Assembly: GCA_964017185.1 (NCBI GenBank)
Contig: OZ024869.1
Coordinates: 56,880,761 to 56,944,760 of the forward strand
Source of the DNA: Rugalucina vietnamica
Taxonomy: Eukaryota; Mollusca; Bivalvia; Lucinida; Lucinidae
Reading direction: 5' to 3'
DNA: 64,000 bases
The stretch's first letter is position 1. Each line of letters starts with the position of its first letter. This document shows positions 1 through 64,000 of this stretch, in pieces. Made by a program: the position numbers and the translations under genes. The notes below the pieces were generated by a model that worked only from the letters and a program-made list of their open reading frames with translations, was not told the DNA's origin and searched no databases.

Positions 1-15
1 AACAATAGACATTAG

Positions 16-306
16 GAATTAGTGTCTGGGGACCTGTCAAATGACAAATATCATCTGCTAAGCTGGCTATGCAGTGAATGCAATGACCCACAATGTAACA
101 ACTCGAATCAACAAAACACATGCTCTTCAATATCCAATACCGTACAGCTTCAAGAAAATGTCCCTGGCAACATAACAACTAATAATATTACAAACAGCAC
201 ACCTTCTGAATCCTCAAACACAAGTCGCGATACAAATGAACACATAGCGTGTAGAAACCATGACGACGGCAATATAACAACTGTGTCACAAGATTTTCTA
301 AAGTGA
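16..306 (+). CDS. LINE N-terminal segment: PHD-finger remnant and Ser/Asn/Thr-rich linker (partial)
   Basis: This frame is open from codon 16 to the TGA at 304-306; a TAG at 13-15 closes it on the left, so no true start is visible. Near its beginning it reads S-W-L-C-S-E-C-N, the W-x-C-x-x-C ending typical of a PHD finger. A low-complexity Asn/Ser/Thr-rich linker follows. In many mollusc and insect LINEs of this type a PHD finger precedes the endonuclease in the same polyprotein. Here the endonuclease frame opens at 302, in another register and overlapping this stop by a few bases. Either the element uses two overlapping frames or a single-base mutation split one ORF. The upstream stop at 13-15 favours some decay. 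Confidence 0.55.
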   Translation, partial: ELVSGDLSNDKYHLLSWLCSECNDPQCNNSNQQNTCSSISNTVQLQENVPGNITTNNITNSTPSESSNTSRDTNEHIACRNHDDGNITTVSQDFLK

Positions 307-3190
307 GTTCAAATTTAGTCGTAGGGGCGTCCATATAGCAAACTTTAACATCCGTCACCTAAAACCTAAACTTGATCAAGTAAAAATTATGCTACAAGGA
401 TCTGCTGTTGATATTTTCGGCGTTTGTGAAACATTTTTGAACAAAGCAATAAATGATGAAACACTTCATGTTAATGGATATACACACGAACGAAAAGATA
501 GAGAAGATTGTTCAGAAATTTCATCCAATAATGGCGGGGGGATTCTTATTTATTTAAGAGAGGGACTTGACTATGTTAGAAGAAACGACATTGAAACGTC
601 GGACGTAGAATCTATTTGGATTGAAGTCAAAATAAGACAATCAAATTCCTTCTTAGTATGTTCGGCCTATCGTCCACCTTCATCTCCAACAGAATGGACA
701 GATAAATTTTCAAGACAGATCGAAAAATCACTTACTTTCACCGATGAAATTTATCTCATGGGTGACTTCAATATAGATATAAAAGATGAACAATTATGCA
801 ACACTAAATGGAAACATGCAATGGAAATTAATGACTTAAAACAACTTATCAAAGAACCAACGCGAATCACAGCAAATTCCTCAACAATCATAGACCATCT
901 TTATGCATCCAAACCTGATCTAGTTGTTGATTTATCGGTACCTAATATTGCAGTTAGTGACCATTTTCCTATACAATTTACACGTGTTACCGGAAAATGT
1001 AACATTAAACGAAATATGCATACAACGATACAATACCGGTCATATAAGGCTTTCAACGAAGAACATTTTCTCTCAGATATGACAGACACTATGACAAATA
1101 TCAATATTTCTCCTGTGGACTCGGATCAAAATTTTGAAACCTTTATCCAAACCTTTATGACCGTTTTTGACAAGCATGCCCCAATCAAGACAAAGCGGGT
1201 GAAAAAAGAATCTCAACCAGACTGGTATAACGAGGATATCAAATTTGCTAGTAAACAGAGAGATATGTACCATAAGTCACGAAACTGGCCTCAGTACAAA
1301 TATTGGCGAAATAAAACCATACAGTTGATACGTACTTCAAAGAAAGTTTTTTTTGCAAAGTCAATTGCCGAAAATAAAGACAATACATATTTATGGAAAC
1401 ATATAAAAGACATAAATGGTAAATCAAAAGAAAATAAGCTTCCCGATGAACTGACAGTAAACGGAAATTCTACGACTGATCCACACATTATTTCAGAATG
1501 CATGAATACCTTCTTTTCAACAATAAGTGATAAACTTAAGACTGAAAACCCACAAGACAATCCACAGTTTGAGACAAGTACTCTTGATAATTACATAAAA
1601 ACTAAAATACCAAATACAGTCCAGTTTGGCATCCCTCTCATGAAAATGACCAATCTCATAGCATCTTTGAAGTCGCTTGATGTAACAAAAGCTACGGGTC
1701 TCGATGGTATTACTCCTAGAATTTTGAAGACATCAGCCGAAACAGTAGCACCAACTCTGTTAGAAATAATAAATTTAAGCCTGATCAATGGCCAATTCCC
1801 GGAATCACTTAAACTTGCTAAAATCAAACCGATTCATAAAGGAGGTACAAAATCGGACCCTTCAAATTATCGCCCTATCTCAGTTCTCCCAGTAATATCT
1901 AAAATAGTTGAAAAACATGTTACAAAGCACCTGTTCGCCTATCTAAAAAAGTATGACATCCTACACAAGTCTCAGTCAGGGTTTAGAAAAAATCATTCTT
2001 GCAATACTGCATTACTAGGCTTATTAGACAAATGGCTGAAAAATATTGAAAAAGGAGAACTCACAGGCGCAGTTTTCTTTGACCTAAGAAAAGCATTTGA
2101 TGTTGTTGACCATGAAATTTTACTAAAGAAACTTAAGTCCCACAAATTTGACAATCGCACTATGGAATGGATGACATCGTACCTGACAAATAGAAGACAA
2201 TGCATTGTAGATAAAACAGCAACCTCTTCTTTCCAGCAAGTTACGTCTGGTGTGCCACAGGGCTCTGTACTCGGCCCTGTGCTCTTTCTTATTTTCATTA
2301 ATGACATGCCTTTATACATCAATGAGGCATATGCCGAAATCTATGCGGATGATACAACTGCCCATACAGCTCATAAAGATCAAAATGTTGTTCAAGTAAA
2401 ACTCCAGGGTAGTTCAACTGATTTCAAATTTTGGTGCATTGTACACAAAATGTTTGTAAACTTAACCAAAACATCTTCTATGTCTATAGGAAGTAGGCAA
2501 AATTTATCCAATTATGATGAATTAAATATTACAATTGATAATGAAGATATCTCAAACGTTGACAACCAAAAACTGCTGGGGATAATCATCGATAAAACGC
2601 TCTCCTGGGATAAACAAATCGACTCTGTTTGTCTTAATATCACAAGACGAATAACTCTTTTAAAACTACTATCCAAATATGTGGACATGTCCAGTCTTAA
2701 ACTTTACTATAACTCCTATATTCTACCTATCTTTGACTACGGCTGCATGATTTGGGGACAGTGTTCAACATACAATATCAACAGAGTGCTAAAGTTACAG
2801 AAACGAGCAGCGCGAATTATTCTTCAAGCAGACTTCATGACACCATCAAAAGAAATGTTCCGAGAGCTAGGCTGGCTTACATTTACTAACAGAGTGGAAT
2901 ATCATATTTGCATTATGGCTTTTAAGTCTCTTAATGGCCAAGCCCCTGAGTATTTATCAAGCCTTCTTACGAAATCTTCTGAAACAAACACTAGAAATTT
3001 ACGTTCTAGTGAACAGGAAATTCTGAAAGTTCCATTTGCACGAACGGCATATTATAAAAAATCTTTTTCTGTCACGGGTCCAAAACTATGGAATGCTTTG
3101 CCACTAGAAATTAGAAAATCAACAAGTCTTGCCACTTTAAAAACGTCTGTAAAGAAATACTATCTAAATAAACAACTTAACGAGACATAG
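302..3190 (+). CDS. LINE polyprotein: APE-type endonuclease plus reverse transcriptase
   Basis: An uninterrupted frame runs from 302 to the TAG at 3188-3190; the first ATG is at 389 (933 aa). Starting at 389 would remove the first endonuclease motif (F-N-I-R-H-L, about 344-361), so translation probably begins upstream. Numbered from the ATG, the endonuclease shows the catalytic Glu in C-E-T-F-L (14), G-D-F-N (125-128), I-D-H (168-170) and S-D-H (190-192). The reverse transcriptase shows the K-A-T-G-L-D-G entry motif (about 434-440), F-F-D-L-R-K-A-F-D with Asp565, G-V-P-Q-G-S (621-626) and the catalytic Y-A-D-D (652-655). The C-terminus carries the 'LWNALP' block usual in this group. All visible catalytic residues are intact, so this copy is young or recently active. 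Its role is target-primed reverse transcription of its own RNA. Confidence 0.93.
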   Translation, partial: SEFKFSRRGVHIANFNIRHLKPKLDQVKIMLQGSAVDIFGVCETFLNKAINDETLHVNGYTHERKDREDCSEISSNNGGGILIYLREGLDYVRRNDIETSDVESIWIEVKIRQSNSFLVCSAYRPPSSPTEWTDKFSRQIEKSLTFTDEIYLMGDFNIDIKDEQLCNTKWKHAMEINDLKQLIKEPTRITANSSTIIDHLYASKPDLVVDLSVPNIAVSDHFPIQFTRVTGKCNIKRNMHTTIQYRSYKAFNEEHFLSDMTDTMTNINISPVDSDQNFETFIQTFMTVFDKHAPIKTKRVKKESQPDWYNEDIKFASKQRDMYHKSRNWPQYKYWRNKTIQLIRTSKKVFFAKSIAENKDNTYLWKHIKDINGKSKENKLPDELTVNGNSTTDPHIISECMNTFFSTISDKLKTENPQDNPQFETSTLDNYIKTKIPNTVQFGIPLMKMTNLIASLKSLDVTKATGLDGITPRILKTSAETVAPTLLEIINLSLINGQFPESLKLAKIKPIHKGGTKSDPSNYRPISVLPVISKIVEKHVTKHLFAYLKKYDILHKSQSGFRKNHSCNTALLGLLDKWLKNIEKGELTGAVFFDLRKAFDVVDHEILLKKLKSHKFDNRTMEWMTSYLTNRRQCIVDKTATSSFQQVTSGVPQGSVLGPVLFLIFINDMPLYINEAYAEIYADDTTAHTAHKDQNVVQVKLQGSSTDFKFWCIVHKMFVNLTKTSSMSIGSRQNLSNYDELNITIDNEDISNVDNQKLLGIIIDKTLSWDKQIDSVCLNITRRITLLKLLSKYVDMSSLKLYYNSYILPIFDYGCMIWGQCSTYNINRVLKLQKRAARIILQADFMTPSKEMFRELGWLTFTNRVEYHICIMAFKSLNGQAPEYLSSLLTKSSETNTRNLRSSEQEILKVPFARTAYYKKSFSVTGPKLWNALPLEIRKSTSLATLKTSVKKYYLNKQLNET

Positions 3191-3235
3191 ACCACGTTGC
3201 ATGCATAGCCAGCCATAAAGCACATATCTATAATT

Positions 3236-3482
3236 GCTGGGACAGTGGTGTGCTGTCTGGACATTGGTTTCCACCACACTACCACTGTCCCGATTGGCAA
3301 ATACTATAGAACATCAACAAGTTTAAACCTATTCAAAACGTCGCGATGAAATATTAAGTAAACCATTTAACGAGGCATAAACATGTTGCACACATACCCA
3401 GTCACAAAGTACTTACTTGTAACTGTTGGGGCAGTGGTATGCTGTCTGGACATTGGTTTCCGCCACATTACCGCTGTCCCGA
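3236..3482 (+). repeat. Duplicated stem-loop in the LINE 3' UTR
   Basis: Two copies of a roughly 130-bp segment lie 189 bp apart. Each can fold. Copy 1 pairs 3239-3249 (GGGACAGTGGT) with 3281-3291 (ACCACTGTCCC), 11 perfect pairs. Copy 2 pairs 3428-3439 (GGGGCAGTGGTA) with 3469-3480 (TACCGCTGTCCC), 12 pairs, two of them G-U. The two arm differences between copies both turn an A-U pair into G-U, so pairing is kept. This suggests an RNA structure used by the element, for example for recognition by its reverse transcriptase. Confidence 0.75.
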
Positions 3483-4319
3483 CTGGCAAATACACGCAGG
3501 TTAAATTGTATATCAACCCCTTGGTCTCTTCATGTTCTCAAACTTGACTGGATCTTGCTATATTATTAGTAATATTGTATTGTTGTCCCCACTTTGATAT
3601 TGCATGTTATTTCATGTTTTGTATTGTTGCTCGCGGTTGCTGGACACAGTCTAGCTGACTGCAAACATAGGGCTTAGAGATTTATTGGAGGTTTTCGGCA
3701 GCAACGACCTAGGTAGGGAAACCACCCAGCCAGACAGCTTGCTATCGCATGCCATCGATGAGTCTCTCAGTTCTATTTATTTGTATCATTCATTCAACGG
3801 GACAGCTTTTCATACTTGAGGACACCCAGTATCTTTCCTCAACTCAATAAGCAAGTAAACACCAATGTGGCCCCTGCCTGTCGATCAGGGGTCAATAAAT
3901 ATAAATGGTTATAGTGAAAAATGGTTTTATTTAGAAAATTTCACTGGTCATGCACTTATAAAGATGATATATTTTTTAAATTCTGTATGGATCAAAAGTC
4001 TCTTGTACTCACGATGAATCACATATTACCTCAAATCTGTAATCATAAATATATCTGAGTGTCCTTAAGTTGTATTTTTCATTTTAATTCTATGCCTCAT
4101 TTAAGAGCAAAAATTGTAGATATTTTGATAGGTATTCCAGACATCATATTTTGTACATATGTATATAACCATGTAAATATGTTTTACTCTTCAGAGGACC
4201 ATATGTGAGATTAGTTTTTGTACTAAATATGTCATCCTCTTTAAATAAAGACATTATTATTATTATTATTATTACTGAACACAAACTGCAATTAATGAAC
4301 TAAACTGCAATTAATGAAC

Positions 4320-5443
4320 TTATCAAACGGTCTGTGTCATTTTTGCAAAAGAGATATTGAAGACATCAGGCACCTTTTTTACACCTGTCCAATCACCTAT
4401 GCAGTAGTCAGACAGTTTCAGGTTAAAATAAATACAGTACTTTTAAAAATGACAATGAAATTTTGGAATTAGACAGTCATCATGTAATCTTAGGTTTTAC
4501 AGACGGTAACGAGCTAAATAGACGCTTTGTTCATTTCTGTCTAATACTATTAAAATGGGAAATATGGAAAATTATATGAAATTCGACAACCGAAGATACA
4601 CAATAAATGAAATTTTGATTATTCAGAAAGTAAAGGACACCACAAAGTTTATTTCAATGACAAAAATATCTAGACAAAACGAAAAAGTGATTAATCTACT
4701 TAAACAGCTCGAATAAACCCAAAATGTTTTGAATAATTTTATATATCATCATGTATTTTGTTAATCATTTGCCTCTTTACATCATTCAAAAAAGCTCAAC
4801 CTATTAACAGACTGCCTTTCTTCTTACTTATCATATCATGAATGTATATACCCAAGCATAAACGACCCTGATTCAGTCTTCAGACCGTCTCCTGAATCAG
4901 TGGTCTATGCAAGGGTATTGCATCACTTCTCAACTTCCCTCCATATATTTCTTTATTCTATCAATTGTTAATTAATTGTTCTATTTCAGATCAAGTCAGC
5001 CAACTCTGATACTTCATTTATCAAAAATAAGTGTGAAAATATAGATATTCTGTTTTCGGGAGATCGCTCTAGTGGTGTTTAACATAAGCATCATAGGCTC
5101 TCTCCAAAACAGCAGAAATGCCAATCCATTTCTAGTCTGGTTTCAAACATGTATAAAAAAGAAATCACAAAAATATACCTGAAATATTGTTAATTAATGA
5201 ATGTAATGTAAATAAGTATTGCTACGTTAACTCCTCTAAATATATATACTGCTTTGTTTTTTGTTAAAACTGGAGTATTAAACTATTGATATGTACTTGT
5301 ATCTCTGATAAAATTATTTGTGTTCTTATGTAAAATATATTCATAATGGAATAAATAAACATATATAATAGATATCATCATCTAACCATCAAATCATCAT
5401 CATCATCTCTTTCTGCTCATATATCATCCTTCGGAGAAGCTTG

Positions 5444-5500
<57 letters not shown>
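4320..5500 (+). pseudogene. Decayed 3' end of a second LINE (zinc-knuckle C-terminus)
   Basis: From 4326 a frame reads C-H-F-C-K-R-D-I-E-D-I-R-H-L-F-Y-T-C, a CCHC knuckle of the kind that ends many LINE ORF2 proteins. A shifted frame at about 4489-4570 reads G-F-T-D-G-N-E-L-N-R-R-F followed by L-L-K-W-E-I-W, the usual hydrophobic tail. Several stops and frame changes show it is dead. An AT-rich 3' UTR with ATC-rich runs follows, ending in about 55 consecutive A (5444-5498). LINE 1-4276 seems to have landed beside or within this remnant. The exact 3' boundary is uncertain. Confidence 0.6.
5444..5498 (+). repeat. Poly-A tract (about 55 nt)
   Basis: This is an uninterrupted A run, probably the tail of the adjacent LINE remnant or an expanded mononucleotide tract. 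A frame through it that would encode poly-Lys is not a gene. Confidence 0.9.
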
Positions 5501-6298
5501 GTCAAGAATGTCAAGAATTTGTTTAATATTCAATGCACTGAAGAATTCAATGAGTATTTACATGTATTTTCACATTCCATAAAAATCTTCCTCTCTAGAA
5601 TTCAATACTATTTACAAAAAAATTGGTTTGATCGTAAAGTCATAACCAAACCTAAAGGAAAAACAAAACGTTAAAACACAAAATGACACATGCAGACAAT
5701 GCCAGTAAAGATTACAAGAGACATGTATGGCCATGAAAGGTAAATCACCTTATACCCCACTTTCATAGAGTAAAACTAGGGTTTACATGGGTATACCTAT
5801 TTTTTTTCTTATTTTTGATACAAACATAGATTGGGGGTACTCGTTAGAACCGCTTTTAGCAGAAGTATTATAGCAGAAGTATTAAAATATCCACATTTTT
5901 CTAATGGTATTGTCAGTTTTTACAGCTGAAACAAATCTCTGTATATTGCATGGGCAAGTTATCATAATGAACTAAAAATAAATAAATCAGACTATTCAAG
6001 CAACGAAAATACAGGCAATGTTTGACCTGTCGAGTGACTTCAGTTTTTCATATGAAATAAGTAGTTTTTGTCCTGGTGCGGTTCAAACGAAAACCAATAC
6101 GTTATAATGGTGAAAATGATCCTCTGTGAAGTCCTACGCATTGGAATCAACTGTCATGTGACGCCAATATAAATTCCGATTGTACGTTTGTTCTCCTATA
6201 CTGGAAGATTTCAAGGAAAGAACTCAGTAAGGTATGATTTTTTTAGCTTTATCGGTGAAAACATTTTCTGTGTTTTGTTATTATTATTATTATTATTA

Positions 6299-6331
<33 letters not shown>

Positions 6332-6372
6332 ATTTCTTCAAATCATTTTTCATTTTATTCATTTACCCTTTT

Positions 6373-6415
<43 letters not shown>

Positions 6416-6544
6416 TACATACAATTAAATTTATTTTTCCAATGTTATTTTTATACCAATACATAACTAGAAACTGATTTTCAGAATTTTCACTTGTTAA
6501 TTTCTTGCTTTTGTCTGTTAAACGTAAATACAAATAAGAGCTGT
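5500..6544. other. Intergenic stretch with simple repeats
   Basis: No gene is seen. The stretch is AT-rich single-copy-looking sequence. It contains an (ATT)n tract at about 6279-6300 running directly into (TTG)n to about 6330, and a (TTTA)n tract at about 6371-6416. Short frames here only translate the simple repeats. Confidence 0.6.
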
Positions 6545-6799
6545 TACAGAACAGCGTAGCTCGCCTGACTTGTGCTTTGCCACTAAATCTATTAAACTCC
6601 ATTACCCATGACATTGACATCAAGGTCACTCAGGTGGGTCGTGATGGTACAGCATAAAACAGCAGACCAATATCTACCAACATGCAAGTATCATCTTCAT
6701 CCATCTACATATTCGATTTAGACTTATAACATAAAATTTCTAAGCCTGTGAGCTTGACCACAGGTGAGTCGAGATGGTACAGCATAAAACTTAAGAATA
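6545..6799 (+). repeat. Satellite-like tandem repeat array, left part
   Basis: These are imperfect units of about 170 bp. They are recognised by GTGGGTCNTGATGGTACA, then ATAAAACTTCAGACCAATAT, then 'CTAAG..TGTGA.CTTGAC'. The last unit stops at AAAACTTAAGAATA, where the foldback element begins, and resumes at 8406. The same units continue at 8406-8594 and 10741-11165. Confidence 0.8.
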
Positions 6800-7914
6800 C
6801 AGGTGCGTTCAGTTATTAATATGCCCCTGCGATATTCAGAAATAAATTGACAGCTCTTCTTGTTTTTGAACCATCGTCACTGGCAAGATATGGATAACTG
6901 GATGAATTTGTTTATATAATGTGTTAATGATGTCTATGAATATTTACTCTGTATATAAAACTTTCAGATCTTGTGATGTTGTATGCCAAAATTGATTACA
7001 TAACATATGAAGCCAATTTTTTAACAACAATTTCGATGATATTCGAGTTTCTTAGGTTCCACAAGTAACCATGGTTAATGATTTGTAATTTTATTTGTAG
7101 ATTATGAACGAATAACCATTTTGTACTACGGCTGAAAATTTTGTGTCTTTATAAACACTATTTTAAAAGTTACACCATGATTTTCATTCATTGTACATTT
7201 TAGAATTTCATGGTAAACGGCGTTTGTTACAATATAAAACTAAGCATGTCAGTGATATTTTGCAGGAAAATTAATATTCTACTAGGACAATTTTACGACC
7301 AAAGCTTGCTAATGGGTTCCCTCATGAGGTAAGCACGTCTTAAATAAAGCACTGTGGAGTCACCCATGACTTTGTATTCTGCCAAAACGAGGGTTAGAAT
7401 TTCATCATACAGTTTTATGATTTTTTTCTACGCACCGAGGGGCTAAGTGGGCTAAATTTATTGTTAGGCAATTTTCTCTTCGTGATATTTCTCTTCTATA
7501 GTGTTAAAGTCATGGAAATTTACATGCCAATAAAGGATGCCAAAAAAAAGTAATGCAAGGCAATGTTCTTTGTATTTATCCTAAATCCGCAAAGCACATT
7601 ATTGATATTAGAGGAATATCTGTCGTTGAATGCCCTTGTGATTCCATTGGCTTAAATCCTATAGAAGAGGATTTAAATATCATGAAAATGAGCTGTAAGA
7701 GATAGTCTAACAATAAAAGTTCCTCTGTGAAAGTCCCAGTCCACTATGGTATTCTGTGCCGAGAAAACAAACCATGAATTGTATGATGTAATGCCAACTC
7801 ACGATTTGGTAGAATACAAAGCCATGGGTGACTCCACAGTGCTTTAAGGCAAGCAAACCTCATGAAGGAACCAACTAGCAAGCTTTGATCGTAAAACCGT
7901 CCTGGTAGAATATT

Positions 7915-7958
<44 letters not shown>

Positions 7959-8405
7959 AAATAACACTTACAAGCTTAGTTTTAATTGTAACAACCGCCG
8001 TTTACCATGAAATTCTAAAATGTACAATGAATGAAAATCATGGTGCAAGTTTGTAAATAGTTCTCATAAAGACACCAAAAATTCAGCCGTAGTACAAAAA
8101 TGGTTATTCTTTCACAATTCACGAATAAAATTATAAACCATTAACCTTGGTTCCTTGAGGAATCTTTGAAACTCGAATATCAGCGAAATTTTGTTAACAA
8201 TTTGGCTCCATATGTTATGTAATCAATTAAGACATACAACATCACAAGATCTGAAAGTTTAATATACAGAGTGAATATTTATAGACATGCTTAACACACT
8301 ATATAAACAAATTTATCCAGTTGTCCATTTCTTGCCAGTGACGATGGTTCAAAAACTAAAAGAGTAGAAGAGTTGTCCATTTATATTATTAACTGAACGC
8401 ACCTG
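6800..8405. mobile_element. 1.6-kb foldback (long-inverted-repeat) DNA element with TA duplication
   Basis: The whole segment is an imperfect palindrome centred near 7600. Its ends read CAGGTGCGTTCAGTTA... and ...TAACTGAACGCACCTG, each flanked by TA (6798-6799 and 8406-8407). Arm homology continues inward: 7340-7385 (GTGGAGTCACCCATGACTTT) matches 7800-7850 in reverse, and 7458-7505 matches about 7660-7715. The right arm has a T tract of about 39 nt (7918-7956) where the left arm has only four A. No transposase is seen. Removing the element and one TA restores a satellite unit of the expected length. TA duplication suggests Tc1/mariner-like mobilisation, but the TIR start is not diagnostic. 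Confidence 0.85.
7918..7956. repeat. Poly-T tract inside the foldback right arm
   Basis: About 39 T in a row. The corresponding place in the left arm (about 7266-7270) has only a short A run, so the tract expanded after the palindrome formed. Confidence 0.85.
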
Positions 8406-8594
8406 TAATATCTAACAGCAAAGTATAAACTAGTTCCATCCATCTGTTCCAGCAATATACAGTTCAAAACACTATAAGCAAAAGCTTTATCATAAAATTC
8501 CAAAGTCTATGACCTTCACCTCAAGGTCAACCGGGCGAGTCGTGATGTTACAACATAAAACTTCAGACCTTGACCTCAAGGTGGGTCATGATGA
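8406..8594 (+). repeat. Satellite-like tandem repeat array, middle part
   Basis: It continues the unit interrupted at 6799 (AATATCTAACAGCAAAGTAT) and runs through CTTGACCTCAAGGTGGGTC to ATGATG, where the truncated LINE begins. The repeat resumes with ATGATGGTACAAC at about 10746. Confidence 0.8.
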
Positions 8595-8600
8595 ATAATA

Positions 8601-9398
8601 AAGAATAATAAGGCTGTAGGTTTCGATAGCATATCGAATGAAATGCTGAAAACAGGTTGTGGTGCATTACAAAAGAGTTTATTAAAGCTTTTTAATTGTA
8701 TACTTTGCTTTGGTGATTATCCAACTGAATGGAAATGTGCATACATTACACCTGTGCATAAGGGTGGCTCTCCCGGTGATCCAAATAATTACAGAGGTAT
8801 TTCAATACTTTCTTGCATAGCTAAATTATTTAATACAATTTTAACTAAACGACTAAACAATTTCCTTGAAGAGAAAAAGATAATAACTCCTCTTCAAATA
8901 GGGTTTATTAAGAAAGCGCGTACTTCGGATCACATGTTTGTATTACGAACAATCATTGAAAAATATACCCATGAAAAGAAAGGAAAATTATATACGTGTT
9001 TCATTGATTTTCACAAAGCGTTTGATAGGGTTATTCATGCTTTAATGTTATACAAGTTAAGAAATGTGGGTGTAACAGGTAATTTTTATAATGTTATCAA
9101 AGATATGTATGTTAATAACAAGTTGTGTGTTAAAATGAAGTCAGGTTTTACTCAGCTGTTCCCTTCAACAATTGGCGTTCGTCAAGGGGACACGTTGAGT
9201 CCTGACCTATTTAAGATATTTATAAATGATTTACCTGACATATTTGACACCTCATGTGATGGAATTGACATAGGAATGCTTCATTTCAATTGTTTGTTGT
9301 ATGCTGATGATGTAATTTTGTTATCTACAACCGAAGCAGGTTTGCAGAATTGTATCAGCAAACTTGAAAGTACTGCGATGATTAGTGCATTGAAGTAA
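8601..9398 (+). pseudogene. Reverse transcriptase fragment of the truncated LINE
   Basis: The frame starts at 8601 (K-N-N-K-A-V-G-F-D, the first conserved RT block) and has an internal ATG at 8643. Numbered from that Met: P-V-H-K-G-G (37-42), N-Y-R-G-I-S (49-54), F-I-D-F-H-K-A-F-D (120-128), G-V-R-Q-G-D (178-183) and Y-A-D-D (220-223). It stops at 9396-9398. A frameshift at about 9370 and a TGG-to-TAG change are evident: in the next register the sequence reads Y-C-D-D-stop-C-I-E-V-N-L-V-K-S-K-V, the expected continuation. The catalytic core survives, but the protein is broken. It was 5'-truncated at insertion, so it was never an independent gene here. Confidence 0.88.
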
Positions 9399-10531
9399 AT
9401 TTAGTAAAGTCAAAGGTTATGATTTTCAACAAAGCTGGTAAACTATATAATTGTTATTTCACTTATAAAGGTATGTCACTGGACTGTGTCCGCGAATATA
9501 AATATTTAGGCGTGCACTTTAGTTTATCTGGATCTTTTTCACTTGCTTCGTCAGAATTGTATAAAAAGGGATTGAAAGCGTTTTATAAAATTAAAAGTAT
9601 ATTTGGCAGCACACGTCCAAACAGTGAAGTGGCTTTTCATGTTTTTGATCATACAATAAAACCTATATTGACATACGGAAGTGAAATTTGGGGCTCTTGT
9701 ATGAAAAATTCACGAACAACACCAGCGTTGGACAAGATATATAGAGATATGCATGCGGAAAAGTTACATTTAAAATATTGTAAATATGTACTGGGAATAC
9801 ATTCCAAAGCTTCGAATTTGGCTACCGTTGGAGAACTTGGTCGATTCCCTATTTATAACTTTATTTGTGAAAGCATATCTAAATTCTATTTGCATATTAA
9901 AGGAAAAGAACCAGATTCCTTGCTTCAGCAAACATTGCAGACTAGTAAACAGCTACATAAAAATGGTATTAAATCTTGGTATAGTGGAATGGATTCTATT
10001 TTAAATGAACTTAAACTCGATGAAGAAAATATTTGTTCTGTAAAGCTATACCTTAATAATTTGTATAAGGATACTTGGTCAAAAAGCATTGAACAGGAGG
10101 CTGTTATTAAGAAAGGCAAATTAAGAACTTATGCTCTATTTAAGCCATTTTTCCATAAGGAAATTTATTTAGAAATAGTTAAGGATGTACAAAAACGAAA
10201 ATGTCTGACGCAGTTGAGAGTAAGCGCTCATAGGTTAGAAATTGAGTCTGGTAGATACAAGAAAAAGTCTGCATCTGAAAGATTAGTTAAATGTTGTAAT
10301 TTGAATGCGATGGAAGATGAAGTTCACTTTTTATGCAACTGTTCTGCTTACCAAAATGCAAGACAACGCTTTTTTGAATTAATAATTGACAAAGCTCCTT
10401 CTTTCAAGACACTCCATGACTCAGCCCGATTCATATGGCTCTTGACTTGTGAGGAAGAGGTAATTATAAATGCTCTAGCTGACTTTGTATTTCAGTGTTT
10501 TGAGTTGAGGAACTTAACAAAAACGCAATAA
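9373..10531 (+). pseudogene. C-terminal half of the same LINE ORF (thumb and zinc knuckle)
   Basis: This is the continuation after the frameshift; an ATG at 9419 gives 370 aa to the TAA at 10529-10531. It begins with V-N-L-V-K-S-K-V-M-I-F and then Y-K-Y-L-G-V-H-F, the standard RT block after YADD. It contains I-L-T-Y-G-S-E-I-W and ends with a knuckle-like region C-C-N-L-N...E-V-H-F-L-C-N-C and F-Q-C-F-E-L-R. Length and order match the C-terminal part of a LINE ORF2. Apart from the upstream lesion it is open throughout, so the copy is not very old. Confidence 0.85.
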
Positions 10532-10740
10532 ATACGATACGATAAGCAAGAACCACTTGATTTATCGAGCATGCATTGATACCTAGGGTATTTCTACTGA
10601 AATTCATTTGTGTATAAATGTTTTAAATATGTTTTCTTTTTCTACCAATTGTCCAATTGAATGTTTGTTTGTTTGATTTTTTTTATCTGATTGTATACCA
10701 CGAAGAGTGGTCCATGATTGGTAAATAAATATCTTAAATT

Positions 10741-11165
10741 ATCTTATCTTATGATGGTACAACAAAATATCAATGTGACCCACCAACATGTTCAAGAGAT
10801 ATAGACTTATAAAAACTTTAACCAAAAACTTTAACAGAACATTTCTAAGTCCGTTATCTTGACTTCAATGTCACCCAGGTGGGTCATGATGGTACAACAT
10901 AACACTTCAGACCAATATCTATCAACATGCAAAATATCAACTTGATCCATTGAAATGTTCAAGAGATATACACTTATAAAAACTTTAACCAAAAACTTTA
11001 ACAAAAAATTTCTAAGTCTGTGACCTTGACTTCAAGGTCACCCAGGTGGGCTGTGATGGTACAGCATAAAACTTCAGACCAATATCTACCAACATGCAAA
11101 GTATCAACTTGATCCATGAACAACTTAAAGAGATATAGACACATTAAATCTTTAACCAAAACCTT
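10741..11165 (+). repeat. Satellite-like tandem repeat array, right part
   Basis: Units start at about 10747, 10885 and 11050, each with GATGGTACA(A/G)CATAA, TTCAGACCAATATCTA and AAAACTTTAACCAAAAACTT. The first has a roughly 30-bp internal deletion. The array ends at about 11165 against a LINE remnant on the other strand. Confidence 0.8.
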
Positions 11166-12290
11166 TAACATTCGAGCAACGCCGACGCTCTGACTTGCTG
11201 TCATTGTGGCAAAACAGTGAGTGTAATGGGACTTTTGGGACCACCCTCGTACATTTCGCCTGAAGCTGTCTTGCTGTGAAGATCGTGTCTATTGTCCCTC
11301 TGTCTTTTTTGAATCCACGCTGAATTTCTGGGATAAGTCGCGACTGATCAAAATGAACATTCAGGCGATTCAACAGATTTTTGTCAGTATCTTCCCAGCA
11401 ATGGATAGGAGGGAGATGCCTCTGTGATTGTCACAGACATAAAAATTTTCTTTCCGCTTGTATAGGTTGATTATAGAGGCATCCTTAAATTCTTGTGGGA
11501 TAGCCTCCTTCTTCCACATATAGTGAAACAACTCTGTCAGTTTCTCTGCCATGGGTAGTCCCCAAGCCTTATAGACATGGCAGGAATTGCATCTGCACCT
11601 GGAGCTTTGCCAGATGACAGAAAACTGTTGTTGAATAGCATTTCTTGTTTCCATGACGGTTGATAATTCATCTAACAGAACATTGCATTCTATCTGTGGA
11701 AGTCTGTTGATTGCATCCTCATTGATACTCGATTCAGCACATTATTGAACTGTTCTGCCCAGCTGTTCAAGATAGCATCTTTATCTGTGAGAACAGTGCT
11801 TCCATCTGCACTGAGCAATGTGGTGGCTCTATAGTTCTTTGGGCCATAAATGGTTTTCAGTGCATCATGAAATTTGTTCTTCATGTCCTTTCTGTCCGCG
11901 AAAGACTGAATTTCTTCTGTTTTCTTCCTCACCATTTCCCTAAGCTTTGTCTGGACTGTCTTACAAATGTTGCTGCATTCTGCTTTCTTAATCACTGAGC
12001 TAGTATCATCATTATGTGCCTTGTGCAATCGGTGCTTTTCTTCAAGAAGCCTCTGAAATTCGTCGTCATCAATCTAATCAAACCAGTCTTGATGTTTGCA
12101 AGATGGATGACCTAAAGTAGTTGAAGAATGAACCATATTATGGAAAACTTTCCAGTTTTCTTCGGGGTCCTCTAAACTGAAATTGACTGCACCCAGTTGG
12201 TTGCAAATGTCCGTTAAGAAAGCTTGCCCCATGCTGTCTTGATTCTGCTTTGAGACATCCAGTCAAAAACTTTTCAAATGTCATACCCGG
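11166..12290 (-). pseudogene. RTE-like LINE remnant (linker and start of reverse transcriptase)
   Basis: Minus-strand frames read, from 12240 to 11230: L-E-D-P-E-E-N-W-K, then E-E-I-Q-S-F-A-D-R-K-D-M-K, L-K-T-I-Y-G-P-K, L-L-S-A-D-G-S-T-V-L-T-D-K, W-A-E-Q-F-N-N-V-L-N-R, F-K-D-A-S-I-I-N-L-Y-K-R-K, N-H-R-G-I-S-L-L-S-I-A-G-K-I and G-F-K-K-D-R-G-T-I-D-T-I-F-T-A-R-Q-L-Q. This block order is typical of the abundant RTE-like lineage whose fragments are often annotated as 'craniofacial development protein'. Frames shift at about 11690, 11655 and 11372 and stops are present. The YADD region is missing; the satellite array starts there. Confidence 0.82.
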
Positions 12291-12299
12291 TTACATTTT

Positions 12300-12720
12300 T
12301 CGTGTGTCCAAAACTAATCTGCAACAGTAACGTAGCTTTCAGTTTCAGCTTTCAGATTTCAATGTTGTTGTTCGGTAAGCTATAAAAATTGAACATTCGG
12401 TTGCTAACATGTTTTAAACATCACAACTTTCTAGGCAGGTGTCACTTAGTTGAAAATAAAATAACAAAAATGAAAGTCTAAGACGAAAACAAAAGTATGG
12501 GACAAACATGGTCCGAATTCGATCACTTCCACTTTACTCGTTTTGGCTGCAAAATGTTTTAAGAAATGAGTGAGAAAAATAATCAGTCATAGTGCGAGAA
12601 AAGGAAATCTCAGGCTCGTTTTCAGATTATTCGATTCTCATCCTCGGCAGAGACTTGAACAATCTGAAACTCGCTGAGATTCCCTTGTCTCGGCCACAAC
12701 CACATCATAGATTCTTTAAA
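12300..12720. other. Unassigned intergenic sequence
   Basis: No gene or recognisable repeat is seen. The short open frame near 12600 has no supporting features and overlaps a dispersed repeat at its 3' end. Confidence 0.5.
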
Positions 12721-12910
12721 TCACAGTACCTAGGGTTAGTAACTCGAAGGCATCGTAAGTTCCCTTACTTACGACATACTTACAATGATCTTAAGATGAC
12801 CACCTTAACATTTACGCCCTTGCTATTCCAGTCACTCTAAGCTATCCCAACTTCTTGAAATGAAAGGTGCAACTTGGTAAGATAAAACGGCGCTAAGGTG
12901 GGCTTGAGTT
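12721..12910 (+). repeat. Dispersed short repeat (copy 1, inverted relative to 18905-19060)
   Basis: It shares CTAGGGTTAGTAACTCGAAG, GCATCGTAAGTTCCC and the outer GGCGCTAAGGTGGG segment with the reverse complement of 18905-19060. CTTA occurs at 12768, 12779 and 12790, an 11-bp spacing. It is probably a small non-autonomous DNA element; no clean target duplication was found. Confidence 0.65.
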
Positions 12911-12984
12911 GACCATAAAGTCACGATGCTGTTAAGTAATCGCCAAAGGTACTACTGGTGCTACATGTAGCATACGTTCAATAC

Positions 12985-12988
12985 GTAG

Positions 12989-13050
<62 letters not shown>
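12985..13050 (+). repeat. (TAA)n microsatellite
   Basis: About 20 AAT/TAA units, slightly degenerate at the right end (TATAATGATAATGATG). The Asn-rich translation is not a gene. Confidence 0.95.
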
Positions 13051-13272
13051 TATAATGATAATGATGCTCATCCATTGGTTACGTTTTATTGTCCTCAGGT
13101 AAACCTCTACGTTTCATATTTTGTCCAAAAACTGAGACCCACTATGTGCACGTATTGTTGTAGTCTCCCTAGCGTTTGTAGTATAGGATTTAAACATGTT
13201 TAAGATTTAAGCGATGTGTTATTAATATGATTTAAGAAATAGATCAGCTCTAACAGTGAATTATTGAGTAAT

Positions 13273-13367
13273 AACTCACTGTTTGGAGGTCAGTTGTAAT
13301 GCAGATCAAAAGTGACGAGCTTGCAGCGCGAGTGATTTATCTGCGTACAACTGACCGACAGTGAGTT
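13273..13367. repeat. 95-bp imperfect hairpin
   Basis: The left arm begins AACTCACTGT and contains GGTCAGTTGTAATGCAGAT. The right arm contains ATCTGCGTACAACTGACC and ends ACAGTGAGTT. The centre AGTGACGAGCTTGCAGCGCGAGTGA also partly pairs. It could be a miniature inverted-repeat element or a structured RNA. Confidence 0.65.
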
Positions 13368-14985
13368 CACGCACGCACTTGAGCTATCTATTTCGATTCT
13401 TATACACAATAAACAAAACAAAATCATTTTAAACCTTCAGTTTCTTTAACTTTTCCACCATTGCACTGAAGAAATCACGTCAAACTTTTGACTGTACCGC
13501 AAATGTTTACACATATTTGTTACGTTTTAACGCGTTGAAATGACGTTACACCGTCTAACGTCAAGGTAACGTGACTAATGGGATAGCTGACGTCATACTT
13601 TAATCAAAATGGTGTCAAAACGGCGCAAAATAACGTCAGACTTATTCGGCCAGTGAAATTGCTGCACAATATAACACGTTTTTAACCGTTGCATATATAG
13701 GCGAGGTGTGTTACTAAGAATACTTATTACAAAATAAATATTGTTTTCTTGTGTACAGCTGTAAAGTAGACACGATCAGAGTCAAGAGTTTATCCCGTCA
13801 TCTAAACGCATAGACAAGTCTCCTATCTGTAGGACAGCTTTAAGTCAATGCCATTTGAGGCCCGACCCACCGTCGTGCAATTAAAGAGAGAAAAACAATT
13901 ATCTCACTACATCCTAAGCATGATGTTTGTTGCATTACATTTTTACTATAACCAATTCGATGATATAGAATTATTAACTTTTAGAATTAAGTAGAAGTGT
14001 TTACTAAAACCCGTATTATTCTTTTAAAAGCGTGGTGCGGATTATTGGTTTTTGGTTAAAACTATTAGCTGACATGTTAAATACGTTATTAAAATTGCAA
14101 GTTTTAGGCGTTCTTCCAACATACAGCAAACACACATTAACAATCCATAGCTTTTGTAGTTAAATTTTAGCGTGAATTATGTAATTCATTCTTACTTGAT
14201 CTCGCAACGGGAAACGATTTCCTTTTACGCAAGAAGCTAATGCACGTCTCAGAAACTTTCATTAGTAATAATTGCAGCAGATTTAAAATTGACTTTGATG
14301 ATAATACCACATTACATGTCTCAGCAGGTTATTCCGATGTATGGGCAATAACTTTCAATTATGCCAGGAAGACATTGTGTTTAATGGTCAGAGACATTTC
14401 TACAATGCATTAAAATACGAGAAACATTAATTGTACTCAACGCGTAGATTTGCTTACGAAATCAAAATCTAGCACAACTTACACATGTTTTAATATTTAA
14501 CTGCTCTTGGAACATTTACATACATCGAACTCGGAATTTCTCTGCCAAAGACGATAAAAAAAAAAAAGACAACGCAGAAAAGGGTTTCCAGAAAGAAATG
14601 TCCACTCAAAAGAATTGAAATGAAATGCAATGATAGAAAGACCAGGAATCGATCCAAATAAGTTCCGAATCAGACAGGAATGAAATAATAACAAAAGACA
14701 CAACATAAATGTTTGAACATTTACGAAAAGCAAGACAATGGTGACTAGCTCTTCTACAGCTAAGTAGTCATCATGTTTATAGATGGCAATTTCAGCAGAG
14801 AGGCTAAAAAATATAGGCGGGTAATGTAAAGATAATTCGCCACTATTGGAAACAAAAACGAATGACAACAACAGGCGTAGACTTGTTCTAAAATGTTTAA
14901 GGTCCCACCGTAGAAATTCAACGGTTCGTACACATTCTTAAGAGAATGTCCCCAATAACATTAGAAAACAACATTTATACAGTTG
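13368..14985. other. Unassigned sequence
   Basis: No gene is supported. About 13852-13885 matches one end of the R1 dispersed repeat (CCCGACCCACCG.CGTGCAAT). A 124-codon minus-strand frame at 14497-14871 is hydrophobic but has no convincing domain. Confidence 0.5.
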
Positions 14986-15567
14986 ACTCGACAATGGCGA
15001 ATCACTAAGAGGTCAAACGCTATTATTTCAAACACGACAATGGGACAGATGGGAAATGTTATTCTATCTGGTATTAAGAACATATAACATATCTCAGCTT
15101 TACAGGAAAAATAATAATTATAAATCATTCAATTTCCTAATGGGAGATAACTCTGTTGATATGATACCTTCCGCATTAGACAATGGCGAACCAAACTCGA
15201 CAATGGCAAATCTACGCTTTCTACGCTTATATCTACCTTGAGTGTCAAAACTTTTATCAAAAACAGGCATACTGCATAACTAGGGATACTAGGCAATAAA
15301 ATAATGCAAAAATAGTCATAATCAAATGCTTAGAAACGAGGTAAGAATCACATTTTATCTGATCGTCACTTTTGCGGAACAATAAACTAGGCATCTTAGT
15401 TAAGAGGTCAAGCGTTTTTGCAACCCTGATTTTATTGTCCGGTGGAATTTTGACTGAATTATTTTACTAAACCTCAAGGTGACTGAGTTATATAATGAAT
15501 AATATTTTGTCTGAGTTTAAAGAATTGCGAGTGATTCGCCATTGTCGATGATTCTCCATTGTCGAGT
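14986..15567. mobile_element. Candidate MITE with ACTCGACAATGGCGAATCAC ends
   Basis: The left end at 14986-15006 reads ACTCGACAATGGCGAATCAC. The right end at 15530-15567 is its inverse, with an extra tandem half-copy (GTGATTCGCCATTGTCGA, then TTCTCCATTGTCGAGT). The motif also occurs internally at 15181-15213 (CAATGGCGAACC and CTCGACAATGGCAAATC). AGAGGTCAA(A/G)CG occurs at 15008 and 15400. There is no transposase. No target duplication was recognised. Confidence 0.6.
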
Positions 15568-15890
15568 TCATTGTCAGTTCGTTTGTGGATAGTGCTTACG
15601 CTTGACTGGGCAATCTGAAAAGGATCCTCTTCAGTTAATGTCTACTACATGTCATTCGTTGGGCTACGTTTCTCGTAATTCATGCTCATGCCTGACATAC
15701 AAGTTTGCCCTAGTCGTTGAAACATGCAATACAATTTAGTTTCGGTGACACTGATTGTCATTTCTGCATCATTCGACTGGCAATTCAATCTTATCAGACA
15801 TTTACTGCCATAGAATACACAAGCGTATGAAATTTCATTATTGTTTTTTCATTAGTTTGAACATAAAATAAGATGAAAATAAATCATTAA

Positions 15891-16392
15891 TGCCTAGGTT
15901 ACATTTGGCCTACAATCAGCTTGCGATGATCGTACGATGCCAAGTTTTGCATTTCCATACGGTCTCCGCAGGCTGACCCTACGATGTCCCTACCATTCTA
16001 CGGCTAGACCGTAGCCTCCACGGTTTTGTAATTGATCTTGCGGCCACTGCACGATTTTTTATGATTATATGATGACAAAAATCTTAAGGCGATCATAGGG
16101 AGACCGCAAGGGCTCAGTCAGAAATCGTAGAGACTCCTCACGAACATCGCATGGGTTCCGTACAATGTCCACTTAGTGTGCGGATAGCCTATGATTTCCG
16201 TACGATTTCCATATGATTTCCGTACGGTTCAGACTCAGAACGTCGACGAAAGCCACAGCAAGAAATCGTACGATCCCCGTATGAATTGTAAACATATGTC
16301 GTAGCACACGAACACCTACGATGTCTAAAAATCGTAGGGAAAATTGCAGACCAAAAAATCGTACGCTGATCGGGGCAAATGTAACCCAGGCA
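15891..16392. mobile_element. 502-bp TIR element A with CpG motifs at 11-bp spacing, TAA duplication
   Basis: The ends are TGCCTAGGTTACATTTG...CAAATGTAACCCAGGCA. Similarity extends about 40 bp inward through an ATCAGC..CGAT block. TAA lies on both sides (15888-15890 and 16393-16395). The 3-bp TAA duplication suggests PIF/Harbinger-type mobilisation. The interior is rich in ACGAT/CGTA. Units CCTATGATTT, CCGTACGATTT, CCATATGATTT and CCGTACGGTTC start at 16188, 16198, 16209 and 16220. Minus-strand frames in this interval translate this repeat and are not genes. Confidence 0.8.
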
Positions 16393-16469
16393 TAATAGCA
16401 ATGCTTTTTACGTGTAGATAAGAGTAACATCCAATGAACAAATATAAAAGAGACTTGTACCCACATTGG

Positions 16470-17095
16470 ATTAACAGTCGGTTAAAAAATCAAAGAGTAC
16501 ATAACTCACCACAGGTTAACAAAAGTTAATATCAAAGCAAGATTGTGGTAGATCTACCCGCCACAACAGATTAACAACCAAACAAATATCAAATAGAGGG
16601 TACTGTTACCATCATAGGGTAATAGTCAATAAACAAGTAATGTCAAATCAAGAGTGAAATACACACCACAGGGTACATGTAACTTTTCAATAAACAGATA
16701 TTAAATCAAGAGTATTATACCCATCTCAGGGCAATAGTCAGTAAACAGTGGTAAACAAATCACAAATCAATTCTGAAGTACCCATCGCAGGGTAACAGTC
16801 AACAACAGATATCAAATCAAGAGTTATACCCGCCAAAGGGTAATAGTCAGTAAACAGATATCAAATCAAATGTACAGAACAGTTGGTAAAAATATCAAAG
16901 CAACGGTTATTGTATAATCCAATTATGTAAACATGTCGTGGCAAAGATCAAGTTGGTTCCTTGTTCCGTTAACTTAACAGGTAAACGGGACAAAGTTGGT
17001 CACGGGGAGGTGACAATCAACAATGCACGGATTATAGTCACCACAGGGTAATCGTCGGTGAACAAATATCAAATCGAGAGTACCAAACAAAATCA
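16470..17095 (+). repeat. Degenerate minisatellite (about 50-60 bp unit)
   Basis: About nine imperfect copies carry ACCC..C.CAGGGTAATAGTC, then AATAAACA, then GATATCAAATCAAGAGT. They run from about 16490 to 16890 and resume at 17036-17095. Unit length varies strongly, so the array is old. It lies about 0.9-1.5 kb upstream of the secreted-peptide gene. Confidence 0.75.
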
Positions 17096-17600
17096 AGATT
17101 ATTGTACCAGCTGATAATAAAAACTGTGTGAATTAAAAGATACTCCCTGCACTGTTTTCTCCGAGTCATTTCAAGATATACCGTTACATGCAAAGAACTG
17201 CCATCCGAGAATACTTACAGCCGTATCATGTCTCCACCTGAGGCTAAATCATAAAGCTATCAGCATATATCGATATCCTCGGATGACAACAAGGTTTTGC
17301 ATACTCGTAAAATAGTGTAACAGTGACTCGGACCACAGAACAGGTTGTACCATTTGTTTCATCCTCGTAATATCCCACATCTAGATGCTGTGTTCATTAA
17401 TTTGGTGGCTTATTTTTCCAAATTACGTTACAGTCGATTTAAAAAAAAAGAAAAAAAATCTTATTATAATAATATATTTTTGTCTTTTCAGAGAACGGAA
17501 CATATAGAATCACATAAGAACGTCATCATAAAGTGAAAGAGAACAACACCAGTACGCATCGATATCTTTTACGTGTAGACGCATAACAGATCATCAGAGA
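17095..17600. other. Unassigned sequence between two minisatellites
   Basis: No gene is supported. A pyrimidine tract ending TTTTGTCTTTTCAG at about 17478-17491 would make a good splice acceptor, so an upstream non-coding exon of the peptide gene cannot be excluded. Confidence 0.4.
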
Positions 17601-17790
17601 CATTAAATATCAACAAGCAGGAATTGAATACCAGCCAGCAGACATTTAATACCAACTAGCAGGCATTGAATACCAGCTAGCAGACATCTAATATCAACTA
17701 GCAGACATTCAGTACCAACTAGCAGACATTCAATACCTAGTTGCATACACTGAATACCGAGTAGCGGACATTTGATTCAACTTCAGGTTG
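17600..17790 (+). repeat. Degenerate 21-22 bp tandem repeat upstream of the peptide gene
   Basis: About eight copies of the theme GAATACCAACTAGCAGACAT occupy 17618-17775, with fading copies up to about 17890 (ATACCAAGTAGCAAG). The array ends roughly 100 bp before a TATA box. The proximal copies could therefore lie in the promoter region. Confidence 0.75.
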
Positions 17791-17893
17791 TCTACTGAAG
17801 ACATAAATACAATCCTCACACCCTATCTATAAGACACATTCATCATTGGCCTGCAAGTTGTCTTTGAGACATTTCATACCAAGTAGCAAGCTT

Positions 17894-17900
17894 TATATAA
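17894..17900 (+). promoter_or_regulatory. Likely TATA box of the peptide gene
   Basis: CTTTATATAAG at 17891-17901 matches the TATA consensus. Transcription would start near 17925, giving a 5' UTR of about 65 nt before the ATG at 17991. Inferred from sequence only. Confidence 0.45.
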
Positions 17901-17990
17901 GAAACGTCTATTACATTCTTACCAATTAGTGGGTTGTATATTGTATAAATCGAATACCGACTCGCAAGCTGCCTATTGGAAACAAGCAAT

Positions 17991-18380
17991 ATGAGAAAGC
18001 TTTCCCTTACAAGCATCCTCTTCGCAACAGTAGTATATGTTTTGTTGGTTTGTTCTGCACAAGCTCGTTATATTTGGGGACAAGATGACAATAGAGGGTT
18101 TGGAAGTTATTCACGGTATGGAAATGGGCTCTATCAGAACTGGAAAGGGTTTGGAGGATTGGATAAACGGTTTATTTTTGGCAGGCTAAATGACCGATTT
18201 GGTAGTGGAGATGGACGTTTCATAGATTGGAGTCGACTTCTCGACGCACAACGAACAAAGAAGGACTTTGGAGGTTATAATTCAGATGACTTCGGCACAT
18301 ACAGAGCCTACCCTGTGGGACGTCAACAGCTTGGGTTCAGCAATGGTGATTTCAGCAAGAAATCGAATACTGCAAATTAA
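17991..18380 (+). CDS. Secreted Gly/Tyr/Phe-rich peptide precursor (129 aa), function unknown
   Basis: The ATG at 17991 is the first Met in the frame; the open frame extends 15 bases further upstream but only with non-ATG codons. Residues 1-25 form a clear signal peptide (M-R-K-L, a hydrophobic core L-F-A-T-V-V-Y-V-L-L-V, cleavage after C-S-A-Q-A). The mature part, about 104 aa, has no cysteine and is rich in Gly, aromatic residues, Asp and Arg. A dibasic K-R at 59-60 would release R-Y-I-W...G-G-L-D (about 33 aa). Downstream come F-I-F-G-R (61-65), G-R-F-I-D-W-S-R and K-K sites (90-91, 123-124), and an F-G repeat theme. This fits a neuropeptide-like or matrix-type secreted precursor; I do not recognise the family. 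The gene is intronless within the coding part. A TATA box and two minisatellites lie upstream. AATAAA overlaps the stop codon (18379-18384). Confidence 0.72.
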   Translation: MRKLSLTSILFATVVYVLLVCSAQARYIWGQDDNRGFGSYSRYGNGLYQNWKGFGGLDKRFIFGRLNDRFGSGDGRFIDWSRLLDAQRTKKDFGGYNSDDFGTYRAYPVGRQQLGFSNGDFSKKSNTAN

Positions 18381-18384
18381 TAAA

Positions 18385-18900
18385 ATATCGGTCTGAAATG
18401 ATACACGAAAGAGCGCTGAAAAGGGACATTTAAAAGTTAGTCATTACAATATAACTTTAATATTGTAACAAAACCAGATAAAAAGAGGAACAAACTTTCA
18501 CATGAACACTGACACTTGTGTTTTGTTAAATTTTGTTGACATGGGTAGTTAGTTTATGGACCTCTCAGTACTTTAACGTTGCTTGTACACCAGACATTGA
18601 AAAAAGTGTTTTCAGTTTCCACTGGTACTGCATTGAAATTATGTTGTTATTATTTAATTGTCCCGACATGGAGATTCTACTAGGTGATGAAATGTGAAAT
18701 GCTAGACAACCTTGGTCCAACTTAAACCGTAGATCAAATATTCCAATACACGTTGAAGGGTGTATGCATATCAGAAATAAACCTTGGATTGGTAACTCAA
18801 TGCCATCTTAAGCTTAAGATCAACTTAGACCAACTTTAATATCTCTTATGGACTATGGTGAATAACTGAAAAGAACCTTTAGTTACGGTGACAACTTAAC
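18385..18900. other. Region downstream of the peptide gene, probable 3' UTR in part
   Basis: No other gene is seen. AATAAA occurs right at the stop (18379-18384), and another AATAAA at 18775-18780 could define a longer transcript. Confidence 0.45.
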
Positions 18901-18904
18901 AGTA

Positions 18905-19060
18905 TCGAAACTTCAGGGTAAACCGACGCCCACCTTAGTGTCATCTTATCTTACGAAGTGGCACATTTCAGAGCTTAGAGTAGCTGGGTGGTCATCGTAA
19001 GCGTGTCGTAAGTAGGGGAACTTACGATGCCTTCGAGTTACTAACCCCTGGTATTCAATA
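18905..19060 (-). repeat. Dispersed short repeat (copy 2, inverted relative to 12721-12910)
   Basis: The reverse complement matches 12721-12910, including CTTACGATGCCTTCGAGTTA and CTAACCCCTGG on this strand. It contains CATCGTAAG...CTTACGATG as an inner inverted repeat (18992-19032). The two copies flank the TIR elements and the peptide gene in opposite orientation. Confidence 0.65.
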
Positions 19061-19442
19061 TAAACATGTTAAAACGAGCTATAAATACAAATTGAATTAC
19101 CATGAAACATTGACATTTTTTTTCGATGTAAGACTATATTGTTTACATTTCTTTGTCTAAATAAATGACTTGCTGCAATTACTGTTGTCTCACCCTCGTA
19201 AATTCGAAAGCAATATCCTAGTAATTGTCGCTAATTTACCGCGAACTGTTAACGTTATGTCGTTGAGTCATGGTTAGAGAACGGAACGGGGATTATGAGA
19301 GGCGTTACATTAGAAATGAATTGTTTGTTTACAGCTTGCATATAATTGTAGATGAGAGGCGTTTCATAACAAATTAGGGTGTCTCATGCAATGATTTGCT
19401 TACAAATTTCTAGTAAATTTTACTCAAAACAATTATACGTAT

Positions 19443-19549
19443 AGGAGAAAGTCCGAGTAAGTATCCATTCCTGAAAAATGGATCCGAGGCCCCGAAGGGG
19501 CCGAGGATTCATTAGTTTTCAGGAATGGATACTTACGAGGACTTTCTCC
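19443..19549. repeat. 107-bp nearly perfect hairpin
   Basis: Arms 19444-19477 and 19516-19549 are 34 nt each and match at 32 positions (GGAGAAAGTCC...CATTCCTGAAAA). The centre has a second stem, GGCCCC (19488-19493), GAA loop, GGGGCC (19497-19502), with partial pairing of AATGGATCC and GGATTCATT outside it. It could be a small foldback element or a hairpin RNA source. Confidence 0.85.
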
Positions 19550-21345
19550 GACTTAAAATACACCATACACTGGCGCCTTTGTTTCGTTATAACTAGCGCT
19601 TTTAATCTTTAGACAGCAAGCCGGTTGACCAGACCTTGTACAACATATTTCCGCTTAATTTTCTTTTCTTGCGACATGATATGTTGGTCAAACTATCCCA
19701 CGGACACAACGAGCAAACTAACTGTGAACGATGTTAACACTTTCTCGTGCATCCATGTACAAATAGAGCATTCACAGTAGTTTCCCTTTTTACACGTCGT
19801 TAAACGTAGTGTCTATGTTCAATACCATTTAATTATGATTTTGTATAAATACATAATGTGTGTTAATCGATGAGACAGCGTACATGGATTTGTTAAGAGG
19901 TAATCTCCATGCTAGAAAGACAGAGGACCATTATAATGGCCGGCTGGTTTGGGGGGAAACAGCTGGTCATAATTAAAGAACTGTGTGAAGTCTCTTCCTA
20001 CTGCCAGGTTTCTCATTCACCTCACACTAACCCTAACCTTCTAACAATGAAACCAGGGAGCAAGAACCTTTTTCATATAGAAATATGCGATGATTCGTTG
20101 GATATAACGTTTTGTGGAATTTATGATACCGACTATTTCATCGCAAAGGATTTCAAATACTAGGAAGAAATTGTATTTAATATTAGGTAGATTCTAAACC
20201 ATTTGCTAGAAAAGCTTCCAATCAGCCTGCACAAAATTTAATGTCTTTGAACATAGCGAACACATTATTTTGGGGTGCAGCAAAGGGTAAATGAACACTT
20301 CATTGGTAACCATGACTTTTGTGCTCACAAGAGCTCATGCGAAAAATAATGGACACTAAACTGTCCATTCCCAAAAAATAATGGACAGTTTTTATAAAAG
20401 GATGACGTCATGGGTGTATTTTAATTCCAATGAAAACGCATCACTTTTCAGTTGTGTTTAATTATGGGATATCGAGTCCTTTTCACTCATGTGATGTATA
20501 CTTTTGTTATCTAGGGGTAAACCAATGTTTTGTTCAACCGATACCGTTAGTATACGGTGTTACGTCAGCCTTCAAATTACGTTTCAGTTTAACGCAATAA
20601 TGATCCATACCAAGAATCCCAAATAACTTGTTTCCATTAGGTCCACTAACATTTCGACGGTACGTAAACCACTACATCACATCACATAACACGATGCAAA
20701 CGCTTGACGTGTTAGTATGCGTGTATCGTCGAACCAAATCTGACACAAAACGCATACCGATGGTTTCCTCATAAAATGTTAATTTGGATATTCAAACGCA
20801 AACCTTCGCCAACGCTGGTTCACTGATGTCAATAAGGATATATACCTAAAAGAAAACGAAACGCATGATTTTCCGGGCGCATCTACTGAGGACATCTATG
20901 CTCTTGCCAAATAAACTCAAGTAGATTTGAAAACAATCATGTACAGTATAAAGTGATGGTAAGATGTCTAAATTGATGTAAAACGCAAAAAAATGTTCTG
21001 AAAATTAACCATCCGACGGCACTTAGATGGACCGCTTTTCTTTGTTTTGTCAGTCCATTTTAACAAAACAAAACAAAAAAACGGCATTACAGGCGCATTA
21101 TAGCCGTTGATATTGCAATGAGTTTGTACCCTGTGCATCGTGATAAGGACTATTTTTGACAGGTCAGTCATAGATTTCGACGACCGTTGTTGATTTAGGA
21201 ATAAATACCAAGTTACATCAAAAAATGGAGACGTCACGTACACAGAAATAGCGTCGACCGACGCATTAATTTCGCTGGTTTCATTAAGTCTTCCCTAAAG
21301 CTTTCGAAAAATTTGAAAAATAGAAAGAGCAGTTATAATTTTAGG
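19550..21345. other. Unassigned sequence
   Basis: No gene is supported. About 20348-20396 has a short repeated motif (AATAATGGACA, repeated after about 40 bp). Small frames at 19909-20163 and 20968-21243 have no recognisable domains. Confidence 0.5.
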
Positions 21346-21560
21346 AAGAGTCTATTTACAGTCAACTGTCAGTAGCCAAAAAAAAGTTAAAACGGCTATT
21401 ACCAGTCAACTGTCACTAGCCAAAAAACGTTAATTTAAAATGGCTATTTACAGTCAACTGGCAGTAGCCAAAAAACGTTAAAATGGCTATTACCAGTCAA
21501 CTGTCACTAGCCAAAAAAACGTTAAAATGGCTATTTACAGTCAGACTTGAAATTTAATTA
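21346..21560 (-). repeat. Minisatellite of about 48 bp (TAGCC...GGCTA units), left array
   Basis: Four to five units read GGCTATT(T/A)(A/C)CAGTCAACTGTCA(G/C)TAGCC then AAAAAACGTTAAAAT. Two variants alternate (TTTACAG...CAGTAGCC and TTACCAG...CACTAGCC). GGCTA and TAGCC make each unit quasi-palindromic. The flank TCAGACTTGAAATTTAATTA resembles that of the inverted array at 25214-25360. Confidence 0.8.
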
Positions 21561-23100
21561 TTGCTTGAAAAGTGTTTTGACTTTTGGCTCTTATCTTCTT
21601 CTCAATATTAAGATAATGTGACAAATTAATTCAGCCTCCAATGACGGAACTCAGTCCTCGTGGGTTTCGACTAAACTCAAGTCAGATTACAGCCAAGCTA
21701 AAATTCGAAATAATGTTTATCGTTTGAATAAAAGCATTGCTAACCACGGTTAACAGCTGATCTCATGTCCGGGTGTTCTGCTATACCAACCACACTGTTC
21801 ATGTACAAACCATTAGGGGATTACCAGCAATTAGATCACGAATTGGCAGCAGCTCGTACTGCAAAGCAGGAGAGAAAGAATGACTTGAAATAATGAGAGT
21901 ATACATGACCAAATATTAACTCAGAAATCCTCAGTTTGTTCCTCTAGTTAATGTACATGTATCTAGGACAATGTGAAGTGTCAGTTCCCAGTCAATGCTA
22001 CTAATATATGTTTTGACAAATATGAACAAGCATGCCTGGTTTGTGTTGGTTATATTCAAGCACAAACGCGCAGATAGTGTCTTCGCTGCTCGCAGTTTAC
22101 GTAATTGGACGCTTACTTGTATCATGTATGTGTTTCCTTACCAGGACGACTTCGTATAATTTAGAAAGTAGAATCGAATATCTTTGAACCATTTTAAGAA
22201 AAGCATGTTCATGTAACACGGAAGTCGGTTTTGAAAGAAGCAAACCAGTGTTATATTTCATTCACAATCAAAACAAATAACAAGATTTAATTTCACTAGC
22301 TTAAATAATGCAATGAATATCGAAATTGCAGTTAAAAGAAAGAAAACTAATAAAGTTTTAAGAAAGAAAACTAATGAAGCCGATTTGATAACCAGGTTAA
22401 AATAGAAAATGTAATTATTTGCCAAAAAATTGCCTGGTTCATTATTTTGCATTTCTACATGTATACGCTACGCTATGCGTAACGGCTGTATACATTTACC
22501 TACAAAAAAAAAAAAACAAACAAACATTATTTATGAAAATTTTTAGTAAAAATTAACTTTTTGATTTCGTGTGGTTGACCAATTAATTAAGTTTTCGCCA
22601 ATTTTACATGGGGCCCTCAAATACATATACACGTGGCTCTATAACAACAGCAACAAACAAAAAATGAAAGAGAAAAAAGATCGGAAAGAAATTTTAAAAC
22701 GACTTCAGGTGGTAAAGTACACCTGATATGCGTTCAGTCAGTCAGTCAGTCAGTCTCAGCTGTTCATGGACCAAACAAATCTCGAATACATTTATTGTTT
22801 TATACGCGGCATGCATATCTGATTTTAAATCTTTAAAATGCGTATTTAGTCAAACCCAGTCGCGGTTTATCAAATATTGGCGCAAACGAATACACCTCAA
22901 AGGTAAGTTGTCATAAAAATGCCTCAAGATGTAAAAAGAGCAGCTCTAACACGCGTACTGTAAAAACATTTTAGGGGTATTTTTGTGTTTTATGACACCT
23001 GAGCCACACCACAAGAAAATATATTTAACCTTTTTTAATAAAAAAGTGCGTTTTTATACAGCTTTTAGCCAACGCTCCTGTTTTGTTAATTATTAAGCAC
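21560..23100. other. Unassigned sequence
   Basis: No gene is supported. A short (CAGT)n run lies at 22735-22756, and an A tract at about 22504-22517. Short frames lack recognisable motifs. Confidence 0.5.
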
Positions 23101-23127
23101 AATGCATTGTCTGTTAATCCTGACGCG

Positions 23128-23827
23128 GCTCTATTTAGTTGGTTGGGGCCGGAGCTTCTTGTCTGTTGCTTGGCCCACCGGGGTCCAACTGGTGTTTTTC
23201 TTTTGCTCCGGAGTTAGTAGGTTATTCGGCGCCCAGGGATCTCCATCGTCGGGCAGCTTACTCAATCTGTGAGTCCTGGGTTTTGATTCATCAGGATGTT
23301 AATCATGATTTATTTGTTCGTTCTTGATGATTCATTGACTAGTTAGAGATTCACCACAAGGACCAAATAACTAACTAAATGTTATGAACCACTGCAGAAG
23401 CTGAGGGTGAGGTTAGGTACCTGTAAAACCGGTTTAAGCCCGCCAGTAACTTTGTGTTACTGATCGTTCCAAGTCGATACTTCTGTAGTGGTTCTTTTTG
23501 TTTTATGTCTTGGTGTTTAATTTTTTTGTGCTGTTGGCGCCTTGTGTGTGTTTTCATATTTTTAGTTAAGTTAAGGTAACTGAGTGGCCACCTATTGGGA
23601 AAATAGCTGCTCATTCGGCTTACTATATGTTTTATGGTATAATGTACCTGATTGTTACTTTGGTTTTTCCCACCTCGGTTTTTGGAGTGGGAGTCTTTTT
23701 CTGATTGCGTCTTTTCCTGATCTTTGCCTACTTGTACCTTTCTACAGTTTGATGATATGATCGCATATAGAAAAGGTGTCATTGAATCAGGAAAGGGCCC
23801 ATAAAAAGAAGACGTTATATACGCCAT
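23128..23827 (+). repeat. R1 dispersed repeat, longest copy
   Basis: Landmarks are GGAGCTTCTTGTCTGTTGCT, GGCGCCCAGGGATCTCCATC, CATTGACTAGTTAGAGATTC, CAGAAGCTGAGGGTGAGGTT, TTACTGATCGTTCCAAG and CACCTCGGTTTTTGGAGTGG. The same order is found at 35090-35577, 50880-51345 (reverse), 57306-57660 and 57893-58225, with a short end at 44795-44897. The complementary strand reads V-G-K-D-Q-E-K-x-Q-S-E-K-D-S in several copies. The class of this repeat is unknown. Confidence 0.8.
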
Positions 23828-23829
23828 GC

Positions 23830-24900
23830 TGCTTCAAATGATAACATAATTGGCATGGTCTTCTTTGGTTACAAAACCTAAAACATCAGATTTAAGCCAG
23901 AAAAGCCGACCAAGTCAGTCACAAGTTACCAGCTCTAGCAGCGAAGGCAGTTGGCTGAATAACAGCAATGTTTAAACATTTTATATACCTTGTACGTCCT
24001 TGGTCAACAGCTAATGTAATGCCGCAACGGTCACTTGTCTTGGCCGAAGGGTGTTCGGGTGGGAATATGGGTGCCAGCCCATCAGGGCCTAAAGAAATAG
24101 ATGGGCTGCTTGTACCTCTAGGCAAAGTCTGATCCTGCCCAGGAAAAGTGGTTCGTGTCAAATCATCCATACGTATAAACCTTTTGTGGCTTAGTTGGAT
24201 GGTTATATTTCAAGCACTTGTTGCATGTCATCATCATGTTGGGTAAAAGTCCCATAAAATGGAGGCAGCGTCCCGACATGACTTTAGCTGTTGACTGGGA
24301 CTTTAAGCATCAATTCAAACAAAACCTTTAATCTTAGCAGATTGCCAATACTTAGTGCACATTAGACCACCGATCTTGGATCAGGGGAAGAGGGAGAGTG
24401 ATCGTATAAATATATTCATAAACAAGTTTACGTAATGTGCGGACATGGTAGTCGAACGCGATCTCGGATTCGATATTGAATCGGACACACTGCCTGACGT
24501 CTAGGATTTTTTTTTTTTTTTTTTTTTCAATTTGGCAAAATACACATGCAAGCACACGCGCGCGCATGTTATGATTTTTTTTTACAGAAAGTTTGATGCG
24601 GTACTCATAAACGTTGCAGCAAGTTCGCATGTTTAAGGAACTTATTTCTTTTCTCAGTCTGCAATTGCAAAATTCTTATGCACATATATTAGTTTGAACT
24701 ACATGTATAGATGAAAAAAATACAGTGTTGCTCTTTCTTTCAAAACTAAACTATGCATTAATCTTTATAATTTTATCAAATTTTAGTAAAATAGTCACTT
24801 TAAATTGTTGCTGGCAAATCATTTTTTCAGCATTCAGTTTACATAAGCTATTGGTTTCGGATGAAATCAACGTCTCATTATGAAATTCAATGTTGCATGT
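23830..24900. other. Unassigned sequence with a SINE-tail fragment
   Basis: About 24225-24320 (CGTCCCGACATGACTTTAGC, then TGTTGACTGGGACTTTAAGC) is the 3' part of a SINE found elsewhere, for example at 26920-27105. A T tract lies at about 24508-24530. No gene is seen. Confidence 0.55.
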
Positions 24901-24943
24901 ACACGCGATCAACGAAACAAGAGCATCGTAAATTATATCATAA

Positions 24944-25069
<126 letters not shown>

Positions 25070-25555
25070 GTATTGCATTGTCAATCAATGCATTCCTAAT
25101 AAACAAAATATTAAAAAGTACAAATAAGGTTTAGATCTTCTGAAACATAGTTTCACTCCCAAGTTTGTCAAAAACATGTTACCACATACTAAGTAAATAA
25201 TCATTTTTTGAACTTGACTGTATATAGCCATTTTAACGTGTTTTGGCTAGTGACAGTTGACTGGTAATAGCCATTTTAACGTTTTTTGGCTAGTGACAGT
25301 TGACTGGTAATAGCCATTTTAACGTTTTTTGGCTACTGACAGTTGACTGGTAATAGACATTTTTCACTTTTGAACGTAAATGCTGCTGGCGCTTGCGGTT
25401 ATGACTTTCCGTGTGATGGGGGACGACTCGTGAGGGCATATTTGAGACGAAGACGAGGGACGATATGAAGAATTACTTAGTCAAAACTATCAATAGCCCG
25501 ACGAAGACGAATTAAATAAGAGAGTCAGAAAAATGAAATAGTCTAGGACGTGTAG

Positions 25556-25626
25556 CTGTGTAGCTCAGTAGGTAGCGTGCTTGGAATTGAAAGCGAAAGG
25601 TCCTGGGTTCGAGTCCCGGACAGATC
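25556..25626 (+). other. tRNA-like segment with pol III A and B boxes
   Basis: TGTAGCTCAGTAGGTAG matches the A box and GGTTCGAGTCC the B box. CTGGG and CCCGG could form a T-stem around TTCGAGT. The acceptor stem does not pair and no anticodon arm is convincing. The same segment sits at the equivalent place in copy 2 (about 32100-32175, minus). It is therefore part of the repeat and not a tRNA gene. Confidence 0.65.
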
Positions 25627-25833
25627 ACTTTTTTCTTTTCTTTATTTGTCTCTCTTGTGACAAAAAGCTTTGGAAATAAAACATATATTATCAGCTGATT
25701 ATCTTTTTTGGCAAATGCAAGAATCATGAAATACCCTACTACATTAAATTCTTAAATCGTAAAGGAAATGAAGTTTGAGACGGCAGCCCACATGTGTGTT
25801 TTCTCTTGTACTGGGAGCTCGATCGTATTTTTT

Positions 25834-26039
25834 TTTATTCAGTTTAACATCCCTTTCAAGATTATTTCAGCTCATATGAGACGGGCCAATTAGTAGGTGG
25901 GGCGAAAACGGGAGAACCCCGAGAAAAACCACCTGACACACCCGCAAGCAGAACTTGGCTTGTCTCACATGTGCCCAGAGCGGGGCTCGAACCCACACCA
26001 GACACAGCGGTGAGATGATCGAATGGTTAAGTGCGATAA
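25834..26039 (-). mobile_element. SINE (tRNA-derived) with 13-bp target duplication
   Basis: It is flanked by GATCGTATTTTTT at 25821-25833 and 26040-26052. On the minus strand it reads a tRNA-type head, GGTTCGAGCCCCGCTCTGG (B box), CTTGCGGGTGTG, CGGGGTTCTCCCG, and the tail TTTCAAGGG.TGTTAAACTGAAT. Other copies are at 30499-30612, 31491-31712, 54040-54170 and 60930-61060. Here the head is truncated at the A box. Confidence 0.85.
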
Positions 26040-26671
26040 GATCGTATTTTTTGTATAAGAGCTGATCTATCCTCACGTCAATATTTCTTTCTGGGAGACA
26101 TGAAAATATGAATATACTGAAGGCTTGTACAGGCATAATGTGGCTAGGATAAGTTAGCCATCCTGAACGACTTAAAAATGTTTTCCGCGGCTCAAATAGT
26201 ACACTGTATAGTGTACATGTAAAGATATATGTATATTTATTAGGTGTAAGACCTATAGTTCCACGTGCTGTCTCGTGAGAGAACATAATTTATTTTGGCA
26301 TGTTTATACATGTATTTCAAACAGATACTCGAAATCTTGATGTTATTTATTTGGTTGATGTTTCGTTTTGAGTCCATTAGACAATCATCTGCAAGTCATA
26401 AGTGCGATATCCTAGCTACATTTTGCAAAGCCATACAAATAAGTTGAGGTTTTGTAGACCTTCCACAGTATTTCAGCATTTTGAATGCGATAATTACGAT
26501 TTTTGTGATGTTTTTTCCAAGTCAAAGGCTTTCTTTCGGATCCTCATTTATGCTCTTGAATTATGCGTGATGTTTATCTGTTTGAATTCAAATAAATTTA
26601 ATTAAACTTCAAACTAAAACAATATTATTTTCAAGAAAATGAATGTTTATAGACTGAGAAACATACAGTTC

Positions 26672-26695
26672 GTTTTTTTTTTTTTTTTTTTTTTC
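26672..26695. repeat. Poly-T tract
   Basis: About 24 T close to the right end of the repeat element. Confidence 0.8.
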
Positions 26696-26762
26696 ATAAC
26701 GTGCCGCGTACCTTGCTTAACCCTAAAACAGGATGACAATATTCTTTAATATTCTTTACGCG

Positions 26763-26764
<2 letters not shown>

Positions 26765-26826
<62 letters not shown>
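26765..26826 (+). repeat. (CA)n microsatellite
   Basis: About 30 uninterrupted CA units, a Z-DNA-prone tract. Confidence 0.97.
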
Positions 26827-26828
<2 letters not shown>

Positions 26829-26904
26829 CCGTAGATGACTTCATGTCGCAGTGGTTAAGTCAGTCGCTTCGTAAAATCACATGTCGAGAATAAATACGTA
26901 CAGG

Positions 26905-27110
26905 TAGTTGATATAAGTGGTAGGGCGTCTGACTCCGAATCGAAAGGTCCTGGGTTCGATCCCCACAGGCGCCACCGTGTTGTGTCCTTGAGCAAGACAC
27001 ATTAACTCCTTACAAACTGGTTAAACCCAGGAAGCGTTGGCTCCGTCCCGACATGACTGAAAAAAATGTTGACTGGGATATAAAGCCTTAATAAAAATGA
27101 TTTTAATAAG
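26905..27110 (+). mobile_element. tRNA-derived SINE, second family
   Basis: A tRNA-like head GTGGTAGGGCGTCTGACTCC followed by GGTTCGATCCCCACAGG (B box) is joined to CACCGTGTTGTGTCCTTGAG, then GGCTCCGTCCCGACATGACT, then TGTTGACTGGGATATAAAGC. The tail half recurs at 24225-24320, 41510-41630 and 42990-43115, and reversed at 40955-41040, 42355-42420 and 43640-43700. Confidence 0.8.
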
Positions 27111-28690
27111 AGCATCTGACTCGTTAGCTCAGGAGGTTGAGCGCGAGTAGGAAACGCCTATTTTTATTGGAATTTATTATTTTTATTATTTTTTTCGCAT
27201 CTTTGACAATATTCTTGCGTAGAAAACAAAAAAAAAATAAATAAAATATGCATATGCATTGGTAAAATGCAAAAATAAAGAAATCCAGACAGCAATTAAA
27301 CATATAAATCGTAAACAATGTTATCATATGCAATGGTAACAATGATTATTGTTGAGCTTCCAATGCAGAATGTTATTTTTAGACACTCGTGTGTATAACT
27401 AGGGATCGCTAGTTCAATTCTGAGCTGCCCATGGCTTTATGGTGACACTATAAACCGAGATCCCGTCTGCATATGACGATAACTGTTGGTGGGAAAGCAA
27501 CTATCAACTATTTGTTATCGCCACGTGACTTTTAACATACTGGTGCATGTATACTTAAAACCATTAAAAACGCAACTGATATGCAGGTTATTTCTACCTT
27601 TCAGGGACACCTTGTGCGCTTTGTTTATAGCGAAGTCAGCTTGCCCTTCGCCCGAGAATGTTCAGTGAAAACTGAACTCAATCTAGCACTTCTGGTTGAT
27701 TTTTGGGTGAAAAATGACAAAATCATTAAAATTTGATTTTAAACCCATTCAACCTTGCATAGCAACCCAATTTCAATGCGGAAGTATGCAGCCGAATACC
27801 AGCAACAAAAAAAAAAAACGGTGTAATACCGACAATTCCACCTGATGAAACGACCAAGATTAATTTCCAAATGTTCAAATTTTCGAAAAAATACCACAGA
27901 TTTTGAGAATCTACCGAAACTTCAATAAAACAGAATCATTCCATAGTTTGGACACAGGAGATGTTACGTTCTAGCATATGGGTCCATTTTATGACAATTT
28001 TAATTTTCAAAAATGGCATTCTTGAATTCACTTCCGGTTTTCATGTTCTGTTTTTGATGGCCTTTTATAAGATCAAAACTTGAAAAAAAACAATCTACGG
28101 ATTGGTTTACATAGACTTTAGAGCAATATTGGCATTGACCGAAAGTTTGAACACAAAAGAGCTAGTCATAAAGGTTAACGTATAGCTGGATTGATAAGGT
28201 GCATTTGCGTTTGTTTTGTCCATGTTTGAGTTGTGTCCCTTAATCGACAAACGCAGATCGCTTTACTTCACTTGCTAATTTAGCACAAGACGAATATGGC
28301 CTTCATATCCGGACGACAATTTCATGATTTTATATAATAACATTGTGGAAATATCCAAGAATCGTTGGATAGGTTATATGCTGAAAGTTGCGTTTTTACT
28401 GGCTTCAAGTATATATACGTACAATGGTTCTGTTAAGCTACATTTCACGTGTTTTTCGTGAACACACAGTAATTTTTTACATGTAAACATGGCAAGATGT
28501 ACGATTTGAAACATTTAGTTGATCTTTAATTTTATGTGCATTTTTTTTATTCTACGCCTTACAACGTTTTGACACATTTCAAGTAATATCGAGCATGGTC
28601 TGTTATCCTTATCAGGATAACATGTCCGTGACATGTTTACCCCATTGAACAACGCTTTTATAAAGCAAAACTTGAGTATGCAGGGGTATA
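27110..28690. other. Unassigned sequence
   Basis: No gene is supported. GTTAGCTCAGGAGGTTGAGC at 27124-27143 is a lone A-box-like tRNA fragment. Short frames lack domains. Confidence 0.5.
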
Positions 28691-28694
28691 CATA

Positions 28695-29480
28695 GTTTTA
28701 GCTCACATGAGCCCTTCGGCTCAAAAGGTGAGCTTATAGGATGGCCATGACCCGTCGTCCGTCCGTCGTCGTCTGTCAACAATTTCCATGATCTTCTTCT
28801 CTGAAACAGCTTGGCCAATCAAAGTTAAGACTGTTTGCGGAGAATTCTTAGGAAGGGGGAACGAAATTTGCATAAATGGACCTGGTCACATGACCAAGAT
28901 GGCCGCCTTGGCTATAAATAGCAAAAACCGTTAAATTTTTTCTTCTCCAGAACCAGATGGCATGAAGCATCAAACAATATTAAAAGCACTACAAAGTTTG
29001 TATAAATCATTTCGCTGGGATGACCTTGACTTATTTTACGGTAACATCAACTTTCATGTAGGTCGCCCATGCATTTAAATGGGGAAATTAGTTAAATATA
29101 ATTAAATGGGTGGAAACTTGCTATGATAATACAAATGGGCAGATTTATTTTTATGAAAACACAAAGACCCAGGTGGTTGTCTGCTCCTGCCTGGGGGATA
29201 TATACATGTATATAACTATAATATTTAAACATCTTCTCTGCAACCGCATGGCCGATCAAAGCCAAACTTCGTCGAAGGGGAACGAAAGTTTGTATTAATG
29301 GTCAAGGTAACTTGACCAAGGCCGCCATGGCTATAAATTGAAAAAACCTTTAAAAGTGTTCTTCTTCAGAATCAGTAGGCCTATGATTTTGAAACTTGGC
29401 ATGAAGCATCTACAAAGTCTATATATGACCCAGGGATGACATTAACCTATTATAGGACAAGGTCAACTTAGGTTGCCTAT
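28695..29480 (+). repeat. Dispersed mollusc-type repeat with AGCTCAC...GTGAGCT hairpin, two tandem units
   Basis: It opens with a hairpin, AGCTCAC (28700-28706) with GTGAGCT (28728-28734) and TGAGCC with GGCTCA inside. Two imperfect units about 440 bp apart follow. Each has a CTTCTCTG..AC.GC.TGGCC.ATCAAAG block, a GGGAACGAAA block, and a GACCAAG..GGCCGCC..GGCTATAAAT block. The style matches abundant bivalve intergenic repeats. Confidence 0.7.
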
Positions 29481-30498
29481 GCTTCTGAAAACATAGATTG
29501 TGAGTATTCGTTCTATCATGTGTCCACAATATATGTTTTGAACAAATAAGAAAATATCAAAACTGATTTTTTTTTTTTCAACTTAAAAAAACACACTGTA
29601 TTTTGCTTGTTAAGGCCTTGTAATGATATCGTTATGATACAGGGTACCGTTTTAGTGCACATGTATTACACATGCTGACGACAGATCTACAACATTTAAT
29701 CATTCTTAACCTTACTCATTAGGGCCCATCTTTGCGTCCGGAATCGGGCAAGCATATAAGCACATAAGCTTCTCTTACTTAATCTGAATTTAAATAAATA
29801 ATAAATTGAATCGGTTTGTTGATTTAATCGTTAATCCAACAGCAAAGGTCATATGGAAACGAGACCTCATCCGACAGACTCAAGAAGACCCGGATCAAAC
29901 TTGCGATCTCTGGTTAATAAGGCACGTGAAATAACCACTGCACCATGGAGGCTTGCTTAATAGGTTCGGTATAAACTTTATCATGATAGAAATCGTACTT
30001 TTAAATGTTAAAAAAGGACAAAAGAACGCATGCCCTTAACACCAACTGCGTTCGGCTTGCCAAGCAGCAATGTGGTTTGATAACTGATCCGGCTTGATAT
30101 GATCTTTGTTTTGTCGATATGCCCTAGGACAAAATTTCAATAGCCAAACACAACACAATTAAATTTCTCCTGTTACATGTATATATATTAGAATCGTGAA
30201 TAGCGGTTCGTTTGTTTACATATAAAAGGTCGGTAAATGGACACGTGAAATGTCTGCGTGGTATACTGTACATGAATATGTGTATTCGGGTATTGTCTAT
30301 CAGTGTCAGCACCATCGTATATGCTTGCGATACAATCAAAGTCCTTACAACAAAGATTGATGCAACATCACACAACATGTGATAAAATGGATTAAAACAA
30401 CCTTCAGCGCAACAATATCGCTTTGGCAACTACCAAGACAATGAACTCTTCGCCGTAGGTTGCTGCCCAATTGATCAGTCTTACAATCACGGGTGACA
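29480..30498. other. Unassigned sequence
   Basis: No gene or clear repeat is recognised. Confidence 0.5.
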
Positions 30499-30612
30499 CA
30501 AACCAAGTTCTGCTTGCGGGTGTGCAAGTTCGTTTTCTCAGGGTTCTCCCCTTTACCCCCTGTTACTGATTTACCCGTCTCATATGAACTAAAATAATCT
30601 TTAACGGGCCGA
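30499..30612 (+). repeat. SINE fragment (same family as 25834-26039)
   Basis: It contains AAGTTCTGCTTGCGGGTGTG, GGGTTCTCCCC and CGTCTCATATGAACTAAAAT, which match the SINE body. The tRNA head is missing. Confidence 0.7.
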
Positions 30613-31084
30613 AAATTGTATAAAATAACAAATCATCATGATCAGAAATGAGCACAATCAGACCCTTATCTGTAATCAAGTAACAATAAGATGACCAAGA
30701 ATCTATACAATTAAATTTCCCATCCTAACATAGACACCAGGCGGTAGAGACATGGCGGTGCAACACATCACAAGCAATTTAACAACACGCATAAAAAACA
30801 AAATTACTAGCTCTTTCCAAACAAGACCAGCGTCCATTCTGTTCAAAGGGACAATACATGAGGCAATAATCTTAAGAAAACACATGTGTCAATGTGAAGA
30901 CTGTATACACCATTATTTGTGAAACAAATGAATAATTTGTGCACTTTGTAGTGTCCAAAATTGCTTCTACGTGAAAATGGCGAACATCAAAAGTAAACTG
31001 CGGCAAAGTGACGCGCGACCCGCTTTACGGGGCGACTGAAACACTATGCGTCCTCTACGGAAACACTTTAGAAACTCATGAAAA
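30613..31084. other. Unassigned sequence
   Basis: No gene or recognisable repeat is seen. Confidence 0.45.
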
Positions 31085-31490
31085 TAATATAATTGAGTTA
31101 GTTTGATTTTAATTTATTTATTTGAATTCAACCAGGTGAAACAGCACGCATACTATCACACAGAATAAATGAGGATCAGAACGAAAGCTTATGTCTTATG
31201 CCAAATTAATTTTCTACATCGTAACCATCGCACTCGATATGGCAGAAATACTGTTGAAAGTCTACAATAAACAAAAACAGTTGTGTGGCTAGGCATATTG
31301 TAGCTACATGTAGGGTATTGCCCCTATCGCTCTTCCTACTGTCGAATGGACTCAAAACTAGACATCGACAAAATAAACATCGTTCGCTCACGAGATAGCA
31401 CGTGAAACTGTAGTTTTACATCTAATAATACATATACATATATATCTGAACATGTACACTATACTTTTTGATTTGGTGTCTTGTGTATTT

Positions 31491-31712
31491 GTTAAAATTC
31501 AGTTTCACGTCCCTTTCAAGATTATTTCAGCTCATATGAAAAGCACCAAACAGTAGGTGGGGCGAAAACGGGAGTACCCCGAAAAAAACCGCCTGGCACA
31601 CCCGCAAGCAGAACTTGTGGCCATTGTGGGTCTCGAACTCACACCAGACACAACGGTGAGATGATTAAGTGATTATGAAACAGCGCTCTTAACTGCTCGG
31701 CCACGGGGGACG
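31491..31712 (-). mobile_element. SINE with tRNA(Ser/Leu-like) head and 11-bp target duplication
   Basis: It is flanked by CTTGTGTATTT (31480-31490) and CTTGCGTATTT (31713-31723). On the minus strand it starts GTCCCCCGTGGCCGAGCAGT (A box TGGCCGAG.AGTTAAG), has GAGTTCGAGACCC (B box), then CTTGCGGGTGTGCC, and ends at ...GGGACGTGAAACTGAAT. This is the most complete copy of the family in the window. Confidence 0.87.
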
Positions 31713-32099
31713 CTTGCGTATTTTTTTAGTCATTAGAGGCAGTCAGCTTATCCTATCCACATTATCTGTACCAGCCAGTCAGGAAATAAATCTTGACGTT
31801 AGGATCGATCGCTGATCCGTTCTTCTGCCGAAAATGACGATCGAGTTCTCGGCTTCAATGGGTGAAAAATCAAGACCTATAAAAAAACCTATACATGCGG
31901 TCTGCCTTCTCACTAGACAGTTTAATCCAGAAACTTACGATTTTAGTATTAAATGCAGCAGTGAATTTTATGATGCTTGCATTTGCCAATAGATAAAATA
32001 ATATTTTCTTTTTTCCTTTTTTTTCATTTCTTTTTAATTTTCTAAGCTTTATTGTCACAGGTGCGAAAAAAGGAAGAAACAAAGAAAAGGAAAATTTTT

Positions 32100-32175
32100 T
32101 GTCCTACCCGGACTCGAACCCAGGACCTTTCGATTCTATGTCTTACACTCTACCTACTGAACTATTCAGCTAGGC
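32100..32175 (-). other. tRNA-like core of repeat copy 2
   Basis: The minus strand reads TAGTTCAGTAGGTAGAGT (A box) and GGTCCTGGGTTCGAGTCC (B box), as in copy 1. No full tRNA fold is seen. Confidence 0.65.
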
Positions 32176-32389
32176 GTCCTGGACAATTTCGTTTTTTGCT
32201 TATCTCATTTAATACACCTCCGGTGGGCTGTTAGTAGTTTTGACTAAGTTAATTCTTCATATCGCCCCTCGCCTTCGTCTCAGATATGCCCTCACGAGTC
32301 GTCGCCCATCACACACAAAGTCGTAACCGCAAGCGCCAGCAAAATTTAGGTTCAAAAGTGAAAAGTGTCTATTAGCCACTCCGATAATT

Positions 32390-33620
32390 TTAACACGGGT
32401 ATGCGTTTCGTTTGCGTTTGAGTATATACATGTACCTTGTACCTCTTTATATACCTTGTACCTCTTTATATATATCCATTTTTACGAAATAACCGACGTT
32501 TCATGTTAGACAGTAGAAGCAAGGAATCCACGACTTCAATTGAAAGTATGTTTTGGTGCCAGCAGACAAGGCCGCAAACAATGTTTTTTTTTTTTTGTTT
32601 TTTTTTTCACTAACTGAGACATACCTGTTCATATGTACTATGTATGTATGACGCATAATGCCTAAATATTTGCATAGAATATATTACCTGACTGTTAGGT
32701 TTTCCTCTACTCCCGTGTCAGTCGTTAGTATATTTCAAGAGACTGGAGTCTGCTAAAATCATAAATTTAATCTAGTGTAAGTTGCTGACTTGGACAATAA
32801 ACAATCTCTCAACCAGCAAACTCTTACTCATCCAACTCATGGGTTCGAGCCCCACTACAATCACATATCTTAGTTATTCAATGATCTTACACTGAAGAAG
32901 TCCCGTGTTCGCTCCAGTTGGTCACCAGCTCTGACAAATAATCTTCATCAAAGGAAAATTTTTCCGTGGAAACCAGGCTTAATGGCAGTGAATCCGGTAT
33001 CTGACGAGAATGATCCAAAACAAACACAAATCGACTCATCTGTGTTTAGGTATCAAAGGAATTCCGTTTTTCCTACAAAGTTTGTTTTAATAGGCAATGT
33101 TTGAATCACTCGACCCGAGTTGTAAGAGCAAATGGATGCTGCCACAATTTACCCTTATGTGTTCAAACTCAGCCATTTTGCCTTTTTGAACCGCAAATTT
33201 TACACTTCGCTTTCATATTGTGAGATATTGGAACCAATACCTCACAGATCGTGAAAAATTGGTACAGATTCCTTACATACTGCATTCCTATATTTCAAAC
33301 TTTTGCGTGAAATGCGTACAAAGTCAATATCCATGTTGCATTCATACGCAAATTTCACATTTCTAAAACTACCCTTCTGAAATGCATTCGCCTTCGATTC
33401 CAATCATTCACAACAAAGTATTGTAAACACTACATATATAACAGGGAACTTTAGCAAATTGTAATTGGACAGGGCACGATTTATTTTCAGTCGACAAGAT
33501 ACATAACAATGAACAAGGAGCTTTTCAACCGACTGTAAAAAGACATGTAATTATAAGTAAATATAAACACGATGTACGACTAAAATTGTCTTTAGTAAAT
33601 ATATATGATGGACTAGTATT
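32390..33620. other. Unassigned sequence
   Basis: It contains ATACCTTGTACCTCTTTATA twice in tandem (about 32430-32475) and T tracts at about 32584-32607. No gene is supported. Confidence 0.45.
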
Positions 33621-34069
33621 AAAACAAATTTGGACTTAAAGCATTTTTCAATCAGATTCAAAGACATGCCTAGACAAACCTATTACACGAGTCTGCACCT
33701 AAAATACGACACTGCTGCCTTTCCCTCCTGTAAGGTGGCGTCATACCTAGCCGATTTTGACACACGATGGTCACACGAATATGAAATTTTCAATTTCGCG
33801 CGATTTTCTTCACGAATTTGGTAAAAAGCCAATATTGAGCCGACGCATACACGAAGCCTGCCGATTGCAACACGATGAACACACGATGGACACACGAATA
33901 GCTCACGATTATACCCGAAGGACTCGCGAAGATAGAGGAACTGGCAGTTTTGCATACGATGTTGTTGCGAATGATACACGAAGGCCTCACGATGGTTTCA
34001 CGATGGCCTGACGACATCGTGTTAAGTGTTAAATGTATTCCCGATTGTGTCCTGAAGGCATCACGTGAA

Positions 34070-35085
34070 TCAGGAATTTATTATCGGTTAATATTCATTT
34101 TCTTATAAATGTTTAATATGTTTGGCCCCATTTAGATAATATTAGTCTTTGTATCGACAACCCTGTTGAAAGTTGCAAAATTTCAGTAATTCTCTTTGGC
34201 TCCATGTTGCCATACCTTAAGCGTCACTGACGAGACTTTAACAGTCGAAACCGCGGCATGGCCAATCCCCTTTCTCATTAATGTGCTAGCTGCTCTTAAA
34301 GGATCTCAAGTTTTAATCTTTATTTATGGGTTGGAGCCAAGGCTTGGAGTCTTGGAGTGGTCTTAGGCTGCCGTATTGGAGTGGATTCTTGAAGTGGAAC
34401 CCTGGAGGGAATGTTGCGAGTGGCACAGGAACTACTTTTTTTTTTTTAATACAAAGAAACTTTCCGATATGGGTGATAATTTCAATCATAGCCATTTCAA
34501 TCATAGCCATACCATGATCAAACAGATTATCTAAGATAAGGATCTACCAAAATGTACATGAATGATGTGCTAAGACATTAACAGTCATCTCCAAAATAAC
34601 GTTTTATCTGTTTGGTTTTGATATAGTTATCTGCTCAACTCCGCAGTTCCACTGCAGTCCATGTCTCCATAAAATACACGGTACCTACATATACTGTGGG
34701 CTGGTGGTTGAACGAGCCCCAGTCTCATTTGCGTGCAAACATGGTTTCTTTTGAGAAAGCATTTTTGTATGCTTTCGTTGTTGACGTCCATTATAGTAAT
34801 AAGTTAATTAATATCAGTAACTTTACAACACTGTTCAAGCTTCATGGTGACAGTTTTCTAGTACTTTAAATCCATCTTTCACATGAAACTGGCACAAAAC
34901 TGTTCTTGTTTAAACGCTCGTTTGTCGAACTCTGCAATGGGTTTGTCTGTTAGAAGAAAAACGGGCGCTGCTTTAAAGACAGAGTAATGAACAAGCCAAA
35001 TACATGTACCTGTAAAAGATGATGTTGCTCCTGCAGGAGTTTTTTTTTTGTCATGCACCAGCTTGATGTATAGCAGCAGTGCTAT
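34070..35085. other. Interior of element B, unassigned
   Basis: No gene is supported. Short frames on both strands at 34313-34517 overlap one another and carry no domain. Confidence 0.45.
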
Positions 35086-35089
35086 CGGG

Positions 35090-35577
35090 ATGTTTATCAT
35101 GATTTATTTGTTTGTTCTTGATGATTCATTGACTAGTTAGAGATTCACCACGAGGACCGAAGAACTAACTATTAAATGTTATGAACCACTACAGAAGCTG
35201 AGGGTGAGGTTAGGCGCCTGTAAAACCGGGTTAAGCCCGCCAGTAACTTTGTGTTACTGATCGTTCCAAGGCGATACTTCTGTGGTGGTTCTTTTTGTTT
35301 TATGTCTTGGTGTTTAATTTTTTTTGTGCTGTTGGCGCCTTATGTGTGTCTTCATAGTTTTAGTTAAGTTAAGGTAACTGAATGGCCACCTATTGGGAAA
35401 ATAGCTGCTCATTCGGCTTACGATATGTTTCATGGTATAAGTACCTGATTGTTAGTTTGGTTTTTTCACACCTCGGTTTTTGGAGTAGGAATCTTTTTCT
35501 GATTGCGCCTTTTCCTGGTCTTTGCCTACTTGTACCTTCTTTTTCCTATTTTTTTTTTTCATCGAAATACGCCATGA
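35090..35577 (+). repeat. R1 dispersed repeat copy inside element B
   Basis: It starts at TTATCATGATTTATTTGTTT and runs through CATTGACTAGTTAGAGATTC and CAGAAGCTGAGGGTGAGGTT to TACGCCATG. This is the same landmark order as 23290-23827. Confidence 0.8.
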
Positions 35578-35686
35578 TTTAAAAGTATTCCACTTGAGGC
35601 TTCTGAGAAAATGTTGTGTGGGTGCTAATTGTTTTTGTTTTGTATGTCCACGTTATCCGGGGAAGTATTATAACAGTTTTGGTTAA

Positions 35687-36469
35687 AGCCCGTCTCACAC
35701 AGAACACACGGTTTACACGTTTGGCCACCCGTGTAAACCGTACATACAACCGAATAAACCGTGGCCTTATCCGACTTACACTCGGGCCATTTGAGTGTAT
35801 CCGTGTAAGCCGTGTATGATTTTTAAAACTTTTAAAAAAACTGGCACGGGTGCGATGTCCGTGTATAATCGTATAAGCGACCGTACAAGACCGTGAGAGA
35901 CCGTGTGAGCCCGTACGAGACCGTATATACAACCGTACATGCCAAAATTCAGCCAAAATTATCTCAATGTTTATCAGTGTTATCATGATTTCTAATTCTC
36001 TAATTCTGTCATCTGCCATTTTGTAAAAATGCTCCACTGAAAGTTCGAAAATTTATGAAGTCAAGCCATCAAAACGAGTCAATTTATATCAAACCATACA
36101 CGAATGTCTGATAATTCGAGCATAACTTGAACAAAACTCGATGGGACCGTATATAGACCCTGTAAATGTCCAGTAAATCGTGTAAACGTCGTGTTTAATC
36201 GTACTAGGCCGTAACAGACCGAACTAGACCGTACTTGGAACCGTAAAACAATCGTATGAAAATCGTTTGCAAATCGTGTTCAAACCGTGACAAACATTGC
36301 TTGATCGAGTATATCCGTGCTTTGTTCGTACTCACATTTGCTACATTCGAGTATAAATCGTACCAACTCAGGCACGGTTGGAGCTCAATACTCGTACCAG
36401 TCAATACGTGTATAACCGAGTAAACCGTATTGGAACCGTGTGCCCAACCGTGTTCTGTGTGAGACGGCC
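35687..36469. mobile_element. 783-bp TIR element C with YCGT motifs at 10-11 bp spacing, TTAA duplication
   Basis: The left end is AGCCCGTCTCACACAGAACA and the right end is its inverse (TGTTCTGTGTGAGACGGCC), with TTAA at 35683-35686 and 36470-36473. TTAA suggests piggyBac-type mobilisation. CCGT/TCGT occurs at 35859, 35869, 35881, 35891, 35901, 35911, 35921 and 35933, and again at 36178, 36189, 36199, 36209, 36229, 36241, 36252, 36263, 36274 and 36285, with CCGA at 36219. It sits inside element B. The 152-codon minus-strand frame across it is a by-product of the repeat. Confidence 0.85.
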
Positions 36470-37525
36470 TTAATATCGTGTTTCCATCTTAGTGCCATCG
36501 TGTTCTAGATTTTTCAAATACGATGCTTATACGATGGCGCTGCGAAGGCCACCCGATGTCGTGTTGCCTTCGTTACACTATCGGGCAGCATCGTGTGTCC
36601 CTCGTAGTGCCATCGTGTAGCAAAACCTAGCCGATGGTGCCGATGACCACATGACACAAGTACGATGTAGTCCCGATGTGAGAAGATGGCCTCACGATGG
36701 CTTTACGATGGCCAAGATGTACTCGCGAACTCAACACGAAATTGAACCATCGTGTGTCCTTCCTGTATTTTTTTGGCATGTCAAAGAATTTGATGCCGCT
36801 CGCGATGGTACTGCCGAAGGCTTAAAAAATCTCCCGATGGACATACGATGGGTAACGATGCACTCACGAATAGCCCGATGTCTTCACGATCCCCGCCGAA
36901 TTTGAAAATTTTCATAATCGTGTGTCCATCGCGTGTTAACATCGGCTAGGTATGACGCCTACAGTACGGCCTGTCCACACTCGAACAGGAAAGCCCCCCC
37001 CCCCGGTCAGGAAAGGCACAGGCACATATTCAAGTAAACATTCCCTTATGAACAGTCAAAGGCACAACGATACAAGTAAGCGAACATTATGATGTGCAAC
37101 TAAAATAAATTGTTTTAAAGAAATAAATATGGTATCCTTAAAAGTAAAATATAAATAGGGCTTTTATTCAATCAAATACAAATACATGCCTAGACAACCC
37201 TTATACAAAGCAGTGTCAAATACACGACACTGCCACCGTTCCCTCCTATACGGCCATTCGATACACGAACAGGAAAGACAGCAACATCAATATCTCTAGC
37301 AAAGATTCAACCAAATATTACCTTATGAACAATCAAAGGCAGAACAATACAACAAACAAAAGCAAACATAAGGAAATTAAAACAAACGCCACAAATATAG
37401 ACAACACACAAACACGGGCCTGTGTTATGGAGTCTCACTTCGAGTTACACACAATAGTCCGGCAGAACCTTCAGTGGACCTGGATTTGGAGTACATAGAA
37501 AATGTTTTTACATATTTGGAAATAA

Positions 37526-38012
37526 TAATAATAATAATAATGACTTTATTTAGAGAGGGGGCTCAGTTGGACAAGTCCAATCTTCCCTGAGGCCCTCTAT
37601 TAAAACAATATTTACAAACATTTAACCATAAATATACAGACATACAAATGAATACAAACAAACAAAAGAGTTCTACGCCTAAAGTGAATTATTTGCTATC
37701 CAATTTAGATAGCCACTCCTGAAGTATTGAGGAGAAGTTGCACTCCTGAGATGGTCTGGAATGGAGTTCCATATCTTAGATCCTGAATATGCAAGACTGT
37801 TTCTGTAAAATTCAAAGTTTGGTTTAGGAACATACAGAAGATTTTCTGATGTAGATCTAAGGGTTCTATCATGGACTTCTTTGGAAAACTTGAAAAGACT
37901 AGTTAGGTAGGGTGGGGTCAAGTTATGCACAATTTTGTACATAAGGATTGCCTTCTGGTAGGTAACCCTCACTGGGAATTCCATCCATTTTAGTTCAGCA
38001 AAGAGCAAAGGT
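37526..38012 (-). mobile_element. 5'-truncated LINE fragment (C-terminus and tail), empty site known
   Basis: The minus strand reads a LINE C-terminus: L-K-W-M-E-F-P-V-R-V-T-Y, Y-K-I-V-H-N-L-T-P-P-Y-L, then I-W-N-S-I-P-D-H-L-R. A stop, a short 3' UTR and AATAAAGTC with an ATT tail (37526-37547 on plus) follow. The insertion splits TTGGAAAGGTGAGG, which is intact in the inverted repeat copy at about 42140-42160. The duplication is only about 3 bp (AAA). It belongs to the same broad clade as the LINE at 1-4276. Confidence 0.85.
37679..38008 (-). pseudogene. LINE ORF2 C-terminal fragment (109 codons)
   Basis: This is the open part of the truncated LINE. It aligns by eye with the last 110 residues of the polyprotein at 302-3190: the L-x-W-L/M-x-F/T-x-R-V start, Y/F-K-x-hydrophobic-x-x-L/G-x-x-P-x-Y-L, and (I/L)W-N-(S/A)-(I/L)-P. 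It has no catalytic domain and is dead on arrival by 5' truncation. Confidence 0.83.
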
Positions 38013-38690
38013 GAGGTCTTCTACATTAAGAATCCGGCGGGTGACATCTTGTCATCATTGAGCAATTTGATATAATATTATACAAGATGGAGACCAAGAT
38101 GGCTGCCCGTATAAGGAAAACAGCAGTTGACATGGGAATTTTTAGAGACTTTTGAATGAGATCACTTGTATTTGAAAGCAGAATCAATTGTACATAGAAA
38201 TTAGTGCAAGAAAACAGACAATGTATTGAGAGCATCCAAGATGGACGCCAGAATTAAGGAAAACTACATTATTGAAAAGAGGTGATTTCAAGACTAATGA
38301 ATTTCTTAAACCAAACAGTTTGGTGGCATTTTTGATTAATTAAAACATTTAAGACTCCAATGGATGTCATCTTATCACCATTGAACACTTTGAGAAATTC
38401 AAGATGGCATTAAGGATGGTTGCCCGTATATGGAGAACAGTAATTGCCATGTAAATAATCGGGTTTTTAAGACCTGAAATTACTCACATTTAAAGGCTGA
38501 AGTCTGTGTACATTGAAACGAGTTCAAAAATTCACAAAGTATGGAGATCATCGAAAATGGCAGCCAGATTAAGAAAAATACAATACTGAAATGCGCTGGT
38601 ATTGAAACTAAAGACTTTCTCAAACCAAACAACTGTAAGGTGGTAAAATTTGTTAACATCAGTCAAAGAATAAGTCCGAAGAGATATAAT
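38013..38690 (+). repeat. Tandem repeat block, about 335-bp units (plus orientation)
   Basis: Units begin near 38030 and 38365. Each has a 'GATG/GTGACATCTTGTCA..ATTGA' block, a CAAGATGGC..CCCGTATA block, a 'GTACAT.GAAA' block and a CAAGATGG/CGAAAATGG-GC-GCCAGA block. The reverse complement is found at 41650-42190. Confidence 0.75.
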
Positions 38691-39478
38691 TATTTTTGAA
38701 ATCTGTATTGGCTTATGGACATCATTTAGAATATTTTATATGTTAATGAATGACTCCTGCAGATTTAAATGCCAGTAAGACAAACACAATATCAGTGCTT
38801 TATACGCTAATTACTCGTTCTTCATAAATTGAAACTGGTCTGAAAATGTCTGTTTGGGTTCAAAACTATGATATCAAATTTGGTTCCCCATTATCTTTAT
38901 TGTTTTCAAGACATCCCTGTTTCGGAAACCACAAAAATGAAATCATTTACCCTAAGATATAACATAAAATGTCTAATAATAATTTTAATAAACCACTTTT
39001 AGAGTTTACAGCTGTTTACTCTTAAAATTTGCTATAAACCCAAATGTTAACAGCCATTTATCAGAAACTGATAATTGCATTTATATAAGTAGTCATGTCA
39101 TAAGGGGTCATAATGCTCAGTGACAGGGCTATAAGTCAAACTTTAGAACTTTATCCACATTCAAATATCAATTTGCAGTTTATATGTGAAATGTTTTATT
39201 TTTCTCGCGACAATGTACTGAAAATCACTCTTCTGAAGGTACAGACTTGAACCAATGATACTCTTTATTAGGCCTTATCATTAAAAATGTACACTTTTGG
39301 CCAAGAAGGTCTTACACTAGAACAACTTTTAAAGAACATATTTGGCAACTTTTCTCTCAAGCTTTGTTTGTAGATCAGTGTCATGAAGTGAAGGTCAACT
39401 TGATGATTTTTTGTCATGATGACCTTGGAGTATGACATACTAAGACCCAGTGTTTGACCCTCACTACTTTATGTTTCA
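38690..39478. other. Unassigned sequence
   Basis: No gene is supported. Confidence 0.45.
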
Positions 39479-39479
39479 G

Positions 39480-40140
39480 TCCATTCAGCCTATGGTCGTT
39501 CGTCTCTCACTAATGAGAAAGACCATCATTATTTCTTGATGGCTGACTAGGCCAATTTTAGCTCTAAACTGTCTGTTGCAAGTAGAGCAAGTCAATGTCA
39601 TGGAACCTGCTGATGACCTATTGGTCTTGGCACTTTCTTTCAGCTTCAGATTTTTTTTCATAGAAAGCTGCTTCTTCGTTGATGAGACCTCGCCACTTTG
39701 ATCGCTCCTGTGCAATCTGTTCCCAAGAACCCATTGGTATTTCGAAATCCTTCAGAGAGGTTCTAGCGTTTCTTTGGGCCACCTTAAGAGCGATTTTCTT
39801 CCTCTAGTTCTTCATAGAAAACTTTCTTTGGAAGTTGCGCATCAGGCATTCTTATAACAATGCCAGTCCACCAAAGCTGTGCTAGCTTTAAGACTGTGTA
39901 CATGCTTTGCATCCCTGCTTTCTTCAGGACCTCTATGTCTGGAATCTTGTCTTGCCACTTGATATTAACAGTTTTCTCTAACAGCTTAAATGGAAATGGT
40001 GAAGTCTTTGCATGACGTTGGTATACTGACTAGGTCACACATGCAAACAAGAGGGCTGGCAGCATCACAGCCTTGTAGACTTTCAGCTTTGTCTCAAGCT
40101 TGTGTATACCATTTAGTTGTGCATGCATATTTTCTAGACA
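39480..40140 (-). pseudogene. RTE-like LINE remnant, C-terminal part
   Basis: The minus strand reads, with stops and shifts, K-L-E-T-K-L-K-V-Y-K-A-V-M-L-P-A-L-L, then Y-Q-R-H-A-K, N-I-K-W-Q-D-K-I-P-D-I-E-V-L, L-A-Q-L-W-W-T-G-I-V-I-R-M-P-D, L-P-K-K-V-F-Y-E-E-L. It ends in a zinc finger-like L-T-C-S-T-C-N-R-Q-F-R-A-K-I-G-L-V-S-H. This is the usual C-terminus of RTE-like LINEs, of the same kind as the RT part at 11166-12290. Confidence 0.85.
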
Positions 40141-41640
40141 AAGAATACATGAAAGTGTGCATATAGATGGTTTATCAACAGAACCCACTGTTCTACAATT
40201 AAAAGAGATACAGTGTATATTCTTCTGAATGTGCTACACACATGTATATTGGTGCCAATGTTTATTCAATTTGTTTATTCAATTTATGACCTCACTTGTG
40301 CAATATGCGCAAATGATCAATGGACTGTCATACTAAGGTATTTCCCATCGCTTTATGGAATAATAAAGAGACTCCTAAAGGATAATGCAGGTGATACCAA
40401 TGTTTATTGGGGTTTTTTTTTTTTGGTCCCTTATTACCTGTACAGTAAAACTGTCCCCCTCCGCAATCAATATTGAGTTTTCATTTTGGAACCCAACCTG
40501 TATTCAGAGCCATTGTCTGGCCACCAGGTTTTCTAGTATCATGTTCCATATCAGTTATCAGCTAATAACTGTCAATCAATAGGAGTTCATGCTTTTACAG
40601 TAATCATTATAGTTAAAACATATTTTATAACATTATCCCAAAAACGAGGGATTGGGCTCCAATTTCTGACTATATTAGTTACAGCCCGCCCCCTAAAATC
40701 ATAATCATATGTCACTTGGATCTACGTTTTCAGACTCTGCTGTCTGTCTTCCAGAATAAAAGATACATGCATGTACATGTATATGAGAAAAGATACATGT
40801 ATGTGAGCCTATAGATAATGAGATATTAAACCCCATGTTTTGAATCATTTTTAGTCTAGGTCGCTGTGAACTACATATCCCTGTATTTTGCAGTGATTTG
40901 TCAACAGAACTTTGACTTTTATACTATCTGAAAGTGACCATAATACTTGTTTGTTTGTTTGCTTGTGCTGGTGCTTTATGTCCCAGCACCAGCTATGGTT
41001 ATGTCGGGACTTCTTCCAAACTTTAGGATGACATGACTCTCAATATGTGCTTGAAAATATAACCACCTGAGTTAACAGCTAAGGCTTACATGTATGGATG
41101 GTTTTACTTAAACCTCTTTCCTTGGACAGGCTATGGCCTTCTGTGCTGTAACCCATTAATCAGATGGTCATTCAGTAGATTTTTTAAAACTTTGCCTGGA
41201 GACAAAAGCAGCTAATATATTTCTCTTGACCCCAATGGGCGGGGCTCACATTCCCTCTTGACCACCCTTTTGTAGTATTACGCATGCAGCATAAAAGGAA
41301 ATAGTCCCCGTTATGTTAGGTTCTGATAGCAATATGGGCTGCTTGTGTTTCCAGATAAAACTTACTGACCAGCCTTTTGATTACTGGTCTGAACCTGTCC
41401 GAAAAAAAGTGGTTTAGACTAATAAAAAATAAGACTGAGATCCTCTAAGAATATTTATATTTATAAGCATGCCTGTTTATTTTTTTTTGGTTGTAGTTTA
41501 CTTATAATTCGGATGTCGTGGCATCCCAATGTTGGATAAAAATCGCATAAAATGGAGGTAATATCCCGACATTGCAATATCGACTGACTTGGGCGTAAAG
41601 CAACAAAACAAACAAACAAAGCAAAAACTGCAAAATTTTC
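40140..41640. other. Unassigned sequence with SINE-tail fragments
   Basis: Reversed SINE tail at 40955-41040 (GTCCCAGCACCAGCTATGGT, ATGTCGGGAC) and a plus-oriented tail at 41510-41630 (ATCCCGACATTGCAATATCG). No gene is seen. Confidence 0.5.
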
Positions 41641-41649
41641 CTTTACTGT

Positions 41650-42190
41650 GGTGGTCATATTAGATGCACTCCTAACATGATATTAATTGCACTGATGTCA
41701 GGTGTTAAATAATAGTATGCCAAAACATGAATATTTGCATGGTAACTACATTTGCATATACGGGCAGCCATCTTTAATGCCATCTTGAATTTCTTAATTT
41801 GCTCAATGGTGACAAGATGCCATCCACTGGATCCATAAACATTAACAAAATTGCTACCAATTTGTTTGGTCATTTTCGAAGGAACCGCTTTCAAGTATTG
41901 CGTTTTTCCTTAGTTTTGGCAGTCATCTTGGATGCTACCTTTACAGTGTATATTTTGTTGCACTTATTTTAATGTACAATTAATTCAGCTTTTAAATACA
42001 AGTGATTTCAGGTCTAAAAGTCTGTCAAAACATGATTATTTCACAGGAAAATAGCATTTTCTGTATATGGGCAGCCATCTTGAATTCCTCAAATTGCTCA
42101 ATGGTGACAAGATGTCACCCGCCGGATTCTTAATGTAGAAGACCTCACCTTTCCAAATATGTAAAAACATTTTCTATGTACTTTAAATCT
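41650..42190 (-). repeat. Tandem repeat block (minus orientation), inverted partner of 38013-38690, empty LINE site
   Basis: The reverse complement carries TTTGGAAAGGTGAGGTCTTC, AAGAATCCGGCGGGTGACAT, TTCAAGATGGCTGCCCATAT, then a second unit with GCATCTTGTCACCATTGAGC and AAAGATGGCTGCCCGTATA. It lacks the LINE that splits the plus-oriented copy. Confidence 0.78.
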
Positions 42191-44790
42191 AGGTCACCTC
42201 AAATAGCCCAGATGGCTACAGGACTACAATTCTTACCATTCCATGATGAAATAAGACCTTTTATTTGATTAAAATTTGAACATTTTCTAAAACATTCGGG
42301 GAGTAAGTTCCACAATCCTGGAGTCGGTTGGAGCTTCGGGACAGCTTTGTTTCGCTGGTTGCTGCTTAACGTCCAAGTCAACAGCTATGGTTATGTTATA
42401 ACGTCGCCGCCTTTTTATGGGACTTCTACCCGAATATGGATGGTCATTACGCCGGCAACGTACTGCATTTCATAAAAATAACTATGGCCGCGGTCACACT
42501 ATCAATGACGTATAGTTGCGGATGAAATGTTTGAACTTTTTGCACGGGGCATAAATAATTCATGCATCACTATTACCTACGAATGCTATGTTTCCGATAT
42601 GCAAGTTTGCATGGTATGGGAAAACTGCTACAATGCATTCGCTTGGGGAGTGAAAATCTTGTAGAAAAATGGAGAAATGGATTGAAGATTTTTTTATATA
42701 TAAAAATGACAACAATGGGACTGGGTCGCTAACCAAGAAGGTCACCATACCTGTGTACATGTAAGACTAAAAGGTGTTGTTTACCCTACCCTTGGTAAAA
42801 TGCATGTATATAGCTGCAATTATCAAATGTGTTCTTGTTCCAAATTTCATGAAAAGCTTACTTGTGAAAGGGAGTTAAAGTCCGGTCCAGATTATATGAT
42901 CAAGAAATAACAAAAAACATTATTGTAAACATATCTAAAACATTAATGCATATGTTCATGAAACTTGGGGACTCAAGTTATAACTTCCACTAGCGACACC
43001 GAGGTGTGTCATTGAGAAAGACACATTAACACCCCAGAGAACTGGTTAATACCCAGGAAGCGGTGGCTCCGTCCCGACATGTTGTTGACTAGGACGTTAA
43101 ACCTCAACACAAACACAAAACAACATCGTTAGAACTTTAAAAATCCATGTCTTATGGATAATTTATCCCTTCTCTACCGGAATAAGAAACCAGTGAAGAT
43201 ACCACATTAGAAAATAGAAATTTGGGCACAAATCCCCACCCCTCTAAACTTCGAAACTGAACGTACGCATATGTCACATTGAATGTGATGATTTGGTACC
43301 AAATCTTCACACACGTTTGGATTTTGCGAAATGTGAAATTTGTGGTTCAACATAGCCTCGATATTGTGCGACACTTTAATTAAATACGTCATCATAGTGG
43401 TTGTAAAGTTGCATAGATACAATGCTTTGCCGTTATTAGACGATTATTAGTTCATTTATCCTGGTGGAGTATTATTGTCCTGGACCAAAACGTTTGAATC
43501 TTCTAACATGAAGTAAAATGTGAATCATAACCTATATAAGACCACATATAACAACAACAAATACCACGCTTACCGTGTAGGTAAATCTATAGCTGGGACA
43601 GTAGCGATGACAATATACATTGCGATATCTGTAGATTTGTTTGTTTGAATTGATGCTTAACGTCCCAGTCAAAAGCTTTGTTCATGTCGGGTCGTTTGTT
43701 TTATTAATAAAACATATGTAGATTTGAAGTGAAAACACCATCACTTGTAAACAGGCCAGAATTGCCATTTCTCGCAACAAACCGCGACAACTCAGCTTCA
43801 CACTGTATCATTTTCATTTGCTAGAGCCGACCACTTGACGTCATTTGTTTTTACTGACGCAATTTATCGAAATTGGAGCTGTGAAAAAAAAAATAATTTT
43901 GAGCTTCCTCTTCATAAAGCATATTATAAGTCCGTGATTTTGAAATGTTTGGCTATAACTGGTTTCTTAAACTACATCCTGGATTGCAAACGTCGGTCTG
44001 TGTCTTTTCATAATGCCAATGGGCAAATGGTGAGAAGTGACACATGCTGCTGTATCCAAAAAGGGTTTTGATACTAAAACAGATATAAGTTCCATCATTT
44101 CTATCACAGTTTTCATACAAAATTGTTACAGACAAGTGACAGTTGCCATCAACAGTATGTATCATTTTGACATACATGGGATAATGGTTTGATGATACAT
44201 TGACATTTCAGACATTTTCAGAAAATCGCTTCCCTTTCAATAGAGCCTTGTTTGGAACGACTATAGTGAAGATTTGCAAGGAGTAGGGACATGTTCACTA
44301 GTGTGTTGATGGCCACAATTCAAATGTCCGAATACAAATGCATTTATTATAGAACCATGAATGGCATTTGCTTTTAAATGTTTGATGTGACGCTTAATGC
44401 TCAAGATTTCAAATGGAATCAGTTGTGTGTGAATAGTTTAACGAGATCTGATGGAAACTCAATTATTTTAGTCCCCTGAATATTGTCAGTAATGGAAACT
44501 ATAATCAAGAGCACTTCAAGTAATGTGTCCCACACTTAAACTATGTTAGAAACTAGAAATCAGTTATATTACCGCAAATCATCCAAATAGCATATACGCT
44601 TCAAAATCACCGCATATCATACGGGAATCGGTCAAAATGTTTTGCCATTATAGGTGTAATATTTTTGTTAACAGACATGGTTATCTGACAGTCTTTGAAA
44701 GGGCTACATTTCTCCTTTATCATGATATCAAAATCATGCATGAAAGCTTGTCCGCGTAATTATGTTTGTAGAACACCTGCTCAGGCCAGC
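42190..44790. other. Unassigned sequence with SINE fragments
   Basis: SINE tails lie at 42355-42420 (reversed), 42990-43115 (plus; GTGTCATTGAGAAAGACACA, GGCTCCGTCCCGACATG) and 43640-43700 (reversed). No gene is supported. Confidence 0.5.
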
Positions 44791-44794
44791 TACA

Positions 44795-44897
44795 AAAAGG
44801 TACAAGTAGGCAATGATCAGGAAAAGGTGCAATCAGAAAAAGATTCCCACTCCAAAAACCGAGGCGGAAAAAAAACGAACTAACAATAAGGTACTTA
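44795..44897 (-). repeat. R1 dispersed repeat, short end fragment
   Basis: It is the reverse of the CACCTCGGTTTTTGGAGTGG end of R1. On this strand it reads V-Q-V-G-N-D-Q-E-K-V-Q-S-E-K-D-S. Confidence 0.75.
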
Positions 44898-44899
44898 TA

Positions 44900-47800
44900 T
44901 CCTTGAGTATGCTAAGTTCGTGGAGCTAAGAAGTCAAAGACAGCTTGCACAATCTTTAGAGAAAAAAGAGTCTAATTTCCTACCTTATCAAGAGTAATTT
45001 ATTCCTTTCCTAAAGCAAATTTGAAGTTTCAGACACCAAACTTTTCATTAAAATACTCTTTTTACAAACATTGTCTGCTACATTGGGCAGCCATTTTTGT
45101 ATATCCTAAGTCCGTGACGTCACTTGTTTGGAAATTCCCGCCATAAAAATAGGCCACAAAAATCAATTATTGGGTTGCTGAAAATTCTTAAGGCTCATTA
45201 AAATGATTCCAATGAGAAAAAGCCCTGAAATTGAAACAAAATTTGGCAAATGTGATGATGATTTCATCTCCAACTGTACCTCTGCAGTCATTTATGAGCT
45301 TATACCCTTAGGGGCATTTCTTTTCAAGAATACCAAGAAATAGCAATATTTTCAAACTAAATATGAATAATAATGAAAATTTAGACTTAGACAAGTCAGA
45401 TAATGCAAAATCAATCCATCACATTTATTTTGTATGCAATTAAAATACATTAGTTTTTATTTAAAAAAAACTACACATTCTTAGGTAAAGGGTAAGCACC
45501 CCTAGGTTGCAACAACCAAATAATAAAAATGTTTTTGGCCTTGCTCTTCCTGGAAATCACATGACCTTGACTGCCATATTGTAAACAAACTTCAGACACA
45601 TGCTGGTTTTTGACAGTTCTTATTTAGTAGTTTTTATGGCATTTTCAGAGGTACAAAATTTGGAAATAAGAAAAATTCAATATTTTGTGACCTTTGCAAA
45701 ATAACTGCACACACTGGTCTTATTTAGATCAGAATTACAACAATTTATTTATAGATTAAGGTAGTTGACCCTTTGAAACATTTTGGCACCTTTCCAACGA
45801 TTGCACAAGCAGACGTCTGCCAGAGAGGCACACAAACATTGACCCCACGAACTTGGAATATTCACGGACTTAAGATATTCAACGATACTATGAAAACATA
45901 GTAAAAACATAGTAAAGCTTTTTTGATATCTTTTGAAGCTCTGGCGTTTTCGCTGATGCAAACATAAAGTGGACCGTTTTGATTACAGCGCCTCCAGTTA
46001 GGGTAATTTTTGTTTGTCCATTTATTTATTGCGTTCGAAAACTGTTGAATCCGTTTTATTTTACACGCAAAAATTTTAATCCTTGCAGACACACGTTAAA
46101 ATGACGTCAGGACCACATTCTTGGTTCAACTGAAACCAAGCAATAACATTTGTTTAGCTTTTGGTGTTGTTCTTTCCAGAAACCATGTTGGCCAGAAGAG
46201 GTTATTTCGTCCAGGTTAAAATGTAATCTGTTTTGTCAAATTATCAGTGGGGTGACGCTTGAAATTATGCCGCACCCAGTGAACAACTGTCATTTAAATT
46301 GAACCGACTGTGCTATTGTGTCAGAACAAATTCTTCCATGTAGTTAACCTTTTGCTAAAAATATCTCCTATTTTGGAAAGTAAATGAAATGGACAAGTAC
46401 GAGTACTTATCATATCGCTGCTACAGACATTGTTGAAATGGCTATATTTTTATGCAAAGAATATACAGAAATTGCGAATTGTGCCTGAACATTTGACACT
46501 ATGTACATGTATTTGCTTTCGGAGGATTTTATCAGGCAGAATGAGGATTAATTTTCAAAGCTGTCCAATTTACCATTATGTTAATAGGACACACTTCGAA
46601 ATGACAAATTCCATGTCATACGAAATGCCAGTGTAACGTTTTTCCGAGCGGTATATGAAGGTTCAAACTTGATTAACAAAGATATATAAATTTTTCGTGA
46701 GACTACTGGTCTGATGATTTGCAATGCATATAAAGATACATGAAATAATAGACTGCTTTGTCTTTCAATCTTTGATTAGGATTTCATTGGACATATATTA
46801 ATCAAACTATAATCACTATGGGACATATATGGGTTCAACCTGAGCCCGTCTGATTCGTTTGGCTTCACACTATTCCCTATAGCTCAACTGATCTCCCAGG
46901 TTCAGCCTACCCCTAGCTCAAACCCTATGGCTTGCAAGGCTGAACAATATCAGGCTATTCCTAAAGCCTATAGCTCTGGCTTCCCAGGAACCTGTGTCTG
47001 AAACCCCTATTCCAATTATCGCAATGATAATTTAGAACAAGGCCCAGCTATCGCAATGATCTCTGTGGCCAAAGATTCCAAACACTGGGTTCAGCACTAA
47101 GAGTTAAACACTATAGGACAACAGCTATCGCAATGATCTCTGTATGTCCAAAGGCCTAACTCCGCACCACGAAGCCTTATTTATTCAATTAATTACCTGC
47201 TTGCTACTTAGAACGGATCTAATCTCTTCGAAGCCAAATGCAGAATTGAATTTGCCGCTGCAAACACCTCCTTTTATACCAATGGACTAGTCTATTACAA
47301 GCGGCGAAAGGGGTGTGCAGGTTGAAACCAAATATGTAATTATTGCATTGATTGTATATATCTTCCTGATTTATATATGAAATGATTTGCTGCTTGCCAG
47401 AGTACTTTCTCAGGCTACTCACTTATTAGCGTAAAATGATTAATTAATATTAATTTCCATGGTAATGGAACGATCTAACCCTCAACCAAAATGTTGCGGT
47501 CCATTCCGGTGCATTGTGGTCGAATGTGTCTACGTGACCTTGTGACCTAAAGAAAATGGCTGCGCCCAGGAGAAAATATTTCCAGGTTGAAATCGAATTG
47601 ATTTATGTGATTTCTAGCTCTGTTTATGACCAAATTGGATTAATTTATGGCTGATTATAGACAATGCGAGTAGCGGAGGCTGATCATACTTTTTGAAACA
47701 GGTGACAAGGCTGGTATTTTCATTTTTACAGCTTGTTTACATTCTTTGCCTGCAAATTCGTCACACCAGTAATAATTGCACAATGTGCCACATTTTGTCA

Positions 47801-48060
47801 AAACAAAACAAACTGACATCTATTCCAGACTAAGATCGGCCTGGGCATCTCTCTTCTTGTACAGTATAAGCACTGTCTTCATTGAAACAGCTTTCGTCAC
47901 TCGATAACTATTGTGCAATATAACGAAGAGTTATGGTTCCTGCTGGATGCATGCCTGGGTGACGGATAGGCGAATTTTTTCATGATACAGCACACTTGAT
48001 ACTCTTTAACATTTACAATTTGTGGTTTAAAGCAGTGCTTACAGTTGGAGAAAGGGTAAC
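44900..48060. other. Unassigned sequence upstream of the lectin gene
   Basis: No gene is supported. At 47031-47140 the phrase CTATCGCAATGAT is repeated at about 60-70 bp spacing (three times). The lectin promoter should lie at the right end. AGTATAAGC at about 47866 is the only weak TATA-like string noticed. Confidence 0.45.
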
Positions 48061-48099
48061 TGGGAGACGTTGTTTTATCAAACACACACACATAAAAAA

Positions 48100-49083
48100 A
48101 TGACAACTAAAATGGCAAAGATTAGTCTTATTCTGTTAACGGTGTTTACATTTATTGTCTGTGCGTATCAAGCTCGGCGAATCGACCTAGGACGTCTTAA
48201 CATTGAAGTACATAAATTATATAGGAAAACGGATGTTTTACAAACAGAGATCGATGATATTTGGGAAATTATTCTGACATCAGGCATATCTATGCAGAAC
48301 TACGAAAACAAAACGGCAACTGGTGTTTTAGGCCCACTAACAGAAGAAAATATGGCACTGAAGCATCGTTTAGAGACATTGGATTATGAACTTGCTGGTG
48401 TAAATAAATCGTGTAAAGAGTCTCTACAAATTATCACCAACGTACTCAATGAGGAAAAGAGCAAAGCTGAAAACGAGCATGAAGCACAAAGAGCTATAAA
48501 TGTGCATGTAAACAAAACTCTTGGTGACCTCATTGCAAAGCAATCTAAACTTGAAAAGGAAAATGAGGCACTGAAGCATTCTATATTTGAAATTGAAACT
48601 CGCGATGCGAAATTGAAAATTGAACTCGCACAATGGCAAGCCGTAATTTCATCACTGACAGAAACAACAACAGTAGCAACACAAGCCCCTTATATATGCG
48701 AGGAAGGTTGGAAGAGCTTTGATGGTCATTGTTATCTGAGGGTATTAGAGGAGGAAAGCTGGGACAATGCTTCAGCATTCTGTGAGTCCAGGGGTAGTTA
48801 TTTACTGGAGATCACATCGGACGCTGAGCTAGAGTATGTCGGTGAGCTAATGAGAATCATACTGGATAAGTTCTGGATAGGAGCTACAGACAGGGAAACT
48901 GAGGGGGTCTATGTCTACCAGCACAGTAAACAGCGGGTACCGGACAAATACTGGAGCAGTACTGAGCCAGATAACTACAATGGCGCACAACACTGCGCCG
49001 CCATGCACTCACACTACGGGACTCTCCGACTGTATGATAACGGCTGTAGTTGGAAAAGGTATTTTGTCTGTGAGGTTCCATAG
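48100..49083 (+). CDS. Secreted coiled-coil C-type lectin (327 aa)
   Basis: The ATG at 48100 has A at -3; a second in-frame ATG at 48112 (A at -3, G at +4) is also plausible. Residues 1-25 are a signal peptide ending A-Y-Q-A. Residues about 35-185 are charged heptad-rich coiled coil, likely for oligomerisation, with N-glycosylation sites at 70, 102 and 138. An in-frame near-repeat E-E-N-M-A-L-K-H (82-89) and K-E-N-E-A-L-K-H (153-160) lies 71 codons apart. A Thr-rich hinge leads to a C-type lectin domain (about 198-326) with Cys200, 211, 228, 299, 316 and 324, the W-I-G-A core (259-262) and E-P-D-N (289-292). The usual E-D-C before the fifth strand is Q-H-C, and W-N-D is replaced by L-Y-D-N, so calcium and sugar binding may be altered. 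Such lectins bind microbial or self glycans outside the cell. The coding part has no intron, unusual for this family; a retrocopy is possible. Confidence 0.93.
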   Translation: MTTKMAKISLILLTVFTFIVCAYQARRIDLGRLNIEVHKLYRKTDVLQTEIDDIWEIILTSGISMQNYENKTATGVLGPLTEENMALKHRLETLDYELAGVNKSCKESLQIITNVLNEEKSKAENEHEAQRAINVHVNKTLGDLIAKQSKLEKENEALKHSIFEIETRDAKLKIELAQWQAVISSLTETTTVATQAPYICEEGWKSFDGHCYLRVLEEESWDNASAFCESRGSYLLEITSDAELEYVGELMRIILDKFWIGATDRETEGVYVYQHSKQRVPDKYWSSTEPDNYNGAQHCAAMHSHYGTLRLYDNGCSWKRYFVCEVP

Positions 49084-49210
49084 AAACTATCTGCTGCATC
49101 GAGGACTACGGAAACTTTGTTGTAGTCCTGCTATTCCGAGGGAGGTCTTTGTGGTGCGTACTTGTTCCTACGGCCAAGTACTGAAATGACATTTTAGGGA
49201 ACAATCTTTT

Positions 49211-49216
49211 AATAAA
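49211..49216 (+). terminator. Polyadenylation signal of the lectin gene
   Basis: AATAAA lies 128 bases after the stop codon, followed by an A-rich stretch (AAAAAAAAC at about 49224). Confidence 0.6.
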
Positions 49217-49229
49217 AAGACAAAAAAAA

Positions 49230-50875
49230 CATAATTAAATGTGTGATAGTAACACGTCATAATTTGGAAATGTATTTATGATTCAAAACAATGGGTGGCA
49301 GATAAAATCTGCTTAGCTGGAGCCGAGTGTGTCTCATGCCTATGTATCGAATACTAATTATTTCCACGTGTTTGGCGTATTGACTGCACATGCAGATCGG
49401 TACAGACTTGCCGATTTGTGGTTAAAAATATCTTAGTTTTAAGACTACGATTCAATATACATGCATTACTGTTTTGATGCGGACTGAGACGCAAATACTA
49501 TTTTGTTTGAATGACAAGTTAATTTAAAGACGACCATGTTAGCCTTTCTATAGGAAACCGAAAACTGTGTCTGATGTTGATGAGTTGTATGTTATATTTG
49601 CATCTTTAAAATGAAACATGGTTTCTAATTTGTTCAACCTACTCTTGCTTGTTGCTGCTGTTTCTACAGGCAGATTAAGTGGAAAAATATTCCGTGCTGA
49701 ATGCCAGCTGTAGTGTCAGGGAATCTATTTAGCGCACATGATCCAATAACCGCACACCCGGATATTTCCCGAAAAATCTTTGTATAAGCGCACAGTGCGA
49801 AGATATATCACCAGTTTTAGGTATTGAAACTATTGATGTGTTTTGTAGTTCTTTATGTGATTAGTATCGTGTGAATGTAAGACAAACATAAAACGATGTT
49901 TGCTTTGTGTCAGGCCGCTTCAAGTAACATACGTATATCACATCTGTTCGTCGCTTATTAAAAAGCATCAAGAAAATTACATTTATCTTAAGACAAAAGC
50001 AGCAAAAATGTATTGATACGTTGACTCTAAAGACCTCAAATGCAAATTCAAATGTCTTACCATTGTTTGGTTCAATAGTGAGTCAAACACTTGTGACTTA
50101 CTACATGTACACGTATACTACACATCTGGCTTTTGAGTTTATAGCATGTTAGATGGTGTCTTATACGGGAGACGTATTTCACACAAAGATTTGTTTCATG
50201 TTGTTTGCTCATCAAAAGTTAGGAACCTGAAAGTCAGGAACCTGACAACAAATATTCCGATAACACATCCCCGTACTCACAAAGATTAGTAATTAAATGT
50301 TTCATAATCCTTATGTGGAAACCTCGCCCTTTGTTTTCAAAGCCAGAATAAAACAAATCTCGCCAAACGTTTAGCATATTTTGATATTCTTTTGTTACAG
50401 CGCAAAAATATAAATGCCCCGCAAGATATTTCAAAACCATAATACAACTTCAAAGCTCATGGACTTAGAAAGGAAGCGTGTCGTAGCAAAGAATAAATGT
50501 CACATTTGTCTCGGTCTATCAGAAATTTTAAAGTTTATGTAGCTTAAATATGCATTAATTTAATAATAAGCCGTATTTTTTAAACCCGGATTCTGCATCC
50601 CATACATCATATCTATACAAACTTCACCCCAAGTCAAGGAAACACTGTATGTTTGAACAACTTGTTGAACACAAAAATTGAAGTCAAAAGCTGACATTTC
50701 TGGAAAAAACAAAAAATGGTAAGAATGTATAGCAAAATTGCAATGTTAAACATTTTTAAAACAAGTTTGTCGCTAAAGATGTCTAGTGACTACATGTACA
50801 TCTCAAATGACAGGATGATAATGCATATACCACATATCTTATCTGTCGACTAAAGACTTTAATAAGTTTTATGAT
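49230..50875. other. Unassigned sequence downstream of the lectin
   Basis: No gene or recognisable repeat is seen. Confidence 0.45.
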
Positions 50876-50879
50876 ATTG

Positions 50880-51345
50880 AATTTGAGTATCAACACCAAG
50901 ACATAAACAGCAAAAACCACCACAGAAGTATCGCCCTGGAACGATCAGAGATAAAATTACTGGCGGGCTTAAATCGATTTTACATGGCCACAACCTTACC
51001 CTCAGCTTCTGCAGTGGTTCACAACATTTAGTTAGTTGTTCGGTTCTCGTGGTGAATCTCTAACTAGTCAATGAATCATCAAGGACAAATAAATAAATAA
51101 ATCATAATAACCATCATGATGAATCAAAAACGAGGACTCAGAGATTCAGTAAGCTGCCCGATGATGGAGATCCCTGAGCGCAAAATAACTTACTGAAAAT
51201 CCGGAACCAAAAAAAAAAAAACACTAGCTGAACCCCGGTGGGCCAGGCAACAGAAAAGAAGCTCCGGCTCCAACCAACTAAAATGAATATTAAGTCGGGA
51301 CCATCATAGAGTCTGACGCCCGACCCACCGGCGTGCAATTAAAGA
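50880..51345 (-). repeat. R1 dispersed repeat copy (reverse)
   Basis: The reverse complement contains GGAGCCGGAGCTTCTTTTCT, CAGGGATCTCCATCATCGGG, CATTGACTAGTTAGAGATTC and CAGAAGCTGAGGGTAAGGTT in the same order as 23128-23480. Confidence 0.8.
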
Positions 51346-51349
51346 AGGC

Positions 51350-51800
51350 GGCGTAGTTACAAACCGTGACTGGGTTAAATACTAAGCATGCAGACAGTCC
51401 CATAATTATGCTAAACTTTTGGCAAAGAGTATATTTGATTTGTCGATACCCCAATACTCATTGGTATTTAAAATGTGATAACTGGTGAAAAAAGCTGATT
51501 TTGTCACCGACGATAAAACAATTGTCTTTCCACTGATCTTCGGCGTGCAGTCAATTTCCGGACATATTATATCTCAGAAATAGGCATTGATCGGATGCAG
51601 AGTCAATTTCTGGACATCTATATCGCAGAAAAAGGCATTGATCGAATGCAGAGCATTATGATAATTTTCACAAAGATAAGCATATAGTGGGGATTAAGAA
51701 GTCTATACTTAAACTGCTATAATACGTAACAATACGATTTAGGGTGACAGACGCGTGTTTCTGTTTCATGATCGTAATCAGTGTCATTAACCGCTAAACT
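51350..51800. other. Unassigned sequence
   Basis: One short tandem duplication (GGCATTGATCG(G/A)ATGCAGAG, about 51582 and 51634). No gene is seen. Confidence 0.45.
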
Positions 51801-51805
51801 TTTCA

Positions 51806-52517
51806 AATGATAATGTTGTGAAAGGCCTTAATACAATGATAATGTGGTGAAAGGCCTTACAATGATAATGTGGTGAAAGGCCTTACAATGATAATGTGGT
51901 GAAAGGCCTTACAATGATAATGCGTTGAAAGGCCTTACAATGATAATGTGGTGAAAGGCCTTACAGTGATAATGCGGTGAAAGGTCTCACAATGATAATG
52001 TGGTGAAAGGCCTTACAATGATAATGCGTTGAAAGGCCTTACAATGATAATGTGGTGAAAGGCCTTACAATGATACTGCGGTGAAAGGTCTCACAATGAT
52101 AATGTGGTGAAAGTCCTTAATACAATGATAATGTGGTGAAAGGCCTTACAATGATAATGCGTTGAAAGGCCTTACAATGATAATGTGGTGAAAGGCCTTA
52201 CAATGATAATGCGGTGAAAGGTCTCACAATGATAATGTGGTGAAAGTCCTTAATACAATGATAATGTGGTGAAAGGCCTTACAATGATAATGCGTTGAAA
52301 GGCCTTACAATGATAATGTGGTGAAAGGCCTTACAATGATAATGCGGTGAAAGGCCTTACAATGATAATGCGTTGAAAGGCCTTACAATGGTAATGCGGT
52401 GAAAGGCCTCACTATGATAATGTGGTGAAAGGCCTTACAATGATAATCTGGTTAAATGCATTACAATCAATTATCTGGTGAAAGGCCTTACAATGATAAT
52501 GTCGTGAAAGGCCTTAC
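51806..52517 (+). repeat. 26-bp minisatellite with higher-order repeats (27 units)
   Basis: The consensus unit is AATGATAATGTGGTGAAAGG plus CCTTAC. Variants are TGCGTTGAAA (B), TGCGGTGAAAGGTCTCAC (C) and a longer unit ending AGTCCTTAATAC (D). Units 12-16 (D A B A C) are repeated as units 17-21 with only the last unit differing slightly. An A B A C block precedes them. The edges at 52440-52500 are more degenerate. Confidence 0.95.
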
Positions 52518-52519
52518 AA

Positions 52520-52732
52520 GCAAAAACTTCCGCTTAGCGTCACATACCTAAGGTAACTTGAGAGATGTCTACGATTATAAACTCGGGAAACAGACGTCCT
52601 CCACCGAAAACCTCAAATACGAGTACGTAATAAGACATACAAGGCATCAATAAGAAGATGGCCATTGCAGCAAGAACCTAGTTACATTAACCAAACGGTC
52701 CTTATAGCGCAGAAGCCAGCAGGGCAAAAATA
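52520..52732. other. Unassigned spacer
   Basis: Nothing is recognised between the minisatellite and the inverted structure. Confidence 0.4.
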
Positions 52733-53117
52733 ATTTTCGTTCCACCCCCTCCACATAAAAGGTTTGATGGTTTCATGTTGGAGACTATTCAATGGGCAAA
52801 TTTTTAAGCCTGGGTGCCAAGTCCGGATGTGGATTCTTCATACCGAAATCCAAGATGGCGTGCAAAATGGCTGCCAAAAAGATGAAGGATCTCTGACGGT
52901 GGTAATGGGAGCCATAATGTATAGCTGCCTCAGATTTTGATAAAAATAAATGTTGGTCAAATGTTTCTGTTTTTGTATGCATGTTTGCTGGTAGTCAATA
53001 GTTTATGATATTGGATTGAGGTTCTTGTTTCTAACGAAGTACTGCTTTATTTTTGGGTTAAAATGGGTATATTTTGTATTAAACATATAGAAAAATAGAA
53101 AAGTATTTATTTAACAT

Positions 53118-53220
53118 TGTTCCCCCCCGAGTCCCAAGAAATCCCTTTGCATATGAATGTATTGTCATATTATACATAATATATGTGAATGGCGTTCTGG
53201 GACTCGGGGGGGGGGGAACA
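53118..53220. repeat. 103-bp hairpin with C-tract/G-tract ends
   Basis: TGTTCCCCCCCGAGTCCCA (53118-53136) pairs with TGGGACTCGGGGGGGGGGG-AACA ending at 53220. The AT-rich loop contains ATATGAATGTATTGTCATAT. It looks like a snapback mini-element inside the 2-kb insertion. Confidence 0.8.
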
Positions 53221-54039
53221 GTACCCTACAGCCCAAAATGTTAATTTAGTACTAGAGCCCAATTATGTGAACGTGTTTTTAACTTAAAATTAAAAAGAAA
53301 ACAAAAAGCAGTTAGGTTGTATGCCATATATAAAGTACAAAAAATGGATATATACATTTGTTTCGAAAATAACCCCCAATCTGTTTGATTTATAACCACT
53401 TTTATGTTCCATTCCCCAGAAAATGAGGGTACTGTACATTCTGTGGAACAAACTTTTGTAATCATTCTATACTAATACTGTCCACTTGTTTACACGGCCA
53501 ATAACCTCTTGCACCACAAACAGTAACATTGTTGGACTGTTTTCCTATTTTTTTTTCTTATATATGTATTAACTTCCAAATCAACAACTTTTCAGTCAGG
53601 TCGGTACGATCCCACCACTGTCTAGGTATTAGCCAGTACCATGGGAACGTAAAATATCTTTGTCATTGGTACAATACAGCGACGTTAAGTTTCAAATCAC
53701 CAACTTTAAGGGTGTTTACTCAATTTTCCATTAATTCTCAAAAAAGCACATTTGCTTACTATATCACGTTCGGCATCAAAACAAGAACCTTTCAGTTCTT
53801 TAATGAAATTGAATCTAAATAGAGGCCCTGGGTTTGATACAATCGTGGGGAGTCGTGCTGTGCCCGAGACACTCTATACCCCCCTTGAGTACTTGGTACA
53901 AGAAGTAATACGTGGCTCAATCCCAAAATGATTGAAAAAATGTTCCTATTAAAGGATGCTCGGCCATAATCTAATCAAATCAAAAATAACTTTTATGATT
54001 ATAATCACTTCAACACAACCATTATTTTGAAACGAGACA

Positions 54040-54170
54040 CATGTAAGACAAGCCAAGTTCTGTTTGCGGGTGTGCCTGGAGTTTTTTCTCTGGGTTCTCA
54101 TGTTTTCGTCCACCTACTGTTTGGTAAATCTCATACGAGCTGAAATAATCTTGAAAGAGACATTAAAGCG
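54040..54170 (+). repeat. SINE fragment (same family as 25834-26039)
   Basis: It contains AAGTTCTGTTTGCGGGTGTG, CTGGGTTCTCATGTTTTCGT, CACCTACTGTTTGGTAAATC and GAAATAATCTTGAAAGAGAC. The tRNA head is missing. Confidence 0.75.
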
Positions 54171-54894
54171 AATCAGAAAAATAAATACGTTGAAGGCCGT
54201 GTTGTAACAGGTTTATACAGGTAAATAAATATTCATGCAAGGTTGCTCAGTGTGACCAAGTTTTGTCACAATGGGCCGTGTCTGGAGAAAATGTTTTTTT
54301 GTTGTTTTTTTTTGGTTAAGATCAAACTCTAATCAAGCTGTGCAAGACATAGAAGATGGATTGAAGTTTTGTTCATTAATGACACAATTCTGAGTAGCTG
54401 GCTGGTCATCGCTGATCTGGGTATAAGGTTTTGCATATAACAGATAGCAGGTTTTCATATGAGTTAACAGTGCCTTGTATAATGTTTGGTAGTACTTAGA
54501 CAATAATATTATACAGGTAACTGCTAAGGGTTTGTACCCAAAATGTTGACGTCGTAATATTTCAATTTTATTTCAATGGCATTATGCATGTTTATCGCAC
54601 TTTACACAGTGTTGCATGCACAAAATATGATACAATAGTGGAATTAAAGGACTACAAGCAAGGAAAAGCGAAAAATTAAATTTTTCTCACATATGAAATT
54701 TTGACCCCCACCCCCGCTAAAATCGCCTTTTTTACACTATTTGGAGGAAATAGTCAAAACTTTTAATAGTTATAGGTTCAGAATACATTGGGCTTTTGCC
54801 CTAATCATGAAATACCACCAATAGAGCCTTTGAGACATTGTTATGGTATTTTGAAAACGAGGCATAAAACCCCTAAGAATGTCACAGATTCTTT

Positions 54895-56600
54895 TCTATT
54901 TTTTCCCCTACAGGAGTTAAGACTTAGAAAAGCATGCATATTTTTGTGCTGTTTTACTCATAAGTAACTTACAAAGCATAATCAGGCCTTAAAATCCTGC
55001 TAGCAATAGATTTTCCTTCTGACTCAGCCCAAAAGTGTCACAAAATTGACAAATTTTATACAGATTTGCTACCTGGCCCATTGCTCAAACAAAAATATTT
55101 TGTTGCACACACACTACAGAAAAGGTTTTTAATCGTTAAAATTAAATTTAGCATATAAGAAAATTGTTAAACGTGGGTGTCAGTTGAGATTGTGGTATTA
55201 AATTGGAAATATTCTCATCTTTATAATGTGAAGGTACATGATAAAATTCTGGCAAATCAAGGGGGTAGGTTTAGCTTCACAAATTTCGTTTCGTCCACCA
55301 CTTTAAAGGTTTGATGGTTTTATCTTGTGGCTCATATAATGGGCAATCTTTTAGGCCTACATGCAAAGTTTGTATGTGGATTCGTCACACAGAAATCCAA
55401 GATGACATCCAAAATGGCCGCAAAAACATCAATTTTCTGATATTTCACCTAAAACGCTTAAAATTAAGATAAAAATGCAGATTTTATTATGTTGGTTTAC
55501 TCGAAATTAACTGGAAAGCATAATAATCCTGCTTGCAATAGATTTTTTCTGAGTGAGCCCAAAACTGAATCAAACAATGGGCATATTTTATACAGATTTG
55601 CTACCTGACCCATTGCTCAATCAAAAATAGTTTGTTGCATGTATACACACTGCAGAATTAAAATTAAAAGTAATTGGAAAAACATTACAATGCTTTAAAT
55701 CTTGCTTGCATTATATATTTTCTTAGTTGGCCTAAAATTGTCAAAAATGGCATATTTTATACAGATTTGCTACCTGGCCCATTGCTAAAACAAAAATATT
55801 GCTTCCAAAGGATCTAATTTTTATATTTTATTTGTTGCACTCACACTAAAGAAAAGGTTTTTTTTTATCATTAGAATTGAATTGAGTATATAAGAAAATT
55901 GTTCAACGTGGGTATCAGCTAGGATTTGGTATCAAATCGGAAATATTCTCGTCTTTATAACGTAATGGTGCATGATAAGATTCTCACGAATCAAGGGGGT
56001 AGGGGTAGGTTTAGCTTCACAAATTTCGTTTCATCCACCACTAGAAAGGTGTGATATTTTTTTAGTTAGGTTCATAGAATTGGCAATATTTCAGGCCTAG
56101 GTACCAACTCTATCTGTGGATTCTTCACACGGAAATCCAATATGACATCCAAAACGGCCGCCAAAACGTCAGTCACCTAAAACAATTAAAATTAAGATAA
56201 AAATGAAGATTGTATTATGTTGGTTTACTCAGAAGTTACTGGAAAAAAACATAACGAGGCTCTAAATACTGCATGTAATAGATTTCTTCTGAGTGATTCC
56301 AAAATTTTTACAAAACATGGCATATTTTATACAGATTTGCTGCCGAACCCAGTGGTCAAACAATATATTTTGTCGCACAAGAACTACTATAAAAGTTTAG
56401 GATGGTTAAAATTTGCTATGGAATATCAGAAAAATGTTCAACTTTGGTGTCAACTAGGATTGTAGTATGAGATGAGAAATATTCTCATCTTTATTATTTA
56501 AGGGTACATGATAAAATTCTTGCAAAACAAGGGTTTGGGTATACGTTTAGCGTCACAAACTTTGTTCCAGCCTCCACTTAAAGATTGTACAGTGGTAGAG
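54895..56600 (+). repeat. Left tandem array of the inverted structure
   Basis: Units include CAGATTTGCTACCTGGCCCA, then TTGTTGCACACACACTA, a 'GTTAAACGTGGGTGTCAG..GAT' block, ATGATAAAATTCT, AAGGGGGTAGG and 'AAATCCAAGATGACATCC'. A roughly 170-bp internal duplication (55580 and 55750, TTTTATACAGATTTGCTACC) lengthens the first unit. Frames here (for example 56217-56465) are shadows of the repeat. Confidence 0.8.
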
Positions 56601-57300
56601 CTAGAAGGGTGTCAAAGTTCGGAAGGAGGGAGCATCCTGCCCTCATTTTGAAAATGGGAAATGCACACTGTCCTTTTCGACTCCAGATTGTGGCACACTA
56701 TCCTTTTCAGAACATTTAAAATTGAAAAATACATAATATTTGACATTTCTGTTTAAGATGTGTATTATCTTTTGATTTTAAAGCCTTTAAATGAAAGGAA
56801 ATAGCCAAAGTAGCTAAAGCCTTTAAATGAAAGGAAATACATAGCCAAAAAGTGCCCTTTATAATAAGAAAATGGCAATTTCGCGCACACAGTGCCCTTG
56901 TACTGACAGTATGCTCCCTGCCCTCTTTAAAACATAGCTCTACCACTGTTATATATTGAAGGTCATACAATGAGGGCACTTTTAGGCCAGGGTTCTAAGT
57001 CTGGATGTTGACCAAAATATCCTTAACCTCCTAAAACCTTTTCTAAATTTTATCGCAGACACTATGAAGTAATTTCCAAATTTAATGTTGGGTTGAGGAC
57101 GCTTTTACATGAGGGTCATTTCCGAACCAGATTTTTATTGTGACTTGGTTAACAAATTTAAGAAACATATAGGAAGGATTTTTTTTCTTTTCTCTTGAGA
57201 AAAAATCATTATACACTACAAACGGATAGGATATAACTTCAATGTGATGCGACAGTATGCATGCTTAGTTTTTAACCCAATCACAACGACTTCAAGCTAT
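56600..57300. other. Unassigned centre of the inverted structure
   Basis: No gene is seen. A short direct repeat (AAAGCCTTTAAATGAAAGGA) occurs at about 56780 and 56816. Confidence 0.5.
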
Positions 57301-57305
57301 TCACT

Positions 57306-57660
57306 TAAGTTGGTTGGGCCAGAGCGTCTTGTCTGTTGCTTGGCCCACTGGGTTTCAACTGATGTTTTTCTTTTGCTCCAGATTTCAATAAGTTGTTTGG
57401 CGCCCAGGGAGCTCCAACGCCAGGCAGCTTAATGTGACTGAGTCCTCCTTTTTTATTCATCTTTGGTGGTTATCATAATTTATTTGTTATTCCATGATGA
57501 TTCATTTACTAGTTAGAGATAGAGATTCACCACGAGGACCGAACAACTAACTTAACGTTGTGAACCACTGCAGAAATTGAGGGAGAGTTAAAGCGCATGT
57601 AAAAGCAGTTATTTATAACTGACTGTTACAAGGCGGGACTGTTGCGGTTCACAATTATCC
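57306..57660 (+). repeat. R1 dispersed repeat copy
   Basis: It contains GAGCGTCTTGTCTGTTGCTT, GGCGCCCAGGGAGCTCCAAC, TACTAGTTAGAGATAGAGATTC and a diverged 'TGAGGGAGAGTT'. It lies in the loop between the two arrays. Confidence 0.75.
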
Positions 57661-57892
57661 AAGCTATTCCAATAACGTGTTTTATGTTGTATGACTTTTT
57701 GGCCACCCGAATAGCATGTGGCTGTTCACTTGGCCCTCTGCATTTTATTTGTTCTGTCCAAGCTAGCACTGTGACCACTTCACTTCAATAGCTGCTCACC
57801 CTGCTAACCGTTACACACGTTATACGTTGGTACTTATGTTTTATGTTTCTTAACATGATTTTCCTTATTGCCAGTTTATATATGTGTACGAG

Positions 57893-58225
57893 CCCGTATA
57901 TTAGAGCCACTGCAGAAGCTGAGGATGGGATTAGGCGCCCGAAAACTAGTTTAAAACCGACCAGTTATTTTATATCATTGATCGTTCTAAGGCAATACTT
58001 CTCCAGTTGTTATAATGTTTTATGTTTTTGGGCCAACTTTTGGCGTTGGATTTTTGTGCTGTTTGCACCTTATGTATGTCTTCATATTTTAATTACGTTT
58101 TGGTAACTGAGTGGCTGCCTATTGGGAAAATAGCTGCTCACTCGGCTCACAATATGTTTTCATAGTACAAATACTTGATTGTTAATTTAGTATTTTCCCA
58201 CCTCGGTTTTTTGAGTGGGAAATGG
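57893..58225 (+). repeat. R1 dispersed repeat copy, 3' half
   Basis: It contains CACTGCAGAAGCTGAGGATG, ATCATTGATCGTTCTAAGGC, TTGGGAAAATAGCTGCTCAC and CCCACCTCGGTTTTTTGAGT. Confidence 0.75.
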
Positions 58226-58259
58226 GAATTGCTTTCTGCCTGTGAAGTTTCCTGAGTTA

Positions 58260-59583
58260 CTGCTGAGTAAACCAACATAATAAAATCTGCATTTTTATCT
58301 TAGTTTTAACTTGTAGGTGAATTATAAGAAAATTGGAGGTTTGGGGACCATTTTGGATATCATCGTAGATTCCCGTGTCAAGAATCCACATACAGACTTT
58401 TCACCTAGGCCTAAAAGATTGCCAATTCTATGAACCTCAACATAAAACCATCAAACCTTTCTAGTAGTGGATGAAACAAAATATGTGAAGCTAAACCTAC
58501 CCCCTACCCCCCTGATTTGCGAGAATCTTATCATGTACCTTTACCTTTTAAAGGCGAGCATATTTCCAATTTGATACCACAATCCTAGCTGACACCCAAG
58601 ATGAACAATTTTATTATATATACTTAAGATAATTCTAATGATAAAAACAATACTTTTCTGTAGTGTGTATGTAACAAAATATTTTTGTGTGAGCAATGGG
58701 CCAGGTAGCAAATATGTATAAAATATGCTTTTTTTTTTTTAATTTTGGGCTCACTCAGAAGAAATCTATTGCGAGCAAGATTATTATGCTTTCCAGGTAA
58801 TTTCGAGTAAATCAACATAATAAAATCTGCATTTTAATCTTAATTTTAAGCATTTTATGTGAATAATAAGAAAATTTACGTTTTGGCGGCCGTTTTGGAT
58901 GTCATCTTAGATTTCAGTTTCAAGAATCCACATACAGACTTGGCCCGTAGGCCTAAAAGATTGTTCATTATATGAGCCACAACATAAAACCATCAAACCT
59001 CTCTAGTGGTGGATGAAACGAAATTTGTAAAGCTAAACCTACCCCTGCCCCCTTGATTTGCGAGAATCTTATCATGTACCCTTACGGTATAAAGACGAGA
59101 ATATTTCAAATTCAATACCACGATCTCAGCTGATACCCACGTTGAACAATTTTCTTATATACTGAATTTAATTCTTACGATTAAAAACCTTTTCTGTAGT
59201 GTGCGTGTGCAACAAAATATTTTTGGTTGAGCAATGGGCCAGGTAGCAAATCTGTATAAAATTTGTCAATTTTATGACACTTTTGGGCTGAGTCTATTGC
59301 TAAATCTATTGCTAGCAGTATTTTAAGGTCTGGTTATGCTTAGTAAATTACTTTTGAGTAAAACAACACAAAAATCTGCATGCTTTTCTAAATCTTAACT
59401 CCTTTAGCGGAAAATTTTAAAAAATCGTTTTTGGCGGCCATTTTGGACGCCATCTTGGATTTCGGTATGAAGAATCCACATCCGGACTTGGCACCCAGGC
59501 CTAAAAATTTGCCCATCGTATGATCTTTATCATAAGACCATCATATCTTTTATGTGGAGGGGGTGGAACGAAATTGCTTTTCT
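58260..59583 (-). repeat. Right tandem array of the inverted structure (minus orientation)
   Basis: Two full units and a terminal unit, period about 540 bp, are the reverse complement of 54895-56600. The terminal unit (59405-59573) joins directly to the element end and supplies the uninterrupted arrangement. Confidence 0.8.
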
Positions 59584-59599
59584 AGCTAGATATTTTGAG

Positions 59600-60925
59600 C
59601 TGGCTTGAAATGGAAGACAAATTTTATTTAAAGTCGGAAAGTATAAACAGTATAACATTAGCTATGTATTGCTATTTACCGACTAACCATCCACTAAGAT
59701 TCTTGCCGTTATGAAAAGTATGTATAAGTTTAAGAGCATTTAGACACAAGGAAGATATGTTGCCTCAATCAACCAAACAAATAAATCTAGAAATGAGTGT
59801 GACTACAACAACTTATTGTTCTTGTTGCCTATGCTTCATTATAAAACAAAGATTCTGAAACCGTTATAAACTATTAAAATCGACTCATCCGCGTTTTAGG
59901 GTTTACTGGTGTGACGTATTAGCGTTCAACAGTAGATAAGTGCGCTAGAAAACAAGTTTGTGGGCACTTTTGCGGCATGGTGTGCAACAGTGCCTAAGTT
60001 ATAGAGGGACAAATCCTCTTTCAGTTTCTGTCTGTTGCAAAAACGACAGACCAGTATTAAGGTCAATAAATGAGGTCAAAGGTCACCAGGTGCAAAATTG
60101 TGTAAAATGTACTATGCAATTTTAGATTTTTGCCTCCATAAGTCCTTAAACAGAATCACTGAATCCTAAATTAGTTGTTGCCCTTATGACAATTCAATAT
60201 AAGGTCAAAGGTCAACAAGTGCAAAAGATGTAAAATGTTTAAGCCTACTAAAATGTCAATTTATTACAATATTTTAAAAATTCAGATAATCTGAAGCCCA
60301 AATTGGCTTAATCGTCTAGAATTGTGCTTGGATCCCAAGGGGTCGAAGAAAAGTGTCAGTAGGGCGGGGTGGGGGAAAGTTGCTAGGGTTACGACCGCTT
60401 GGATTTTAAAGATTAGGGGATTATTAGTTGGACTTCCCTTGCGTTTAAGCTGGCGCCCCTGTAGACGAAAAGTTGGAATACTGATACCCTAAGACAATTT
60501 CTCTGGATCAGCAAAACAGGATTACTTATTTCAAATCATCCCAAATTATAGATGTACAGAATGTATGTATGTAGATTAATGGTTCCTTTTGAAGTTGCTT
60601 TAATTCTTCAATGAATACATAATGAAATATATGCATACTTCTTCCATACCTTTGTTCAAATTTAGCCAGAACCATCAAAAGAAATGCGATTGTACTAAAT
60701 GCCTGTGAGGATGCGTAAATTCCAATACAAATGTATCAATAAAATGCGCAAAATTGCGCACTTGGCTTTGTGTGGAAGATTTCAATCATAACTTTTACGG
60801 GAATATATACATGTTACTGTTCAAGGTGAACCTGGACCCAGTTTCACGATATCATTTAGGACAAATGTTTGTTCTATGTGTGTGACATCAACAATTGCAA
60901 AGAAATGTTTAAGGAAATCTTAGAA
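59600..60925. other. Unassigned sequence with two DR1-like sites
   Basis: No gene is seen. AGGTCAAAGGTCA occurs at 60073-60085 and 60202-60214, each followed by a GTGCAAAA..TGTAAAATGT block, so the segment is an old tandem duplication of about 130 bp. Confidence 0.55.
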
Positions 60926-60929
60926 CAGC

Positions 60930-61060
60930 TTCACGCAAACGTACATCAGTAGATGGGGCAAAAATGAGACCCCCTAGAAACCCACCTTGGCATAGCAGAA
61001 CTTTTTTTGTCTCACGTGCCCTGTATGTGGGTCAAACCCGATACATACAAAGCAGTGGTA
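60930..61060 (-). repeat. SINE fragment, degraded
   Basis: It contains AGTAGATGGGGCAAAAATGA, CATAGCAGAACTTTTTTTGT and GTGCCCTGTATGTGGGTCAA, diverged from the SINE at 31491-31712 (minus orientation). Confidence 0.6.
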
Positions 61061-61338
61061 TAATTGAATGTTTGTGCGATAATGAAATTACATATGCTAG
61101 AATCAGACAATTAATAATGTTTGGTTCATAAAGCTATGTTAGCAGTACACTTCCAAACAGTGTTACCACGTACAAAATGCGCACCAGATTCGTAGCTACA
61201 AACAACGATTTCTAATTATCCAGCTCATTTGATTATCTCAGAGCATTTCCTCAAGTCATTTTACTATAAAATCTGGGCACTCCATGTCATGTACCATACT
61301 TGACAATCAACAAATGAATTAAGATGATGACAGCCAAC

Positions 61339-62378
61339 CAGGGTTGGCAATTTCCCGGGACTTATGAGTATTTTCCATCCTGGTGGGAAATACTGGTATT
61401 TCGCGAGAAATACTAGGGAATTACCATACATTTCCCCACTCTTGAAAGTCACAATCTTATGATACAGGCCTGTCAATTTAGGCTGTGAAAATCAATTACT
61501 AAGTGTCCAATTTTTGAGCTAAATATCACCTATACCTGTATTTGTTTGCAAAGTAAGGTGTTAAAACTAAACAATGCAGTGTTGAATTTATCCGCCTAGA
61601 GCATTGTATAGGTAGAAATTTGAATAGTCAAATAATAGGTGTTTGGTTCTGATTGGTTTTCAATACTGAATTTTAAAACAATGTGACAGTAATTTGTTTT
61701 TAGTATTTTTAAAGAAACTGCAGATGCATGTGAAGTTTGGAGTGAATTACTTACTTAACACTGACTAATTGACACTATACATAAAAGTTGTAGAAAAACC
61801 TTTTGAACAAGCCACATTCTGTCAAATACTCTTCACCCGGTCTATAGAGGGAAACAAATGAAACTAGAACATATTAAAAGGGCACAAAACAGGGTTCAGG
61901 ATCAACATCCAGAGCTTATCCCAAGTTTGCTGACATTTATGTGTAATCGAGTGAATTTACCAAAATCATTGACATCTCAATCTACTATTAATCTACTATT
62001 CATGTGGTAAACTTGTATTCTGCTACAGGATGCTAAGGGGGAATGATGAACTTGGCTGGTGAAATGGATTTAAAGACTGATTCACTCAGAGTGCAAGTTC
62101 ATGAGTTGACAATGAGCTACTGAACATGGTTTAACTTTTATTCTTGTGACATTTGATTTTATCAATACAATTAAAGATTTTAAAAAGTAATTAATGTTTT
62201 ACCCATGTATCACATACTGCTATCAGCTGTGTTATAATTCTATAGCAATAACATTTTATCAAGTTAGTATTTTCTAGATATTTCCCACTTTCCCAAATCT
62301 TAGAGTATTTCCCATCCCGGAAAATACCGGTAATTCTCATATGGGAATTCCCGTCTGGTAAATACTTTGCCAACCCTG
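61339..62378. mobile_element. 1.04-kb hAT-like non-autonomous DNA transposon with 8-bp duplication
   Basis: The ends are CAGGGTTGGCAA...TTGCCAACCCTG, with CAGCCAAC at 61331-61338 and CAGCCAAG at 62379-62386 (7 of 8 identical). An 8-bp duplication and a CAGGG start are hallmarks of hAT. Sub-terminal regions repeat GGGAAATACT and its complement (61381-61420 and 62278-62365). No transposase frame is seen, so it depends on another element. Confidence 0.88.
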
Positions 62379-62389
62379 CAGCCAAGAGA

Positions 62390-63320
62390 AGATAGTTTCA
62401 ACAATAACCTAGACATACAATCGCTTTGCCTTGTTTACTATGGCACAAATTGTTTTCTTTTAGTTCCTATCACATGCTAATATGGCTGCTGAGTTACACC
62501 CAAACACAGAGAGCAAATATTGGTTCACTTGTAGAAAATGGGAATGTTGTTGAAACATGAAGTATCTGCATAGGCATCTGACATAAACACAAGCACGAGC
62601 TGCAACCAGAATATCAAGCTGCCAGAAAATGCTCACTTTCATACATTAGCAAAGAGAAAGCCTCTTACTCTGTTCGGGGTTGCCAAATCTTATCGTTTGC
62701 ATCCATATGTAATGGGAGAACCTTCATCTGTTGAGCAGTAAGTGTCAACCGTGCCGTTTTTGACTGTAGGCAGATGGTGCCAAATTGGTCTAAAAGAAGT
62801 TGTTATATGGACAAACGGCAGCAAAGACTATATTGAAACATTAGCCGCTGGAGCACAACATATAAATATGTTTCGGATACAAAGCATCGTCTAATGATTT
62901 TCAGGACTTTGAAATAAAACTGCCTTAAGATAGGCATTGCTTATTTACCATGCAATGAGTCATTTTGCTTGGCATGCCAAGTAATAATATAGTGTGTTTC
63001 AGAACATTGTGTTTCTACACATTGCATATTTGATAGTGCCAATAAGTTTAAACATATTTAATTGCCTCTGTACATACTAAGTACAAACAATGGGGTCGGG
63101 CTACAAGTTCTACCAACCTTAGCTACAGTCCTTCCCCTATAACATGACATACAGAACAACCAACATGGCAAGAATAATATACAAATTAATCATTTACAAA
63201 CATAAATTACAAAATAAATAAATAAATAAATAAATAAATATTTAAGTGGTTTGCTCTCTCTCTGCCTCCTCCAAGCCCCGGTGGTCCAGACTCACAACAG
63301 GTGGAATACGATCTACCTGA
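62390..63320. other. Unassigned sequence with (AAAT)n
   Basis: (TAAA)n at about 63212-63240. This A-rich tract may be the tail of the minus-strand LINE to its right. No gene is seen. Confidence 0.5.
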
Positions 63321-64000
63321 AAAAAGAAATGATAGATATTATAACATTGCGAGCATGTTTTACAATGAATAAAATTACTGTATCTTTAATGAACTTTTGC
63401 ACCGCTTCAAAAAGGATGACATTATCATCATATGAGAGATTAGAATGGATGGAGATGCCGTGTTTTTTGAAAAAGTGAGAGTCTTTGTATTGTGAATCGC
63501 CTGCATCTAAAAAGGTAATGCTCTGCATCTTCAATTTCATCTATACAGTCACAGAGTGGGCTATTCCTAAGGTGATTTTGACAAAGATCATTATTGAGAT
63601 TACTGCAAGAATTTCGCAATCTACAGTGTAATACAGCCAGCTTTCTCTTTCCATAAATGTAGTAAGCAGGTACTTTTATGTTGAGCAAAAATCCTTTTTT
63701 ATTTGATAACAAAATGAGTCATATGATTGGCTATCGCGATAGTGCACCTGTATGTTATTCCATGCATTTATAGATGAAGGAATGCAAGATTCGCTAAATA
63801 TTGTTGTCCGTTGGGTAAAAGTAGAAATATTGGCTCTATTGCGTAAACTATAAGACGTAGAATTGCCTACAGTAGGCGGTATAAGTTTATGTATGATGGT
63901 GCCATACTATGTGAAACTTTATACATAAATTTCAACTTTTGGTTTCTTCTTCTTAATGCCAACGAATCCCATCCACATTCATTATATAGTCGTTCAAGTG
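63320..64000 (-). pseudogene. LINE remnant, C-terminal part, running off the window
   Basis: The minus strand reads L-Y-N-E-C-G-W-D-S-L-A-L-R-R-R-N-Q-K-L-K-F-M-Y-K from 63995. After frame breaks it reads K-L-A-V-L-H-C-R-L-R-N-S-C-S-N-L-N-N-D-L and a CxC...H...C knuckle (C-D-C-I-D-E-I-E-D-A-E-H-Y-L-F-R-C), then S-Y-D-D-N-V-I-L-F-E-A-V-Q. This is a typical non-LTR ORF2 C-terminus. Stops and shifts show it is dead. The RT core lies beyond 64000 or is lost. Confidence 0.8.

Follow-up and report, generated by a model that had tools for sequence, protein, structure and literature searches.

Within the 64,000 nucleotides of Rugalucina vietnamica DNA analysed here (the window), positions 33733-36963 are occupied by one complete element with terminal inverted repeats (TIRs), element C, which is flanked by GTA on both sides and contains a second, nested element B. 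Element limits, TIR and GTA flanks had all been given correctly in the original prediction for this DNA. The features are:

33730..33732 (no strand): left target-site duplication GTA; the family norm is TTA/TAA
33733..33755 (+): left terminal inverted repeat, AGGT followed by GGCGTCATACCTAGCCGAT; the 19-bp part was matched exactly genome-wide
33765..34024 (+): left subterminal array, CGA units of the ACACGATG type with ~10.7 bp spacing
34025..35683 (no strand): CpG-poor core, which differs or is missing among subfamilies
35687..36470 (+): nested element B (784 bp), in which CGT units of the ACCGTGTA type form a separate array
36474..36940 (-): right subterminal array, CATCG runs alternating with CGATG runs
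36941..36963 (-): right terminal inverted repeat, ATCGGCTAGGTATGACGCC followed by TACA
36964..36966 (no strand): right target-site duplication GTA

The TIR is a perfect 19 bp inside a 54-bp inverted repeat of 89% identity. An empty site for the window copy, CTCCT-ATA-CGGCC near 37243-37255, can be compared with CTCCT-GTA-[element]-GTA-CGGCC at C; it comes from a diverged paralogue of the flanks of C that lies ~280 bp downstream in the same window. TIRs of PIF/Harbinger elements are mostly shorter than 60 bp and their first base is usually A or G; the first base of C is A at the left end in 29 of 30 copies and T at the right end in all 30. No coding capacity was found in the core of the window copy. 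The window also contains retroelements, and one of its reading frames is for a C-type lectin, in keeping with animal DNA.

In the genome (1.09 Gb, 47 contigs), the exact 19-bp TIR is matched 342 times in forward and 337 times in reverse orientation, and the reversed pattern, used as control, has no match. Copies of C were picked by eye among the matches listed, as TIR sites pairing within ~6 kb: 33 regions were fetched, all with the exact TIR at both ends, and three (L013, L038 and L040) were left out as composite before counting, leaving 30 copies including the one in the window (two of these, L025 and L026, still contain an extra internal TIR, and L021 and L022 have common flanks and are thus not independent insertions). 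The 3-bp flanks are identical in 26 of the 30 copies and do not match in four; of the 26, 22 are TTA or TAA (TTA 16, TAA 6; TAC, TCA, TGA and GTA one each), and the GTA duplication is the exception of the window copy. Seven copies of one subfamily differ from their own majority sequence by 0.2-1.7%, a value that varies with the region and the class of base: at least this subfamily looks recently mobile, and family C has probably been recently active. A search of IMG/VR with the C TIR returned 0 matches. Literature searches, with subscription papers mostly outside their scope, found the TIR strings only in papers titled on other subjects, and the phrase '10-bp periodicity' was not found in the papers among the matches listed.

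Nested element B lies between two TAA copies (35684-35686 and 36471-36473) and its insertion site is empty in other C copies such as L010. It had been described as a TTAA element, with a target duplication different from that of C. A search for B left ends that admitted only A or T in four flank places, and would therefore miss any G or C there, found 48 ends (TTTA 19, TTAA 15, ATTA 8, ATAA 6), of which 33 are not TTAA; in all 48, B is directly preceded by TTA (27) or TAA (21). Of the 100 right ends among the matches listed (120 found), 97 read TTA+A or TAA+A, and when pairs were formed from both end lists, 29 of 35 fit a 3-bp duplication (TTA 18, TAA 11) and six do not match. With TTAA required on the left, four of 15 right ends were still TTTA. 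The flank of B is TTA or TAA plus a terminal A, and an assignment to Kolobok/piggyBac, with a 4-bp TTAA, was rejected on the 19 TTTA, 8 ATTA and 6 ATAA ends. B and C thus have the same type of target (TWA). They do differ in TIRs and unit words, but the argument that differing TIRs and duplications indicate no shared ancestry fails, as the targets are of one type. The best match of B (one copy) to the C arms of the window is 12 bp with an E of 0.24, which supports that the two arrays are not copies of one another. Just one 6-kb copy of B was found, L090: it is a B element interrupted by other sequence, and none of its ORFs exceeds 111 aa.

The 15 left-arm and six right-arm CGA positions on which the proposed 10-11 bp phasing had been based are all present, although the list left out further CGAs in both arms and also the many units in reverse orientation (CATCG) of the right arm. 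The best CpG period is 10.60 in the left arm of the window copy (z 8.6), about 10.16-10.17 in the right arm with orientations pooled (z 7.7) and 10.92 in nested B (z 9.9), with 0/500 dinucleotide shuffles in each case; these are the strongest CpG periodicities in the window, and that of the C core (34031-35685) is not significant (139/500 dinucleotide shuffles). Split by orientation, left-arm CGA has a period of 10.68 (n=20, z 10.3; bootstrap 5-95% 10.46-11.88) and right-arm TCG, read inwards, one of 10.77 (n=21, z 13.7; bootstrap 5-95% 10.11-10.80), both with wide bootstrap ranges, and right-arm CGA one of 10.55 (n=14, z 6.6). With the period set to exactly 11.0 bp, z drops to 1.3 for left CGA, 0.8 for right TCG and 2.0 for right CGA. 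The arms are therefore something other than a simple tandem repeat of 11 bp, and TRF finds tandem stretches of 1.9-4.7 units only.

A lag test that tolerates slips (CpG pairs 8-48 bp apart; passed when the observed value is reached by no more than 2 of 200 shuffles) is passed by 30/30 left arms and 30/30 right arms of C and by 15/15 copies of B; control segments (500 bp, at least 8 CpG, at most 1/100 shuffles) passed in 2/111 and 4/90 cases. The 10-11 bp phasing of CpGs is thus real and family-wide. Of the C cores, which in this test include nested elements and array edges, 14/30 pass, and the core of L010 has a z of 2.4. Single-period fits are weaker in a few arms: on the left in L034 (z 3.4) and L029 (best period 11.84), and on the right in L025 (z 3.4) and L039 (best period 11.98).

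Of the other TIR families of the genome, in which the original prediction proposed to look for the same spacing, B shows it, as does family E in the one copy tested, and families D and F much less. Family E, with 451 forward and 449 reverse matches of its ends in the genome, has matching flanks in 18 of the 27 pairs picked among the matches listed, 17 of them TTA/TAA; the one copy tested, L005, has a z of 9.7 (0/1000 shuffles), and L081 was flagged by the scan. Family D is nested in L014, with TAA on both sides compared to the empty site in other C copies; its lags peak at 10, 20, 30-31 and 40 and its pitch may be shorter. With a z of 1.9 each, D and F were too weak to count as further phased families. 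The phased layout is common to at least three families (B, C and E) of the same target type and is not general across families.

The phase had also been described as even across a 30-bp gap. When block offsets were randomised, however, 1178/2000 arrangements reach the observed value in the left arm, which is not significant, and 69/2000 in the right arm, which is marginal; in five other copies it is 54-235 of 2000. Units of opposite orientation have no common phase (R 0.06-0.29, versus 0.60-0.81 for same-orientation pairs). A strict helical register along the whole arm is thus not supported by either test; the solid part is that there is one unit per turn within same-orientation runs.

The arms are better kept than the core: among subfamilies, they stay alike when compared to the window copy, while the core diverges or is absent (for example, L020 matches the window copy at 89.5% over 496 bp of the right arm and at 68% over 457 bp of the core). 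In the left arms of seven divergent copies, the match to the window around the CG is 0.86-0.94 at -3, at -1 and from 0 to +4, 0.72 at -2 and 0.68-0.80 in the spacers (-5, -4 and +5 to +7), so that about 8 positions around left-arm CpGs are better kept than the spacers. For the right arm, the corresponding values are 0.970/0.995 at the CG and 0.84-0.95 at surrounding positions.

Retention of the CpGs does not follow the grid. For the 26 CpGs of the window left arm, compared with divergent subfamilies, on-grid CpGs are kept in 105/127 cells and off-grid CpGs in 33/40, and the argument for selection on a CpG grid was dropped. Losses cluster at 33844 (off grid, kept in 0/7) and 33925 (near grid, kept in 0/6), and the on-grid CpGs at 34001 (kept in 1/7) and 34012 (kept in 0/5) are lost too; at these last two positions, several divergent copies have CATCGTG units in inverted orientation, spaced by 11 bp. 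The right arm offers no contrast to evaluate, as each of its 40 CpGs is kept in no fewer than four of the five aligned divergent copies. In pairwise comparisons, CpG differences exceed non-CpG differences in the left arm in every divergence class except the most distant, and are lower than non-CpG differences in the right arm in all four classes. Among the seven young copies of one subfamily, 3/938 CpG cells have changed in the arms compared to 10/579 in the core, where transitions at CpGs are raised (0.0138 versus 0.0058 at other C/G); the arms change less than the core at other base classes too. Indels of at least 5 bp measure 10, 11, 22, 11, 32 and 11 bp, and also 9, 18 and 14 bp, in the left arm (27 of 30 copies aligned), and there is just one, of 7 bp, in the right arm (26 of 30 copies aligned). 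Only 303 bp of the right arm of L034 align to that of the window, yet the TTA flanks of this copy match; thus, the full array may not be needed.

Searches for a transposase with C ends covered both the longest copies and the loci of a candidate transposase. Of 415 candidate DDE_Tnp_4 matches, 150 were scored and 30 loci were fetched: none of the 30 has the C TIR or a strongly periodic stretch within 1.5 kb, and 39 ORFs over the middle of these loci gave no tblastn match to the 30 C copies. On contig C1, 17 DDE_Tnp_4 matches are, as judged by eye, more than 100 kb away from every exact TIR among the matches listed. L016 and L024, longer than any other of the 30 C copies, were rejected as autonomous copies, as a Pfam search of their extra sequence found nothing, neither transposase nor Myb/SANT. 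A 313-aa ORF in L030 also has no Pfam match; by eye, it resembles a reverse transcriptase. Among the longest copies and the 30 DDE_Tnp_4 loci, no transposase linked to C ends was found.

With moderate confidence, we read C as a non-autonomous DNA transposon of the PIF/Harbinger type with dense subterminal arrays of putative binding sites. Family C has the 3-bp TWA duplication of this superfamily (TTA/TAA in 22 of the 26 matching copies). The groups of PIF/Harbinger have TWA duplications, and most of them code for two proteins, a DDE transposase and one of the Myb/SANT type (PMC4482050, in the part available). C would be moved by proteins encoded elsewhere. The short TIR would serve the transposase, and inside it ~300 bp on the left and ~490 bp on the right would consist of degenerate, CpG-centred sites of ~8 bp (ACACGATG / CATCGTGT), which form runs of equal orientation with one site to each helical turn. 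We infer that every unit is recognised by a small DNA-binding domain belonging to the transposition machinery; for PIF/Harbinger, the likeliest binder would be a Myb/SANT protein of the ORF1 type, which may be loaded head to tail, many copies marking and pairing the ends. Domains of this type touch ~6-8 bases (PMC9921582, excerpt), and units of ~8 bp that recur at steps of 10.7 bp would be compatible with such domains sitting side by side in a dense array. According to the same excerpt, internal sites may recruit ORF1 and transposase, like the TnpA sites in Spm, although a sequence-specific role in mPing itself is doubted there (PMC9921582). B and E differ from C in their units but resemble it in target type and spacing, so that they probably use related machinery; for B and C, with their common PIF/Harbinger-type target, this would be the simplest reason for the shared layout. 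Against this reading are the absence of a transposase or Myb/SANT gene linked to C ends in the copies and loci examined, the T instead of A/G at the start of the right end, and on-grid CpGs being kept no better than off-grid ones.

This equal retention lowers the probability of the present reading, and of its extension to a clan of families given below, and raises that of slippage, by which the arms would have grown through local duplication of 10-11 bp units, leaving the spacing as a functionless fossil. Unit-length indels in the left arm, the short 10-11 bp tandem stretches found by TRF, the lack of a significant phase across left-arm blocks and of any phase common to opposite orientations are all in line with slippage. 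We still consider it an unlikely origin of the spacing, given that z collapses at exactly 11.0 bp, that left-arm positions around the CG are better kept than the spacers, that B and E have similar spacing with different units and that the arms are kept among subfamilies whose core is lost. The nucleosomal period is 10.2 bp. A period near the helical repeat would also be expected if one CpG step per turn set the wrapping of the ends on histones, and nucleosomes are discussed for mPing mobility (PMC9921582, excerpt). Such rotational positioning is very improbable here: C units split by orientation and the CGT units of B peak at 10.55-10.86 with lower z at 10.2 (an objection qualified by peaks nearer 10 in the unsplit right arm, 10.17, in family D, ~10.1, and in the nine ACG sites of B, 9.79), the better-kept positions span ~8 bp rather than a dinucleotide alone, and the A/T dinucleotides have their maximum 2 bp after the CG (+2), not half a turn off.

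A further reading, by analogy to the VANC proteins, which act in this way at motif arrays of the VANDAL elements of Arabidopsis, is that the units bind a transposon or host protein that keeps the ends free of methylation, in which case the CpG would be central as the base pair protected or read. We regard this as possible but rather unlikely, and it is compatible with binding by the transposition machinery. In every family seen, the array is centred on CpG, and the lower rate of CpG changes in the arms than in the core of the young copies, together with the raised CpG transitions in the core, is what such protection would produce; the counts, however, are small, and the arms are steadier than the core in other base classes too, which selection on transposing lineages could explain. 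VANC motif arrays also grow, shrink and differ among related families (PMC5735166, PMC10398659; excerpts), but helix-pitch spacing is not described in PMC5735166, in which the words 'periodic' and 'spacing' are absent.

Returning to C as a PIF/Harbinger-type element with subterminal binding sites, we can only tentatively, and with considerable doubt, extend this to a clan of such elements (at least B, C and E) in which a protein filament would assemble head to tail, one protein per turn, on CpG sites at helix pitch; the site word would differ from family to family, the pitch would hardly change, and this would provide both family-specific end recognition and protection from methylation. Arrays of binding sites inside transposon ends are known already. 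If the reading is true, dense arrays close to the helical pitch that recur in several families of the same genome, each in its own words, would amount to a new architecture of transposon ends and would give direct access to the selection and pairing of ends by PIF/Harbinger proteins. The families would also offer a natural test of spacing rather than sequence as the conserved feature, and of a use of motif arrays by animal transposons against CpG methylation.

VANDAL elements are MULE elements of plants. They are like C in having short motifs in dynamic noncoding arrays, with different motifs in related families (PMC5735166, PMC10398659; excerpts), but VANDAL arrays are also found in introns, their motifs (YAGTATTAY and AGTTGTCC/AC) are not CpG-centred, and no helical spacing was seen for them in these excerpts. 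The multiple direct and inverted subterminal motifs of En/Spm (CACTA) elements also resemble the C arrays; they are bound by the accessory protein TnpA, which is thought to join the ends, and there is a link to methylation (PMC4219821, PMC9921582; excerpts). En/Spm, however, belongs to another superfamily, and helix-pitch spacing was not seen for it in the parts available. Galileo/Foldback elements, with additional sites for the transposase (THAP) within repetitive long ends, are like C as read here, but their three mapped sites lie ~70, 561-577 and 701-718 bp from the end, and Galileo is of the P superfamily (PMC3688188, excerpt).

There is also a likeness to non-autonomous PIF/Harbinger elements (the Tourist-like mPing, and MtPH), which have the 3-bp TTA/TAA duplication, a short TIR, noncoding sequence and many similar copies, as C does. 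MtPH elements can have subterminal tandem repeats with a unit of 60 bp, and the C TIR is unlike the G(N)5GTT type of the same source (PMC2213677, excerpt). What sets C apart from mPing and MtPH is the dense series of CpG-centred ~10.7-bp units in both arms.

The third family with clear spacing between CpG units, family E, has ends whose exact sequences were found 451 + 449 times in the genome. It is flanked by TTA/TAA, and its array consists of ATCGTGGTGA / ACCGTAGC units, one per ~10.5 bp; in the copy in region L005 this spacing reached a z of 9.7 (strength of the CpG spacing period relative to shuffled sequence). Family D has CpG-rich units (TACGGATA) with weaker spacing, closer to 10 bp; one of its end patterns has 101 + 101 exact matches, and two of four copies are flanked by TTA on one side versus TAA on the other. 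The additional array in region L084 is weakly phased (z 1.9).

L005:2053-2813 and L081:2285-2833, copies of family E (family length ~760 bp)
L014:325-1729 and L087-L089, family D copies, length 1.4 kb, ends TGCCTAGGTCACACTAGC
L084:1850-2250, additional CpG-rich array, units AACGTGAA / ACCGTAAC

Near position 1500 of region L080, a copy of family B (the family nested in the window's copy of family C, which is probably of PIF/Harbinger type) has a right flank that continues as a C copy's left end (TTAAGGTGGC), and this B copy is therefore located at a C boundary. C copies holding three to five TIRs, tandem or nested, are present in L038, L040, L013, L025 and L026.

The window also has these coding features:

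302-3187, non-LTR-type reverse transcriptase (RVT_1 and Exo_endo_phos)
8595-9395, non-LTR-type reverse transcriptase (RVT_1)
48031-49083, open reading frame with C-type lectin domain

CGTR or YACG is a frequent context of array CpGs in all five families: B (39/53 CpGs), E (42/64), F, a further family with CpG-rich arrays (25/39), C (left arm 13/26, right arm 18/40) and D (42/103); ~23% of CpGs are expected in this context if it is random and bases are equal. This recurrence in sequence is a hint that the putative domains binding these arrays may be related.
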